A DNA stretch of 62,280 nt from Gemmatimonadaceae bacterium (GTDB lineage Bacteria > Gemmatimonadota > Gemmatimonadetes > Gemmatimonadales > Gemmatimonadaceae), in contig DASUHB010000015.1 of assembly GCA_036273715.1 (NCBI GenBank), positions 1 through 62,280 of the forward strand, in the 5' to 3' direction. Under the pieces are notes generated by a model, which searched no databases, was not told the DNA's origin, and saw only the letters and a list, made by a program, of their open reading frames with translations. This document shows positions 1 to 62,280 of the stretch, piece by piece (position 1 is the stretch's first letter; every line of letters starts with the position of its first letter). The position numbers and the translations under genes are program-made.

Positions 1-332
1 GGTCACGCGCGCGAACAACGCACCTTCCCTCGCGTGGCAGCGATCTTCTCCATCATTTGCAATCCTTTTTGTTTTCCTTTTGAGCGTTTGTCGTAGATCT
101 CTCCCTGTGGCTTTTCGGGTGGAGACTCGCCACGCGGTCACTGCCCCCGCGCCTCAGAGCTCAGTACGCCTTCCCACCTCGAGATCACCCACACGAAATC
201 CCGAAGAGCCCCAATTTTTTTTGTTTTATCCGGATTTGACCGGCCTTGTCCGTCTTGTCCGCCTTTAGCCTTTGTCCGGCTTTGTCCGCCTTTACTTCTT
301 GTCCGCCTGTAGTCCGCCTGTACGTTACGGGT
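1..332. other. Upstream non-coding region before moaD
   Basis: No convincing gene. The left part is pyrimidine-rich on the + strand, with several T-runs (about 66-80 and 215-228). The right part (246-318) is a short-repeat array described separately. On the minus strand a 17-codon reading frame (56 down to 3) has an ATG with AGGA seven bases upstream, but it stops before the window edge and I do not call it. No clear sigma-70 promoter and no Moco-riboswitch fold was recognised by eye. Confidence 0.6.
246..318 (+). repeat. Degenerate TTGTCCGCC short-repeat array
   Basis: The heptamer TTGTCCG occurs five times, at 246, 255, 272, 282 and 299. A sixth partial copy (AGTCCGCC) lies at 311-318. The start-to-start steps are 9, 17, 10 and 17 bases, so the copies are nearly in helical phase. 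The array ends 14 bases before the chosen moaD ATG at 333, which has no good Shine-Dalgarno sequence. It could be a regulator-binding array, a degenerated simple repeat, or a structured leader. Confidence 0.6.
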
Positions 333-575
333 ATGACCGTGACCGCGCTCCTCTTTGCTTCGTATGCGGATGTCTTGCACCGAGAGAGCATCGAGATCAC
401 GCTGCCGAGCGGCGCAACCGTGAGAGACGTCGTCGAGCATGTGCGGGCGATGCCGGGTGGTGGCATTCTGCCTCCGTCTCCGTTGGTCGCTGTGAATCAG
501 GAATATGCGCGCGCCGATGTCGTGCTCACGTCGGGCGACGAGATTGCGATCATTCCGCCGGTGGCAGGAGGCTGA
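333..575 (+). CDS. moaD: Molybdopterin synthase small subunit MoaD
   Basis: Ubiquitin-fold sulfur carrier of 80 residues. It is thiocarboxylated at its C-terminal glycine and donates sulfur to precursor Z (cPMP) in the MoaD-MoaE complex. The protein ends in the diagnostic PPVAGG, with GDEIAIIPPVAGG at the end of the beta-grasp fold. I chose the ATG at 333 because it gives the usual MoaD length; the frame stays open upstream through the repeat array, so an upstream start is possible but adds no conserved sequence. The stop is one base before the moaE start, so the two subunits of one enzyme are probably translated together. Confidence 0.93.
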   Translation: MTVTALLFASYADVLHRESIEITLPSGATVRDVVEHVRAMPGGGILPPSPLVAVNQEYARADVVLTSGDEIAIIPPVAGG

Positions 576-576
576 G

Positions 577-1017
577 ATGCGCACCGCGATCGTCGACGAC
601 GTGATCGATGTCGAAACGCTGCTCTCCGAAGTCGAGCGGGACAGCAATGGTGCGTCCGTGATTTTCATCGGGACGGTGCGCGACCAGAACAACGGCCGTC
701 CCGTGACCGGCATCGAATACGCCTGTTACGGACCGATGGCGGCGCGCGAGCTGGCGAGCATCTGCACCGAAGCATCGGAGCGCTTTGCCACTGTGGACAT
801 CGTCGTCGAGCATCGCGTTGGGCATCTCTTCGTCGGCGAAGCGAGCGTCGTGATCGCGGTCGCGCATGCGCGGCGCGCGTCGGCGTACGAAGCGTCGCGC
901 TACATCATCGAGCAGATCAAACGTCGGCTTCCGATCTGGAAGCGTGAGGAATACACGGATGGCACACGCGAGTGGGTCGACCCGACCGCGGTCGCCGTCG
1001 TTGGGCCGGAGTCATGA
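577..1017 (+). CDS. moaE: Molybdopterin synthase catalytic subunit MoaE
   Basis: Large subunit (146 residues), which converts cyclic pyranopterin monophosphate into molybdopterin using sulfur carried by MoaD. The family signature near the C-terminus is clear: a K-R-x-x-P-I-W-K-R-E segment supplies the two active-site lysines, K115 and K122. Histidine- and arginine-rich strands around residues 79-100 match the substrate-binding region. The frame is open upstream of 577, but the ATG at 577 follows a purine-rich GGCAGGAGGCTGAG and gives the family length. The last bases overlap the moaA start (TCATGATC). Confidence 0.94.
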   Translation: MRTAIVDDVIDVETLLSEVERDSNGASVIFIGTVRDQNNGRPVTGIEYACYGPMAARELASICTEASERFATVDIVVEHRVGHLFVGEASVVIAVAHARRASAYEASRYIIEQIKRRLPIWKREEYTDGTREWVDPTAVAVVGPES

Positions 1018-1994
1018 TCGCGCTCTCTGATCAATTCGGCAGGCGCATCGAGTACCTGCGCATCTCGGTCACGGACCGCTGCAATTTCCGTTGCGTTTAT
1101 TGCATGCCGGCCGAGGGTCTCGACTGGCTGCCCAAGCGGGAGATCCTCACGTACGAGGAGATCACCGCGATCGTCGCACAGCTCGCCCCGTTGGGCTTGC
1201 GGCGTCTGCGGATTACCGGCGGCGAACCGACGATTCGTCCGGACCTCGTGTCGCTCGTGCGCATGTTGCGCGCGGTGCCGGGCATCGAGGACATCGCGCT
1301 CTCGACCAACGGCGTGCGCCTGCCCGAGATGGCGGGCGCGCTCGCGGACGCCGGGCTCGATCGCGTGAACATGAGCGCGGACAGTTTGCGCGCCGATCGC
1401 ATCGCGTCGATTGCGCGGCGGAACCTTGCCTTCGATCCGCGCGCGTCGGCGGCGGCGGCGGAGCGCGCGGGCCTCATGCCGGTCAAGATCAACATGGTCG
1501 TGATGCGCGGCATCAACGACGATGAGCTTGAGGCGTTTGCGCAGCTCACGCTCGAGCACGCGTGGCATGTGCGGTTCATCGAGCTCATGCCGGTGGGTGA
1601 CATGCGTGCGCTGACGTGGGACCACGTGGTGCCGAGCGACGAGATCTTGTCGCGACTGTCATCGGTGGGCTCGCTCAGCGCCGACAGCGGACCGGAGCGT
1701 GGCAACGGACCGGCCAAGTATTATCGGTTTGCCGGCGCGCCGGGATCGGTTGGCGTGATCACGCCAATGACGCACACGTACTGCGGGTCATGCAATCGTG
1801 TGCGGCTGACGGCGGACGGGCGGCTGCGCACCTGCCTCTACGGCGATCACGAAGTCAATCTTCGCGACCCGCTGCGGGCGGGACAAAATCTCGAGCCGCT
1901 CTACGTCCAGGCGCTCGCCGAGAAGCCGCGCGAGCATCACCTGTTGCAGATGCAGGTGGGTGGACTGCGCGCGTTGTCGCAAGTGGGCGGATAG
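1014..1994 (+). CDS. moaA: GTP 3',8-cyclase MoaA
   Basis: Radical SAM enzyme (326 residues) that starts molybdenum cofactor synthesis by turning GTP into 3',8-cyclo-GTP. The SAM-binding cluster is C23-x3-C27-x2-C30 in DRCNFRCVYCMP. The second [4Fe-4S] site is the C-terminal YCGSCNRVR plus a later cysteine in RTCLY. The protein ends in Gly-Gly, as needed for MoaA activity. The ATG at 1014 overlaps the moaE stop. MoaC, needed for the next step, is not in the window. None of these three moa genes contains the GTTAGG core that is spread through the rest of the window. Confidence 0.95.
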   Translation: MIALSDQFGRRIEYLRISVTDRCNFRCVYCMPAEGLDWLPKREILTYEEITAIVAQLAPLGLRRLRITGGEPTIRPDLVSLVRMLRAVPGIEDIALSTNGVRLPEMAGALADAGLDRVNMSADSLRADRIASIARRNLAFDPRASAAAAERAGLMPVKINMVVMRGINDDELEAFAQLTLEHAWHVRFIELMPVGDMRALTWDHVVPSDEILSRLSSVGSLSADSGPERGNGPAKYYRFAGAPGSVGVITPMTHTYCGSCNRVRLTADGRLRTCLYGDHEVNLRDPLRAGQNLEPLYVQALAEKPREHHLLQMQVGGLRALSQVGG

Positions 1995-2042
1995 CCGGAC
2001 GGCGCCGCGTTCGACGCGATGACGAAACTACCAAACACCGCG

Positions 2043-2072
2043 ACCGCCGAATAGTTTTCGGCGGTTGTTTTG
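2043..2072 (+). terminator. Intrinsic terminator after moaA
   Basis: Nine-base perfect stem (ACCGCCGAA at 2043-2051 with TTCGGCGGT at 2057-2065) closing a five-base loop, followed by TGTTTTG. It lies in the 121-bp gap between moaA and mdh and would separate the moa and TCA-cycle transcripts. Confidence 0.75.
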
Positions 2073-2115
2073 TATTCCCATTCATTGCACGTACCACACG
2101 CACATCAAGAGCGAC

Positions 2116-3045
2116 ATGGTCGAGAAGATCACGGTTGTCGGGGCGGGGAACGTGGGCGCGACCACGGCCCAGCGGTTGGCGGAGAAGGCGCTCGCGCGGC
2201 AGGTGGTGATGGTCGACGTCGTCGACGGCGTCCCACAGGGCAAAGGGCTGGATCAGTGGGAATCGGCGCCCATCGAGGGATTCGATTCGCGCGTGATCGG
2301 CACCAACGACTACGGGGCGAGCGCCGGCTCGGCAATCGTGGTCGTGACGGCGGGGATCGCGCGGAAGCCGGGCATGTCGCGCGACGATCTGCTCACCACC
2401 AACGCGGGCATCGTGAAGCAGGTGGCGGAGCAGATCAAGCGCACGTCGCCTAACGCAATCATCATCATGGTGTCCAATCCGCTCGACGTGATGGCCTACG
2501 TCGCGCTCAAGGTCACCGGCTTCCCGCGCCACCGGGTGATCGGCATGGCGGGGGTGCTCGACACGGCGCGCTACCGGTCCTTCCTCGCCGAGGCCTTGGA
2601 CGTGTCGGTGCGCGACATCCAGGCCATGGTGTTGGGCGGACACGGCGACACGATGGTGCCGCTCATCTCGTACACCACCGTGAGCGGCATTCCGGTCACG
2701 CAGCTGCTCGACCGTGCGAAGCTCGACGCCATCGTCGACCGCACGCGCACGGGCGGCGCGGAAATCGTGAAGTACCTCAAGACCGGCTCGGCCTACTACG
2801 CGCCGTCGTCGGCGGCGGTGCAGATGTGCGAGGCGATCGTGCTCGACCAGAAGCGCGTGCTGCCGTGCGCCGCGTGGCTGGAAGGCGAGTACGGGATGTC
2901 GGGCTTGTTCCTCGGCGTGCCGTGCAAGTTAGGCAAGGGCGGGATCGAGCAGATTCTGCAGGTGGAGCTCACCGGCGACGAGCGGACGGCGCTCGCCAAG
3001 AGCGCGGACGCCGTGCGGGAGCCGATGAAAGTCGTCGGACTCTAG
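2116..3045 (+). CDS. mdh: Malate dehydrogenase (LDH-like type)
   Basis: NAD-dependent oxidation of malate to oxaloacetate in the TCA cycle; 309 residues, cytosolic. The N-terminus has the Rossmann motif [12 protein letters not shown] at about residues 8-19. The proton-acceptor histidine is in [10 protein letters not shown] near residue 175, and the specificity loop carries arginines around [11 protein letters not shown]. This is the lactate-dehydrogenase-like class of bacterial MDH. The ATG at 2116 was preferred to an in-frame start at 2065, which lies inside the terminator hairpin and would add 17 unconserved residues. The stop codon directly abuts the sdhC ATG, so malate and succinate oxidation form one operon. 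Confidence 0.94.
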
Positions 3046-3746
3046 ATGGCCGGCTCGCGCGCGCAGGCGTCGTTAGGCGAGAGGCCGGCCGGCCGGGTCC
3101 GCCTGTTCTGGCAGTCCACGGTGGGGAAGAAGGTCGTCATGTCGGTCACGGGGCTCATCATGGTGGCCTTCGTGCTGCTGCACATGATCGGCAACCTGCA
3201 GGTGTTCGAGAGCGCCGCCCGCCTCAACGCGTATTCGCACTTCCTCCACCACACGATCAACGAGCTGCTGTGGCTCGTCCGGATCGTGCTGCTCATTTCG
3301 GTCGTGCTGCACATCGTGGCCGCGGCGCAGCTCACACGCATGGATCGCGCGGCGCGGCCGGTCGGCTATCGCCGCCGCGACGCTCAGGCGTCGACCGTCG
3401 CATCGCGCACCATGCGCTGGGGCGGCGTGGCCATCGCGCTCTTTGTCGTCTTCCATCTGCTGCACCTCACCACGGGCACCATCCAGCCAGTGCCGTACGT
3501 GCCCGGCGACGTGTACGCGAACGTCGTCGGCGGCTTCCAGCTGTGGTGGGTGACGCTCATCTACGTGCTCGCGATGATTGCGTTAGGCCTGCACATCTTT
3601 CACGGCGCCTGGGGCTCGATCCGCACGTTGGGCCTCAACCGGCCGAAGGCCGAGCCCATGCGGCGCCCCATCGCCACGCTGCTGGCCGTCGTGCTCTGGG
3701 CGGGATTCTCCATCGTGCCGCTCGCCGTCTTCTTCGGGTGGGTGCG

Positions 3747-3750
<4 letters not shown>
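3046..3750 (+). CDS. sdhC: Succinate dehydrogenase cytochrome b subunit
   Basis: Membrane anchor of complex II, 234 residues with about five hydrophobic helices and several histidines inside helices (for example [34 protein letters not shown]) positioned as haem b ligands. One membrane subunit with this layout is the cytochrome b558 type of class B SDH/fumarate reductase, which holds two haems and normally uses menaquinone. That fits the mqn genes at 36-39 kb. The gene begins immediately after the mdh stop and overlaps sdhA by four bases. Functioning as fumarate reductase cannot be excluded from sequence alone. Confidence 0.9.
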
Positions 3751-5666
<1,916 letters not shown>

Positions 5667-5702
5667 CATGCGCACGACCCGACGGCTCACCGGAGTGAGA
5701 GC

Positions 5703-6476
<774 letters not shown>

Positions 6477-6508
6477 ACCACCGCCGCACTATGTCCCACG
6501 CAACTTCA

Positions 6509-6550
6509 ATCCGCGTCCAAAAGCTCTATCCGTTTTATCCGTTCAATCCG
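6509..6550 (+). repeat. Short ATCCG repeats between sdhB and dcd
   Basis: ATCCG occurs four times in 42 bases, at 6509, 6528, 6537 and 6546; the last three are spaced exactly nine bases apart within the units CTATCCGTTT, TTATCCGTTC and TCAATCCGCC. It sits in the convergent gap between the sdhB and dcd stops. The style resembles the TTGTCCG array at 246-318 and the GTTATCC-rich arms at 29.9-30.2 kb. No terminator hairpin with a U-tract was seen here. Confidence 0.5.
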
Positions 6551-6553
6551 CCT

Positions 6554-7108
6554 TCAAATCTTTGGCAACGTGACGCCTTGCTGGCCTTGGTACTTGCCGG
6601 CCTTGTCTTTATAGGACGTCTCGGGCGGCTCGTCGCCCTCGAAAAACACCACCTGCGCGATGCCTTCGTTGGCATAGATGCGCGCGGGCAGCGGCGTGGT
6701 ATTCGAGATCTCGAGCGTCACGAAGCCCTCCCACTCCGGCTCGAACGGCGTGACGTTCGTGATGATGCCGCAGCGCGCGTACGTCGACTTGCCGAGGGTC
6801 AGCGTTAGGACGTTGCGCGGGATGCGGAAATATTCCACCGAGCGCGCGAGCGCGAAGCTGTTGGGCGGGACGATGCAGACATCGCCCTCGAACTCGACGA
6901 ACGATTTGGGGTCGAAGTTCTTCGGGTCGACGATCGAGTTGAGCACGTTCGTGAAAATCCGGAATTCCCGCGCGACGCGCATGTCGTAGCCGTACGAGCT
7001 GACCCCGTACGAGATCACGCCTTGGCGCACCTGACGGTCCGCGAACGGCTCGATCATGTGGTGTTCGAGCGCCATGCGGCGAATCCAGCGATCACTTTTG
7101 AGCGACAT
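6554..7108 (-). CDS. dcd: dCTP deaminase
   Basis: Trimeric cytosolic enzyme (184 residues) deaminating dCTP to dUTP, the precursor of dTTP. Signatures include [31 protein letters not shown], the nucleotide-site segment [10 protein letters not shown], and the catalytic glutamate region [15 protein letters not shown]. The start is set at MSLKSDRWI (7108), matching family length; the open frame extends 17 codons further to 7159 without conservation. It is the only core metabolic gene in the window on the minus strand, divergent from nuoA, so the 154 bases between them probably hold promoters for both. Confidence 0.93.
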
Positions 7109-7188
7109 GTCGGCGGGTGGGCGGAGGGTGATGACGACTCGGCGGGAAGCGGCGGGCAATGTATGTGTGCTCCTATGAGTTCGCTACG

Positions 7189-7217
7189 TTGACACTCGAC
7201 GAGACGTCGCGATAAGT
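7189..7217 (+). promoter_or_regulatory. Candidate promoter for the nuo operon
   Basis: A perfect TTGACA at 7189-7194 is followed 17 bases later by ATAAGT (7212-7217), reading as a -35/-10 pair for a primary sigma factor. The TTGACA is itself part of CTACGTTGACA, which resembles elements upstream of other operon-leading genes in the window (see findings), so the exact promoter type is uncertain. It is 46 bases upstream of the nuoA ATG at 7263. Confidence 0.45.
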
Positions 7218-7233
7218 TTCCGGTGTTGGACAA

Positions 7234-7249
7234 CGTGAAAAATTTCACG
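7234..7249. promoter_or_regulatory. CRP/FNR-type dyad in the nuoA leader
   Basis: The dyad CGTGAAA-AA-TTTCACG contains GTGA-N6-TCAC, the exact spacing of CRP/FNR-superfamily operators. It ends 13 bases before the nuoA ATG and lies downstream of the candidate -10 box, a position that would favour repression. As RNA it would be a seven-pair hairpin with a two-base loop just ahead of the ribosome site GGGAGCC. Confidence 0.5.
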
Positions 7250-7262
7250 AGCTGGGAGCCGG

Positions 7263-7667
7263 ATGGGACGAGACTACTTTCCGATTCTTTTGCTGGTCGG
7301 CTTCGTCGCGGCAAACGCGGTGATGATGCTCGTCGTCTCCCACCTCACGATTCGGCCGCGTCCAACACCAGAAAAACAGACGCCCTACGAGTCCGGAATG
7401 CCGCCGCTGGGTGACGCCCGCGAACGGTTTTCGGTGAAGTTTTACATGGTCGCGATGTTGTTCATCGTCTTCGACATCGAGACGGTCTTCCTGATCCCAT
7501 GGGGAGCGTCGTTCCGCCAACTCTCCTGCGGTGTTCCTCTCGCCAACGGCGTCTGCCCGATGGGCCAAGTGTCGTTCTTCGGATTCGGTGAAATGATCGT
7601 GTTCATCGTGATCCTGGCCGTCGGCCTCGTCTACGTCTGGAAAAAAGGAGCGCTCCAATGGGATTGA
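7263..7667 (+). CDS. nuoA: NADH-quinone oxidoreductase subunit A
   Basis: Small membrane subunit of complex I, 134 residues with three hydrophobic helices (about 4-26, 60-82 and 105-127). The conserved loop between helices 1 and 2 carries the E-S-G motif ([22 protein letters not shown]). Helix 2 is followed by [12 protein letters not shown], the family hallmark, and the protein is of typical length. It opens a complete nuoA-to-nuoN cluster in standard order. The stop overlaps nuoB by ten bases. The ATG at 7263 has GGGAGCC immediately upstream. Confidence 0.95.
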
Positions 7668-8290
7668 CCGCCCGTCACACAGACAGCCTTGCGCGAACCG
7701 ACACCGCATCTGGGTCCGGTGAGAGCTGGGTGGCAACGCGACTCGACTTCCTCGTGAACTGGGGACGCGCGGGCTCGCTCTGGCCAATGCCGTTCGGCAC
7801 CGCTTGCTGCGCCATCGAGTTCATGGCCACGGCGGCGAGCCGCTTCGACCTGGCGCGATTCGGCATGGAGCGCATGAGTTTTTCGCCGCGTCAGGCCGAC
7901 GTGCTCATCTGCGCCGGTCGCGTGCCGTTCAAGCTCGCGCCGGTGCTCCGTCGCATCTGGCAGCAGATGCCGCAGCCCAAGTGGTGCATCTCGATGGGCG
8001 CGTGCGCGTCGTCGGGCGGCATGTTCGACAACTATGCCGTGGTGCAGGGGATCGACACGATCATTCCCGTCGACGTCTATGTACCCGGCTGTCCGCCGCG
8101 GCCCGAAGGCTTGTTGTACGGCATTCTGATGCTGCAGGACAAGGTGAAGCGCGAGCGCATGTCGGATACGGCGCTGCGCAACGAGATGGATCCCGATCCG
8201 AAGAGCGGTCTCTACATCCCGCCGGCGGCCATCGACGAGTTGTCGGAGCCGTTTGGAAACTCGGTGCATCAAACCCGGTCCGGACTGTGA
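7658..8290 (+). CDS. nuoB: NADH-quinone oxidoreductase subunit B
   Basis: Peripheral-arm subunit holding cluster N2, the last iron-sulfur centre before quinone; 210 residues. The ligands are visible as adjacent C50-C51 (GTACCAIEF), C116 (MGACASSGG) and C145 (VPGCPPRPE). An N-terminal stretch of about 25 polar residues precedes the conserved domain. The stop overlaps the GTG start of nuoC as GTGA. Confidence 0.96.
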
Positions 8291-8994
8291 GCGCCTCCTG
8301 GTCGGTTGTGCTTCCCGGCAGCGCCGCGCCCGACGCCCCGGCGCCGGCGACGCCCAAACACGTGCCTAACCGTGGCGGCGCGGCGAACCCCAGCGCCGAC
8401 GCGTTGCGCGCCAGGTTTCAGGGCGGCGTCACGCGCGTCGAGGTGATCTGGGGCGAAACGACCGTCTATGTCGACCGCACGCGGCTGTTCGACATCGTGC
8501 AATGGTTGCACGACGATCCATCGCAGCGCTACGACTATTTGTCGGATGTCACCGCTGTCGAATACCGCGATCCGGAGCAGCCGATCGAAGTGGTGTGGCA
8601 TCTCCGGTCGCTGCCATATCGCCGGTTCCTGCGCGTGAAGGTCGAGCTGCCGCGCGACGGCAAGACCCCGCTCGAAGTGGCGAGTGTCTGGAGCGTGTAC
8701 AAGGGCGCCGATTGGCTCGAGCGCGAGTGCTACGACATGTTCGGCATTCGCTTCGTTGGGCATCCCGATCTGCGGCGCATCCTGATGTGGGAGCAGTACC
8801 ACGAGGGCTTTCCGCTGCGCAAGGATTTCCCGCTGCGCGGCCGGTTCAGCCGTGCCGAGCAGCTGCGACAGGCGCTCGCCGCCAATCCGGAGGCGCGCTA
8901 CTCGATGGAAGAGCTGACCGTGGCGCAGGCGTTCGAGGACCTGCCCGAAGCCATGCGCGCGCGGCTCAAGAGCGGCGAGCGGACGGGAGAGTAG
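8287..8994 (+). CDS. nuoC: NADH-quinone oxidoreductase subunit C
   Basis: 30-kDa subunit of the hydrophilic arm, 235 residues. Conserved blocks: [35 protein letters not shown], and the signature [27 protein letters not shown] with downstream [12 protein letters not shown]. The first 40 residues are Ala/Pro-rich and unconserved. The GTG at 8287 overlaps the nuoB stop, and no better start lies between it and the conserved domain. It remains separate from nuoD, unlike the fused NuoCD of enterobacteria. Confidence 0.94.
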
Positions 8995-8995
8995 C

Positions 8996-10312
8996 GTGAG
9001 CACCAAGCGCACCGTCGACGTCGCGATCGGCACGTCGGGCCTCGATGAGCAGGGACGTCCGCGCCGGGCGCCGCTCACCGTGAACGAGGGTGGAACCGTC
9101 ACGACGCTCGAGCCGCCGCCGGCGCTCGAGGACGCCCTCGAGCTCGAGGGCGAGCACATGCTGATCAACATCGGTCCGCAGCATCCGGCCACGCACGGCG
9201 TGCTGCGGCTCGTGCTCGAGCTGGACGGCGAGACCGTCGTGCGGTGCATTCCGCACATCGGCTACCTGCACTGCGGTTTCGAGAAGATCGGCGAATACCG
9301 GCAGTACAACCAGGTGATCCCGTGGACCGACCGCGAGGACTACCTGAACTCGATCGGCAACAACGTGGCCTTCGCGTTAGGCGCGGAGCGGCTGTTTGGC
9401 ATCGAGATCACGCCGCGCTGCACGGTGCTGCGCGTGATCGCGATGGAGTTGTCGCGGATCATCTCGCACCTCGTGTGGTTGGGCACGACGTGCATCGACA
9501 TCGGCGCGTTCACGCCGTTCCTGTGGGCGTTCGAGCAGCGCGAGCGGGTCTACGAGCTGCTGGAGCGCTGGGTGGGCGCGCGGCTGACGACGAGCGCCAC
9601 CCGCGTCGGCGGCATGGCGGCCGACATCCCGGCCGGGTGGATGGATCAGCTCCAGCACTTCATCAAGACGTTCCCGAAAACGGTCGACGAGATCGACCGG
9701 GTGCTCACGACCAACGGCATCTGGGTCGGGCGGACGGTTGGGTTAGGCGTGATGTCGGCCGACGAGGCGGTGAACTACGGCCTGTCGGGCCCGATGCTCC
9801 GCGCCTCGGGCGTGGCGTTCGATGTGCGCCGCGACTTTCCGTACCTCGACTACGAGACGTACGACTTCGAAGTGCCGGTCGGAACGCACGGCGACGTGTA
9901 CGACCGGTACCTCGTGCGGATGGAAGAGCTGCGCCAATCGACGCGCATCCTCGCCCAGGCGGCGGCGCGCCTCCCCGAGGGCCCGGTCAACAGCGACGAC
10001 CATCGCGTCGTGCTGCCGCCCAAGAGCAAGGCGATGAGCGACATGGAGTCGATGATCCACCACTTCAAGCAGGTGATGGAAGGGCCGCGTCCTCCGTTAG
10101 GCGAATCGTACGTGGCCGTGGAAAGCCCCAAGGGCGAGAAGGGCTACTACATGGTGTCCGACGGCACCGCCAAGCCCGTCCGCTGGCGCATCCGTCCGCC
10201 GTCGTTCCTCAACCTGTCGGCCATCGGCAAGATGGTCGAGGGTCACATGCTCTCCGATGTCATCGCCATCAACGCGAGCATCGATATCGTCATGGGAGAA
10301 ATCGATCGGTGA
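8996..10312 (+). CDS. nuoD: NADH-quinone oxidoreductase subunit D
   Basis: 49-kDa subunit (438 residues) that forms the quinone-binding cavity with NuoB. Hallmarks: NIGPQHPATHGVLRL, the HIGYLHCGFEKIGE segment with the quinone-head histidine, YNQVIPWTDREDYLNS, and the C-terminal HMLSDVIAINASIDIVMGEIDR. About 45 extra residues precede the conserved core. The GTG start at 8996 lies one base after the nuoC stop, and the gene end overlaps nuoE (GGTGAAG). Confidence 0.95.
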   Translation: MSTKRTVDVAIGTSGLDEQGRPRRAPLTVNEGGTVTTLEPPPALEDALELEGEHMLINIGPQHPATHGVLRLVLELDGETVVRCIPHIGYLHCGFEKIGEYRQYNQVIPWTDREDYLNSIGNNVAFALGAERLFGIEITPRCTVLRVIAMELSRIISHLVWLGTTCIDIGAFTPFLWAFEQRERVYELLERWVGARLTTSATRVGGMAADIPAGWMDQLQHFIKTFPKTVDEIDRVLTTNGIWVGRTVGLGVMSADEAVNYGLSGPMLRASGVAFDVRRDFPYLDYETYDFEVPVGTHGDVYDRYLVRMEELRQSTRILAQAAARLPEGPVNSDDHRVVLPPKSKAMSDMESMIHHFKQVMEGPRPPLGESYVAVESPKGEKGYYMVSDGTAKPVRWRIRPPSFLNLSAIGKMVEGHMLSDVIAINASIDIVMGEIDR

Positions 10313-10857
10313 AGGTGCACGAAGTCGGCGGCACGCGCGCCGAGAGCGACACGTCGCACGCCGAGCACGAGCGCGGTCCCTACACCCCCGTGTTCGTCGG
10401 CGATGCGAAGACCGAGCTCGATGCCTTGCTCACGCGCTATCCGACCAAGATGGCGGCGCTCCTGCCCGTGCTCTGGATCGTACAGCACGAACGGGGATGG
10501 GTGTCGGACGACGCCATGGCCGAAGTCGCGGAGCTCCTCGATCTCACGCCGGCGTACGTCAAAGGCGTGGTCACGTTCTACACGATGTACCACCAGCACC
10601 CGGTGGGGAAATACTTCATCCAGGTGTGCACCACGTCGCCGTGCGGAGCGTGCGGCGCCGAGAAGGTCGTGGACGCGCTGCTCAAGCACACGCGGTGCGG
10701 CGAGTTAGGCGCAACCTCCGCCGACAGCCGCTACACCGTCATCGAAGTCGAATGCCTCGGCGCCTGCGGATTCGCGACGCCGGTGATGGTCAACGAAGAA
10801 TTCATCGAGTCGGTGACGCCCGAGCGCGTCCCGCAGATCCTCAGCCAGTACCAGTAA
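10309..10857 (+). CDS. nuoE: NADH-quinone oxidoreductase subunit E
   Basis: 24-kDa subunit with the [2Fe-2S] cluster N1a; 182 residues, thioredoxin-like C-terminal half. The four ligands follow the family spacing C-x4-C (CTTSPC) and C-x3-C (CLGAC), about 40 residues apart. The helical N-terminal domain has the typical AALLPVLWIVQHERGWVSD. The GTG start at 10309 overlaps the nuoD stop; the frame is open far upstream but that part only shadows nuoD. The gene ends in TAATG, shared with nuoF. Confidence 0.94.
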   Translation: MKVHEVGGTRAESDTSHAEHERGPYTPVFVGDAKTELDALLTRYPTKMAALLPVLWIVQHERGWVSDDAMAEVAELLDLTPAYVKGVVTFYTMYHQHPVGKYFIQVCTTSPCGACGAEKVVDALLKHTRCGELGATSADSRYTVIEVECLGACGFATPVMVNEEFIESVTPERVPQILSQYQ

Positions 10858-12170
10858 TGGGCTTTCCACACGCTCCGCACGCCAAGGAGACGCCGGTCCT
10901 CTCGCAATACTTCGGCGATCCGGCGGCGCGGACGGTCGCGGGGTGGAAACAGCGCGGCGGCTACGCCGCGCTGGAACAGGCGTTAGGCATGTCGCCCGCC
11001 GACATCGTGACCGTGGTCAAAGAATCGGGGCTCCGCGGCCGCGGCGGCGCCGGCTTTCCCACGGGCATGAAGTGGTCCTTCATGAAACCCGGCGACGGCA
11101 AACCGCACTACCTCTGCGTGAACGCCGACGAATCCGAGCCGGGCACGTTCAAGGACCGCGAGATCATGCGTTGGACGCCGCACGCGCTCATCGAGGGCGC
11201 CGCCATCGGTTCGTACGCCATGGGCGCCGAGACGTGCTACATCTACATCCGCGGCGAGTTCACCGAACCGCTCACCGTGATGAACGCGGCGGTGAACGAG
11301 GCGTACGCGGCCGGCATCGTCGGGCCTAACGCCATGGGCACCGGCAAGCGCATCGACGTGCACGTCCACAAGGGCGCCGGTGCGTACATCTGCGGCGAAG
11401 AAACGGCGCTCATGAATTCGCTCGAGGGCAAGCGCGGCAACCCGCGCATCAAGCCGCCGTTTCCGGCCGTGGCCGGCGTCTTCGGAATGCCCACCACGAT
11501 CAACAACGTCGAGACGCTCGCGGCAGTGCCGCACATCATGAACCGCGGCGCGGCCTGGTACAAAGGGATGTCCCACTCGAATCCAAAGAGCACGGGCACC
11601 AAGCTGTTCTCGGTGTGCGGCAACATCGCCAAGCCGGGCAATTACGAGGTCGAGATGGGATTTCCATTCAAGGATTTCCTGTACGACATGTGCGGCGGCC
11701 CCACGCCCGGCCGGCGATTCAAGGCCATTGTGCCGGGCGGGTCATCGGTGCCCATTCAAACGATGGAAGAGGCAGAAGCCACGCTCATGGACTACGAGGG
11801 GTTCGTCGCCCAGGGCTCGATGCTCGGCTCCGGCGGCGTCATCGTGTTCGATGATGCGCAGTGCATGGTGAAGCACATCGCACGGTTCGCGCGGTTCTAC
11901 GCGCACGAGAGCTGCGCGCAGTGCACGCAATGCCGCGAAGGCACCGCTTGGTGCACGCGCATCCTCGAGCGCATCGAGCGCGGCCACGGTACTATGGAAG
12001 ATCTCGACACGCTCCTGGATCTGTCCGAGCAGATGACGGCCAAAACGATCTGCGTGCTCAGCGACTCGTGCGCCGCACCGATCGTGTCCGGCATCCACAA
12101 GTTCCGGAGCGAATTCGAAGCACACATCACCGGCAAACGGTGCCCGATGGGCGCCACGGCGGCAGCCTGA
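10857..12170 (+). CDS. nuoF: NADH-quinone oxidoreductase subunit F
   Basis: 51-kDa subunit (437 residues) that binds NADH and FMN and carries [4Fe-4S] cluster N3. FMN/NADH sites: GLRGRGGAGFPTGMKW and YLCVNADESEPGTFKDRE. Glycine-rich stretches recur in YICGEETALMNSLEGKRG. The N3 cysteines are in SCAQCTQCREGT with a fourth cysteine about 40 residues later. The ATG overlaps the nuoE stop and the gene end overlaps nuoG (CTGATGG). Confidence 0.96.
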   Translation: MGFPHAPHAKETPVLSQYFGDPAARTVAGWKQRGGYAALEQALGMSPADIVTVVKESGLRGRGGAGFPTGMKWSFMKPGDGKPHYLCVNADESEPGTFKDREIMRWTPHALIEGAAIGSYAMGAETCYIYIRGEFTEPLTVMNAAVNEAYAAGIVGPNAMGTGKRIDVHVHKGAGAYICGEETALMNSLEGKRGNPRIKPPFPAVAGVFGMPTTINNVETLAAVPHIMNRGAAWYKGMSHSNPKSTGTKLFSVCGNIAKPGNYEVEMGFPFKDFLYDMCGGPTPGRRFKAIVPGGSSVPIQTMEEAEATLMDYEGFVAQGSMLGSGGVIVFDDAQCMVKHIARFARFYAHESCAQCTQCREGTAWCTRILERIERGHGTMEDLDTLLDLSEQMTAKTICVLSDSCAAPIVSGIHKFRSEFEAHITGKRCPMGATAAA

Positions 12171-13744
12171 TGGCAGACGCACAACAGGTCTCACTCACGA
12201 TCGAAGGACGCCAGGTCAGCGTTCCAGCAGGCACGTCCATACTCGAGGCGGCCAAAACCGTTGGCGTGCTCATCCCGCACTACTGCTACCATCCGGGACT
12301 CAGCATCGTCGGCAACTGCCGCATGTGCCAGGTCGAGGTCGAGAAAATGCCGAAGCTGGCGCCGGCGTGCCAAACGGCGGTTGCCGAGGGCCAGGTGGTG
12401 CACGTGTACGCCGACCGCGCGCTCAAGGCGCGCGAGGCGGTGCTCGAGTTCCTGCTGATCAACCATCCGCTCGACTGTCCCATCTGCGACAAGTCGGGTG
12501 AATGCGAGCTGCAGGACTACACGTACCGCGAGGGACGCGCCGCGGGACGCTTGCAGGACCCCAAACGGTTCAATCCGGCAGAAGACTTTGGGGGAGACGT
12601 CCAGTATGTGACGAACCGCTGTATTTTATGTACGCGTTGCGTGCGGTTCATGGACGAGGTGGCGCAGGATACCGCGCTCAACGTGAGCGAACGGGGCGAC
12701 CGCGCGGTGATCGGAAAGTTCGAGGGCAGGGACCTGACGCACCCGTGGGCCGCGAACGTCATCGATCTGTGTCCCGTCGGGGCGCTCCTCTCCAAGGACT
12801 TCCTCAACAAGTCGCGGGCGTGGGAGCTGGATCGCACGCCGTCGGTCTGTCCGAACTGTACGCAGGGCTGCAACACGATCCTCGAGACGCGGGACAACAT
12901 GGTGGTGCGGATGCGTCCGCGATCCAACCTGGACGTCAACCACTATTATCTCTGCGACGAGGGGCGCCTCGACTACCGCTGGATGAACCGGACCGACCGG
13001 CTCGAGGCGCCGCTCGTTAGGCGGGGAGACCGGCTGGCGGCCACCGACTGGGACGAAGCGCTGCGCGCCGCGGCGCTGCACCTGAACGGCAAGCGCGCGT
13101 TCGTGCTGGCCAGCCCGATGCTCTCCAATGAATCGCTGTGGGTGTTGTCGCGAATCATGAAGCACGGCGGCGGCGCGGGCGGGTTCCGCGTTAGGCGCGA
13201 GCCCGAGGCACCGCTGCCCGGCGTGCCCGACCTCGCCCGGCGCGCCGAGCGCGCCGCCAACGTGCGGGCGGCAGAGCTGTTCGGCTTCGCGAAAAGCGAC
13301 ACGCCGCTCGCCCGCATGCAGGAGGGCGACGTACTCATCGTGGCCGACCACGAGGTGGCCGCCGCCGATGCGCCAGCCCTGGCGAAAGCGAGCGCCGTGA
13401 TCGTGATCGGCACGACGATGCCGGAGCTCGTCTCGAACGCGATCGTTGCGCTGCCTTCCACCAACGTGGCGGAAGAAGACGGCACCTTCACGAATCTGCG
13501 CGGCCGCGTGCAGCAGTATCGGCAAGCACGCGCGGCGCCGGGCATGTCGCGTCCCGTGTGGTGGTCCGGCGGCGATCTCCTCGTCTTCCTTGGGGAGCGC
13601 GCAGGCTACTACATCGCCAGCGAAGCGTTCGCGGCGCTCGCGGCCCAGCAGCCGGAGTTCGCGGGTATGTCATACGAATCGCTCGGCTTCAAAGGCCAGG
13701 CGCTCGCCGGTCAGGCGGTGGCGGCGGGAGGCGCGGCGCGATGA
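12170..13744 (+). CDS. nuoG: NADH-quinone oxidoreductase subunit G (short form)
   Basis: Large iron-sulfur subunit of the NADH module. The N-terminal ferredoxin domain has [2Fe-2S] cysteines in HYCYHPGLSIVGNCRMC and ACQTAV. It is followed by the His-Cys3 cluster in HPLDCPICDKSGECELQDY and two further clusters in NRCILCTRCVRF with LCPVGAL. A Mo-bis-MGD-like domain begins at SVCPNCTQGCNT. The protein is only 524 residues, against roughly 690-900 in many relatives, so much of the vestigial molybdopterin-oxidoreductase domain is reduced. The reading frame is intact and the ends overlap both neighbours, so this looks like a natural minimal form, not a break. Confidence 0.92.
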   Translation: MADAQQVSLTIEGRQVSVPAGTSILEAAKTVGVLIPHYCYHPGLSIVGNCRMCQVEVEKMPKLAPACQTAVAEGQVVHVYADRALKAREAVLEFLLINHPLDCPICDKSGECELQDYTYREGRAAGRLQDPKRFNPAEDFGGDVQYVTNRCILCTRCVRFMDEVAQDTALNVSERGDRAVIGKFEGRDLTHPWAANVIDLCPVGALLSKDFLNKSRAWELDRTPSVCPNCTQGCNTILETRDNMVVRMRPRSNLDVNHYYLCDEGRLDYRWMNRTDRLEAPLVRRGDRLAATDWDEALRAAALHLNGKRAFVLASPMLSNESLWVLSRIMKHGGGAGGFRVRREPEAPLPGVPDLARRAERAANVRAAELFGFAKSDTPLARMQEGDVLIVADHEVAAADAPALAKASAVIVIGTTMPELVSNAIVALPSTNVAEEDGTFTNLRGRVQQYRQARAAPGMSRPVWWSGGDLLVFLGERAGYYIASEAFAALAAQQPEFAGMSYESLGFKGQALAGQAVAAGGAAR

Positions 13745-15045
13745 ACACGTACGCCGCGTTGATGCTCTTCCAGCACGCGTACGATCCGCAGGCGCCGGTG
13801 CACGGCGCGCCGTGGCTCTGGTTCTCGATCATCAAGATTCTGGTGGTGTTCACCGTCCTCATGGTGACCATCGCCTATCTGACGCTGGCCGAGCGGAAAA
13901 TCTCGGCGTGGATCCAGGACCGGCACGGGCCTAACCGGGTCGGGCCGCGCGGCCTGGCGCAGCCGCTCGCCGATGGGCTCAAGAACATCATGAAGGAAGA
14001 GACCTATCCGTCGGCGGCGTACGGCCCGTTGTTCATTCTCGCGCCGGTGATGTCGTTCATCCCCGCGCTGATCACCTTCGCGGTGATTCCGTTCGCCGCC
14101 CCGCTGCCGACGCCGTGGGGACTGGTGGACATGTCGATCGCCGACCTGCCCGTCGGGTTTCTGTACATCCTCGCGATCGCATCGCTCGGCGTGTACGGCA
14201 TCGTGCTCGCCGGATGGAGCTCCAACAACAAGTACGCGCTGTTAGGCGGGCTCCGGTCGAGCGCCCAGATGGTGAGCTACGAGGTGTCGATGGGCCTCGC
14301 CGTCGTGGCCGTGCTCCTGTTGTCGGGCAACGTCTCGCTCAGCTCCATCGTCGCGAGCCAGGTGGCCACGGGGTGGTATTTCTTCCCGTTGCTCATTGGC
14401 TTTTTCCTGTTCCTCGTCGCTGCGTTCGCCGAGACCAACCGGCTGCCGTTCGACTTGCCGGAAGCGGAGTCGGAGCTCATCGCCGGTTATCACACCGAGT
14501 ACAGCTCGATGAAGTTCTCGATGTTCTTCATCGCCGAGTACTCGAACATGACCACGGCCAGCGCGCTGCTCACGACGCTGTTCTTCGGCGGATGGGCCGT
14601 GCCATTCTGGACCACCGTGAACACGGCACCGTGGCATTGGTGGAAGACGGTGATCACGCTCGTGTGCTTCATGATCAAAACCGGCTTCTTCCTGTTCCTC
14701 TATATGTGGATTCGCTGGACGCTGCCGCGGTTCCGCTACGACCAGCTCATGAGCGTCGGCTGGAAGGTGATGCTGCCGATCGCGCTCTGCTATCTCGTGG
14801 TCATGGCGGGCGCGATCCTCGCGCTCGATGCGGCTGGCATCGCGCCCTCGGCCAGGTTAGGCGGTTTCGTGCCCGCGTATTGGGCGATCCTCGGCGTGCT
14901 CAACATCATCCTGGCCGTGCTCGTGTTCATGGTGTTGGACCGCGGCCGCCTCGTGAGCCCGGCTTCGGCGCGCGTCGGGCCGTCCGAGCTCGCCGAGCTC
15001 CGCGCGATGGCGACGCGCCGTCCGGCGCCGGTCCAGGGAGACTGA
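13741..15045 (+). CDS. nuoH: NADH-quinone oxidoreductase subunit H
   Basis: Membrane subunit (434 residues, about eight to nine helices) that joins the quinone chamber to the proton-pumping arm. Signatures: TLAERKISAWIQDRHGPNRVGPRG near the N-terminus, LADGLKNIMKEE, and the acidic quinone-site loop AAFAETNRLPFDLPEAESELIAGY, followed by YSSMKFSMFFIAEY. The C-terminus is longer than average and ends in a basic, Ala/Arg-rich tail. It overlaps nuoG by four bases. Confidence 0.95.
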   Translation: MNTYAALMLFQHAYDPQAPVHGAPWLWFSIIKILVVFTVLMVTIAYLTLAERKISAWIQDRHGPNRVGPRGLAQPLADGLKNIMKEETYPSAAYGPLFILAPVMSFIPALITFAVIPFAAPLPTPWGLVDMSIADLPVGFLYILAIASLGVYGIVLAGWSSNNKYALLGGLRSSAQMVSYEVSMGLAVVAVLLLSGNVSLSSIVASQVATGWYFFPLLIGFFLFLVAAFAETNRLPFDLPEAESELIAGYHTEYSSMKFSMFFIAEYSNMTTASALLTTLFFGGWAVPFWTTVNTAPWHWWKTVITLVCFMIKTGFFLFLYMWIRWTLPRFRYDQLMSVGWKVMLPIALCYLVVMAGAILALDAAGIAPSARLGGFVPAYWAILGVLNIILAVLVFMVLDRGRLVSPASARVGPSELAELRAMATRRPAPVQGD

Positions 15046-15047
15046 CC

Positions 15048-15545
15048 ATGGCCATTCAAGTGAAAGTGCTCGAGCGCCCGATCCGGCAGACGAGCTACGT
15101 GCGCGCGATGCTCAAAGGCATGGCGATCACGTTCAAGCATCTCGCGAATCCGCACAAAGTCACGTGGCAGTATCCCGAACAGAAATGGGATCTATCGCCT
15201 CGCTGGCGCGGAACGCATCGGATGCTCACCGACGAGAACGGGAAAGCAAAGTGCGTGGCGTGCGGCCTCTGTCCGCAGATCTGTCCGGCCAATTGCATCA
15301 AGCTGGTGCCGGGCGAAGATGAAGAAGGGAACCGCTATCCGCTGGTGTACGAGATCGACGAGTTCCGTTGCATCTTCTGCGGCTACTGCCAGGAAGTCTG
15401 CCCGGAGGAAGCCATCCACGTCGGGCGCCACTACGAGAATTCGGAATACAGCCGCGCCGGCTTCGTGTACGACCTCGAGCGTCTGATGGCGCAGACGCAT
15501 CCGGTATGCGAGATGTGGGACCCCGCCGACCCGCGAGGCGAGTGA
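15048..15545 (+). CDS. nuoI: NADH-quinone oxidoreductase subunit I
   Basis: Ferredoxin-like subunit (165 residues) carrying tandem [4Fe-4S] clusters N6a and N6b next to NuoB. The two motifs are CVACGLCPQICPANC and CIFCGYCQEVCPEEA, both with complete cysteines. The N-terminus contains an amphipathic helix (AMLKGMAITFKHL) as in relatives. The ATG at 15048 follows the nuoH stop by two bases; the stop overlaps the nuoJ ATG. Confidence 0.95.
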   Translation: MAIQVKVLERPIRQTSYVRAMLKGMAITFKHLANPHKVTWQYPEQKWDLSPRWRGTHRMLTDENGKAKCVACGLCPQICPANCIKLVPGEDEEGNRYPLVYEIDEFRCIFCGYCQEVCPEEAIHVGRHYENSEYSRAGFVYDLERLMAQTHPVCEMWDPADPRGE

Positions 15546-16057
15546 TGCCTAACGGGTTCGTCTACGAGTTCCTGTTCTACCTGTTCGGCCTGATTGCCAT
15601 CGTCTCGGCGGCGATCTTCGTGACGCGCCGCAATGCGGTCGCCGCCGCGCTGTGGCTGGTCAACACGATGTTCTGCCTCGCGGCGCTGTACATCATGATG
15701 GATGCGCAATTCGTCGGGGCGATCCAGGTGCTGGTGTATGCCGGCGCCATCATGGTGGTGTTCCTCTTCGTCGTGATGCTGCTCAACCTCGGCTTGCCGC
15801 CGAGCGTGGCCGACATCAAGAGCAAGGGCGCGCGGATCATCGCGCTCCTGGCGGGACTCGCAATGCTCGCCGAAATTCTGGTGTTGGCGCGACAGAAGCT
15901 GCCGGCGGAGCTGCCGTGGCTGCCGCGTGAGACGAGTGTGACGACGCCCATCACCGAGCCGCTCTTCCGCGCCTACCTCCTGCCGTTCGAGATCACGAGT
16001 GTGCTGCTCCTGGTCGCGATCGTCGGCGCCGTCGTCCTCGCCAAGCGCCGGAGTTAG
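15545..16057 (+). CDS. nuoJ: NADH-quinone oxidoreductase subunit J
   Basis: Five-helix membrane subunit, 170 residues. The long third helix region contains the conserved [21 protein letters not shown], part of the axis that couples quinone reduction to pumping. The start ATG overlaps the nuoI stop (GTGATGCCTAAC) and its second and third codons are made by a CCTAAC motif. It ends two bases before nuoK. Confidence 0.93.
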
Positions 16058-16059
16058 TC

Positions 16060-16353
16060 ATGGTTCCCGAAGCCCTGTTCTTCTCGGCGATTCTGTTCGT
16101 GATCGGCGTCGTGGGCGTGCTCACGCGGCGCAACGCGATCATCATTTTCATGTGCGTCGAGCTCATGCTCAACGCCGTGAATCTGTCGTTCATTGGATTT
16201 TCGCGGCTGTATGGAGCGGGCGGTCAGGTGTTCGTGATCTTCGTCATGAGCGTCGCCGCCGCTGAAGCAGCCGTTGGCTTGGCCATCATCATCGCGATCT
16301 TCCGCCACCACGAAACGGTGGACCTCAAGAACATCAATCTGCTCAAAGGGTGA
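16060..16353 (+). CDS. nuoK: NADH-quinone oxidoreductase subunit K
   Basis: Three-helix membrane subunit, 97 residues, homologous to MrpC. The two buried glutamates of the family are present in helix 2 ([13 protein letters not shown]) and helix 3 ([11 protein letters not shown]). It sits between nuoJ and nuoL in standard order; its stop overlaps the nuoL ATG (GGTGATGC). Confidence 0.95.
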
Positions 16354-18545
16354 TGCTCCAGGTGCCCGTGCCCTTGGCCCAACCGGGCGGAGTGCATCCG
16401 CTTGCCGGCTCCATCGCCGAGCTGGTGTGGCTGCTGCCGATATTGCCGTTGATCGGTTTCGTGATCAACGGCGCCATCTCGTTGTTCACGTCGTTCCACG
16501 CGGGACCGGCGGATCCGTCGGCCGCGCACGGCGAGCGCGGCGTTGCGCACGCCGGCCACGAGGCACACGACGCGCACGATGAGCACGAGGCGCCCACGCG
16601 CGCCCCGCTGCACGCCATCGTGACGATCGTCGGACCACTCGTGCTGATTCTCGCCTTTGCACTGGCGGTCGCGATTTTCTTCGCGCTGCCGTCGCACATG
16701 GCCACGCCGTTCGTCAAGACGTACTTCGCCTGGATGCCGGTGGGCACCGACCTGCCGATTCATTGGGCATTCCAGGTGGATCAATTGTCGGTGATGATGG
16801 TGCTGTTCGTCACCGGTGTGAGCGCGCTGATTCACATCTTCAGCGTCGGCTACATGGGCGACGATCGGGGCTACGCGCGCTACTTCGCGTTCCTGAACCT
16901 GTTCGTCGCGTTCATGCTGGTGCTCGTGTTGGGCGCGAGCTATCCGGTGATGTTCGTCGGGTGGGAAGGCGTGGGCCTCGTGTCGTACCTGCTGATCGGA
17001 TTCTGGTTCAACGACAAGGCGAACGCCGATGCGGGCAAGAAGGCCTTCATCGTGAATCGCATCGGCGACTTCGGATTCCTGATCGCGATGTTCCTGATCT
17101 GGTCGAACGTGGGCACGCTGGATTTCTCCGGCGTGGCAGCGGGCGTCGGTTCGCTGCCGGCGGGCGGACCGTTGCTCACGACCATCTGTCTGTTCCTGTT
17201 GCTCGGCTGCACGGGCAAGAGCGCGCAGATCCCGTTGTACGTCTGGCTCCCCGATGCGATGGCGGGCCCGACGCCGGTGTCGGCGCTCATTCATGCGGCG
17301 ACGATGGTGACCGCGGGCGTGTATCTCGTGGCGCGGAGCTCGTTCCTGTTCTCGCTGTCGCCCGTTGCTTGCCTAACGGTAGCGGTGATCGGCGCGGTGA
17401 CGGCGCTGTTCGCGGCGACGATCGGCCTCAAGCAGTGGGACATCAAGAAGGTCCTGGCGTATTCGACGGTCTCGCAGATCGGCTACATGTTCATCGGCGT
17501 CGGGGTGGGCGCCTACGTGGCCGGTCTGTTTCACGTCATCACGCACTCGTTCTTCAAGGCGCTGCTGTTCCTCGGCGCCGGTTCGGTGATCTTCGGGATG
17601 CATGCGGCGTATCACCACACGCACAGCACCGAAGACGCGCAGGACATGCGCAACATGGGCGGGCTGCGCGCGTACATGCCGGTGACGTTCGTCATGATGT
17701 GGATCGCGACGCTGGCGATCTCCGGCATTCCCATCTTCGCCGGATTTTTCTCCAAGGATGAGATCCTCGGCTCGGTGATCGCGCGGGCGGGCGACAGCAC
17801 GCTCGCCGATGTCCATTGGTTAGGCATTCCGGGCAGCGCCGTGTTGTACGCGGTGTACGTGCTGGGGCTCGCCGGTGCGTTCCTGACCGCGCTGTACATG
17901 ACGCGCATGATGCTCTACACCTTCCACGGACCGAACCGGAGCGGCGCCGAGAACCAGGCGCACCTGCACGAGGCGCCGCCGATCCTTACGTTCCCGGTGG
18001 TCGTGCTCGGTGTGTTGAGCGTGTTAGGCGGCATCATCAATCTGCCGGCGTTCCTGCACCTGCCCGCGGGTTGGACCGGCGCGCTCGATCAGTGGCTCGC
18101 GCCGGTGGTCGGCGACGCGACGCTCCATGTCACGCACGGGGTCGCGGCCGAAACGCCCAACGAGTTGGCGCTCGTCGGACTGGCCGTCGTGGTCGCCATC
18201 GCCGGCATCGTCACCGCCTTCGTGAAGCTCAAGCCGGCGGCGCTCGTACCCAAGCGCGAGGCAAAGTCCGCGACGGGATTCGAGCGGGTGCTCGAGAACA
18301 AATACTACGTGGACGAGTTCTACGATCGCGCGGTGGTCACGCCGGTGGTCGCGGTATCGCGCTCGTTCTTGTGGAAGGGCATCGATGCCGGGCTCATCGA
18401 TGGAGTCCTGGTGAACGGCAGCGCGTGGTTCATGCGCGGGCTCGCGCGCATCGGCTCGTGGTTGCAAACGGGCCAGGTGGGTGCGTACGCCTGGGCGATC
18501 GTCATTGGGGTGCTCGCGGTGCTGGGCGCCTTCACTCTCCGCTGA
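16353..18545 (+). CDS. nuoL: NADH-quinone oxidoreductase subunit L
   Basis: Distal antiporter-like proton-pumping subunit, 730 residues with about 15-16 helices and the lateral amphipathic helix near the C-terminus. Family blocks: GWEGVGLVSYLLIGFWF, CTGKSAQIPLYVWLPDAMAGPTPVSALIHAATMVTAGVY (split here by normal reading), and KKVLAYSTVSQIGYMF. Unusually, the first loop (residues about 49-87) is rich in histidine and acid, with eight histidines. A GTG one codon upstream (16350) is an alternative start; I chose ATG because it overlaps the nuoK stop. Confidence 0.95.
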   Translation: MLQVPVPLAQPGGVHPLAGSIAELVWLLPILPLIGFVINGAISLFTSFHAGPADPSAAHGERGVAHAGHEAHDAHDEHEAPTRAPLHAIVTIVGPLVLILAFALAVAIFFALPSHMATPFVKTYFAWMPVGTDLPIHWAFQVDQLSVMMVLFVTGVSALIHIFSVGYMGDDRGYARYFAFLNLFVAFMLVLVLGASYPVMFVGWEGVGLVSYLLIGFWFNDKANADAGKKAFIVNRIGDFGFLIAMFLIWSNVGTLDFSGVAAGVGSLPAGGPLLTTICLFLLLGCTGKSAQIPLYVWLPDAMAGPTPVSALIHAATMVTAGVYLVARSSFLFSLSPVACLTVAVIGAVTALFAATIGLKQWDIKKVLAYSTVSQIGYMFIGVGVGAYVAGLFHVITHSFFKALLFLGAGSVIFGMHAAYHHTHSTEDAQDMRNMGGLRAYMPVTFVMMWIATLAISGIPIFAGFFSKDEILGSVIARAGDSTLADVHWLGIPGSAVLYAVYVLGLAGAFLTALYMTRMMLYTFHGPNRSGAENQAHLHEAPPILTFPVVVLGVLSVLGGIINLPAFLHLPAGWTGALDQWLAPVVGDATLHVTHGVAAETPNELALVGLAVVVAIAGIVTAFVKLKPAALVPKREAKSATGFERVLENKYYVDEFYDRAVVTPVVAVSRSFLWKGIDAGLIDGVLVNGSAWFMRGLARIGSWLQTGQVGAYAWAIVIGVLAVLGAFTLR

Positions 18546-18548
18546 TCC

Positions 18549-20141
18549 ATGCGCGAATTCCTCGCCTCCATTCACTACGGCGCGTGGGTTCTGCCGGCGC
18601 TGCTGCTGATTCCGCTGGCCGGCGCGCTGATCATCGTGCTGCAGTCGGCCTTCTCGCGCGACGACAGTTCGCTCGCCGCGGCGCCCTCGGCGCGGTGGAT
18701 CGCGCTGATCACGTTCCTCCTCGAGTTCATCGTCTCGTTAGGCATGTGGTGGGCATTCGACCCGGGCACCATTGCGTGGCAGTTCCGCGTCACGCATTGG
18801 TGGATCCCGGGCTGGGGCGCCAACTTCGACGTCGGGGTCGACGGCATCTCCCTCTTCATGGTGCTGCTCACCACGTTCCTCATGCCGCTGTCCGTGTTGG
18901 GCGGATGGACCAGCGTGCGCGAGAAGGTGCGCAGCTACTACGCGCTGCTGCTCATCCTGACCACCGGCATGATCGGCGTGTTCCTCGCGCTCGACCTCCT
19001 GTTCTTCTACGTGATGTGGGAGGTCATGCTGATTCCGATGTACTTCATCATCGGGATCTGGGGCGGCGAGCGGCGCATTTATGCCAGCGTCAAGTTCTTC
19101 ATTTATACGTTCCTCGGATCGCTGCTCATGCTCGTCGCGATCCTGTATCTGTGGCTGCACTCGGTCGACACCGTCACACTGAGCAACAGCTTCAGCTACG
19201 ACACCATCATGCAGCACGCGGCGTTCACATCGCGCGCGGCGCTCTGGCTCTTCGGCGCGTTCTTCCTCGCGTTCGCGGTGAAGGTGCCGATGTTCCCGTT
19301 CCACACGTGGCTGCCGGACGCACATACCGAGGCGCCCACGGCCGGATCGGTGATCCTCGCCGGCATCATGCTCAAGATGGGGACGTACGGGTTCCTGCGC
19401 TTCGCGCTCCCGCTGTTCCCGGGGGCGGCGCTCACGCCGTGGGTGCGCGACACGATCCTCACGCTCGCGGTCATCGGCATCATTTACGGCGCGCTTGTGG
19501 CGATGGTCCAGCCCGACTTCAAGCGCCTCGTCGCCTATTCATCGGTGAGCCACCTCGGCTTCGTGATGTTAGGCATCTATGCGCTGACGCTGCAGAGCGT
19601 GCAGGGCGCGCTCATGGTGATGATCAACCACGGCATCTCGACCGGCGCCCTGTTCCTCCTCATCGGCATGATCTACGAGCGGAAGCACACGCGTCTCATC
19701 GACGCGTACGGAGGCATCGCGCGCGTGGTGCCGATGTTCGCCGTCGTACTGACGCTCGTGTCGCTGAGCAGCATCGGACTCCCCGGCACGAACGGATTCG
19801 TGGGCGAATTCCTGGTGCTCGTCGGCTCGTTCAAGACGCATCCGTGGTTCACATTGTTCGCCACGACCGGCGTCATCTTCGCCGCGTGCTACCTGTTGTG
19901 GGCGATACAGCGCATCCTGTTCAACAAGCTGGACAAGCCGGAGAACGCGCTGCTGCGGGATCTGAATCCGCGCGAATTGGTGATCGTCGCCGTGGTCACC
20001 GTCGCAATTCTCTGGATCGGCATCTATCCGGCGCCCGTGCTTCGGCGCATGGAGCGCTCGGCGCAGAACTTCGTCCAGGTCGTGACGTCGAGCCCCGGAG
20101 CGCGGCTCGCGAGCGCGCCTGAGACCGGAGGCTCGCGATGA
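18549..20141 (+). CDS. nuoM: NADH-quinone oxidoreductase subunit M
   Basis: Second antiporter-like subunit, 530 residues, about 14 helices. Conserved segments: FFYVMWEVMLIPMYFIIGIWGG with the key glutamate, VKVPMFPFHTWLPDAHTEAPT with the pumping lysine, and FKRLVAYSSVSHLGFVMLGIY. The C-terminal tail is basic and Ser/Ala-rich. It starts three bases after nuoL and overlaps nuoN by four bases (GATGATG). Confidence 0.96.
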   Translation: MREFLASIHYGAWVLPALLLIPLAGALIIVLQSAFSRDDSSLAAAPSARWIALITFLLEFIVSLGMWWAFDPGTIAWQFRVTHWWIPGWGANFDVGVDGISLFMVLLTTFLMPLSVLGGWTSVREKVRSYYALLLILTTGMIGVFLALDLLFFYVMWEVMLIPMYFIIGIWGGERRIYASVKFFIYTFLGSLLMLVAILYLWLHSVDTVTLSNSFSYDTIMQHAAFTSRAALWLFGAFFLAFAVKVPMFPFHTWLPDAHTEAPTAGSVILAGIMLKMGTYGFLRFALPLFPGAALTPWVRDTILTLAVIGIIYGALVAMVQPDFKRLVAYSSVSHLGFVMLGIYALTLQSVQGALMVMINHGISTGALFLLIGMIYERKHTRLIDAYGGIARVVPMFAVVLTLVSLSSIGLPGTNGFVGEFLVLVGSFKTHPWFTLFATTGVIFAACYLLWAIQRILFNKLDKPENALLRDLNPRELVIVAVVTVAILWIGIYPAPVLRRMERSAQNFVQVVTSSPGARLASAPETGGSR

Positions 20142-21667
20142 TGTCCTTCGATCTCTCGATTCCGGGTCAGCTGAGCCTCGCACTGCTGCCGGAGCTGGTG
20201 TTGGCCGCCGGCGCGATGCTGCTCCTGCTCATCGCGGCGTGGGGCAAGGAATCGGATGCGCGCGCTCGCACGGTCGGCGTGCTCGCGATCGTGCTCAGCC
20301 TCATCACGAGCGCGATCATCATCTGGATGTGGCTCTCCGGCGCCAAGGCCACGCCCGGCATCATCGCGGTGGACAGCTTCCGTTGGGCCAGCGACCTCGT
20401 GATCCTGATCGCGACCATCATCACCATCGCGTTAGGCCTCGACTACGCTCGCGTCGAGCAGCTGGTCTCGGCGGAGACGTACGTGCTGGTGCTGCTGGCG
20501 TCGGCGGGCATGATGCTGCTCACGTCGGCGCGCGACCTGATCATGGTGTTTCTCGGCATCGAGCTCATGTCGATCGCCGTGTACATCCTGGCCGGCGTCA
20601 ACCGCCGCAGCGCCAAAGCCGCCGAGGCGTCGCTCAAGTATTTTCTGTTAGGCGCGTTCTCCACCGGGTTCCTGCTGTACGGTATCGCGCTCATCTACGG
20701 GGCCACCGGAAGCACCGATCTGGCGACGATCGGCGCCAAGGTCACCGGCGCCACGATTGGCAGCCAGCCGATGCTGCTCGCCGGCATCGCGCTCCTCCTC
20801 GTCGGGTTCGCGTTCAAGGTGGCCGCCGTCCCGTTCCACATGTGGACGCCCGACGTCTACGAGGGCGCACCGACGCCGATCACCGCGTACATGGCGGCGG
20901 CAGTGAAGGCCGCTGCCTTCGCCGCACTGTTCCGCGTGTGGCGCGAAGCGTTCCCCGGGGCGCTCGGCTCGTGGCACCTGGCACTCTGGTGGCTCGCCGT
21001 GCTCACGATGGTGGTCGGCAACCTGGTCGCGCTCGTGCAGAAGAACATCAAGCGGATGCTCGCGTACTCGAGCATTGCCCACGCGGGCTATCTGCTGGTC
21101 GCGGTGGTTGCCAACAATCAGCTCGGCTCGGCCGCGTTTCTGTTTTACGTCCTCGCGTATACGCTGGCAACCATGGGCGCCTTCGGTGTCGTCATTGCCG
21201 TGGGCGAGCCGGGCGAGCGCCATCAGCAGTTGAGCGACTTTGCGGGACTCTGGACCGTGCGCCCCTGGTTAGCGGCAGCGATGGCGGTGTTCATGCTGGC
21301 GCTCCTCGGCTTCCCGATCGCGGGCGGGATGGGATTCTTTGCCAAATGGTACGTGCTCCAGGCGGCGCTCGACGCGACACATCCCGAAACGGGACTGGCC
21401 GTCGTGGTCGTGCTCGCGAGCGTGCTGTCGGCGGGCTATTACCTGGCAGTCGTGATGGTGATGTTCATGCGGCCGCGATCGGCAGATGCTCCCGCGCTGC
21501 GGCCGGTGCGCACGCCGACGTTCCTCGTCGTGTACGCATCGGCAATCATATTGCTGTTTTTCGGCATATTTCCCGGAGGGTTCACGGGTCTTGCCCGCAA
21601 CAGCGTACCGACGATCACGGCAAGCGCGCCGTCCGCGTCACCGCCGACAGCGGTAGCGGGCCGGTGA
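20138..21667 (+). CDS. nuoN: NADH-quinone oxidoreductase subunit N
   Basis: Third antiporter-like subunit, 509 residues, closing the nuo operon. Signatures: FLGIELMSIAVYILAG, FKVAAVPFHMWTPDVYEGAPTPITAYMA and IKRMLAYSSIAHAGYLLVA. A hairpin lies just past the stop (21673-21695), so the transcript may end or be attenuated there. Confidence 0.95.
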   Translation: MMSFDLSIPGQLSLALLPELVLAAGAMLLLLIAAWGKESDARARTVGVLAIVLSLITSAIIIWMWLSGAKATPGIIAVDSFRWASDLVILIATIITIALGLDYARVEQLVSAETYVLVLLASAGMMLLTSARDLIMVFLGIELMSIAVYILAGVNRRSAKAAEASLKYFLLGAFSTGFLLYGIALIYGATGSTDLATIGAKVTGATIGSQPMLLAGIALLLVGFAFKVAAVPFHMWTPDVYEGAPTPITAYMAAAVKAAAFAALFRVWREAFPGALGSWHLALWWLAVLTMVVGNLVALVQKNIKRMLAYSSIAHAGYLLVAVVANNQLGSAAFLFYVLAYTLATMGAFGVVIAVGEPGERHQQLSDFAGLWTVRPWLAAAMAVFMLALLGFPIAGGMGFFAKWYVLQAALDATHPETGLAVVVVLASVLSAGYYLAVVMVMFMRPRSADAPALRPVRTPTFLVVYASAIILLFFGIFPGGFTGLARNSVPTITASAPSASPPTAVAGR

Positions 21668-21672
21668 TCCAA

Positions 21673-21695
21673 GCGAGGCCGCCACGCGGCCTCGC
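21673..21695 (+). terminator. Terminator-like hairpin after nuoN
   Basis: A perfect nine-base stem, GCGAGGCCG (21673-21681) with CGGCCTCGC (21687-21695), closes a five-base loop five bases after the nuoN stop. It is followed only by GTCGTTTCG, a poor U-tract, so it may stabilise the 3' end or attenuate rather than fully terminate. Confidence 0.5.
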
Positions 21696-21746
21696 GTCGT
21701 TTCGAGGGCGGGCGGCAGCATGGTTGGGCACGAGGGAGGAGGCACA

Positions 21747-23114
21747 GTGGGATTCAGCCAGCAGATCTTCCGGCAGTACGACGTGCGCGGCGTGGTCGGC
21801 GACGACCTCACCGGACAGACGGCGCATGCGTTAGGCCGGGCGTACGCCGCCTATCTGACCCAGCATCAGATTCGCGGACCCATCGCCGTTGGACGCGACA
21901 ATCGTCCGAGCGGCGGCATGCTGCGCGAATCGCTGGTCCGCGCGCTGACCGAATCGGGGCTCGATGTCCTGGACATCGGCGTGGTGCCAACGCCGCTGCT
22001 CTACTGGAGCCTCTACAATCTTCCCGTCGCCGGCGGCATCCAGATCACGGGGTCGCACAATCCGCCGGAGTACAACGGATTCAAGTTGTGCGTCGGCAAG
22101 ACCTCGCTCCACGGCGAAGAAATCCAGGAGCTGTACCGTCTCATTGTCGGCGGACGCTTCCCGGCGGGGAAGGGCGAGGTGCAGTCGGTTCCGGTCATCG
22201 ACAGGTACGTGCACGACATCGCCACGCGCGTCGGCAAGATCTCGCGCCCGCTGCGCGTGGTGGTCGACTGCGGCAACGGCGTCGGCTCGTTAGTCGCGCC
22301 GCAGTTGCTCGACAAGTTGGGCGTCAAGTGGACCGGGCTCTTCTGCGAGAGCGACGGCCGCTTCCCGAATCATCATCCGGATCCGACGGTGGTCGCGAAC
22401 GTGCAGGATCTCATCGGCGCGGTGACGCGGACGTCAGCCGACATCGGCATCGCGTTCGATGGCGACGCGGATCGCATCGGGGTGGTGGATGGATGCGGCG
22501 ACATCGTGTGGGGCGACTACATCCTCATCGTGTATGCGCGCGATGTGCTCGCGCGGACGGGGACGGGACAGTCCATCATCTTCGACGTGAAGTGCTCGCA
22601 GGCGCTCAGCGATGAGATCACGCGCGCCGGCGGAACGCCGGTGATGTGGAAGACGGGTCACTCGTTGATCAAGGACAAGATGAAGGAGCTGCGGGCGCCG
22701 TTGGCCGGCGAGATGTCGGGGCACATGTTCTTTACCGAAGGCTTCTACGGCCACGACGATGCGCTCTACGGCGCGGCGCGGCTGCTGCGCATCATCGCCG
22801 ACTCGGGACGCAGCATCACCGAGTTGTTGGCGGACGTCCCGCGCTACGTCTCGACGCCGGAGCTCCGCGTGGATGTGCCGGAGGAGCGCAAGTTCGCGAT
22901 CGTCGATGCGGCGGTGCGTCATTTTCGGCGGACGCACGAGGTGATCGATGTCGACGGCGCGCGCGTGCTCTTCGGCGACGGCTGGGGTCTCATCCGCGCG
23001 TCGAACACGCAGCCGGTGCTCGTGATGCGCGTCGAGGCCCGGACGCCGGAGCGGGTGAGCGCCATCCGCGCCGAGCTCGACGACTTTCTGCGCGGGCAGG
23101 GCGTCCCCGCCTAA
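21747..23114 (+). CDS. Phosphomannomutase/phosphoglucomutase
   Basis: Alpha-D-phosphohexomutase (455 residues) that interconverts 6-phospho- and 1-phospho-sugars for nucleotide-sugar and polysaccharide synthesis. The phosphoserine is S103 in ITGSHNPPEYNGFK, the magnesium loop is FDGDADRIG, and the sugar-specificity loop is in GEMSGHMFF. The C-terminal phosphate-binding domain has RASNTQPVLVMRVEA. It is closest to the AlgC/ManB type by the GEMSGH motif. The GTG at 21747 was chosen because a strong GGGAGGAGG precedes it at the right distance; an ATG at 21720 has no such site. The stop TAA lies inside a CCTAAC motif. Confidence 0.9.
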   Translation: MGFSQQIFRQYDVRGVVGDDLTGQTAHALGRAYAAYLTQHQIRGPIAVGRDNRPSGGMLRESLVRALTESGLDVLDIGVVPTPLLYWSLYNLPVAGGIQITGSHNPPEYNGFKLCVGKTSLHGEEIQELYRLIVGGRFPAGKGEVQSVPVIDRYVHDIATRVGKISRPLRVVVDCGNGVGSLVAPQLLDKLGVKWTGLFCESDGRFPNHHPDPTVVANVQDLIGAVTRTSADIGIAFDGDADRIGVVDGCGDIVWGDYILIVYARDVLARTGTGQSIIFDVKCSQALSDEITRAGGTPVMWKTGHSLIKDKMKELRAPLAGEMSGHMFFTEGFYGHDDALYGAARLLRIIADSGRSITELLADVPRYVSTPELRVDVPEERKFAIVDAAVRHFRRTHEVIDVDGARVLFGDGWGLIRASNTQPVLVMRVEARTPERVSAIRAELDDFLRGQGVPA

Positions 23115-23115
23115 C

Positions 23116-25605
23116 GTGACTCCGCGACGGTGGGCCGTGCTCGCCGTAGCGGCGGTCGCGTCGTTCCTCATCCTGGGACGCGTGATCACCGGCGTCATCG
23201 CCGACTATCAATGGTATGCGGCGCTCGGCGCCGCGGCCGTGTGGCGGACGCGGACGCTGACCAATCTGGGGCTGCGCCTGACGTCGGGCGTCTTGGCAGC
23301 GGCCTTCGTGTTCGCCAACCTCTACGGCGTGCGCCACAGCGTGGTCTCGCTGGTGCTCCCGCGACGCGTGGCCAACATCGAGATCGGCGAAGAGATTCCG
23401 GGCACGTACCTCGTGGCGGCCGCGGCGATTCTCGCCATCTTGTTAGGCGCGCTGCTCACGCTGCCATCGAGTACGTGGATGTCGTGGGTGCTCGCGCACC
23501 ACGGCATTCCGTTCAACGAAAGCGATCCCTACTTCGAGGCCGATCTCGGCTTTTACGTCTACTGGCTGCCGTTCGAGTCGGCGGTCTATCTCTGGGCGCT
23601 GATCGCCGTGATGGTCGTGACCGCGGTCGTGATCTTCCTCTACGCCTTGACGCCGAGTCTGCGCTGGGAGCGCGGATCGTTGTACGTGTCGCACTACGTG
23701 CGGCGCCACTTGGTCGTGCTGTGTTGTCTTCTGCTGCTGCTGATGGCGTGGCGCTACCGGCTGGAGGCGTATCGCGTGCTGTTCTCCGGCTCCGGCCCCG
23801 ACGGGCTCTTCACCTTCACGGATCATCGCGCGGGGATTCCGGTGAGCCTGTGGATGTCTATCGCGACGGTCGCCGCCGCGTTCGTCGTGTTGTTTTTCGG
23901 ATGGACCGGGCAACTGCGCGTCGCGGTGTCCACGTTAGGCGTACTGCTCGTGGTCGCGTTCGGCGCGCGCGAGATCGCACCCGTCATCGCGCGCCATTTC
24001 GCGCCCGTCGCCGATGCGGAGCTGCGCGAACGACCATATCGGCAGGTGCGCGTCGACTACACGCGCCGCGCATACGCGCTCGATCGCATCGAGCGATCGG
24101 ACTCGCTCGTGTTTCCGTCGGCCGACGACGTCGCCGGCACGGTACCCGTGTGGGACCCGCTGCCGCTCGAGCAGTCGCTGGAGCGCGGCCACGATGTCGA
24201 GGGCATCGCCCACGGCGTGGGGTGGTCCGCCACGCCGCTCGGACTCACGGCCGTCGTGGTGACCGGGCCGAGCCAGGAGGGTGAGCTGCTCGATGCTGCG
24301 GGCTCGCCCGCAGCGCCCAGGGAAGTTTCGTGGAGCGCGACGCGCGTGCGTGCGAGTCTCGCCGACGACAACGGCGACCCGGTGCTCGGCGCGCCCGGAG
24401 CGTCGAGCGCCTCGCGACCGCTGCCGCCGGTGCTCGTATACGACTCGGTGCCCGGCTACGCGCTCGTGCTCGACAGCACGGGCAACATCGCGGCACCGCG
24501 GTTGGACAACGGCGTCGATCGCATCGTGCAGGCATGGAGTCAGCAGAATCTGCGGCTGCTCTCGCTCGATCGCCCGGGCGTGCGGGTGCTCACCCGCCGG
24601 GGCGTGCAGGACCGGATCGACGCGGTGGCGCCGTTTTTCGTGCAGGGCACATCGGTGCTCCCCGTTGTGGCCGACGACTCGCTCTACTGGACCGTGGCGC
24701 TGTACGACGCCAGCGCGGATTATCCGCTCAGCAAGCGGGTCACAGTGGGCGACGATGAGTACGGTCTCGTTAGGCACGCGGCCACGGCGATCGTGAACGC
24801 GCACACCGGCCGTGTGTCGCTCCTCGCCGACGTCGCCGTTGGGCCGATCGCGCAGACCTGGATGCGGGAATTTCCGTCGCTGTTCACGTCGCCCGACCGC
24901 ATGTCGGCCGCGCTGCTCGCGGCGCTGCCGCCCCCCGTGGATGGCGTGCGCATCCAGGCCGATCTGCTGGCGCGATTCGGCTTGAGCGGCGACTCGAGCT
25001 GGATGGGGCATCTGCCGTGGAACGGCGGCGCGGATTCCGTGCTGCGGGACGGCAGCGCGCTGCTCTTCGCCACGGGCCGCGGCCGCCTCGGCTGCAGCCA
25101 GGCGGTGCTCGATTCCACGGACCGGCTCGCGGGCGCGGTGCTCGGCACCGGTGGACGCAATTCATCGGTGTACTGGATTCCGCTCGACCCGCGCGGGCCG
25201 CGCTGGAATTCGGTCCTCGATGAGATGCGGCGAGCGCTCGACAGCACGGCGACCGTTCCGCGCGATGCGCGCATCCGGTTCGGCGAGGTGCGTGTGGTGC
25301 CGCTGGCGCATGGCCTGGCGCTGGTGCAGCCGGCCTACGTGTGGAAGGCGGACGTGCCGCCGACGGTCGCCCGCGTGGCGGTGTCGCGCGATACGCTGGT
25401 GACCACGGGGCATACCCTGGGCGAGGCGTTAGGCGTGGCGGCGGTAGCGGCGGCGGACACCGTGCCGATCGCGCCCGGCGATTTCCGCGCGCGCGTCCAC
25501 GAGCTGTACGACCGGATGCACGCGGCGCTGCAGCGCGGGGACTGGGTCGCGTTCGGCCGCGCCTACGACGCGTTGGGCCAACTCCTCCTCAAGCCCGCGC
25601 CGTGA
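23116..25605 (+). CDS. UPF0182 family membrane protein
   Basis: 829 residues. The N-terminal third has about seven to eight hydrophobic helices (between residues 7 and 300). The rest is a large soluble, probably extracytoplasmic, domain. Family features include the DYQWYAALG segment after helix 1, FNESDPYFEADLGFYVYWLPF, a YRLEAYRVLFSG stretch, and RPYRQVRVDYTRRAYALD opening the soluble part. The molecular function of UPF0182 is not established. GTG start immediately after the phosphomutase stop; its own stop overlaps the carbamate kinase start. Confidence 0.85.
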   Translation: MTPRRWAVLAVAAVASFLILGRVITGVIADYQWYAALGAAAVWRTRTLTNLGLRLTSGVLAAAFVFANLYGVRHSVVSLVLPRRVANIEIGEEIPGTYLVAAAAILAILLGALLTLPSSTWMSWVLAHHGIPFNESDPYFEADLGFYVYWLPFESAVYLWALIAVMVVTAVVIFLYALTPSLRWERGSLYVSHYVRRHLVVLCCLLLLLMAWRYRLEAYRVLFSGSGPDGLFTFTDHRAGIPVSLWMSIATVAAAFVVLFFGWTGQLRVAVSTLGVLLVVAFGAREIAPVIARHFAPVADAELRERPYRQVRVDYTRRAYALDRIERSDSLVFPSADDVAGTVPVWDPLPLEQSLERGHDVEGIAHGVGWSATPLGLTAVVVTGPSQEGELLDAAGSPAAPREVSWSATRVRASLADDNGDPVLGAPGASSASRPLPPVLVYDSVPGYALVLDSTGNIAAPRLDNGVDRIVQAWSQQNLRLLSLDRPGVRVLTRRGVQDRIDAVAPFFVQGTSVLPVVADDSLYWTVALYDASADYPLSKRVTVGDDEYGLVRHAATAIVNAHTGRVSLLADVAVGPIAQTWMREFPSLFTSPDRMSAALLAALPPPVDGVRIQADLLARFGLSGDSSWMGHLPWNGGADSVLRDGSALLFATGRGRLGCSQAVLDSTDRLAGAVLGTGGRNSSVYWIPLDPRGPRWNSVLDEMRRALDSTATVPRDARIRFGEVRVVPLAHGLALVQPAYVWKADVPPTVARVAVSRDTLVTTGHTLGEALGVAAVAAADTVPIAPGDFRARVHELYDRMHAALQRGDWVAFGRAYDALGQLLLKPAP

Positions 25606-26570
25606 CGCCGGAACAGGCCGTTACACCCGGCGTCGCGGTCATCGCGTTAGGCGGCAACGCGCTCGCACCGGCGGGCGAGCGCTCGACCATCCACGACCAG
25701 TTCCGCCACACGCGGGAGAGCCTCGGCGCCATCGTCGATCTGGCGCTCGACGGTTGGAAGCTGTGCGTCGTGCACGGCAACGGCCCGCAGGTGGGCGACG
25801 AGCTGATGCGCAACGAAGCGGCGCGGGCGGAGATCGACCCGCTTCCGTTAGGCGTCCTCGTCGCCGCGACGGCGGGCTGGATCGGCTACATGATCCAGCA
25901 GTCGCTGGAGAACGCGCTCCGCCGCGCCGGCGCCGACCGCGCCGTGGCAACCGTCATCACCCAGGTGCAGGTCGCGCCCGACGATCCGGCGCTCACCGCG
26001 CCCACCAAGTTCATCGGCCACGCACTCGACGAGGAACGCGCACGCCGCCTCGCCCATGCCGGCGTCGCTGTCAAGCAGGATGCGCGCGGGCACTGGCGGC
26101 GCGTCGTGGGCAGTCCACGGCCGCTCGCGATTCACGAGATCGGTGTCATCGCCCGACTGGTCGAGTCCGGCACGATCGTCGTCGCGTGCGGCGGCGGCGG
26201 CGCACCCATTTATCCGGACCGCGTGCTCGGATGGGAAGGCGTGGATGCGGTGATCGACAAGGATCTCGCCGCCGCCGTGCTTGCGCGCGATCTCGGCGCC
26301 AGCTTGCTGCTCATCCTAACGGACGTCGACGCCGTGTATGCGGACTTCGGCACGCCCGCGCAGCGCGCGCTGCGAACGCTGTCGATCGCCGAAGCCGACG
26401 CACTCGATCGCGCCGGCGCGTTCGGCGAAGGCAGCATGGCGCCCAAGGTGCGCGCCGCGATGGATTTCGTGCGACGAACCGGAGGGCGCGCTATCATTAC
26501 GGAGCTCAGTCGCGGACGCGAAGCGGTACGCGGCGAGGCAGGAACGACGATCACATTGGAGAGTCCGTGA
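25602..26570 (+). CDS. arcC: Carbamate kinase-type amino acid kinase
   Basis: 322-residue amino-acid-kinase fold enzyme, expected to transfer phosphate between carbamoyl phosphate and ADP/ATP. Motifs: IALGGNALAPAGE at the N-terminus, VHGNGPQVGDELMRNE, VACGGGGAPI with nucleotide contacts, and LLILTDVDAVYADFG. No arcA or arcB neighbours are present; it lies alone between a UPF0182 gene and sucC, so its link to arginine catabolism is not supported by context. The GTG start overlaps the previous stop (GTGA), and the end overlaps sucC. Confidence 0.85.
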   Translation: MTPEQAVTPGVAVIALGGNALAPAGERSTIHDQFRHTRESLGAIVDLALDGWKLCVVHGNGPQVGDELMRNEAARAEIDPLPLGVLVAATAGWIGYMIQQSLENALRRAGADRAVATVITQVQVAPDDPALTAPTKFIGHALDEERARRLAHAGVAVKQDARGHWRRVVGSPRPLAIHEIGVIARLVESGTIVVACGGGGAPIYPDRVLGWEGVDAVIDKDLAAAVLARDLGASLLLILTDVDAVYADFGTPAQRALRTLSIAEADALDRAGAFGEGSMAPKVRAAMDFVRRTGGRAIITELSRGREAVRGEAGTTITLESP

Positions 26571-27712
26571 ACATTCACGAATACCAGGCCAAAGACATTT
26601 TCCGCCGCTACGGAATTCCCGTTCCGCCCGGCGATGTGGCAACGACACCCGATGAGGCCGAGCGTATTGCGCGCGCATACGGCACCGGCGTCGTCGTGAA
26701 AGCGCAAGTGCACGCCGGTGGCCGAGGCAAGGCAGGGGGCGTCAAGCTCGCGAAAACGCCCGCCGATGCACGCGCCGCGGCGCAGCAGATCATCGGCATG
26801 CAGATCAAGGGACTCACCGTGCCCAAGGTGCTGGTCACGCCGGCCGCCGACATCGCGAGCGAAGCCTACGCCGGCGTGATCGTGGATCGCGGATCGAAGC
26901 GCGCGGTGTTCATGGTGAGCCCCGCCGGCGGCATCGAGATCGAAGAAGTTGCCGCCACGATGCCCGACAAGATCATGCGGCTCGCCGTGGATCCTCGCTA
27001 TGGACTGCTGCCGTTCGAAGCGACGCGGCTCGGTTTCTTCCTCTACAAGAATGCGAGGCTGGCGCGCGACGCATCGAAGATTCTGCGCCAGCTCTGGCAG
27101 GCGTTCACCGGAAGCGGGGGATCGCTGGCCGAGATCAATCCGTTAGCCGTGACCACCGGCGGCGACTTGCTCGCGCTCGATGCGAAGATGGTGATCGACG
27201 ACAACGAGCTCGATCGGCGTCCCGACATCGCGGCGCTGCGCGACGAAACCGCCGAGAATCCCAGCGAGCTCGCGGCGCGGCGCGCGAACCTCACGTTCAT
27301 CAAGTTGGATGGCAACGTGGGCTGCGTCGTGAACGGCGCCGGACTCGCCATGGCGACGATGGATCTCGTCAAATACTACGGCGGCGAGCCCGCGAACTTC
27401 CTCGACATCGGCGGGTCGTCCAACCCCGAGAAAGTAATCAACGCGCTCAAGATCATCACGCGCGATCCGAACGTGAAAGCGATCCTGTTCAACATCTTCG
27501 GCGGCATCACACGCACGGACGACGTGGCGAACGGTATCGTCGCCGCGACGCGCGATGCGCCGCTCAACGTACCGATGGTGATTCGCCTAACAGGCACCAA
27601 CGAGGAAATCGCCGTACAGATCCTGCAGGAGCACGGATTCAGCGCGATGACCGACATGGACGAAGCCGTGCAGAAAGCCGTACGGTTGGCGACGGGAGGG
27701 AAGGCGGCGTGA
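26567..27712 (+). CDS. sucC: Succinyl-CoA synthetase beta subunit
   Basis: 381 residues, ATP-grasp subunit of the TCA-cycle enzyme that makes ATP or GTP from succinyl-CoA. Starts with the family [20 protein letters not shown]. The nucleotide domain contains [18 protein letters not shown] and AEINPLAV; the CoA-ligase domain contains [19 protein letters not shown] and [21 protein letters not shown] start at 26567 overlaps the kinase stop. Directly coupled to sucD, but far from the sdh genes at 3-6 kb. Confidence 0.95.
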
Positions 27713-28578
27713 GCATTTTCATCGATCGAAACACGAAGCTGGTGGTGCAGGGCATCACCGGCCGCGACGGTTCATTCCACGCAAAGCAGATGCTCGAGTA
27801 CGGCACCTGCGTCGTGGCCGGCGTCACGCCGGGCAAGGGCGGCCAAACGTTCGAGAACAGCGTGCCGGTGTTCGACACCGTGGCCGATGCGGTCGCCGCC
27901 ACGGGCGCGAATACGTCGGTGATCTACGTGCCGCCGCCGTTCGCCGCCGACGCCATGATGGAAGCCGCCGATTCCGGCATCTCGCTCATCGTCTGCATCA
28001 CCGAGGGCGTGCCGGTGTTGGACATGACGCGGGTGTATCCCTACGTGCAGGATCGCAAGGCGCGACTGATCGGGCCTAACTGTCCCGGACTCATCACGCC
28101 CGGCATGAGCAAGGTCGGAATCATACCCGGTCGCATCTGCACGCCGGGACACGTCGGCGTCGTGAGCCGGTCGGGCACGCTCACCTACGAAGTCGTGTAC
28201 CAACTCACGCGCGCGGGGATCGGGCAGAGCACGTGCGTCGGTATCGGCGGCGATCCGATCAACGGGACGAGCTTCATCGACTGCCTCCAGGCGTTCGAGG
28301 CGGATCCCGACACGAGAGCCGTCGCGATGATGGGTGAGATCGGCGGCACCGATGAGCAGCAGGCGGCGGAGTTCGTGCGTGCGCACATGTCCAAACCGGT
28401 GGTCGGATTCATCGCCGGACAGACCGCACCGCCGGGACGTCGCATGGGACACGCCGGCGCAATCATTTCCGGTTCGGCAGGAACGGCAGCGGAGAAGGTG
28501 GAGGCATTCAAGTCCGCGGGGATGGGCGTGGCCCAACGGCCCGTGGACTTCGTTCCGCTGCTCAAAGAACGGCTGTGA
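27709..28578 (+). CDS. sucD: Succinyl-CoA synthetase alpha subunit
   Basis: 289 residues. The Rossmann-like CoA-binding N-terminus begins with [23 protein letters not shown]. The phosphohistidine of the catalytic cycle is in [11 protein letters not shown] near residue 247. [12 protein letters not shown] is also conserved. It forms the active enzyme with SucC; start and stop overlap both neighbours by four bases. Confidence 0.96.
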
Positions 28579-29483
28579 AGCTTTCGGATCTCGTCCGCGT
28601 CGAGCGTGTGGTGACGCCTCTCGATGCAACAACGCTCGAGGCGGCGGCGTTGGTGCTCGTCGAGCGCATCACCGGCGCCGGCGTGGTCGACGATCCGGCA
28701 AAGCTGCGCAGTCGCGTCGAGGAAGGGCGCGGCGAAGACATCGTGATGCTCGGGGATCGCGCGTTCCTGACGCACTACCGTACCGATGCCGTGCTCGAGC
28801 TCGTCGTCGCCGTCGGCGTCGCTGCGTCGCCGATTCCGCGCGACGCGCAGGACGCCGAGTCGCAGCAGGCGCGGCTGATCGTGCTCATCGTCGCTCCGCC
28901 GCGCCAAGCCGCGCGCTATCTCCAAGTGCTCGGCGCGTTCTCGCGGTTGTTGTCGCGAGCCGACGTCGTCGAAGCGTGGCTCGCCGCCCAGACGCCCGCG
29001 GAGATCGCCGGCCTGGCTGCGTTAGGCGAGATCGAAATCACACCGCACCTCGCGGTCCGCGACGTGATGACCATCCGGCCGCACACCACGCGTCCGGAAG
29101 TCGTCCTGCGCGACGCGGCGCGCGAAATGGTGCGGGCGGGCGTCGGCGGACTGCCGGTGGTCGATGCCGATGGGATGCTGGTCGGGATGCTGAGCGAGCG
29201 CGAGCTCATGCGGCACATGCTGGTCAACGCCGCATTCTTCGGCGGCGGCCGCGGCGCGCACGGCGAATCGGTGCGACACGCCGGCGGCGCGGATCATACG
29301 CGGCGCACGGTGCGCGACGTGATGACGCGCCAGGTGCTCTGCGTGTCGCCCGATCAACCGTTAGCCGAAGTCGCTTCGGTGATGTCCAACAAAGACGTCG
29401 AACGCGTGCCCGTGGTGCGGGACGGCCGCCTGGTCGGCTTCCTCACGCGCGGCGACATCGTTCGCAAACTCATAGGATCGTGA
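28575..29483 (+). CDS. PTS EIIA-like plus twin-CBS regulator
   Basis: 302 residues. The first ~145 resemble the nitrogen-type EIIA domain of PTS regulators, and H67 in [13 protein letters not shown] occupies the place of the phosphorylated histidine (usually L-P-H-x-R). Residues about 155-205 and 238-300 form a CBS pair, with [16 protein letters not shown] and [17 protein letters not shown] opening the two repeats. CBS pairs usually bind adenosyl nucleotides, so the protein may sense energy state. GTG start overlaps sucD. No other PTS gene is nearby. Regulatory role is inference; the EIIA assignment is moderate, the CBS assignment strong. Confidence 0.72.
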
Positions 29484-29487
29484 TGCC

Positions 29488-29907
29488 ATGGCTGGGACGC
29501 GTACGCTGACGATCATCAAGCCTGACGCCTTCGGCGCGGGGAAGACGGGAAAGATCATTGCCCATCTGGAAGCAGCCGGCTTCAAGATTCGCGCGGCGCG
29601 CGTGCTGCACCTCACGCAAGCGCAAGCCGAGGCGTTCTACGCGGTCCATCGCGAGCGGCCGTTTTTCGCGCCGCTCGTGCGGTTCATGACGTCAGGCCTG
29701 TGCATGCCGATGGTGCTCCAGCGCGCGGACGCCGTTGCCATGCTGCGCTCGGCGATCGGTGCGACCGATCCCGCCGAAGCGGCCGCCGGCACCGTGCGCA
29801 AGCTTTACGCGGAGTCCAAGGAGCGGAACGCGATCCACGCATCCGACTCCGACGAGAATGCGGAGCGGGAGGCGGCGTTCTTTTTCGCCGAGGCGGATCG
29901 CATCTAG
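29488..29907 (+). CDS. ndk: Nucleoside-diphosphate kinase
   Basis: 139 residues; transfers the gamma-phosphate of ATP to nucleoside diphosphates. The phosphohistidine is H117 in RNAIHASDSDENAEREAAFFF-type sequence (split: RNAIHASDS, then DENAEREAAFFF). KPDAF near the N-terminus and the E-R-PFF segment are also typical. It follows the EIIA/CBS gene by four bases and ends the sucC-sucD operon. Confidence 0.96.
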   Translation: MAGTRTLTIIKPDAFGAGKTGKIIAHLEAAGFKIRAARVLHLTQAQAEAFYAVHRERPFFAPLVRFMTSGLCMPMVLQRADAVAMLRSAIGATDPAEAAAGTVRKLYAESKERNAIHASDSDENAEREAAFFFAEADRI

Positions 29908-30248
29908 GCGCGCGCTTCGGCGCGGCGGTGCTTGCTTGGACTGAAAAAGGCTCATAAGGATAACAAAAGGGAAACTAAGGATAACGAAAATGATCGTTCT
30001 ACGCGGAGTGGGAGCGCGGCAGCTCAATGGAAAGGCCGCTGTTTGTTTTCCACAAAAAGACAGGAAATTTATCCGTTAGGCGACGCGCCTGCCCGCCAGG
30101 CGGAAGGATCACTTTCGTTATCCTTGGTTTCCCTTTCGCTATCCTTATCAACCGCTTCAGTCCGGGCCAGCTACGCGCAAATTGACAGGACGCGCACCAC
30201 ACTCAGCCGCCTTGCTCCGACTCTCATCTCCAAGTACATTCATGGGTT
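29908..30248. other. Non-coding region with hairpins between ndk and yceD
   Basis: Contains no credible gene. In order it holds a UUCG-tetraloop hairpin (stem CGCGC 29911-29915 with GCGCG 29920-29924), the long inverted repeat 29938-30163, an inner hairpin at 30086-30102 (CGCCTG/CAGGCG), a GTTAGGC motif at 30075, and a TTGACA at 30182-30187 in CAAATTGACAG that may belong to the promoter of the downstream operon. A-rich and T-rich stretches make it clearly lower in GC than the genes around it. Confidence 0.7.
29938..30163. repeat. Long imperfect inverted repeat (226 bp)
   Basis: Outer arms GGACTGAA (29938-29945) and TTCAGTCC (30156-30163) are followed inward by 36-base arms at 29954-29989 and 30113-30148 that match at 33 of 36 positions by my hand alignment. 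The left arm contains AAGGATAAC twice. The 123-base interior has its own small hairpin and one GTTAGGC. Terminal symmetry and size suggest a MITE-like relic, or an RNA that folds into a very long stem. No target-site duplication was obvious. Confidence 0.7.
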
Positions 30249-30758
30249 ATGCTGTGCTACGACATTCGCGAGGTGGAGCGGCAAGCCGTCCGCGTCGACG
30301 GGGACTTGGAGCTGGACGACCCGATCTGGACCGAGGGTGACGTGCGACCCGCTACGCCAGCCCACGCCACCGGCCGTTTGTCCCGCGCCGGGACTGGGCG
30401 CTACTACTGGAGCGGTCGCATCGAAGCCCGGGCAGTCACAGCCTGCCGGCGCTGTCTGAAGGATGTCTCCAGCTCCGTGTCAGAAGAGGTCCACGTCCTG
30501 TTCGTCGAACCAGGCGATGAAGTGGCCGACGATCCAGACACGTATCGCATTCCGCCGCATGCCCAGAACATCGACCTTCGCCCAGCGGTTCGCGAGCAGT
30601 GGATGCTCGCCGCGCCGGAGTACGTCCTCTGCCGCGACGATTGCCGCGGCCTGTGCGCCCGGTGCGGAGCCGATCTCAATGCAGCGCCGTGCTCGTGTCC
30701 GCCGGACACTGACTCACGCTGGACCGCGCTCGCCGCGGCCCGCCGGGCCTCGCCCTGA
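30249..30758 (+). CDS. YceD/DUF177 family protein
   Basis: 169 residues. YceD-type proteins are usually encoded directly before rpmF, as here, and are linked to 23S rRNA/ribosome biogenesis in several bacteria. The family core is visible: ARAVTACRRCLKDVSSSVSEEVHVLF, then the C-terminal DxxPxVREQWMLAAPEYVLC block, and CRGLCARCGADLN. The cysteine pairs CRRC, CRDDCRGLCARC and CSC suggest zinc binding. Start at ATG 30249 is the first reasonable one; there is no strong ribosome site. Confidence 0.82.
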   Translation: MLCYDIREVERQAVRVDGDLELDDPIWTEGDVRPATPAHATGRLSRAGTGRYYWSGRIEARAVTACRRCLKDVSSSVSEEVHVLFVEPGDEVADDPDTYRIPPHAQNIDLRPAVREQWMLAAPEYVLCRDDCRGLCARCGADLNAAPCSCPPDTDSRWTALAAARRASP

Positions 30759-30789
30759 GCTCATCTCTTACCCTTTCGGTTGATCTCCC

Positions 30790-30972
30790 ATGGCCGTCCC
30801 CAAGCGACGTACATCGAAGCGGAAAAAGCGCGCGCGTAACACGCACAAGGCAGCTGCTCCGATTGCGCTCCAGGCGTGTCCGCGCTGCCAGAGCATGAAG
30901 CGCCCGCACCATGTCTGTCCCGAGTGCGGTTACTACGCCGGCGAGCAGCGGGTCGAGGCCAGGGAAGCATAG
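30790..30972 (+). CDS. rpmF: 50S ribosomal protein L32
   Basis: 60 residues, standard length. The basic N-terminus MAVPKRRTSKRKKRARNTHK is typical, and the zinc site has four cysteines as C-x2-C (CPRC) and C-x2-C (CPEC). It sits in the widespread yceD-rpmF-plsX-fab gene order, tying ribosome supply to fatty acid and phospholipid synthesis. Confidence 0.96.
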   Translation: MAVPKRRTSKRKKRARNTHKAAAPIALQACPRCQSMKRPHHVCPECGYYAGEQRVEAREA

Positions 30973-30974
30973 CG

Positions 30975-31994
30975 TTGGCACGCATCGCGTTGGATGCGAT
31001 GGGCGGCGATCGCGCCCCCGAAGCGCCGATCGCCGGCGCCCTGCTCGCACTGGCCGAGCTCGACGGCGCACACTCGATTCAACTCGTCGGCCGCACCGAT
31101 GACGTCGCGGCGGAGTTGAACAAACAGCTCGGCGCCGCGACGTCGCTGCCATCGGGACTTCGCGATCGCATCACGATCGTCGAGGCGGCCGATGTCATCG
31201 AGATGTCCGAAAAGCCGACCGCGGCCATTCGTTCCAAGCCGAACAGCTCGATGGCCGTTGGCCTCAAGCTGCACGCGACGGGCAAGGCGGATGCCTTCGT
31301 CTCCGCCGGCAACACCGGCGCGCAGATGGCGGCATCGGTGTTTCTGCTCAAGCTCCACGCGGGCCTAACGAGACCGGCCATCGCCACCACCTTTCCGACC
31401 CAGCGCAATCCCGTCGTCGTCCTCGACGCCGGCGCCAACGTCGACTGCTCGGCCGAAGAACTGGTGCAGTTCGCACGGTTAGGCGCCGTGTACGCCGAAG
31501 ACATCCTCGATCGCGCCAATCCCGCGGTGGGATTGCTGAGCATCGGCGAAGAGCCGGAAAAGGGCAATGCCGCCGTCAAGGATGCGCACAAGCTGCTCGA
31601 GGCGACGGACCTCAACTTCGCCGGCAACGTCGAAGGCCGCGACATTCTCACCGGCGGCAGCAGCCGCGGCTCGATCGATGTCGTCGTCTGCGACGGCTTC
31701 GTCGGCAACGTCGTGCTCAAGTTCTACGAGTCGGTGCCGGGCATGATCATGTCGATGATGACCAAGGGCGGCGTGCCGAAGGATGTCCTGGCCAAGATCT
31801 TCAAGGGCTTCGACTACTCCGACTACGGCGGCGCGCCGCTGTTAGGCGTGAAGGGCGTGAGCATCATCTCGCACGGCAGCTCCTCGCCGCGCGCCATCAA
31901 GAATGCGATCGGGGTCGCTCTGCGCGCCGTGGAGCGCCGCATGGTCGAGCACATCGGCCGCCGGCTCGACGCCAGCGCGGTGCCCCAATCATGA
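30975..31994 (+). CDS. plsX: Phosphate acyltransferase PlsX
   Basis: 339 residues; converts acyl-ACP to acyl-phosphate, the first step of the PlsX/PlsY route to phosphatidic acid. Starts with RIALDAMGGDRAPE, followed by SAGNTGAQMA, LDAGANVDC and FVGNVVLKFYES. The TTG at 30975 is the only start close to the conserved N-terminus; it lies two bases after the rpmF stop. The open frame upstream only shadows rpmF. Stop overlaps fabH by four bases. Confidence 0.94.
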   Translation: MARIALDAMGGDRAPEAPIAGALLALAELDGAHSIQLVGRTDDVAAELNKQLGAATSLPSGLRDRITIVEAADVIEMSEKPTAAIRSKPNSSMAVGLKLHATGKADAFVSAGNTGAQMAASVFLLKLHAGLTRPAIATTFPTQRNPVVVLDAGANVDCSAEELVQFARLGAVYAEDILDRANPAVGLLSIGEEPEKGNAAVKDAHKLLEATDLNFAGNVEGRDILTGGSSRGSIDVVVCDGFVGNVVLKFYESVPGMIMSMMTKGGVPKDVLAKIFKGFDYSDYGGAPLLGVKGVSIISHGSSSPRAIKNAIGVALRAVERRMVEHIGRRLDASAVPQS

Positions 31995-32980
31995 CGCGGC
32001 CCCTCGTCGAAATCGCCGCCATCGGGCACTTCGCGCCCGAGCGCATTCTGCGCAACCACGAGTTTGCCGCCATGGGACTCGAGACGAGCCACGAGTGGAT
32101 CGTCGAACGCACCGGCATCTGCGAGCGCCACATCGCCGGGCCCAACGACAGCACCGCGAGCATGGCGGCGAACGCGTCGCGCATGGCCATGGAGCGCGCA
32201 GGCGTCGGCGCATCGGAGCTCGATACCATCATCCTCTCGACGGCAACGCCCGACCGCCTCCTGCCCGCGACAGCCGTCGACCTGCAGGCGGAGCTCGCGG
32301 CCGACCGGGCCGCGGCCTTCGACATCGGCGCCGCCTGTTCGGGGTTCCTCTACGGCCTAACGGTCGCCGAAGGGCTCATCTCCGCCGGCAGCGCCCAGAC
32401 CGTGCTCGTCGCCGCCTCGGAAAAGATGAGCGCCATTCTCGACTGGACCGACCGTAGCACCTGCGTGCTCTTCGGCGATGCGGCCGGCGCAGCCGTCGTG
32501 CGGCCGGCGCGCAACGGCAAAGGCATCCTGTCGACGTTCATGCGCTCCGACGGCCGGCTCGCCGATCTGCTCTACCGCCCGCACGGCGGCGCCAGCGTCC
32601 CCATGTCGGCCGAGGTGCTCGCCCAACGGACGCACCTCGTGAAGATGTCGGGACGCGAAACGTTCAAGCACGCCGTGCGCATGATGTGCGAAGCAGCCGA
32701 TCGCGCCCTCGAGAACGCCCACCTGGATGCCTCGAGCATCGACCTCATGGTGCCGCACCAGGCCAACGTCCGGATCATCGAAGCGACGGCCAAACACGCC
32801 GGCATCCCGATGGACAAGGTGTTCGTGAACGTCGGCCGCTACGGCAACACGTCGTCGGCGTCGATCCCGATTTCGCTCGACGAAGCGATCACCGCGGGAC
32901 GCATCCGCGAGGGGATGACGGTGCTGCTCGTCGCGTTCGGCGCCGGATTCACGTGGGGTTCGATGGTCATCCGGTTCTAA
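31991..32980 (+). CDS. fabH: Beta-ketoacyl-ACP synthase III
   Basis: 329 residues; condenses acyl-CoA with malonyl-ACP to start fatty acid synthesis. The Cys-His-Asn triad is C116 (GAACSGFLYGL), the histidine of MVPHQANVRIIEA, and the asparagine of VGRYGNTSSASIP. The N-terminal EWIVERTGICERHIA is a FabH signature. ATG overlaps the plsX stop. Confidence 0.96.
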   Translation: MTRPLVEIAAIGHFAPERILRNHEFAAMGLETSHEWIVERTGICERHIAGPNDSTASMAANASRMAMERAGVGASELDTIILSTATPDRLLPATAVDLQAELAADRAAAFDIGAACSGFLYGLTVAEGLISAGSAQTVLVAASEKMSAILDWTDRSTCVLFGDAAGAAVVRPARNGKGILSTFMRSDGRLADLLYRPHGGASVPMSAEVLAQRTHLVKMSGRETFKHAVRMMCEAADRALENAHLDASSIDLMVPHQANVRIIEATAKHAGIPMDKVFVNVGRYGNTSSASIPISLDEAITAGRIREGMTVLLVAFGAGFTWGSMVIRF

Positions 32981-32996
32981 CCGGCGCCGCACGCAC

Positions 32997-33935
32997 ATGG
33001 ACTTGATTCTGCTCTTCCCCGGCCAGGGATCTCAGAAGCCGGGCATGGGGAAGGACCTCGCCGACGCCTTCCCCGCGGCGCGCGCCGTGTTCGATGAGGC
33101 GGACCGCTCGTTGGGCATCCCGCTGTCGAAGCTGTGCTTCGAGGGACCCGACGATCAACTCACATCCACGCAGAATGCCCAACCGGCGCTGCTGGCGCAC
33201 GGCGCGGCAGCGTGGGCGCTGATTCGGGAGCGCGCAGCGCCGCACGTCCGTGCCGCCGCCGGACACTCGTTGGGCGAATTCACCGCCTATCACGCCGCCG
33301 CTTCGCTCTCGCTCGCCAACGCACTGCGCATCGTCCGTACACGCGGCGAGCTCATGTTCAAGAGCGGCGTCGAGCGGCCCGGCGCCATGGCCGCAATCCT
33401 CGGACTCGGCGAGCACGACGTGGAACGCGTGTGCAGCACGGTGTGCGCCGAAGGCGGCGTCGTGGTGCCAGCCAACTACAACACGCCCGAACAGCTCGTC
33501 ATCTCCGGCGAGATCGACGCCGTAGAACGCGCGATGGCGCTCGCGAAAGACGCCGGAGCCAAGCGCGCCATTCGCCTCAAGGTGAGCGGCGCATTCCATT
33601 CGCCGCTCATGGAAGTTGCCGCCGCCGGACTCGAGCGTGCGCTCGATGGCGCCGCCATGCGCGCGCCTTCCTTTCCCGTCTCATCCAACGTCAGCGCAGA
33701 CCCCGTGTGCGACGCCGCGGCGGCCAAGGCGCTCCTCGTGCAACAGCTGACGTCTCCCGTGCGTTGGACCGCGCTCGTGCAACGATTGGCGGCCGATCAT
33801 CCCGGCGCCGTGTTCCTGGAGCTCGGACCGGGCACGGTGCTCTCGAACCTCGTGAAGCGAATCGTGCCTGGCGCGGAAACGCTGCCGTGCGGCACGGTCG
33901 CCGATGTGAACGCACTCCTCGAGCGACTCGCATGA
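32997..33935 (+). CDS. fabD: Malonyl-CoA:ACP transacylase
   Basis: 312 residues. Opens with LLFPGQGSQKPGMGKDL, the nucleophile is S91 in GHSLGEFTAYHAA, and the histidine is in VSGAFHSPLM. It supplies malonyl-ACP to FabH and FabF. It starts 17 bases after fabH and overlaps fabG by four bases. Confidence 0.96.
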   Translation: MDLILLFPGQGSQKPGMGKDLADAFPAARAVFDEADRSLGIPLSKLCFEGPDDQLTSTQNAQPALLAHGAAAWALIRERAAPHVRAAAGHSLGEFTAYHAAASLSLANALRIVRTRGELMFKSGVERPGAMAAILGLGEHDVERVCSTVCAEGGVVVPANYNTPEQLVISGEIDAVERAMALAKDAGAKRAIRLKVSGAFHSPLMEVAAAGLERALDGAAMRAPSFPVSSNVSADPVCDAAAAKALLVQQLTSPVRWTALVQRLAADHPGAVFLELGPGTVLSNLVKRIVPGAETLPCGTVADVNALLERLA

Positions 33936-34672
33936 TCAGCATCGACCTCACCGGGCGGACGGCACTCGTCACCGGCGGCACGCGCGGCATCGGCCTCGAG
34001 ATCGCGACGTCGCTCGCGCGCGCGGGCGCAGCCGTCGCGATCGCCGGACGCGATGCGGATCGCGCCGCGCAGGCCGCGGCAGCGATCGGCACCGGCACCC
34101 ATGGATTCGCCGCCGATCTCGGCCAGCCAGGCGATGCCCAACGATTGGTGGAGCAGGCAGAACACGCGTTGGGCTCGTTGGACATCCTCGTCAACAACGC
34201 CGGCCTCACGCGCGACAACGTGCTCGTGCGGCTCAAAGACGAAGACTGGGATGCGGTGATCGACACCAACCTTCGCGGCGCGTTCGCCGCCACCCGCGCC
34301 GCGGCGCGCGGCATGATGAAGCGCCGCTGGGGGCGCATCATCAACATCACCAGCGTGGTCGGCATTACCGGAAACAAAGGGCAGGCCAACTACGCCGCGA
34401 GCAAGGCGGGTCTCATCGGTTTGACGAAGTCGGTCGCCAAAGAGCTCGCCTCACGCAACGTGCTGGCCAACGCCATTGCACCGGGATTCATCGACACCGA
34501 CATGACGAAGGCGCTCACGCCGGATGCGCGTGAGCAGTTGTCCGCCCAGATTCCACTGGGCCGGCTCGGCACACCGGCCGACATCGCGGGACTCGTCGCG
34601 TTCCTCGCATCGGAGCATGCGTCGTACATCACGGGACACGTGTTCGTGGTGGACGGCGGCATGGTCATGTAG
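33932..34672 (+). CDS. fabG: 3-oxoacyl-ACP reductase
   Basis: 246-residue short-chain dehydrogenase/reductase that reduces 3-ketoacyl-ACP with NADPH. Cofactor motif [12 protein letters not shown] motif [11 protein letters not shown], and catalytic Ser-Tyr-Lys in [23 protein letters not shown] (ITSVVG; NYAASK). C-terminus [17 protein letters not shown] is typical. ATG overlaps the fabD stop; the long frame upstream only shadows fabD. Confidence 0.95.
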
Positions 34673-34696
34673 CTTTCCGTACCGTTTGGCGACGCG

Positions 34697-34728
34697 TAAA
34701 TTGCACCTCAACCACACCCAATTGAGGA
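34697..34728 (+). promoter_or_regulatory. acpP leader: promoter-like box and RBS hairpin
   Basis: The 64-base fabG-acpP gap holds TAAATTGCAC (34697-34706), similar to elements before kdsB and mdh, then CCTCAA (34706-34711) paired with TTGAGG (34722-34727) around a ten-base loop. The 3' strand of this stem includes the GAGG ribosome site nine bases before the acpP ATG, so folding would hide it. The stem is short, so its stability is uncertain. Confidence 0.35.
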
Positions 34729-34736
34729 CCACGTCC

Positions 34737-34976
34737 ATGGCGGATCTCGAGGAGAAGGTCAAGGAAATCATCGCCAAGGAGCTCGGCGTCGAGCGCGAAA
34801 AGCTCACCAACGACGCGAGCTTCATGGAGGATCTGGGGGCGGACAGCCTGGATACGGTCGAGCTGGTGATGGAGTTCGAGAAGGAGTTCAACATCGACAT
34901 TCCCGACGAAGATGCGGAGAAGTTGCGGACCGTTGGCGATGCGATGAACTACCTCAAGACCAAGGTCAAGGAGTAG
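34737..34976 (+). CDS. acpP: Acyl carrier protein
   Basis: 79 residues, acidic. S37 in [15 protein letters not shown] is the 4'-phosphopantetheine attachment site; [19 protein letters not shown] is the typical third helix region. It is the only gene of the fab block with a sizeable upstream gap and its own candidate promoter, as expected for a protein needed in large amount. Stop overlaps fabF. Confidence 0.97.
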
Positions 34977-36223
34977 TGGCGAAGCGGAGGGTCGTCGTCA
35001 CCGGCCTAGGGGCCGTGACGCCCGTCGGCAACGACGTGGCGACGACGTGGCGCGCCCTCCTCGATGGAAAATCGGGCGCGGGACCGATCACCAAGTTCGA
35101 TCCCGAGCGCTTTGCGGTGCGGTTCGCGTGCGAGGTCAAGAATTTCGATCCGCTGCAGTACATGGATCGCAAGGAGGTGAAGCGGTCCGATCTCTTCACG
35201 CAGTACGCGGTAGCCGCTGCCGCGCAGGCGATGCACGACGCCGGGTTGGACAACGGGGCGCAGTACGATCCCGATCGGTTAGGCGTGATCATTGCCAGCG
35301 GCATCGGCGGCCTCAAGACGTTCGAAGAGCAGCACGACAACTTCCGCGAGCGCGGTCCCGACAAGGTATCCGCGTTCTTCATCCCGATGTTCATCTCGGA
35401 CATCGCCGCGGGCATTGTGAGCATGCAGTTCAACGCGCGCGGGCCGAACTACGCGACGGTGTCGGCGTGCGCATCGAGCGCGCACGCGGTCGGCGAAGCG
35501 TTCCGCACCATTCAATACGGCGACGCCGACCTCATGATCGCCGGCGGCGCCGAGGCCACCGTCTCGCCGATGGCGATCAGCGGCTTCGCGAACATGAAGG
35601 CGCTGTCCGAACGCAACGATGAGCCGGAGACCGCGTCGCGCCCGTTTGACGCGACGCGCGACGGTTTCGTGATGGGCGAAGGGTCGGCGGCGGTGGTGCT
35701 CGAAGAATTGGAGCATGCCAGGAAGCGCGGCGCCCGCATCCACGCCGAGATCGTCGGCTACGGGGCGACCGCGGACGCGTACCATCTCACGGCGCCATCG
35801 CCTAACGGCGAAGGCGCGCAGCGCGCCATGCGCCGCGCGCTGCACGACGCGTCGCTCACGCCGGAGGAGGTGCGCTACGTCAACGCGCACGGCACATCCA
35901 CGCCGGCCAACGATCTCAACGAAACACGGGCCATCAAGGCCGTGTTCGACGAAGCGGTGCAGGGACTCAACGTGAGCTCCACCAAGTCCTGCACCGGCCA
36001 CATGCTCGGCGCCGCGGGCGCGGTCGAATTCGTCGCCAGTGCCCTCACGGTGCGCGATGGGCGGATTCCGCCCACCATCAACTACCGGACGCCGGATCCC
36101 GAGTGCGATCTGGATTACACGCCTAACACGGCGATCGAGCGCGACGTCTCCGCCGCGCTGTCCAACAGCTTCGGGTTCGGCGGACACAACGTCACGCTGG
36201 CTGTGAAGCGCTTCGAAGACTGA
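34976..36223 (+). CDS. fabF: Beta-ketoacyl-ACP synthase II
   Basis: 415 residues; elongates acyl-ACP. The nucleophile is C165 in VSACASSAHAVGEA; the two histidines are in VNAHGTSTPANDLNE and SCTGHMLGAAGAVE. N-terminus RRVVVTGLGAVTPVGND is canonical. GTG start overlaps the acpP stop (TAGTGG). It ends the fab block and is three bases from mqnE. Confidence 0.96.
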   Translation: MAKRRVVVTGLGAVTPVGNDVATTWRALLDGKSGAGPITKFDPERFAVRFACEVKNFDPLQYMDRKEVKRSDLFTQYAVAAAAQAMHDAGLDNGAQYDPDRLGVIIASGIGGLKTFEEQHDNFRERGPDKVSAFFIPMFISDIAAGIVSMQFNARGPNYATVSACASSAHAVGEAFRTIQYGDADLMIAGGAEATVSPMAISGFANMKALSERNDEPETASRPFDATRDGFVMGEGSAAVVLEELEHARKRGARIHAEIVGYGATADAYHLTAPSPNGEGAQRAMRRALHDASLTPEEVRYVNAHGTSTPANDLNETRAIKAVFDEAVQGLNVSSTKSCTGHMLGAAGAVEFVASALTVRDGRIPPTINYRTPDPECDLDYTPNTAIERDVSAALSNSFGFGGHNVTLAVKRFED

Positions 36224-36226
36224 CGC

Positions 36227-37384
36227 ATGGCGCTGTCGCCGGTTCCCGAGATAGACCCCCATCGCATGGGCGATCCCGCCCTGCGCCCGATTGCCGCGAA
36301 GGTCGCGGCCGGCGAACGCCTGTCGGCCGGCGACGGCGCGACGCTGTTCCGGTCGCCCGATCTGTTAGGCGTCGGCCTGCTCGCCGATGCCGCCAACCGC
36401 GCGATCCACGGCAAGCGCGTCTACTTCGCCGCCAATCAGCACATCAACCCGACCAACGTCTGCATCCTGCGCAAGACGTGCGTCTTCTGCTCGTACGCAC
36501 GGCTGCCCAAGGAGAGCGGCGCCTACCGGTACACCATGGAACAGGTGTACGCGGAAGCCGCCGCCAATCCGTACGTGCGCGAGTTCCATATCGTCGGCGG
36601 CCTCGACATGCAGGCCGGCCTCGAGTACTACCGCGAGATGTTCCAGGGACTCAAGGAGCGCCATCCGCAGGTCCACATCAAGGCGCTCACCGCGGTCGAG
36701 ATCGCGCACATTGCGCGCATCGAGAAGATGTCCATCAAGCAGGTCCTCACCGAGTTGCGCGACGCCGGCCTCGACACCCTGCCGGGTGGCGGCGCCGAAG
36801 TGTTCTCGAAGGGCGTCCGCGCGACCATCGCCGACCGCAAGCTCGCTGCCGAAGACTGGATCAACGTGCACCGCATCGCCCACGCGCTCGGCATCCGGTC
36901 CAACGCGACGATGCTCTATGGCCACGTGGAAACGATCGAGGACCGCATGGAGCACCTGCAGATGCTCCGCGACCTGCAGGATGAGACCGGCGGATTCCTC
37001 ACCTACATTCCGCTCGCCTACCACCCGGACCACAACGAGCTCGGCGTTACGTTAGGCCGCACGGGCACGGCGACGAGCGGCCACGATGACCTGCGCAACC
37101 TCGCCGTCGCGCGGTTGTTCCTCGACAACTTCGCGCACGTCAAAACGCACTGGATCATGGTCACGCAGTTCATCTCGCAGATCGCGCTGAACTTCGGGGT
37201 GAACGATCTCGAGGGCACGGTGGTCCGCGAAAAGATCTATCACGAGGCCGGCGCCCACACGCCACAGGGCCTCGCCCTCGACGACGTGCTCAAGTTGATC
37301 CGTGGCGCCGGCCGCATCCCGGTCGAACGCGACTCGCTCTACAACGTGATCCGGACCTTCGAGCCGGACGCCGCGGCCGCCTAA
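36227..37384 (+). CDS. mqnE: Aminofutalosine synthase MqnE
   Basis: 385-residue radical SAM enzyme of the futalosine menaquinone pathway; joins the MqnA product with SAM to give aminofutalosine. Assigned from HINPTNVC at the cluster, then EFHIVGGLDMQAGLEYY, HIKALTAVEIAHIARIEK, and LPGGGAEVFS. The cluster cysteines are C79, C85 and C88, a C-x5-C-x2-C spacing instead of the usual C-x3-C-x2-C seen in the neighbouring MqnC. It directly precedes mqnA, four bases after fabF, which makes the pathway assignment firm. Stop TAA lies in a CCTAAC motif. Confidence 0.9.
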   Translation: MALSPVPEIDPHRMGDPALRPIAAKVAAGERLSAGDGATLFRSPDLLGVGLLADAANRAIHGKRVYFAANQHINPTNVCILRKTCVFCSYARLPKESGAYRYTMEQVYAEAAANPYVREFHIVGGLDMQAGLEYYREMFQGLKERHPQVHIKALTAVEIAHIARIEKMSIKQVLTELRDAGLDTLPGGGAEVFSKGVRATIADRKLAAEDWINVHRIAHALGIRSNATMLYGHVETIEDRMEHLQMLRDLQDETGGFLTYIPLAYHPDHNELGVTLGRTGTATSGHDDLRNLAVARLFLDNFAHVKTHWIMVTQFISQIALNFGVNDLEGTVVREKIYHEAGAHTPQGLALDDVLKLIRGAGRIPVERDSLYNVIRTFEPDAAAA

Positions 37385-37385
37385 C

Positions 37386-38240
37386 GTGCGCATCGGCCGC
37401 ATCCCGTACATCAACTGCTATCCCGTGTACGGCGCCATCGACCGCGGCGTCGTCTCCGTCGCAGCGACGCTCGTGGACGGCGTGCCAAGCGAGCTCAACC
37501 GGCGTATGGCGGCCAACGAGCTCGAGGTGAGCGTCATCTCGGCCGTCGCCTACGCGCGCGATGCCGCCCGCTATCTCCTGCTCCCCGACCTCGGCATCAC
37601 ATCCGATGGCGCCGTGCGCAGCGTCCTGTTGTTCTCGCGCGTGCCGGCGCCAGAGCTCGGCGGCAAGCGCGTGCTGCTCTCGCGCAGCTCCATGACCAGC
37701 GTGGCGCTGCTACGCCTCCTCTTCGCCAACGTGTGGCATTCCTCGCCCGAGTTCGCCGCGGGCGACGCCGAGCTCACGAACGTGGCGCAGTTCGCCAATG
37801 AGCACCATGACGCACGGCTCGTGATCGGCGACGCCGCTCTCCTCCTCAACGCCGCGCGTCTGGGCGCCGCCCCAAATGCGGTAGACCATGGCGCTCCCTA
37901 CCCGTACGCGTATGACCTGGGCGCCGAGTGGAAGCGATGGACGGGACTGCCGTTCGTGTTCGCCGTGTGGGTTGCCCAGCGCTCGGCGCCGGTGCGCGAA
38001 GCTCTCGACGTGCATGCGCGCCTCATCGAATCGCGCGACTGGGGACTGAGCCATCTCGACCAGCTCGCTGCCCAGGCGTCTCGCGCCAGCGGCGTCGCAT
38101 TGCACACCTGCGCCGAGTACCTTTCCGGACTGGACTATCGGCTGTCGTACGCGCACCTGGCCGGCCTCACCGATTTTTTCAGACGGCTTGCCGCGGTCGG
38201 CGAAGTCCCCGATGGATCGCTCGCCTTTCTTCCCGCCTGA
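37386..38240 (+). CDS. mqnA: Chorismate dehydratase MqnA
   Basis: 284 residues, periplasmic-binding-protein-like fold; dehydrates chorismate to 3-[(1-carboxyvinyl)oxy]benzoate, the first futalosine-pathway step. Recognised by RIGRIPYINCYPVYGAID at the start, GVPSELNRRMAANELEVSVISAVAYAR (substrate loop) and LLSRSSMTSVALLRLL. GTG start one base after mqnE. MqnB and MqnD are not in the window. Confidence 0.9.
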   Translation: MRIGRIPYINCYPVYGAIDRGVVSVAATLVDGVPSELNRRMAANELEVSVISAVAYARDAARYLLLPDLGITSDGAVRSVLLFSRVPAPELGGKRVLLSRSSMTSVALLRLLFANVWHSSPEFAAGDAELTNVAQFANEHHDARLVIGDAALLLNAARLGAAPNAVDHGAPYPYAYDLGAEWKRWTGLPFVFAVWVAQRSAPVREALDVHARLIESRDWGLSHLDQLAAQASRASGVALHTCAEYLSGLDYRLSYAHLAGLTDFFRRLAAVGEVPDGSLAFLPA

Positions 38241-38245
38241 CGACT

Positions 38246-39295
38246 ATGCGTGATCTCCTCGAGTTCTACACGAACGCGCCGTTGCTCGAGCTGGGGCTCG
38301 AGGCCGATCGCGTGCGCCAGGAGAAGCACCCGCACGGCATCGTCACCTACATCGTGGATCGCAACATCAATTACACGAACGTGTGCGTGGCCGATTGCGG
38401 CTTCTGCGCGTTCTATCGCCGGCCAAAGCACGGCGAGGGCTACACACTCTCGTACGAACAGATCGGCGCAAAAATCGATGAAGCCAAAGCGCTCGGCGCC
38501 GTTCAGATTCTGATGCAGGGGGGACATAACCCATACATCCCCTTCGAGTGGTATCTCGAGCTGCTCAAGTACATTAAGAGGTACCATCCGATTCATATCC
38601 ACGGATTCAGCCCGAGCGAAGTCGACTTTTTCGCGAAGCTGTTCCGCATGGATGCACGTGAAGTGATACGTGAGCTCATCAAGGCCGGGCTCAATTCCAT
38701 TCCCGGCGGCGGCGGCGAGATCCTCGTCCAGCGCGTGCGCGACATCGTCGCGAAAAAGAAAGCGGGCGCGGATCGCTGGCTCGAGATCATGGAGATCGCG
38801 CACGAGGAAGGCATGAAGACCAGCGTGACGATGATGTACGGCATCGGCGAGACGCTGGCCGAGCGGTTGGAGCATCTGCAGCGCGTGCGGGATCTCCAGG
38901 CGCGCACGCACGGGTTCACGGCGTTCATCTGCTGGCCGCTGCAGCCCGAAAACACGCCCAAGATGTCGCACCAGCCCAAGACCGACGCCACCGATTATCT
39001 GCGCACGACGGCCATCGCGCGCATCACGCTCGACAATGTGCCTAACTTGCAGGCCAGCTGGGTCACGATGGGCATGAAGGTCGGACAGGTGGCGCTGCGG
39101 TTCGGCTGCAACGACTTCGGATCGCTCATGATCGAGGAAAACGTGGTGTCGGCGGCGAACACGACGTTCCGCACCACGACCGACGAGATGGAGCGGCTCA
39201 TCCGCGACGCCGGGTTCACGGCCGCGCGCCGACGACAGGACTACTCGATCATCGCGCCGGCGGCGACGCCAGAGTCCGCGACGGTGGCGGCGTAG
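38246..39295 (+). CDS. mqnC: Cyclic dehypoxanthinyl futalosine synthase MqnC
   Basis: 349-residue radical SAM enzyme that cyclises dehypoxanthine futalosine. Cluster cysteines C47, C51 and C54 (CVADCGFC) have the standard spacing; VQILMQGGHNPYIPFEWY, HGFSPSEVDFFA, AGLNSIPGGGGEILV and CWPLQPENTP are family blocks. ATG at 38246 gives the conserved N-terminus; the long frame upstream shadows mqnA. Completes an mqnE-A-C cluster, so the organism makes menaquinone from chorismate by this route. Confidence 0.93.
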   Translation: MRDLLEFYTNAPLLELGLEADRVRQEKHPHGIVTYIVDRNINYTNVCVADCGFCAFYRRPKHGEGYTLSYEQIGAKIDEAKALGAVQILMQGGHNPYIPFEWYLELLKYIKRYHPIHIHGFSPSEVDFFAKLFRMDAREVIRELIKAGLNSIPGGGGEILVQRVRDIVAKKKAGADRWLEIMEIAHEEGMKTSVTMMYGIGETLAERLEHLQRVRDLQARTHGFTAFICWPLQPENTPKMSHQPKTDATDYLRTTAIARITLDNVPNLQASWVTMGMKVGQVALRFGCNDFGSLMIEENVVSAANTTFRTTTDEMERLIRDAGFTAARRRQDYSIIAPAATPESATVAA

Positions 39296-39361
39296 CGCTT
39301 GCCGCGCGCCGGACGCCGAGCCGGTGCGATGCATCCACTTTCGAGCATGGCGCGAGACCGA

Positions 39362-39853
39362 ATGGCCACACGCTGCGGCATCGGCTACGACTCGCACCGC
39401 CTCGTTCCGGGCGGACCTCTCAAACTGGGCGGCGTCGCCATTCCCGCGACCGTCTCCCTCTCGGGCCACTCCGACGGCGACGCCGTCGCCCATGCCGTCA
39501 CTGACGCGGTGTTAGGCGCGGCGGGCGCGGGCGACATCGGCGAGATGTTTCCCGATGCCGACCCCGCCAACCGCAACCGCGACTCGATGGACATGCTGCG
39601 TCTGGCCGTGTCCCGCGCCGCGATGCACGGCTGGCGTCCGGCGCACGTGGATGTCACGGTGATCGCCGAGCGGCCGCGTCTGGCGCCGCACCGCGACGCG
39701 ATGCGCGCGGCGCTGGCGGCCGCGTTGGGCATCGAGCCCGGCGCCGTGAGCGTCAAGGGCAAGACCAACGAGGGCATGGGCTGGATCGGGCGCGGCGAAG
39801 GCGTCGCCTGCATCGCCGTCGCCACCCTCGAACAGCGGGTCCAAACCGAATGA
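39362..39853 (+). CDS. ispF: 2-C-methyl-D-erythritol 2,4-cyclodiphosphate synthase
   Basis: 163 residues, trimeric enzyme of the non-mevalonate isoprenoid pathway (precursors of menaquinone side chain and undecaprenyl phosphate). Metal ligands are in GIGYDSHRL (Asp and His) and HSDGDAVAHAVTDA; KGKTNEGMGWIGRGEG is the substrate motif. Start at ATG 39362 matches family length; in-frame starts at 39299 and 39347 only add unconserved residues. Overlaps xerD by four bases. Confidence 0.94.
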   Translation: MATRCGIGYDSHRLVPGGPLKLGGVAIPATVSLSGHSDGDAVAHAVTDAVLGAAGAGDIGEMFPDADPANRNRDSMDMLRLAVSRAAMHGWRPAHVDVTVIAERPRLAPHRDAMRAALAAALGIEPGAVSVKGKTNEGMGWIGRGEGVACIAVATLEQRVQTE

Positions 39854-40803
39854 CCCGCCGGGCGACCGCGCACCCGGACGCCAACGCTCCGCTTGCGTTA
39901 GGCGATGACCTCGCCCGCGCGTTCGCGCTCGAGCGCTTCCAGGATTTTCTCCACGTGGAGCGAGGCGCCGCTCGGGCGACGAACGAGGCCTACGCGCTCG
40001 ACCTCGCGCGCTTTGCCACGTTCATGCGCGTGAAGGGCGCCAGCCGTCCCGCCGGCGTCACACCGGCGCTGCTCCGCGACTTCGTGTATCACTTGAAGGA
40101 CCTCGGCCTCGCCCCGACGTCGATTCGCCGCAACATCTCTGCGGTGCGAACGTACTTTCGCTTCCTCGTCGGCGAGGGTGAGATCGCGCAGGATCCGAGC
40201 GACCGCCTCGAGACACCCAAGCGATGGCTCACGCTGCCCGACGTGCTCACCGTGCACGAGACGGAGCGCCTGCTGGCCGCGCCCACGCTGGATGACCCGC
40301 TCGCGTTTCGAGATCGCGCCATGCTCGAGCTCGCCTACGGCGCCGGCCTTCGCGTGTCCGAGTGGGTCACACTCGGCGTGAAAGACCTGATGCTCGACAA
40401 CGGCCTGGTGCGCGTGTTCGGAAAAGGCAGCAAGGAGCGGCTCGTGCCCATCGGACGGCGCGCGATCGGCGCCGTGGCCGTGTACGTGCGCGAGCTGAGG
40501 CCGCGCTTGGAGCACGGAGCAGGCAAGGGAATGCTGCTGCTCAACGCGCAGGGGAAACCGCTCACGCGCATGGGGGCGTGGAAGATTCTGCGCAAGTACG
40601 TCGAGCGCGCCGGCATCACCAAACACATCACACCGCACACCCTTCGCCACACGTTCGCCACGCACTTGCTCGAGCACGGCGCCGACTTGCGCGCGGTCCA
40701 GGAGATGCTGGGACACGCGGATATCGCGACGACGCAGATCTACACGCACGTGGACCGCGAGTACCTGCGCTCGGTGCACAAGCAGTATCATCCGCGGGGC
40801 TGA
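39850..40803 (+). CDS. xerD: Tyrosine recombinase XerC/XerD
   Basis: 317-residue site-specific recombinase; resolves chromosome dimers at dif. N-terminal SAM-like DNA-binding domain (about 25-120), then the catalytic domain with GLRVSEWVTL (Arg), GKGSKERLVPI (Lys), HTLRHTFATHLLEHGADLR (His-x2-Arg), LGHADIATTQIYTHV (His and nucleophile Tyr). The HxxRH and family length favour XerD, but XerC cannot be ruled out. No integron or element features surround it; it is a housekeeping gene beside ispF. Confidence 0.88.
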   Translation: MTRRATAHPDANAPLALGDDLARAFALERFQDFLHVERGAARATNEAYALDLARFATFMRVKGASRPAGVTPALLRDFVYHLKDLGLAPTSIRRNISAVRTYFRFLVGEGEIAQDPSDRLETPKRWLTLPDVLTVHETERLLAAPTLDDPLAFRDRAMLELAYGAGLRVSEWVTLGVKDLMLDNGLVRVFGKGSKERLVPIGRRAIGAVAVYVRELRPRLEHGAGKGMLLLNAQGKPLTRMGAWKILRKYVERAGITKHITPHTLRHTFATHLLEHGADLRAVQEMLGHADIATTQIYTHVDREYLRSVHKQYHPRG

Positions 40804-40819
40804 TCCGAACCGACGCGTC

Positions 40820-41391
<572 letters not shown>

Positions 41392-41398
<7 letters not shown>

Positions 41399-42879
41399 GA
41401 CGCTTCGTCGCGCTCCTGCTGGCCGTGAGCTCGCCGCTCGCGGCCCAACAGGCGCACGAACGGGTGTACGTCCGGCACGCGGCGCCCATCCCATCGGGGC
41501 CGGTGATTGCCGATGCGCTCGCGCATCCGTACGTGACGCGCTACGAGAAGTGGAACACGCGACTGTTCAAGGACAGCGTGTTCGCGACCTCGGTGGTCGT
41601 CGTCGGCAGCGATGTGACGGTGGCGAGCACGGTGCACGGCGACGTGCTCGCCCTCGAGGGCAACGTGTTCCTGCGGCCGGGTGCGCACATCGACGGCCGG
41701 GCGATTGCCGTGGGCGGCCGCGTGTACGACTCGCGGGACGCAACGGTGGTGGGCGGCAAGCTCTCGTATCCTGATGTGCGCATCGACGCCGACACCACGA
41801 ACGACGGCATCGCGCTCGACTACGTGGCGCCCGCGGGGCCCGAGCTGGCCGGCATCTTCACGCTGCCGATGTTGTTCGGCTTTCGCGTGCCGAATTACGA
41901 CCGCGTGGACGGCCTGTCGGCGATTTGGGGTCCGCGGTTGTCTCTGTTAGGCGATCATCTCCGCGTCGATCCCACGATCACGTACCGCAGCGACCTCGGC
42001 ATGTGGGACCCTGAGGCGGCCATCGATGTGCCGTTGGGCCCCGACTGGCTGATCTCCGGTGACGCGGGGCGCTACACGCTGAGCAACGACGAGTGGATCG
42101 AGCCGGGGCTGGAGAACTCGCTTGCGGTGCTGGCGATCGGCCACGACTATCGCAACTATTGGCGCGCCGACCGGTTCCGCGGCACGATCATGCACACGTG
42201 GGCCGCCGGCTCCGGCCAGTTCTCCTTGGACGCCGGCGCCGCGACCGAACGCGACTGGTCGGGGCGGGCGGGCGGCCCGTGGAGCATCACCGGGTCGGAG
42301 GCGGCGGACGCGATGCTCCGGCCTAACCCGGTGATCGAGCACGGGCGCATCTCGTCGGTGTTGGGCAACGCCGCGGCGGCGTACCAGTTCGGCGACGTGA
42401 AGCTGTCGGGCGACGTTGGCGTCGAACGCCCGTTCGACACTCCGTTAGGCGAGCGCTTCACGCAAACGACGTTCGACGCCGATGTCTCGTTCCCGACGTT
42501 TGCGACGCAGCACTTTGCCTTCCACGCGCACGGCGTGCTGACCGCCGGCGATACAGCGCCGCCGCAGCGGTTCGCGTATCTCGGCGGGGCAGGGACGCTG
42601 CCCACCCTGGACGTGTTGTCGTTAGGCGGCGACCATCTGCTGTATCTCGTGGGCGTCTATACGATCCCGATCACCGGCCTCAGGGTGAAGTACCTCGGCG
42701 CGCCGACCATCGTGCTGCGCGACGCATTCGGGTCGGCCGGGGTCGGCGGCCTGCCGAGGTTCGAGCAGAACCTCGGCGCACGGCTCGGTTTCTCGTTCTT
42801 CTTCGTCGGCTACGATTTCGATCCGCGCACGCACCGCGACGCGGTGAGCTTCGGGGTCAGGGTGCCCGGGCAGCACTAG
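41392..42879 (+). CDS. Exported protein, repetitive N-domain and beta-barrel-like C-half
   Basis: 495 residues, not recognised as a named family. It has a short signal peptide (MLRRFVALLLAVSSPLAAQQ). Residues about 65-130 form valine/glycine-rich short turns (VVVVGSDVTV, GDVLALEGNVFLRPGAHIDGRA), like polymer-forming beta-helix repeats of bactofilin type. From about residue 150 onward, alternating hydrophobic/aromatic strands and a C-terminal run ending FFFVGYDFDPRTHRD, VSFGVRV suggest an outer-membrane barrel. Overlaps the amidotransferase stop, and its own stop overlaps the convergent DinB gene. Surface or envelope role is inference. Confidence 0.6.
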
Positions 42880-43427
42880 AGCGCGTTCTTTCTGGCGGCT
42901 TTGGGCGGCTGCCACCACCACATCCGGTTGACCACCTCGTGCGGGAGCCGCGCGCCTAACTGACGGCAGGCGAGCACCAGCTGCCCCCGGTGGTGGGCTT
43001 CGTGCGCGATGAAGTACGACAGCACGTGGCCGACATCCAGCGGGAGGTTCCGCCAGACGTACTTGGCCGTGGGCGGTACCGTGCCGCCCGCCCGCAACCC
43101 GGCGCGCAACACGGCTTCGATACCGTTGGCGCTTCCCGGCAAGGCGGCGAGCACCGCTCGCCGCGTCGCCTTGAAGGTGCTCACGCGAGGTGGCCGCTCA
43201 ATGCCTAACGGGACGCCGAGCGTGTTGATCCAGCCGCTGCGCGAATTGTGGAAGTGCGCGGCTACCATGCGGACCGTGCGACGCGGCAACCCGGGCAGCG
43301 GCGCCTCCCAGATGGCGCGCGGCAGACCGCTCACCAGCAGCCGCGTGATGCGGCAGTTCGTGCGCCACGGTTCGAGGATCAGCTCGTCCGTCGGCACCGG
43401 CCTGGTAACGAGAGATGTGGTGCGCAC
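42876..43427 (-). CDS. DinB-like four-helix metalloprotein
   Basis: 183 residues. The DinB/YfiT fold is suggested by spaced histidines expected to bind a divalent metal: VAAHFHNSR near residue 57 and FIAHEAHHRGQLVLACRQLG near residue 142, the second being the typical DinB C-terminal helix. Such proteins include thiol-dependent transferases and many stress proteins; no specific reaction can be named. The start is a GTG at 43427. Its 3' end overlaps the stop of the convergent exported-protein gene by four bases. Confidence 0.75.
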   Translation of the reverse strand: MRTTSLVTRPVPTDELILEPWRTNCRITRLLVSGLPRAIWEAPLPGLPRRTVRMVAAHFHNSRSGWINTLGVPLGIERPPRVSTFKATRRAVLAALPGSANGIEAVLRAGLRAGGTVPPTAKYVWRNLPLDVGHVLSYFIAHEAHHRGQLVLACRQLGARLPHEVVNRMWWWQPPKAARKNAL

Positions 43428-43484
43428 GCTCGGATTTTCGCCGCCTCGCGCCGTCGGCGCAAGACAGGGCGATGCCGCCGGCGA

Positions 43485-46400
43485 TCAATCGCGCAACGTG
43501 CCGCTCGCCGAGCGGATGCGATCGAGAATGTTCGCGTCGTGTATCGAGCCATCCCGAGCGAGCAGCAACACCTTCGACAAGACTTCCGCCGTCCGCGGAT
43601 CATCGTCGGCGAACGGAAGAAAGAGCCGGCCGCGATGCTGCGAATGCACGGCCACTATCGGGATCGCCGTCGCCGGCATGAGCATCACACCGGCACTGCC
43701 CAAGTGCACCGAATACGTGCCGAGCTGGCCACGTACGATGGCGTGATGCGCTTTCAGCTCGACGTTGTCGAGCCCGAGCAACTGGCACGTCTCGCCAATG
43801 AGCGTAGCGCGCATCTCGACGGTCGAGGCCGTTGCCTCGGGATCGACACCGCCGCTGTGCGCCACACTCACCACGAGATCCAGATCCCGCATCGTCTCGC
43901 TGAACACGCGCGGCGGGATCTGGTCGAGAGGCAGGGGCGCTCCGTCCGCTTTCTTCGTGAACGCGACCTCGGCGAGCGTCAATCCCTCGATATCCGCAGG
44001 AGTAAAGAACGCCTCGTCGAACCCCAGCCGTGCCGTTAGGCCCGCATCGTGGAAGGTCCGGCTCACGCCTTCATCCGGCGACACGAGCCAGCCACGGCCG
44101 CCGAGCAGCGCGAGCGCCTGTCGCGGATTGACCTGATGCCCGGCGTACCGGCGCGACCGCTGCACTCCGCGCTCGCTGTCGATGATCGGATACAGTTCGC
44201 GAAAGACCTGCTTGAACGGCTGCACGCGCTCGGCCCGGAAGCACTCGCGCTGCCAGGTCGACCAGTCTCCCCTCGCGAACAGATCATGGGGATGCGCAAT
44301 GCGCACCTGTTCCGCGTTGCCCAACACGTGGGTCGCGCCGGCGCCGTCCAGCAGCGCGCGACCGCCCTCCGCCGGATACCCGGCCGAGCCGTCGCCCACG
44401 AATACGAGGCGCGCGATGGACGGCGCGAGGATCGGATGTTGGAGCAGCGTGCCTAACTCAGCAGGCGTAAACGCGTCGCCGCGGCACATCGCCTCCTCGA
44501 GCGCCGCGCGCACGCGCGATCGTTGGCGTTTGAGCTCCTGCAGCCGCTCCCTGAGCTCCTGCGCATCGTCATCCGTCTTGAGCGAGGCGGGGAGCGCCTT
44601 GAGGGTCTTGCCGTTTTTCTGGATGGCGAGCGACGGCACGCCGTCGCCGTCGATGCCTAACGTAAGCGTGACGTCGCCGCGCGTCACCATCAGCGGGCCG
44701 CGCACCAGGTCAGCGACCGCTTGTTGTTCCATCGCCCACGTCAACCGTTGGGGATCGCGATAGCCCGCGGTGCGCGCAAGGTTTGCCAGCCCGATGGTCA
44801 CCGCGCGCTTCTCGCTCTGTTGCCGCTGCGATCCAAACTTGCGCGACTCGCGCCGGAAGTTCTCGAGGCGGATGTAGCGCTCGAGCACATCGCGTTTCCC
44901 CGCGGCGCCGGCCGCGAGCGGCAGCAACCCGAGCGCACGCACCGAGTCCTGGTGGCGCTTGCCATCGATCCGTCCGAGCATTGCCTCGCGCGTGATCGCC
45001 CCGCACATCGCGTCGGCAAAGAGCTGGGCGCGGGAGTGACCGCCACTGCTCGCCGCATACTTCGCGGCCCCGTACAGCACCCGCCAGCGGTCCGCGCCCA
45101 ACGCCGTGTAAATCCGCTCGAACCACGCGACGTCCACCGCGCCCTCCGTCAACTCGTCGGCCGAGAGGGGCGTGTGCTCGCCCGCACCAGCGGCCCATTC
45201 GTCTTTGAGATCTCGCAGCTGCCAGGAACGGCCGTCCTTCGTATGCGCTTCGATCCACCATACCCCGTCCTCGAGGCCGGGCCACTCGAGCACGTGATTG
45301 ACGTGGGCGGCCCATTGCGGCGCATACACCGCGAGCTCGACCAGCCGCGACTGCGGGATCCTCGCCGATCTCGCCCACGCCGCAAAGGCGTCCGGCGTGT
45401 CCTCGGGCCGCGGAAAGCTCCGCACCACCAGATGGCTCAACGACTCCTGCCGCGCTTCGCCCATCCGCGACCAGCCGAAGTTGCGGGCGAAATGCGTCTT
45501 GCCTAACGCGGGCAGCGCGCGCGCGAGCGTCTCGAGGCCGCCGGTCCACCGCAGTTCCATCACGTGGCGCGACACGGCCGTCGGCCGATCGCCGCGTTCG
45601 CATTCGACCTCGACCATGCGACGACGGCACCGATCCACTACGTCCACCAGCTCCGGGTGCTCGGCAAGGGCATTGGGCGGACGTCTGGTCGATACGACGC
45701 GCAGGAGATTCGACGTCATTTGATCCGTCCACCGCCCAACGAGCAAATCAGTCAACTCGGCGCACGGGTCTCGAAGGGCATTCGCGCGATATACGCTCAG
45801 GAAATCGTCGAGACCGATGCGCATCCGGACGTGCCCGCGCGAACGCGTCTCCAGCGTACGGAGGGTGCCGTACAAGGATCCAGCAGCCTCCGGCTGCACT
45901 GTTTTCGGAAAGAGCGACCGCCACCAGCGCGCGCGATTCAGCCACAGCTGCACGTGATTCAATTTTCGCTGCACCGGCCGCTTCTGGTCGGCCGCCCCAT
46001 AGTGCCAGACGTTCGAAGCCGCAGCATCATTCTCCAACTCCGCATACTCGTCGGCGTCGATCGCAGCGACCGCCGACTCGAGGCCGCTCACGAGAAACTC
46101 GAATCCGTGGGCGGGCGGATCCCAGGCAACGCTCCACGCGAGCAGTCCGTGCATGAGCGCGTTGTGCATGTGCTTCATGTTCCCATCGCGCAGCTTCTGC
46201 ACAGGAGCGCTCTTCCACACCTCGCTGTCATCGTCCGGCACGAGCGCGCGCAGCAATTCGAGCCCGTCGTCGTCGCGGAGCGCCGCCGGCCGGCTCCGCG
46301 CCCACGTGCGCCAGACGTCGACGAGTGGGACGCCCGTGCCGCCATTCTCGATGTCTTCCCGCTTGCGAGGCCCGAACGACCAACCGACCGACTGCGGCAA

Positions 46401-48449
46401 CAACACGACTTCTCCGTTAGGCCGACGAATCTCCGTTTCGGCGTTGGCCACGATGAGCTCGGCGAGCGCCGCCACCGACGCGCGCGCGCCCGCGCTGTCG
46501 ACCTTCACCTTCCGGCGTTTCGGCTCGGGCCACGCTTGCATCGCGCGCGGATCGATCAGCCCGAGTGCATTTTCTGTACTGGCGACCGTCGGCTCGGTTA
46601 GAACCGCCGCGACGTGCACTTCTTCCTGCTTCGAGAGCGTCTGCCGCACCGCACGGTATCGTTCCATGCGCGCGCGCACCGCTGCCAGCGAGCGTTTCTT
46701 CTCCATGGCATCGCGCAACAACTCCAAGCCGGCCTGCCGTCGCGTCTCGCTCGTATCCGCGAGCAGGCGGTCCGCCGCGTTCAACAGGGCCGCATCGGAC
46801 AGCGCGCGCAATCGGGTCAGCGATCGCGCGCGCAGGTCGCTCGCCTTTCGATCGAGAAGGGTGACGATGCGTTCGACCTCATCACTCTCGAGCGGCAACG
46901 CGTCGAGCACGTGGTAGGCCGTCGAGCGCACCGGTTCGGACGCATCGCCGAGCAAGTCGATCGCGAGGGCGCGCTCGCCGGCCGACAGCGGCCGTCTCTT
47001 CGATTCGGGCTGGCCTCGCATGCGGTGCGCGGCGAGGCCGGCAACGCCGCGCAGAAAGGCGGCGCGACCATCGGCGTTGAGGTCCCGAACGTGCGGCAGG
47101 AGGCGGTCGCCCGGAATGTGGGCAGCGTGAACGACCATCGCCGCCGCAACGTGTGAGCGCTCGAGCGTACGCTTCCACCACGGCCAGACAAGCGCGTCGA
47201 GGTGCTGGCCGCGCTTGGGAATTCGCGCGATGAGCTGCTCCAGGCGACCGAACATCTGTGCGACGTCCGCGTGCTTCGACCGGTCCGCGAAAAATCCGTC
47301 GAGCGCCCGCGCGGCAACCCGCAAATCGGCGTCGCCTAACAGATGGCTCAAACTATCGAACGCGCTCGGCCACGCGGACTGCACGAGGATATGTGCCGCG
47401 ACGAACCGCATCGATTCCGAGCCCGATGATGCGAGGTTGGCCGCCAACGGAAGGGCCGCCTCGACGTTGTGGAACGCGACACACCAGAGTGCAAGGTACG
47501 CAGATTCGGCGTCGTCGCCGTTCAGCGCGGCGGCTTGGGCGGCGTCATCATCGAGCAGCGCGAGCACGCGGCCGAGCAGGCCATCGATCTTGACCTGCGA
47601 CGTGCCATCCCAGAGGAAACCGAACCACGTGTCCGCGGCGCGAATGACGGATGAGAATCGGGCCAGGTTGTGTTCGCGGATGACGGTGACGAGGCGGCGA
47701 AATGCCGCGGGGTGCGACTCGTCGACGCTCTCGAGAATGATCTGGCGCAGTCCTTCCTCTCGCTGCGCCGCAAGCAGCAACCGCTCGACGAGCTGCCAGG
47801 CGTCAGGGCGCGCGCAGCTCAGGAGAGCCTGGGTGACGTGCCGACCCATTTGCGACGTCGGATGGTCGCCGCGCACCGTCGCAGCCAAGATTTCGAACAC
47901 GGCGTCGCCCGTAGCGCCACCCGAATCGATCGCGCCGGCGAGCAACCAACCCAGATCGACCGCGCCCGACCATCCCGCCAGATGCGCCGCGTGCTCGGCG
48001 ATCCACACGATGTCCGCGTCGTAGTCGCCGAGGAGCAGGGCAACGCTTGCCAGCCACCGGCCGCGAATGGTCGCCAGCGTCACCCGCGAGTGCGGCGCGC
48101 GGAACGGCCGGCGCGTTAGGCCCTCGGTGTAAGGACGGCGAACGAGGCCGTCGAGCGCGCACGCGACGCTGGATTCCACGCGCGGCAGAAGGGTCTGAGC
48201 CAGGCGGCGCCAGCCGTCGTCGCCGAGTGCACCGAGCTGCGCGCCTAACTCTGCGCGGTTGCGGGCGATCACGGCGTGCCGCGAATACTCCGACGTCTGG
48301 AGCGCCTGCTCGAGCATCGCGCGCACCGTGGGTGGCACGGCGGCACCGACGAGCGCCGCGGCCTGCTGCTTGATGCCGGTTAGGCGGGCCAGCAACGAAC
48401 CGGGTTGTCGCTTGGCGGCCAACTCGGCCTGGATGTGCTCGTTGTCCAT
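43485..48449 (-). CDS. Giant DUF4132-type (MolR/YehI-like) protein
   Basis: 1654 residues, no signal peptide or membrane helix, so cytoplasmic. Residues ~1-600 are alpha-helical and repetitive, like HEAT repeats (for example SEPVRSTAYHVLDALPLESDEVE). The C-terminal third matches the DUF4132 architecture: LARTAGYRDPQRLTWAMEQ, KTLKALPASLK, RQRSRVRAALEEAMCRGDAFT, HPILAPSIARLVFVGD, and the terminal LFLPFADDDPRTAEVLSKVLLLA with SIHDANIL. Relatives include E. coli YehI; the biochemical role is unknown. Elsewhere such genes occur near MoxR-AAA and VWA genes, absent here. It is preceded by a 142-residue gene three bases upstream, and is the longest gene in the window. Confidence 0.78.
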   Translation of the reverse strand: MDNEHIQAELAAKRQPGSLLARLTGIKQQAAALVGAAVPPTVRAMLEQALQTSEYSRHAVIARNRAELGAQLGALGDDGWRRLAQTLLPRVESSVACALDGLVRRPYTEGLTRRPFRAPHSRVTLATIRGRWLASVALLLGDYDADIVWIAEHAAHLAGWSGAVDLGWLLAGAIDSGGATGDAVFEILAATVRGDHPTSQMGRHVTQALLSCARPDAWQLVERLLLAAQREEGLRQIILESVDESHPAAFRRLVTVIREHNLARFSSVIRAADTWFGFLWDGTSQVKIDGLLGRVLALLDDDAAQAAALNGDDAESAYLALWCVAFHNVEAALPLAANLASSGSESMRFVAAHILVQSAWPSAFDSLSHLLGDADLRVAARALDGFFADRSKHADVAQMFGRLEQLIARIPKRGQHLDALVWPWWKRTLERSHVAAAMVVHAAHIPGDRLLPHVRDLNADGRAAFLRGVAGLAAHRMRGQPESKRRPLSAGERALAIDLLGDASEPVRSTAYHVLDALPLESDEVERIVTLLDRKASDLRARSLTRLRALSDAALLNAADRLLADTSETRRQAGLELLRDAMEKKRSLAAVRARMERYRAVRQTLSKQEEVHVAAVLTEPTVASTENALGLIDPRAMQAWPEPKRRKVKVDSAGARASVAALAELIVANAETEIRRPNGEVVLLPQSVGWSFGPRKREDIENGGTGVPLVDVWRTWARSRPAALRDDDGLELLRALVPDDDSEVWKSAPVQKLRDGNMKHMHNALMHGLLAWSVAWDPPAHGFEFLVSGLESAVAAIDADEYAELENDAAASNVWHYGAADQKRPVQRKLNHVQLWLNRARWWRSLFPKTVQPEAAGSLYGTLRTLETRSRGHVRMRIGLDDFLSVYRANALRDPCAELTDLLVGRWTDQMTSNLLRVVSTRRPPNALAEHPELVDVVDRCRRRMVEVECERGDRPTAVSRHVMELRWTGGLETLARALPALGKTHFARNFGWSRMGEARQESLSHLVVRSFPRPEDTPDAFAAWARSARIPQSRLVELAVYAPQWAAHVNHVLEWPGLEDGVWWIEAHTKDGRSWQLRDLKDEWAAGAGEHTPLSADELTEGAVDVAWFERIYTALGADRWRVLYGAAKYAASSGGHSRAQLFADAMCGAITREAMLGRIDGKRHQDSVRALGLLPLAAGAAGKRDVLERYIRLENFRRESRKFGSQRQQSEKRAVTIGLANLARTAGYRDPQRLTWAMEQQAVADLVRGPLMVTRGDVTLTLGIDGDGVPSLAIQKNGKTLKALPASLKTDDDAQELRERLQELKRQRSRVRAALEEAMCRGDAFTPAELGTLLQHPILAPSIARLVFVGDGSAGYPAEGGRALLDGAGATHVLGNAEQVRIAHPHDLFARGDWSTWQRECFRAERVQPFKQVFRELYPIIDSERGVQRSRRYAGHQVNPRQALALLGGRGWLVSPDEGVSRTFHDAGLTARLGFDEAFFTPADIEGLTLAEVAFTKKADGAPLPLDQIPPRVFSETMRDLDLVVSVAHSGGVDPEATASTVEMRATLIGETCQLLGLDNVELKAHHAIVRGQLGTYSVHLGSAGVMLMPATAIPIVAVHSQHRGRLFLPFADDDPRTAEVLSKVLLLARDGSIHDANILDRIRSASGTLRD

Positions 48450-48452
48450 GCG

Positions 48453-48881
48453 TTAGGCGCCGGCCAGGAAGGTGAGACGGACGAAGACGAGGGTACTCGA
48501 GTCGTTCGGGTAGACCTGGGCATCGAGATCGCGCTGCTCGACGCCGTCGAGCACGACCAGGTAGAGTCCATCTTCGAAGCCCTGGAGCGCGGCGCCGACC
48601 GCTGAATCGGGGTCGGCAACCGGAGCACTGGGGCGTCCGCCCGAATCGATCTTGCCGACGGCCGCGCCACCGGCGATGTCGGACGCTGATAGCACGCGCA
48701 TCAGGCGCCTCTGTCGCTGGCGCTCGTCGAACGCCGCGACCTCGCCGCGGACCACGCCCGTGATGAGCGCCCGCAACGTCAGCGCGTCGTCGCCGCCGTC
48801 ACCCGTTCGCGGCGGGACGGGAATCGACCAGCGGTCGAACGCGCGAGGTTTTTTCGCCAGGACGCGTGTCTCGATGAACAT
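48453..48881 (-). CDS. 142-residue partner of the DUF4132 protein
   Basis: I do not recognise a named family. The protein is soluble, mixed alpha/beta, with well-ordered blocks that look conserved: LRALITGVVRGEVAAFDERQ, RLMRVLSASDIAGGAAVGKI, AVGAALQGFEDGLYLVVLDG, and a C-terminal VFVRLTFLAGA. ATG at 48881, TAA stop made by a CCTAAC motif, and only three bases to the ATG of the DUF4132 gene, so the two are almost surely translated together and probably interact. Divergent from the kinase gene at 48988. Confidence 0.65.
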   Translation of the reverse strand: MFIETRVLAKKPRAFDRWSIPVPPRTGDGGDDALTLRALITGVVRGEVAAFDERQRQRRLMRVLSASDIAGGAAVGKIDSGGRPSAPVADPDSAVGAALQGFEDGLYLVVLDGVEQRDLDAQVYPNDSSTLVFVRLTFLAGA

Positions 48882-48987
48882 GCCATGAGCCTCAGTGCAA
48901 GGACACTTTGGCGGGCGTCGCCGTCACCGTGCGATCAGAACGGAATTCTTGCTGGACAGCAGGAGGCCGGTGGCTAACTTCGGGCGT

Positions 48988-49503
48988 ATGCCGAAGCCGA
49001 TCCTCATTCTCTCCGGTCCCGTCGGATCCGGCAAGAGCACGGTCGCGCGCGAGCTGGTTCGCCTCCTAACGGACGAGGTGGTGCTGATCGAGGGCGATGT
49101 CTTCTGGTCGTTCTACGCGAAGGGCGCGCCGGGGCCGGCGCAGAAGCGAATTCGCACGATCATGTCGGCGATGATCGCGGCTGCCATTCCGTATGCGACA
49201 GGCGGATCGCACGTCATTCTCGATTTCTCGATTCCGCCCTGGTTTCTCGAGACGGTGCGGAAGGTCGCCGCGATGCGAGAGGTACCGCTCGACTACGTGG
49301 TGTTGCGGCCGCCGGAGCAGGTGTGCGCGGCGCGGGCAAAGGCCCGCGCGGACGGGAGTATCGCCGATTACTCGCTCTATAGCGAGTTGTACCGCGACTT
49401 CGACCAGGTCCCGCACCACATCCTCTCCGACGACGCCATGTCTCCAGCCGAGCACGCGACGGCGATTCTGCGTGGCGTCGCGGAAGGACGGTTCCGCCTC
49501 TAG
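48988..49503 (+). CDS. Small P-loop kinase of the AAA_33/zeta type
   Basis: 171 residues. Walker A is GPVGSGKST at residues 10-18. An acidic residue after a beta strand (VVLIEGDVFW) and a later basic lid (RAKARADGS) match nucleoside/shikimate-kinase-like P-loop enzymes and the zeta-toxin/chloramphenicol phosphotransferase group. The substrate cannot be predicted. The start at ATG 48988 sits just before the Walker A strand; the upstream frame is unconserved. No antitoxin-like small gene accompanies it, so a toxin role is not supported. It is divergent from the DUF4132 module. Confidence 0.7.
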   Translation: MPKPILILSGPVGSGKSTVARELVRLLTDEVVLIEGDVFWSFYAKGAPGPAQKRIRTIMSAMIAAAIPYATGGSHVILDFSIPPWFLETVRKVAAMREVPLDYVVLRPPEQVCAARAKARADGSIADYSLYSELYRDFDQVPHHILSDDAMSPAEHATAILRGVAEGRFRL

Positions 49504-49564
49504 CCGCGCCTAACGGAGGGCTTCCGAACGCCCCAGCGGCACGCGTGCTTTTCAGCCTGGTTTC

Positions 49565-49590
49565 TTTTGCGCGTTCACTGTATATTGCAT
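49565..49590 (+). promoter_or_regulatory. Candidate promoter element upstream of kdsB
   Basis: TTTTG (49565-49569) and TATATTGCAT (49581-49590) are AT-rich islands in a high-GC gap, 42 bases before the kdsB GTG at 49632. TANATTGCAY recurs upstream of acpP and, less well, mdh. No good sigma-70 -35 box at 17 bases was seen. Confidence 0.35.
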
Positions 49591-49631
49591 GGCGTGAATC
49601 TTGCATTGCGACCCGCTCCCATCGAGCGACC

Positions 49632-52093
<2,462 letters not shown>

Positions 52094-52099
52094 TACGAC

Positions 52100-52909
52100 G
52101 TGACGCAACGATTCCCGTCCGATCGACTGTTCCTCATCGCCGGTCCCTGTGTCGTCGAGTCCGACGAACTGAATTTTCGCGTCGCCGACCACCTCGCGGC
52201 GCTGGCCGAGCGCGTGCCGGGCGGCATCATCTTCAAGGCGAGCTTCGACAAAGCCAATCGCTCGAATCGCGCGGCGCACCGGGGACCGGGACTCGACGAA
52301 GGCCTGACCGCGCTCGACCGCGTGAAGAGCCGCACGGGCCTGCCTGTCCTAACGGACGTCCACGAGCCCGACCAGTGCGCGACGGCCGCCGAGGTGGTGG
52401 ACGTCCTCCAGATACCGGCGTTCCTCTGTCGCCAGACGGACCTCCTCCTTGCCGCGGGGTCGACGGGCAAGCCCGTGAACATCAAGAAAGGGCAGTGGAT
52501 GCACCCGGAAGGAATGCGCGGCGCCGCCGAGAAGGTGCGTAAGGCCGGCGTTAGGCGGCCGGAGGTCGCGATCACCGAGCGCGGCACGTTCTTCGGCTAC
52601 GGCGATCTCGTGGTCGACATGCGTTCGTTCGCCCGCCTCACCGCCGCCTGCTCGGCGCCCGTGGTGTTCGATGCCACGCACAGCGTGCAGCAGCCGGGAA
52701 AAGGCGAAGGCGGCGCGAGCGGCGGCGTCCGCGAACACATTCCCGCGCTCGCGCGCGCGGCGGTGGCCGCCGGCGCCAACGGCGTGTTCATCGAGACGCA
52801 CCCCGATCCCGACAATGCGCCGAGCGACGGACCGAACATGCTGCCGTTGTCCGAGCTCGATGCGCTCGTGCGCCAGCTCATCGCCGTATGGGATACGTGC
52901 CGCCAGTGA
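52100..52909 (+). CDS. kdsA: 3-deoxy-8-phosphooctulonate synthase
   Basis: 269 residues; condenses arabinose-5-phosphate and phosphoenolpyruvate to Kdo-8-phosphate. Opens with FLIAGPCVVESDELN; FKASFDKANRSN, LTDVHEPDQC, GSTGKPVNIKKGQ and HSVQQPGKGEGGASGG are signatures. The cysteine in IAGPCVVES is present, but metal dependence cannot be decided by eye. GTG start six bases after pyrG; stop overlaps kdsC. Confidence 0.95.
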   Translation: MTQRFPSDRLFLIAGPCVVESDELNFRVADHLAALAERVPGGIIFKASFDKANRSNRAAHRGPGLDEGLTALDRVKSRTGLPVLTDVHEPDQCATAAEVVDVLQIPAFLCRQTDLLLAAGSTGKPVNIKKGQWMHPEGMRGAAEKVRKAGVRRPEVAITERGTFFGYGDLVVDMRSFARLTAACSAPVVFDATHSVQQPGKGEGGASGGVREHIPALARAAVAAGANGVFIETHPDPDNAPSDGPNMLPLSELDALVRQLIAVWDTCRQ

Positions 52910-53472
52910 TCGACCCGGCCCTCGCCCGACGCATCAAGCTCGTCGGTCTCGACGTGGACGGCGTCCTCACCGACGGCGGCATCTACCTCGGCGATGTGGC
53001 GGGCGCGGCCATGGAGTTCAAGCGCTACGACGTGCAGGACGGACTCGGCATCGAGCTGCTGCGCAACGTCGGGCTCAAGGTGGTGATCGTCACCGGGCGC
53101 GTCTCCGAGAGCGTGCGGCTGCGCGGCAAGGAGCTGCGCATGGATGACGTCGCGCAGGATGCGTTAGCACGCAAGCTTCCGGCGTTGCGCCGCGTGCTCG
53201 AGCGACACGGCGTCACGGCACAGGAGACCGCCTTCGTGGGCGACGACATTCCCGATTTGCCGATCCTGCGCGAGGTAGGGCTCCCCGTTGCCGTTGGCAA
53301 TGCCGTGCCGATCGTTCGCGAGATGTGCGCGCTGCAATTGGAGCGCGCCGGCGGACGCGGCGCCGTGCGCGAATTCGCCGAGGTGCTCTTGCGCGCGCGC
53401 GGCGACTGGGAGCGCGCGCTCGAACTCTACCTTGCGGCGCGCGGGGAAGTCACGCTCGAGACGACGCTCTGA
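52906..53472 (+). CDS. kdsC: Kdo-8-phosphate phosphatase KdsC
   Basis: 188 residues, HAD-superfamily phosphatase of the C0 (capless) type. Catalytic aspartates in GLDVDGVLTDGGIY, then VVIVTGRVSESV, and AFVGDDIPDLPILREVG carries the C-terminal metal acids. Start taken as GTG 52906, overlapping the kdsA stop as GTGA like many pairs here; an in-frame ATG at 52888 would overlap kdsA by 22 bases. Confidence 0.92.
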   Translation: MIDPALARRIKLVGLDVDGVLTDGGIYLGDVAGAAMEFKRYDVQDGLGIELLRNVGLKVVIVTGRVSESVRLRGKELRMDDVAQDALARKLPALRRVLERHGVTAQETAFVGDDIPDLPILREVGLPVAVGNAVPIVREMCALQLERAGGRGAVREFAEVLLRARGDWERALELYLAARGEVTLETTL

Positions 53473-53473
53473 G

Positions 53474-54430
53474 ATGGACATCGTCGACCGCGGACGCCGG
53501 GTCTTCCGCATGGAGCGAGAAGCGCTCGAGCAGATCGAGCAGGGCCTCGGCGCGCCGTTCGAGGCGGCGATCGAGCTCCTGGCGGCGTGCACGGGACGGG
53601 TGATTGTCGCCGGCGTCGGCAAATCGGGACTCATCGGACGCAAGATCGCGGCGACGCTCACGTCCACGGGTACGCCCGCCATGTTCCTGCACCCGGTCGA
53701 GAGCGTGCACGGGGATCTGGGCATCGTCGGGCCGTCCGACGTGGCCATCCTGCTCTCGAAGAGCGGCGCCACCGAGGAGCTGTTCCCGCTGCTGGAACAA
53801 CTTCGCCGGTTAGGCGTAAGCATCATCGCCATCGTCGGCGCGCACGACTCGCTGCTCGGCCGGCAGGCCGACGTGGTCCTCGACACCTGGGTTCGCGAGG
53901 AGGCATGCCCGCACGATCTCGCGCCCACCACCAGCACCACGGCTGCGCTCACGATGGGCGATGCGCTGGCCGTGACGCTGCTCGAACGCAAGGGATTCCG
54001 CCGCGAGGATTTCGCGCGGCTGCATCCAGGCGGGTCGCTGGGCAAGCGCTTGCTCACCCGGGTCTGCGATGTGATGGTGACGGATGCACTGCCGATGCTC
54101 AAACCGGGGTCGTCCATGCGGGAGGCCGTGGTCCTGCTGGCCAAGCGGCGCGGCACGGTCGCGGTGGTCGATGAGAGTCAGCGCGTGTTGGGCGTCGTGA
54201 CCGCCGGCGACCTCACACGGCTCATGGAGCGCGACGGAGACGTGTTTGCCGTGCTTGTCGATCACGTCATGAACGCACAGCCGAAAACTGCCCGCGCAGA
54301 CGAGCTGGGCAGTGCGGTCGTGTTCCGCATGGAGAAATTCGGCATCATGGCGATGCCCGTCCTCGACGGCGACGACCGCATGGTGGGAATGGTGCACCTG
54401 CACGATCTCATGCGCGCGGGCATCTCGTGA
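53474..54430 (+). CDS. kdsD: Arabinose-5-phosphate isomerase KdsD
   Basis: 318 residues; makes arabinose-5-phosphate for KdsA. SIS sugar-isomerase domain with VIVAGVGKSGLIGRKIA and LSKSGATEELFPLL, the HPVESVHGDLG segment, then TSTTAALTMGDALAV and HPGGSLGKRL; two CBS domains occupy ~200-318. Near-contiguous with kdsC upstream and lptC downstream, the same order as the E. coli kdsD-kdsC-lptC-lptA-lptB-rpoN region with the first two swapped. Confidence 0.95.
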   Translation: MDIVDRGRRVFRMEREALEQIEQGLGAPFEAAIELLAACTGRVIVAGVGKSGLIGRKIAATLTSTGTPAMFLHPVESVHGDLGIVGPSDVAILLSKSGATEELFPLLEQLRRLGVSIIAIVGAHDSLLGRQADVVLDTWVREEACPHDLAPTTSTTAALTMGDALAVTLLERKGFRREDFARLHPGGSLGKRLLTRVCDVMVTDALPMLKPGSSMREAVVLLAKRRGTVAVVDESQRVLGVVTAGDLTRLMERDGDVFAVLVDHVMNAQPKTARADELGSAVVFRMEKFGIMAMPVLDGDDRMVGMVHLHDLMRAGIS

Positions 54431-54987
54431 TGCGGCGCGGCTGGACCGTCGCGTTAGGCATCGTGGCCGTGGCCGCCGCGTGCTCCAACGGCACCGAGCC
54501 CAAGGTGACGTCGGCGAATCCGCTCGCCGATTCCGCCGATCAGGTGATGTTCGGCGTGTCGACCATGATCACCGACCAGGGATTGCTCCGCGCCAAGCTG
54601 CAGGCGGACACCGCGTACTTCTTCGACGGCAGCACGCGCATCGAAGCCCGCAACGAGAAGACGACGTTTTATACCGCCACGGGCGTCCAAAACGCGGTGC
54701 TCACATCGCTCGAAGGCACCTACAATTCGGCGCGCGGCACCATGCAGGCGCGCAAGAACGTCGTCGTCGTGACGACGGACAACAAGCGCCTCGAGACGTC
54801 GCTGCTCGACTACAATCAGCAGACGAATCTCATCAGCAGCGACAGCGCCTTCGTCCTCACGCAGCCGACGGGCGTCATGCGCGGCATCGGATTCACCTCG
54901 GATCCGAACATGACCAACCTGCACGTCAAGCGCGTGATTACGGGAGGCGGCACGTTCACGCTGCCGTCGAGCGGGACATCGCCGTGA
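54430..54987 (+). CDS. lptC: LPS export protein LptC, lipoprotein form
   Basis: 185 residues, beta-jellyroll bridge protein that receives LPS from the LptBFG transporter and passes it to LptA. The N-terminus is a lipoprotein signal (VALGIVAVAAACSNG) with a cysteine at residue ~19, rather than the single anchor helix typical of proteobacterial LptC. The rest is repetitive beta sequence, with EARNEKTTFYTATG and LEGTYNSARGTMQARKNVVV. Assignment rests on position between kdsD and lptA and on fold pattern. Overlaps both neighbours. Confidence 0.8.
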   Translation: MRRGWTVALGIVAVAAACSNGTEPKVTSANPLADSADQVMFGVSTMITDQGLLRAKLQADTAYFFDGSTRIEARNEKTTFYTATGVQNAVLTSLEGTYNSARGTMQARKNVVVVTTDNKRLETSLLDYNQQTNLISSDSAFVLTQPTGVMRGIGFTSDPNMTNLHVKRVITGGGTFTLPSSGTSP

Positions 54988-56411
54988 GCCCGATGCGTGC
55001 GTGCTGGATGATCGCGGTCGCGGCCGCCATCGGCGCGGCGCCGATCGCGGCGCAGCAATCGTCGCAGGCGCCCGCGCCGTCGGGCCAGTGCCAGCTCGTG
55101 TACGCGGCGCGCGATTCCGCGAGCCCGCCACGCGTCTCGGCCACGAAGTTGCCGAGCGGCCAGTATAACACGTTCCTGGGCGGCGGCGTGATCGCGCGGT
55201 GTCCGGCCCAGAATATGACGCTCATCTCCGACAGCGCCGAGAACTATGGCGACCAGAAGCTGCTCCACCTGATCGGCCACGTGCACTACACGGAGCCCCG
55301 CCTAACGGAAGACTCCGAGCTCGCCGACTATTACCAGACCGACGAACACCTCGTGGCCGACGGCAAGGTGCACGCGGTCCTGCCGAGCGGCACGACGCTG
55401 GACGGCCCGCACGTCGACTACTATCGCGTGGCGCCGAACATCCGCTCCGAGGCGAGGATGGTGGCCACCGGCCGGCCGACGATCACGATCATCGAGCGCG
55501 ATTCCACCGGGAAGCCCTCGCAGCCGATGACCGTCGTCGCCAATTCGGTCGACATGGAAGGCGACACGCTCACGTATGCCTCGATGCACGTCATCATCAC
55601 GCGCACCGATGTCATCGCCACCGGTGATTCGGCGGCAATGAACAGCGCCACCGAATTCGCGCGATTGATGAAGCACCCGGTGATCAAGGCCCGCGGCGAC
55701 CGGACGTTCACCCTCACCGGCGACCTCATCGATCTGTACGGTCGCAACAAGGCCATCGATCGCGTCGTCTCGCGCGGCAACGCCAAGAGCGTGAGCAAGG
55801 ATGCGACGCTCACCGGCGACACACTCGACTTTGCGATGGCGCAGGGCCGGCTCCAACGCGTGCACGCGTGGGGAAAGAGTCGCGCGCACGCCTTCAATCC
55901 AACCTACGACATGGTCGCCGACTCGCTCGACGTGCGGATGCCGGACCAACGGCTGCGCGAAATCCACGCGCTGCGCAACGCGTACGCGCAGAGCGCTCCG
56001 GACACCACGAAGATTCACACGAGCGAACACGATTGGTTGCGGGGCGATACCATCTACGCCTACTTCGACAGCTCGGCCAAAGCGCTCGCGGACACGTCGA
56101 CGCAACCGCAAATCGAGCGGCTCATCTCCTTCGGACATGCGCGATCGTTCTACCAGATCGCATCGAAGGACACGACGGCGATCGGCCCCTCGATCAATTA
56201 TGTGCGCGGCGATCGGATCCAGGTGGCGTTCGTGAATCGCGAAGTACAGACGGTCACGATCAAGGGACAGGCGACCGGCGTCTACCTCGATCCGGCGAAG
56301 CCGCCGCGCGACACGACGAAGAAGGGCGGCGCGGACACCGCCGCCGTCAAGTCGCCTAACCGGGCGCCGAAGGCGAAGGCGGACACGGCACGGGGAGGGG
56401 CGTTCCGATGA
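54984..56411 (+). CDS. lptA: OstA/LptA-family LPS transport protein
   Basis: 475 residues with a signal peptide ([15 protein letters not shown]). Contains repeated jellyroll strands in which segments such as [42 protein letters not shown] and [22 protein letters not shown] have the OstA-N pattern. At two to three times the length of proteobacterial LptA it may contain several OstA-like units and span more of the periplasm. Ends in a Lys/Ala/Pro-rich tail. GTG at 54984 overlaps lptC; ATG at 54993 is an alternative. Confidence 0.78.
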
Positions 56412-57655
56412 GCGATTCGATGCATCTCCCCGAAGAGGTCGAGCGGTTCATCGAAGAAAAATCGCGCGGCGATCGTTCGGTGGCGCTCGCGATGAAAGCG
56501 CTGGTCACCGCGGCACGCGACACCGGCGAAGCGTCGTTCAACGACGTGGCCATTCAGTATCGCGACGTCCATCTCGCGATGGTCCGCGAGGCGGGCGGTG
56601 ACGCGGATCACGAAGCCGGCCGCCTGAGCCTCGACGAGGTTCGGAGCCATCTGGCGAAAACCGTCTTGCCGCGGCTGGTGAACGAAGGGCTCATCATGCT
56701 GCCGCCGGCCGGGCTCACGTCGCCCGACGCGTTGATCCGCATCGTCGATCGCTACTGGCGCGCCCTCGAGCCGTTCCGGGCGGAGATCAAAGCATCGCAG
56801 GTCGGACCGATGCTTCGCCACATCGACGAGCAGGCCGCGCTCCGGCGCACCGGGGCCCACATCGCCGTCGCGCCGCAGCCGTCGACGAGCGTCCTCGAAG
56901 CCATCGGACTCGTCAAATCGTATCGCCGCCGGAAGGTTGTGAACGACGTGGCCTTACGCTTGCAACAGGGGGAGATCGTTGGTCTCCTAGGCCCGAACGG
57001 AGCAGGGAAGACCACCACGTTCTACATGATCGTCGGCCTCATCGCGCCGCAAGAGGGTCGCATCCTCCTCGACGGTGTCGACATCACGGAAATGCCCATG
57101 TTCAAGCGCGCGCGACAGGGCATCGGATACCTTTCTCAGGAGCCGTCCGTATTCCGCAAGCTCACGGTCGAAGAAAACATTCTCGCCATACTCGAGACGC
57201 TCAAGCTGACACCCGAAGAGCGGCATCGCCGGCTCGAAGAGTTGCTGGACGAGCTGGGCATCAAACGCTTGCGGGGCAACAAGGCGTATTCGTTGTCGGG
57301 CGGTGAGCGACGGCGCCTCGAGATCACGCGCGCGTTGGTCACGCAGCCCAAATTCATGATGCTCGATGAGCCGTTCGCGGGAGTCGATCCCATCGCCGTG
57401 CACGATATTCAATCGATCGTTGCCGGGTTACGCCAGCGACACATTGGAGTCCTCATCAGCGACCACAATGTGGAGCAGACACTGGACATCGTGGACCGCG
57501 CATACATCATGTTCGATGGGCAAGTGAAGGTGTCGGGGAGCGTGCAAGAACTGGTGTTCGATGACGAAGTGGCGCGCATCTATCTCGGGCCCACGCTCAC
57601 GGCTCGCCTGCGCTCGCGTTTCGCGTTGCGGCACGATAGCGTCGAGGTGTCATGA
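56408..57655 (+). CDS. lptB: LptB ATPase with a large N-terminal extension
   Basis: 415 residues. From about residue 161 it is a standard LptB ABC ATPase: Walker [10 protein letters not shown] (195-203), Q-loop [11 protein letters not shown], signature [12 protein letters not shown], Walker [14 protein letters not shown], and H-loop [11 protein letters not shown]. It drives LPS extraction with LptF/LptG, not in this window. The first ~160 residues are a separate helical acidic domain ([34 protein letters not shown]) not found in usual 240-residue LptB. The ATG overlaps the lptA stop and no stop or strong internal start separates the parts. Confidence 0.9.
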
Positions 57656-59109
57656 AGACCGGCATGCATCAGACCACGCAGCTCCGTCAGGAGCTGAAGA
57701 TCAATCCACGCCTCTATCAGGCGATGGATCTGTTGTACATGCCGCTGCTCGATCTCCAGCAACACCTCAAGCAGGAGCTCCTCAACAACCCGTTCCTCGA
57801 GATGGTGGAGCCCGAGGAGGAAGAAGAAGAGGAGACGGCGTCCGAGACCGAAACCCCCGCCGAAGAAAAGAAAGACGCCGATGAAATCGACTGGGAAGAA
57901 ATTCTCCTCAATGGCTTCGACACGGGCGGCCAGCCGGAAGAGCGCGAGGAGAAGGAGTACTTCGAGCCGGTCACCGTCGACAGCCGAGATTTAGGCGACC
58001 ACCTGCGCGACCAGGTCACGCTGCTCGATCTCACGCCCAGGCAGATGCTGCTGGCCGACGAAGTGATCGGCAACATCAACGAAGACGGCTATCTCGCGTG
58101 CTCCGTCGCGGACATTCGCGCGGGCGTGAACGAGGTGCTCGAGAACCACGCCGCCGAATCCGATCGCGATCCGGACGACGTGCCGAGCTACACCGATCAA
58201 GAAGTCGAAGAAATGCTCGGCGTGATTCAAAGCCTGGATCCGCCGGGCGTCGGCGCGCGCGACCTGCGCGAATGCCTCTTGCTGCAATTGCGCGAGGCGG
58301 GGCTCGAGCAGTCAGTGCCGTACCGGCTCGTCCGCGACTCCTTCGACGAGTTGATTAATCACCGGTGGAGCGAGATCTCCAAGCGCTTCGGCATCAGCCA
58401 GGCCGACGTGCAGAAAGCCGCCGACGAAATCGCGAAGCTCGATCCCAAGCCGGGGCTCGTGTACAGCGACTCGGGTGACAACTACATCATCCCGGATCTG
58501 GTGGTCGACAAGATCGACGGGCAATATCACGTGTTCCTGAACGACGCGAATCTCCCGCGTCTCAAGCTCAGTAAGGCGTATCAGGAAATCGCCCGCGACA
58601 AGAAGAAGTTCGACGGCGAGAACAAGGAATTCATCTCCAACAAGCTCAACTCCGCCAACTGGATGATTCAGGCCATCGAGCAGCGGCGGCAGACGATGCT
58701 CAAGGTGATGAACTTCATCGTCGACCGGCAGCGCGACTTCTTCGAGAAGGGCGTGCAGTACCTCAAGCCGCTCACGCTGCGCGAAGTGGCGGAAGTGATC
58801 AACATGCACGAGTCCACCGTGAGCCGGGTGACCAACGAGAAGTTCGTGCAGACGCCGCGCGGCGTGCTGCCGCTCAAGTACTTCTTCTCGTCGGGCCTGT
58901 CGACCACGGGCGGCGAAGACGTCTCGGCGCGCGGCATCAAGGCGCAGATCGAGAAGCTGGTGTCGGACGAGGACCCCAAGCGGCCGCTCACCGACCAGGC
59001 GATCGTGAACATCCTCAAGGAGAGCGGCGTCCAGATCGCCCGGCGCACCGTGGCCAAGTACCGCGATCAGTTAGGCGTGCTCTCGGCCCGGATGCGCAAG
59101 CGCGTATGA
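57652..59109 (+). CDS. rpoN: RNA polymerase sigma-54 factor
   Basis: 485 residues. Region I is Gln/Leu-rich ([21 protein letters not shown]), followed by an acidic linker, the core-binding domain, an HTH-like segment ([22 protein letters not shown]) and the RpoN box [14 protein letters not shown] at the C-terminus. Recognises -24/-12 promoters and needs enhancer-binding ATPases, none of which are in the window. Its place after lptB is the same as in E. coli. ATG overlaps the lptB stop. Confidence 0.95.
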
Positions 59110-59136
59110 GCGCTGCCCTCGCGGGGCGGAGGCGTC

Positions 59137-60144
59137 GTGCCTAACGCTCCGGCCGCCATGTCGGTCCTCGATCGCCCGTACGCGCTGCCCGAGCGGCCGG
59201 TGGACGTGTCCGTGCTCGTGCCCGCCAAGGACGAAGCCGAGAATCTGCCCCTGTTCATGGAGCAGGCCGCGGCCGCGTTCGCAACGGCGCCGGCGTCGTT
59301 CGAGGTCGTGGTCGTGGACGACGGCTCGATCGATGCGACCTGGCCGGTGCTCGAAGAGCTCGCCACGCGCTATCCGTTCCTGCGCATCGCGCGCCACCGC
59401 CGGCGGCGCGGCATTGCCGACGCGTTGCGCACCGGATACCTCGAGGCGCAGGGCCGCGTGATGGTGTTCTATCCCGCGGATCTGCAGTACAAGCCCGAGG
59501 ACATCCCGCGCCTCGTCGCGCCGATCCTCGCCGGCGACGCCGACATGGTGACGGGCTACAAACAGGGCAAGTACGAGAAGGCGTTCGTCTCGCGCATCTA
59601 CAATGGGCTGAGCCGCGCGCTGTTCGACCTCCCGGTGCGCGATCTCAATTCGGTGAAAGCCTACCGCCGCGAAGTGATGGACGCGATTCCCGTTAGGCCG
59701 GACTGGCACCGCTACATGATCGCGATCGCCGCCGCGCAGGGCTTCACGGTCACGGAAGTGCCGGTGCCGCTCTACCCGCGCCACGCCGGACGCTCCAAGT
59801 TCGGCATCGCGCGCATCCCCGTGGGCGTCCTGGACATGCTCGCGGTGTGGTTCGAGCTGCGCTTCGGACAGAAGCCGCTGCTGCTGTTCGGCATGGTGGG
59901 CGCGGCGCTCTTCATCATCGGGGTGCTGGCCGGCATCGTCGCCCTGGCCATGCTCGCCCTCCGCGACGTGGGCGTGCGTGCGGTGTGGACGGTGATCCAG
60001 ACCTGCCTCATTCTCGGCTCGATCTTCTTCGCCGCCGGCTTGTTAGGCGAGCAGATCGCCGGCCAGCGCGCGGAGCTGCGCGAGCTTCAACGCCGCGTGG
60101 ACGAGGCGCGCGGCGGCGCCGACGACCACGTCGAGCGAGGTTAG
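59137..60144 (+). CDS. Family 2 glycosyltransferase, polyprenyl-phosphate type
   Basis: 335 residues. GT-A core: VSVLVPAKDEAENLP, VVVVDDGSIDATW, YPADLQYKPEDIPRL (the DxD-like acid pair), and FDLPVRDLNSVKAYRREV. Two hydrophobic helices follow (about 255-280 and 290-315), as in DPM1/GtrB enzymes that load sugar onto undecaprenyl phosphate. GTG at 59137 is preceded by GGAGG; ATG at 59158 lacks a site. The stop TAG is in a GTTAGGC. Confidence 0.82.
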   Translation: MPNAPAAMSVLDRPYALPERPVDVSVLVPAKDEAENLPLFMEQAAAAFATAPASFEVVVVDDGSIDATWPVLEELATRYPFLRIARHRRRRGIADALRTGYLEAQGRVMVFYPADLQYKPEDIPRLVAPILAGDADMVTGYKQGKYEKAFVSRIYNGLSRALFDLPVRDLNSVKAYRREVMDAIPVRPDWHRYMIAIAAAQGFTVTEVPVPLYPRHAGRSKFGIARIPVGVLDMLAVWFELRFGQKPLLLFGMVGAALFIIGVLAGIVALAMLALRDVGVRAVWTVIQTCLILGSIFFAAGLLGEQIAGQRAELRELQRRVDEARGGADDHVERG

Positions 60145-60148
60145 GCAC

Positions 60149-61318
60149 GTGCGCGTGCTCTTTCTCGCCCACTCGTTCCCGCGCACCGCGGGCGATGCGG
60201 CGGGGTCGTTCCTCTTGCGCCTCGCCCAGGCCCTCGAGGCCGAAGGCATCACCGTGCAGGTCGTCGCGCCGGCGGCGCCGGGCCTGGCCGACGCCGAACA
60301 GTTCGACGGCGTCGGCGTCGACCGGTTCCGGTATGCACCGCGCCGCTTCGAGCGCCTCGCCTATACCGGCACCATGGCGCAGGACGTGCGCGATTCCTGG
60401 AGCGCACGGCTCACCATGCTCAGCTTCCTCGGCTCGGAATTCGTGAGCGCGGTCCGATCCGGCCGCCGCTTCCAGCCGGACCTCGTGCACGCGCACTGGT
60501 GGTTCCCCGGCGGACTCGTCGGCACGTGGGTAGCATCGATGGCCGGCGTGCCGCTCATCACCACGCTGCACGGCAGCGACGTGCGCCTCGCACGCACCGT
60601 CGTCGGCGCCCGCCCGGTGTTCCGCCACGTCCTGCGGCACTCGGCGGCCGTGACCGCCGTGTCCAACTGGCTGGCGGGCGAAGCCGGCGCCGTCCTGCCG
60701 AACTTGAAGCCGGTCGTCGCGCCGATGCCCGTCGATACGACGCTCTTCGCGCCGGGCAGCGAACGCTCCACCGATCGGCTGTTGTTCGTTGGGCGCCTCA
60801 ACGCGCAGAAGGGCGTGTCCACCCTCATCGATGCGCTGCCAGCGATACAGCAGCCCTACACCGTGGACATCATCGGCGACGGCCCCGACCGCACGTCGCT
60901 CGAAGCGCACGCGAGAGAGCTGCACGTGGCGGATCGCATCCGGTGGCACGGCGCGCTTCCGCACGACGCGCTGCCGCCGTTCTATCAGCGCGCCGCCGCC
61001 CTGGTCGTGCCGTCGATCGACGAAGGGCTGGGCCTCGTGGCCGTCGAGGGGCAGATCTGCGCCACACCGGTCATCGCCGCCAACTCCGGCGGGCTCGGCG
61101 ACATCGTGCGCAATGGCCAGACGGGCGTGCTCGTGCCGCCCCTGGATGCGCCCGCCCTCGCGAGCGCCATCGACGACATACTCGCGAATCCGGATCGTGC
61201 ACACGAGCTCGGCGCTGCCGGCCGCGTGCACGCGCTCGCGTCGTTCGCGCCGGAATCGGCGGCGCGCCGCTACGCCATGCTCTATCGCTCCACGCTTGAG
61301 CACGCCAAGAAATCGTAG
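60149..61318 (+). CDS. Family 4 glycosyltransferase
   Basis: 389 residues, GT-B fold. N-terminal VLFLAHSFPRTAGDAAGSFLLRLAQALEAEG binds acceptor; HAHWWFPGGLVG and TTLHGSDVRLART follow. The C-terminal donor-site has LLFVGRLNAQKGVSTLIDALP and the E-x7-E motif in SIDEGLGLVAVEGQICATPV. Likely makes a cell-surface glycan; sugar specificity cannot be read. Begins four bases after the GT2 gene and overlaps the membrane-protein gene. Confidence 0.85.
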   Translation: MRVLFLAHSFPRTAGDAAGSFLLRLAQALEAEGITVQVVAPAAPGLADAEQFDGVGVDRFRYAPRRFERLAYTGTMAQDVRDSWSARLTMLSFLGSEFVSAVRSGRRFQPDLVHAHWWFPGGLVGTWVASMAGVPLITTLHGSDVRLARTVVGARPVFRHVLRHSAAVTAVSNWLAGEAGAVLPNLKPVVAPMPVDTTLFAPGSERSTDRLLFVGRLNAQKGVSTLIDALPAIQQPYTVDIIGDGPDRTSLEAHARELHVADRIRWHGALPHDALPPFYQRAAALVVPSIDEGLGLVAVEGQICATPVIAANSGGLGDIVRNGQTGVLVPPLDAPALASAIDDILANPDRAHELGAAGRVHALASFAPESAARRYAMLYRSTLEHAKKS

Positions 61319-62270
61319 GCTGCTGTTCTGGGCCAAGATCGTATTCGCCATCGCCGTCGTCGTGGCCGTGGCGTACGCACTCGTGCGCGAGTGGCAGCCC
61401 GTCACCGCCGCCATGCACGAGGCCCGCCCACGATGGGGCGTGCTCGCGCTCTCGGGCGCGATCGTGCTCGCGAACTACGCACTGCTCATCGAAGCCTGGC
61501 GCGTCGTGCTCGCCGGCTGGGAAGGGGAGCGGCGGGGCGCTGACGCGCCCCGGCTCGGCTTCTGGGAAAGCGCGCGCATCTGGAGCGTCTCCAACCTCGG
61601 CCGCTACATCCCCGGGAAAGTCTGGCAGATGGGCTCGATGGCCGTCATGGCTCAGGAGCGCGGCGTTTCCGGCATCACGGCCGCTGGCGCCGCGGTCATC
61701 GTGACGCTCATCAACACCGTGGCGGGTTTCGTGGTGCTCGCGCTCACCGGCGCCGGCGCACTGCACGTGCCTGCGTTGGGCATCGCGGTGATCGCGCTCC
61801 TGGGCATCGGCTTGCTGCTCGCACCGCAGCTCATTCCATGGTTGGGCAGAATGGCCGGGCGCATCCTGCGCCGCCCGATCGTGCTCGGCCGAATCCCGCA
61901 CACGGCCATCTGGATCGCCGCACTCATCTCCGCGGCATCGTGGGTTGTATACGGGGTGGCGTTTCTGGTGATGGCCGTGGGGGTGCTCGGCGGTGCGACT
62001 GGCGCCGTCGGCACCTACATCGCAGTTTTCACGGCCTCCTATCTCGCCGGGTTTTTGGCGCTCATCGCGCCGGGTGGGGTCGGCGTACGGGAGATCGTGA
62101 TGTTCGCCGGATTGCAGCGCGCCGGCTTCACCGGCGGCCAGGCGACACTGCTCGTCGTGTCGTCGCGCGTGTGGCTCACGATTCTCGAGATCGTCCCCGC
62201 AGTTCTTTTTCTGGCGCGCCAGTGGATGCGCCCGAGACGTTCCGATGGCCCAATCGAAAGCACGAGATAG
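61296..62270 (+). CDS. YbhN/AglD-type (LPG synthase TM-like) membrane protein
   Basis: 324 residues, about eight hydrophobic helices. UPF0104 signatures: IWSVSNLGRYIPGKVWQMG after the first helices, and LIAPGGVGVREIVMFAGLQ near the C-terminus. Related domains sit in lysylphosphatidylglycerol synthases as flippase-like parts; beside two glycosyltransferases it may move or modify a lipid-linked sugar. Start taken as TTG 61296, overlapping the previous gene by 23 bases; no later start precedes helix 1. Confidence 0.78.
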   Translation: MSTPRNRRLLFWAKIVFAIAVVVAVAYALVREWQPVTAAMHEARPRWGVLALSGAIVLANYALLIEAWRVVLAGWEGERRGADAPRLGFWESARIWSVSNLGRYIPGKVWQMGSMAVMAQERGVSGITAAGAAVIVTLINTVAGFVVLALTGAGALHVPALGIAVIALLGIGLLLAPQLIPWLGRMAGRILRRPIVLGRIPHTAIWIAALISAASWVVYGVAFLVMAVGVLGGATGAVGTYIAVFTASYLAGFLALIAPGGVGVREIVMFAGLQRAGFTGGQATLLVVSSRVWLTILEIVPAVLFLARQWMRPRRSDGPIESTR

Positions 62271-62280
62271 CCGCGTTGCG

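Follow-up and report, generated by a model that had tools for sequence, protein, structure and literature searches.

A predicted ubiquitin-fold protein and a DUF4132-DUF7737 protein encoded as a widespread two-gene module

Do a very large DUF4132-type protein and the small protein encoded just upstream of it belong to one system, and what kind of system would that be? The question is raised by two adjacent genes in a Gemmatimonadaceae genome, which we analysed in a window of 62,280 nucleotides (positions 1 to 62,280 of contig DASUHB010000015.1). A sequence-only reading had described a 1654-residue and a 142-residue open reading frame separated by three bases, and both are present: the large gene (ATG to TGA) occupies 43485..48449 and the small gene (ATG to TAA) 48453..48881, each on the minus strand. 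GC3 is 0.82 in each, like that of the neighbours, and the codon-position G+C is that of genuine genes. The same reading placed the pair on the strand opposite to its surroundings, which holds for xerD, trpG and a 523-aa ORF as well as for the kinase gene, kdsB and pyrG, but not for the adjoining DinB-like ORF (42876-43427), which also lies on the minus strand. The 523-aa ORF (41308-42879), which follows trpG, has no Pfam match and is kept in genomes of the family at 36-86% identity. The kinase gene (48988-49503), divergent from the pair, encodes a small P-loop kinase that matches AAA_33, with weaker CPT and zeta-toxin matches, and it is also found in a same-genus genome (G001) without the pair.

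The sequence-only reading would have been undermined had the small gene failed to co-occur with DUF4132 genes, and co-occurrence proved close to complete. When 84,980 species genomes were scanned with the small family, 68 loci were recovered from about ten phyla (Planctomycetota, Chloroflexota, Armatimonadota, Cyanobacteriota, Verrucomicrobiota, Actinomycetota, Bacteroidota, Bacillota, Pseudomonadota and Melainabacteria), and in 66 of the 68 a clear same-strand DUF4132-family gene adjoins the small gene; the remaining two are a locus with only a short partial match (L064) and a contig edge (L039). Gaps between the genes are mostly -4 to +8 bases, and the order is reversed, large then small, in most Flavobacteriia and Glaciecola (L050, L055, L067, L069, L070, L072). 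Starting from the large family gave the same picture: all five testable full-length loci outside the seed (G107, G497, G571, G583, G674) have the small gene, as does a short version of the large protein (G310); two further loci, G266 and G071, are cut by contig ends and fall outside the testable count, and one remnant, 147 aa long and from Chloroflexota (G950), occurs by itself. Full-length family members occur on Deinococcus megaplasmids and one Bacteroides plasmid, with the small gene just upstream. No other gene recurs beside the pair across phyla in the neighbourhood survey. On this comparative evidence the two genes are evidently inherited together as a unit. Frameshifted or remnant copies in Chloroflexota (L179, L181, L183, L208) suggest frequent decay there, and at L187 (10094-12618) transposase-like ORFs lie beyond a small gene that has no DUF4132 partner, as if an insertion had broken the module.

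In the large protein, Pfam recognises a DUF5724 region (PF18991; residues 82-1240, 44730..48206, minus strand; E 4e-200), a DUF4132 domain (PF13569; residues 1280-1454, 44088..44612, minus strand; E 2e-45), a DUF7737 domain (PF24879; residues 1544-1645, 43515..43820, minus strand; E 3e-32) and, weakly, HEAT_2; the three principal matches score 668, 155 and 111 bits against curated cut-offs of 25-27, which places the protein within these families. The strongest conserved motifs sit in the C-terminal DUF4132-DUF7737 region: QPFKQ.FRE.Y in the DUF4132 domain, conserved in 65 relatives, and SE.MRD.DL..SVAH.GGVDPE.S.ST (residues 1517-1543) immediately ahead of DUF7737. Conserved residues of this region include Q1410, F1412, R1417, E1418, Y1420, R1521, D1522, H1531 and D1536. 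An AlphaFold2 model of residues 936-1654 (pLDDT 87.9), taken with the domain matches, depicts HEAT-like helical repeats followed by a C-terminal alpha/beta region; helical repeats dominated the structural matches, and for the alpha/beta region no catalytic fold was recognised and no PDB match was informative. A profile search brought up divergent small genes, in Chloroflexota and Cyanobacteriota, and in the divergent Chloroflexota, cyanobacterial and Planctomycetota pairs the neighbouring protein shares only the C-terminal DUF4132-DUF7737 region, with an N-terminus that is variable in both sequence and length (the proteins measure 706 to about 1500 aa in full). Because this is the only part that the divergent pairs have in common, DUF4132-DUF7737 is evidently the partner region of all versions of the module, and the association does not depend on the greater part of the DUF5724 helical region. 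Partner residues that seemed specific to one tail class (W1085, T1483, L1558) were set aside as confounded by phylogeny.

The small protein had been called unrecognised, with blocks that look conserved. The blocks are genuine, since relatives are 24-57% identical, and by sequence the label fits: the protein has no match in Pfam, NCBIfam or PADLOC, searches of the family against Pfam, NCBIfam, PDB and PHROGs gave nothing usable, and no meaningful Pfam match was found in 66 members. Structure prediction changes this assessment. A template-free AlphaFold2 model built from an alignment of 66 relatives (pLDDT 78, pTM 0.70) arranges its elements as beta, beta, alpha with two extra helices, beta, beta, beta. 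Foldseek ranks MoaD first, with a weak E value (0.15); VIA-align places human MOCS2A (Z 7.6), Urm1 (7.1 and 6.5), SAMP1 (6.0), ThiS (6.0) and ubiquitin (about 6) at the top, and among the structural matches listed, with Z 5.6-7.6, nearly all have the ubiquitin fold. The alignments extend as far as model residues 136-142, the site of the tails, and a published model of the Deinococcus radiodurans protein DR_A0165 matched the same entries, 5MPO, 3PO0, 1WGK, 6JBZ, 6JC0, 1V8C and 2L52 (PMC9650054). Z values below 8 would be weak on their own, and comparison of the family with MoaD/ThiS by hhalign gave E 0.011 against 0.04-0.08 for reversed controls; it is the uniformity of the matches, the position of the tail and the independent prediction for DR_A0165 that make the predicted ubiquitin (beta-grasp) fold convincing, as a likeness of fold and not as proof of common descent. 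MoaD, ThiS, Urm1 and SAMP1 thus resemble the small family in predicted fold and in the position of a C-terminal Gly-Gly, and differ from it in that the family carries a helical insertion of about 40 residues, does not have Gly-Gly in all members, has no linked E1 and shows no significant sequence or profile match to them.

In the window the C-terminal tail of the small protein reads LAGA (48456..48467, minus strand) in place of the LAGG of most same-clade relatives, so that the protein does not end in the Gly-Gly of conjugating and sulphur-carrier proteins. Tails at the 68 loci end exactly in GG in 29 cases, in GA in three, and in G plus two residues and an aromatic (GxxW/Y/F) in 35, one of which carries an extra residue; one is out of line. 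The first tail glycine (G141) is invariant in the family alignment. Among the intact divergent members, almost all have GG at the end, in some cases followed by one or two further residues. Alanine replaces the last glycine in the window, L003, L022, L031 and L037, which represent no fewer than three separate branches, and the deepest branch of the partner tree (support 100/100) exactly separates GG/GA tails from GxxW/Y/F tails. Distances in the small and large proteins are correlated, a sign of co-evolution, at 0.87 overall and at 0.64 and 0.95 within the two clades. Given these repeated alanine replacements, and aromatic tails that continue beyond the glycine, chemistry that needs a free terminal glycine cannot be general in the family; a conserved tail that fits a pocket in the partner would explain all the tail classes.

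The pair was also described as being of unknown function, but it has been studied in part: both homologues lie adjacent and on one strand in Deinococcus radiodurans, where drA0165, a 134-aa gene (DR_A0165 is SEP068184), is directly upstream of the DUF4132 gene drA0166. The large proteins are 41% identical; Deinococcus small proteins, that of D. radiodurans included, end in GG, whereas those of the window and L003 end in GA. The literature treats the two genes apart. Control of the operon by DNA damage through DdrO and IrrE has been shown in Deinococcus: integrated genomic data put drA0165-drA0166 under the control of DdrO, the motif lying 83 bases upstream, and induction of DRA0166 by mitomycin C depends on IrrE (PMC8533742). 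DR_A0165 is itself induced by gamma rays and peroxide, its deletion improves survival of H2O2, and it binds the thioredoxin Trx1; the authors of that study, who also published a MoaD-like model, considered it restricted to Deinococcus and without an RDRM (PMC9650054). The 68-locus scan contradicts the first of these statements. As to the second, we found an RDRM-like palindrome, TATGCTATTTACATA, at -79 to -92 in three Deinococcus loci, with a variant in D. ficus; at L007 (5300-5390) it lies at -79, in agreement with PMC8533742 and not with PMC9650054. The window has no RDRM-type palindrome upstream of the pair, and clear damage-type boxes occur only in Deinococcus. Searches for LexA and DinR sites returned only LexA-like boxes in a cyanobacterium (L023, at -33, AGTACATTTGTTC) and a member of Chloroflexota (L029, at -48, GAACATTAGTTC), with no strict DinR box upstream at any locus, Bacillota included, and a general link to the SOS response was rejected. 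In our literature search DUF5724 was not found named and DUF4132 was seldom named.

Comparison within the genus indicates how the module reached its present site. In G001, xerD, trpG, the 523-aa ORF and the DinB-like gene are followed directly by the kinase gene, kdsB and pyrG, at 77-96% identity, and the pair is absent. By synteny and junction alignment with L240, homology extends to about 43394 and begins again at about 48973, so that only the pair, a segment of about 5.6 kb (43395..48972), differs; other relatives in the family are also without it. No integrase, direct repeat or target duplication was found at the boundaries. The module was apparently gained alone or, less simply, lost. Among 200 sampled genomes of the window's phylum, about 3 have the large family, and in each of three phyla its sampled frequency is about 1-2%, which fits horizontal spread; the partner tree keeps most phyla together.

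We propose that the two genes make up an autonomous stress module and that the ubiquitin-like protein docks tail-first on the DUF4132-DUF7737 region of its partner, a reading we hold to be somewhat better than an even prospect. Binding would be non-covalent, the conserved tail of the small protein entering its partner in the way that the tail of MoaD enters MoaE; docking would switch or complete an activity of DUF4132-DUF7737; the variable helical-repeat N-terminus may choose a target or sense damage; and the outcome in Deinococcus would be a restraint on peroxide tolerance. Against docking stand the moderate structural similarity, the non-significant profile comparison with MoaD/ThiS, the lack of a recognised catalytic fold in the C-terminal alpha/beta region, damage-type boxes that are clear in Deinococcus alone, and the fact that the reported interaction partner of DR_A0165 is Trx1. 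The tail also invites a covalent reading, in which the small protein is a modifier or sulphur carrier whose C-terminal glycine is activated by a host E1-like MoeB/ThiF protein, DUF4132-DUF7737 being the acceptor, the ligase or a sulphur-transfer enzyme. The exact GG of 29 of the 68 loci and of nearly all divergent members, a tail that aligns with those of ubiquitin and MoaD, and E1-like ThiF proteins in 8/8 carrier genomes argue for it, and in members with GG a covalent modifier is conceivable; yet ThiF is nearly universal (12/14 control genomes), genes for E1, E2 or JAB do not recur next to the pair, the alanine replacements are repeated and a whole clade ends in GxxW/Y/F, and we judge this reading unlikely. 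In a variant that dispenses with the classical E1, DUF4132-DUF7737 itself would activate, transfer or cleave the tail, and the helical repeats would choose the target after DNA damage; such ubiquitin-like signalling with its own enzyme strikes us as rather improbable. Because MoaD is among the best structural matches, and because a quoted DUF4132 annotation led to the suggestion (PMC8533742), an accessory role in the molybdopterin pathway might also be considered. The window, however, opens with a row of moaD, moaE and moaA (348-1994), encoding a classical MoaD that ends in PPVAGG, far from the pair; with the genome's own set lying elsewhere, and with no Moco gene recurring next to the pair and moeA/moeB not co-regulated in D. 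radiodurans (PMC8533742), such a role can be given very little credence.

The sequence-only reading had seen a resemblance to conflict or signalling systems. The small protein might hold or trigger a harmful activity of the large one upon infection or DNA damage, and the patchy spread, the clean cargo-only gain within a genus, the conserved C-terminus beside a variable N-terminus, and damage induction with a survival cost in Deinococcus are all consistent with this. The module, however, sits among housekeeping genes, defence genes do not recur beside it, no relatives were found in phage records or IMG/VR contigs, and PADLOC matched none of its models to the window's proteins and gave only one weak HEAT-repeat match across the pairs. 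An anti-phage or conflict role is compatible with the spread, yet no finding links the module directly to phage defence; we hold such a role as a tentative possibility. That the pair is a branch separate from DUF4132 proteins linked to MoxR and VWA genes had also been suggested as a possibility, and is supported. In Escherichia coli the DUF4132 protein YehI is encoded in yehI-yehL-yehM-yehP-yehQ, with MoxR (yehL), VWA (yehP) and SWIM (yehQ) partners, and the yehH remnant weakly matches our C-terminal profile (E 3e-9), so that the pair could be a reduced system of this kind that uses AAA and VWA proteins encoded elsewhere; but the yeh locus has no relative of the small protein at E up to 10, neither MoxR nor VWA families recur near the pairs, and we regard the idea as very unlikely. 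In E. coli K-12 (L172, 7233-8270) the match falls on the yehH pseudogene, and yehI itself gave none at E up to 1. Bacterial operons with a ubiquitin-like protein and E1, E2 and JAB components, among them the Bil systems, form a further comparison. Types of such operons were described by Iyer et al. 2006 (PMC1779556). They too are mobile and built around a ubiquitin-like protein; in the module studied here E1, E2 and JAB are absent from the neighbourhood and the partner is the DUF4132-DUF7737 protein.

The module is real, widespread and little studied. The DUFs, the Deinococcus operon and a MoaD-like model were already known. What is new, as far as our tools show, is that the partnership is obligate and how widely it occurs, together with the identity of the partner region, the classes of tail and the cargo-only gain. 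What had been two orphan genes, one of them studied as a genus-specific peptide in D. radiodurans, becomes a conserved two-part system present in at least ten phyla, with the partner region and the tail named as targets for mutation. If either the docking model or the reading of DUF4132-DUF7737 as an enzyme that acts on the tail is correct, these pairs would represent an E1-less use of ubiquitin-like proteins in bacteria, and DUF4132 would gain its first testable function.
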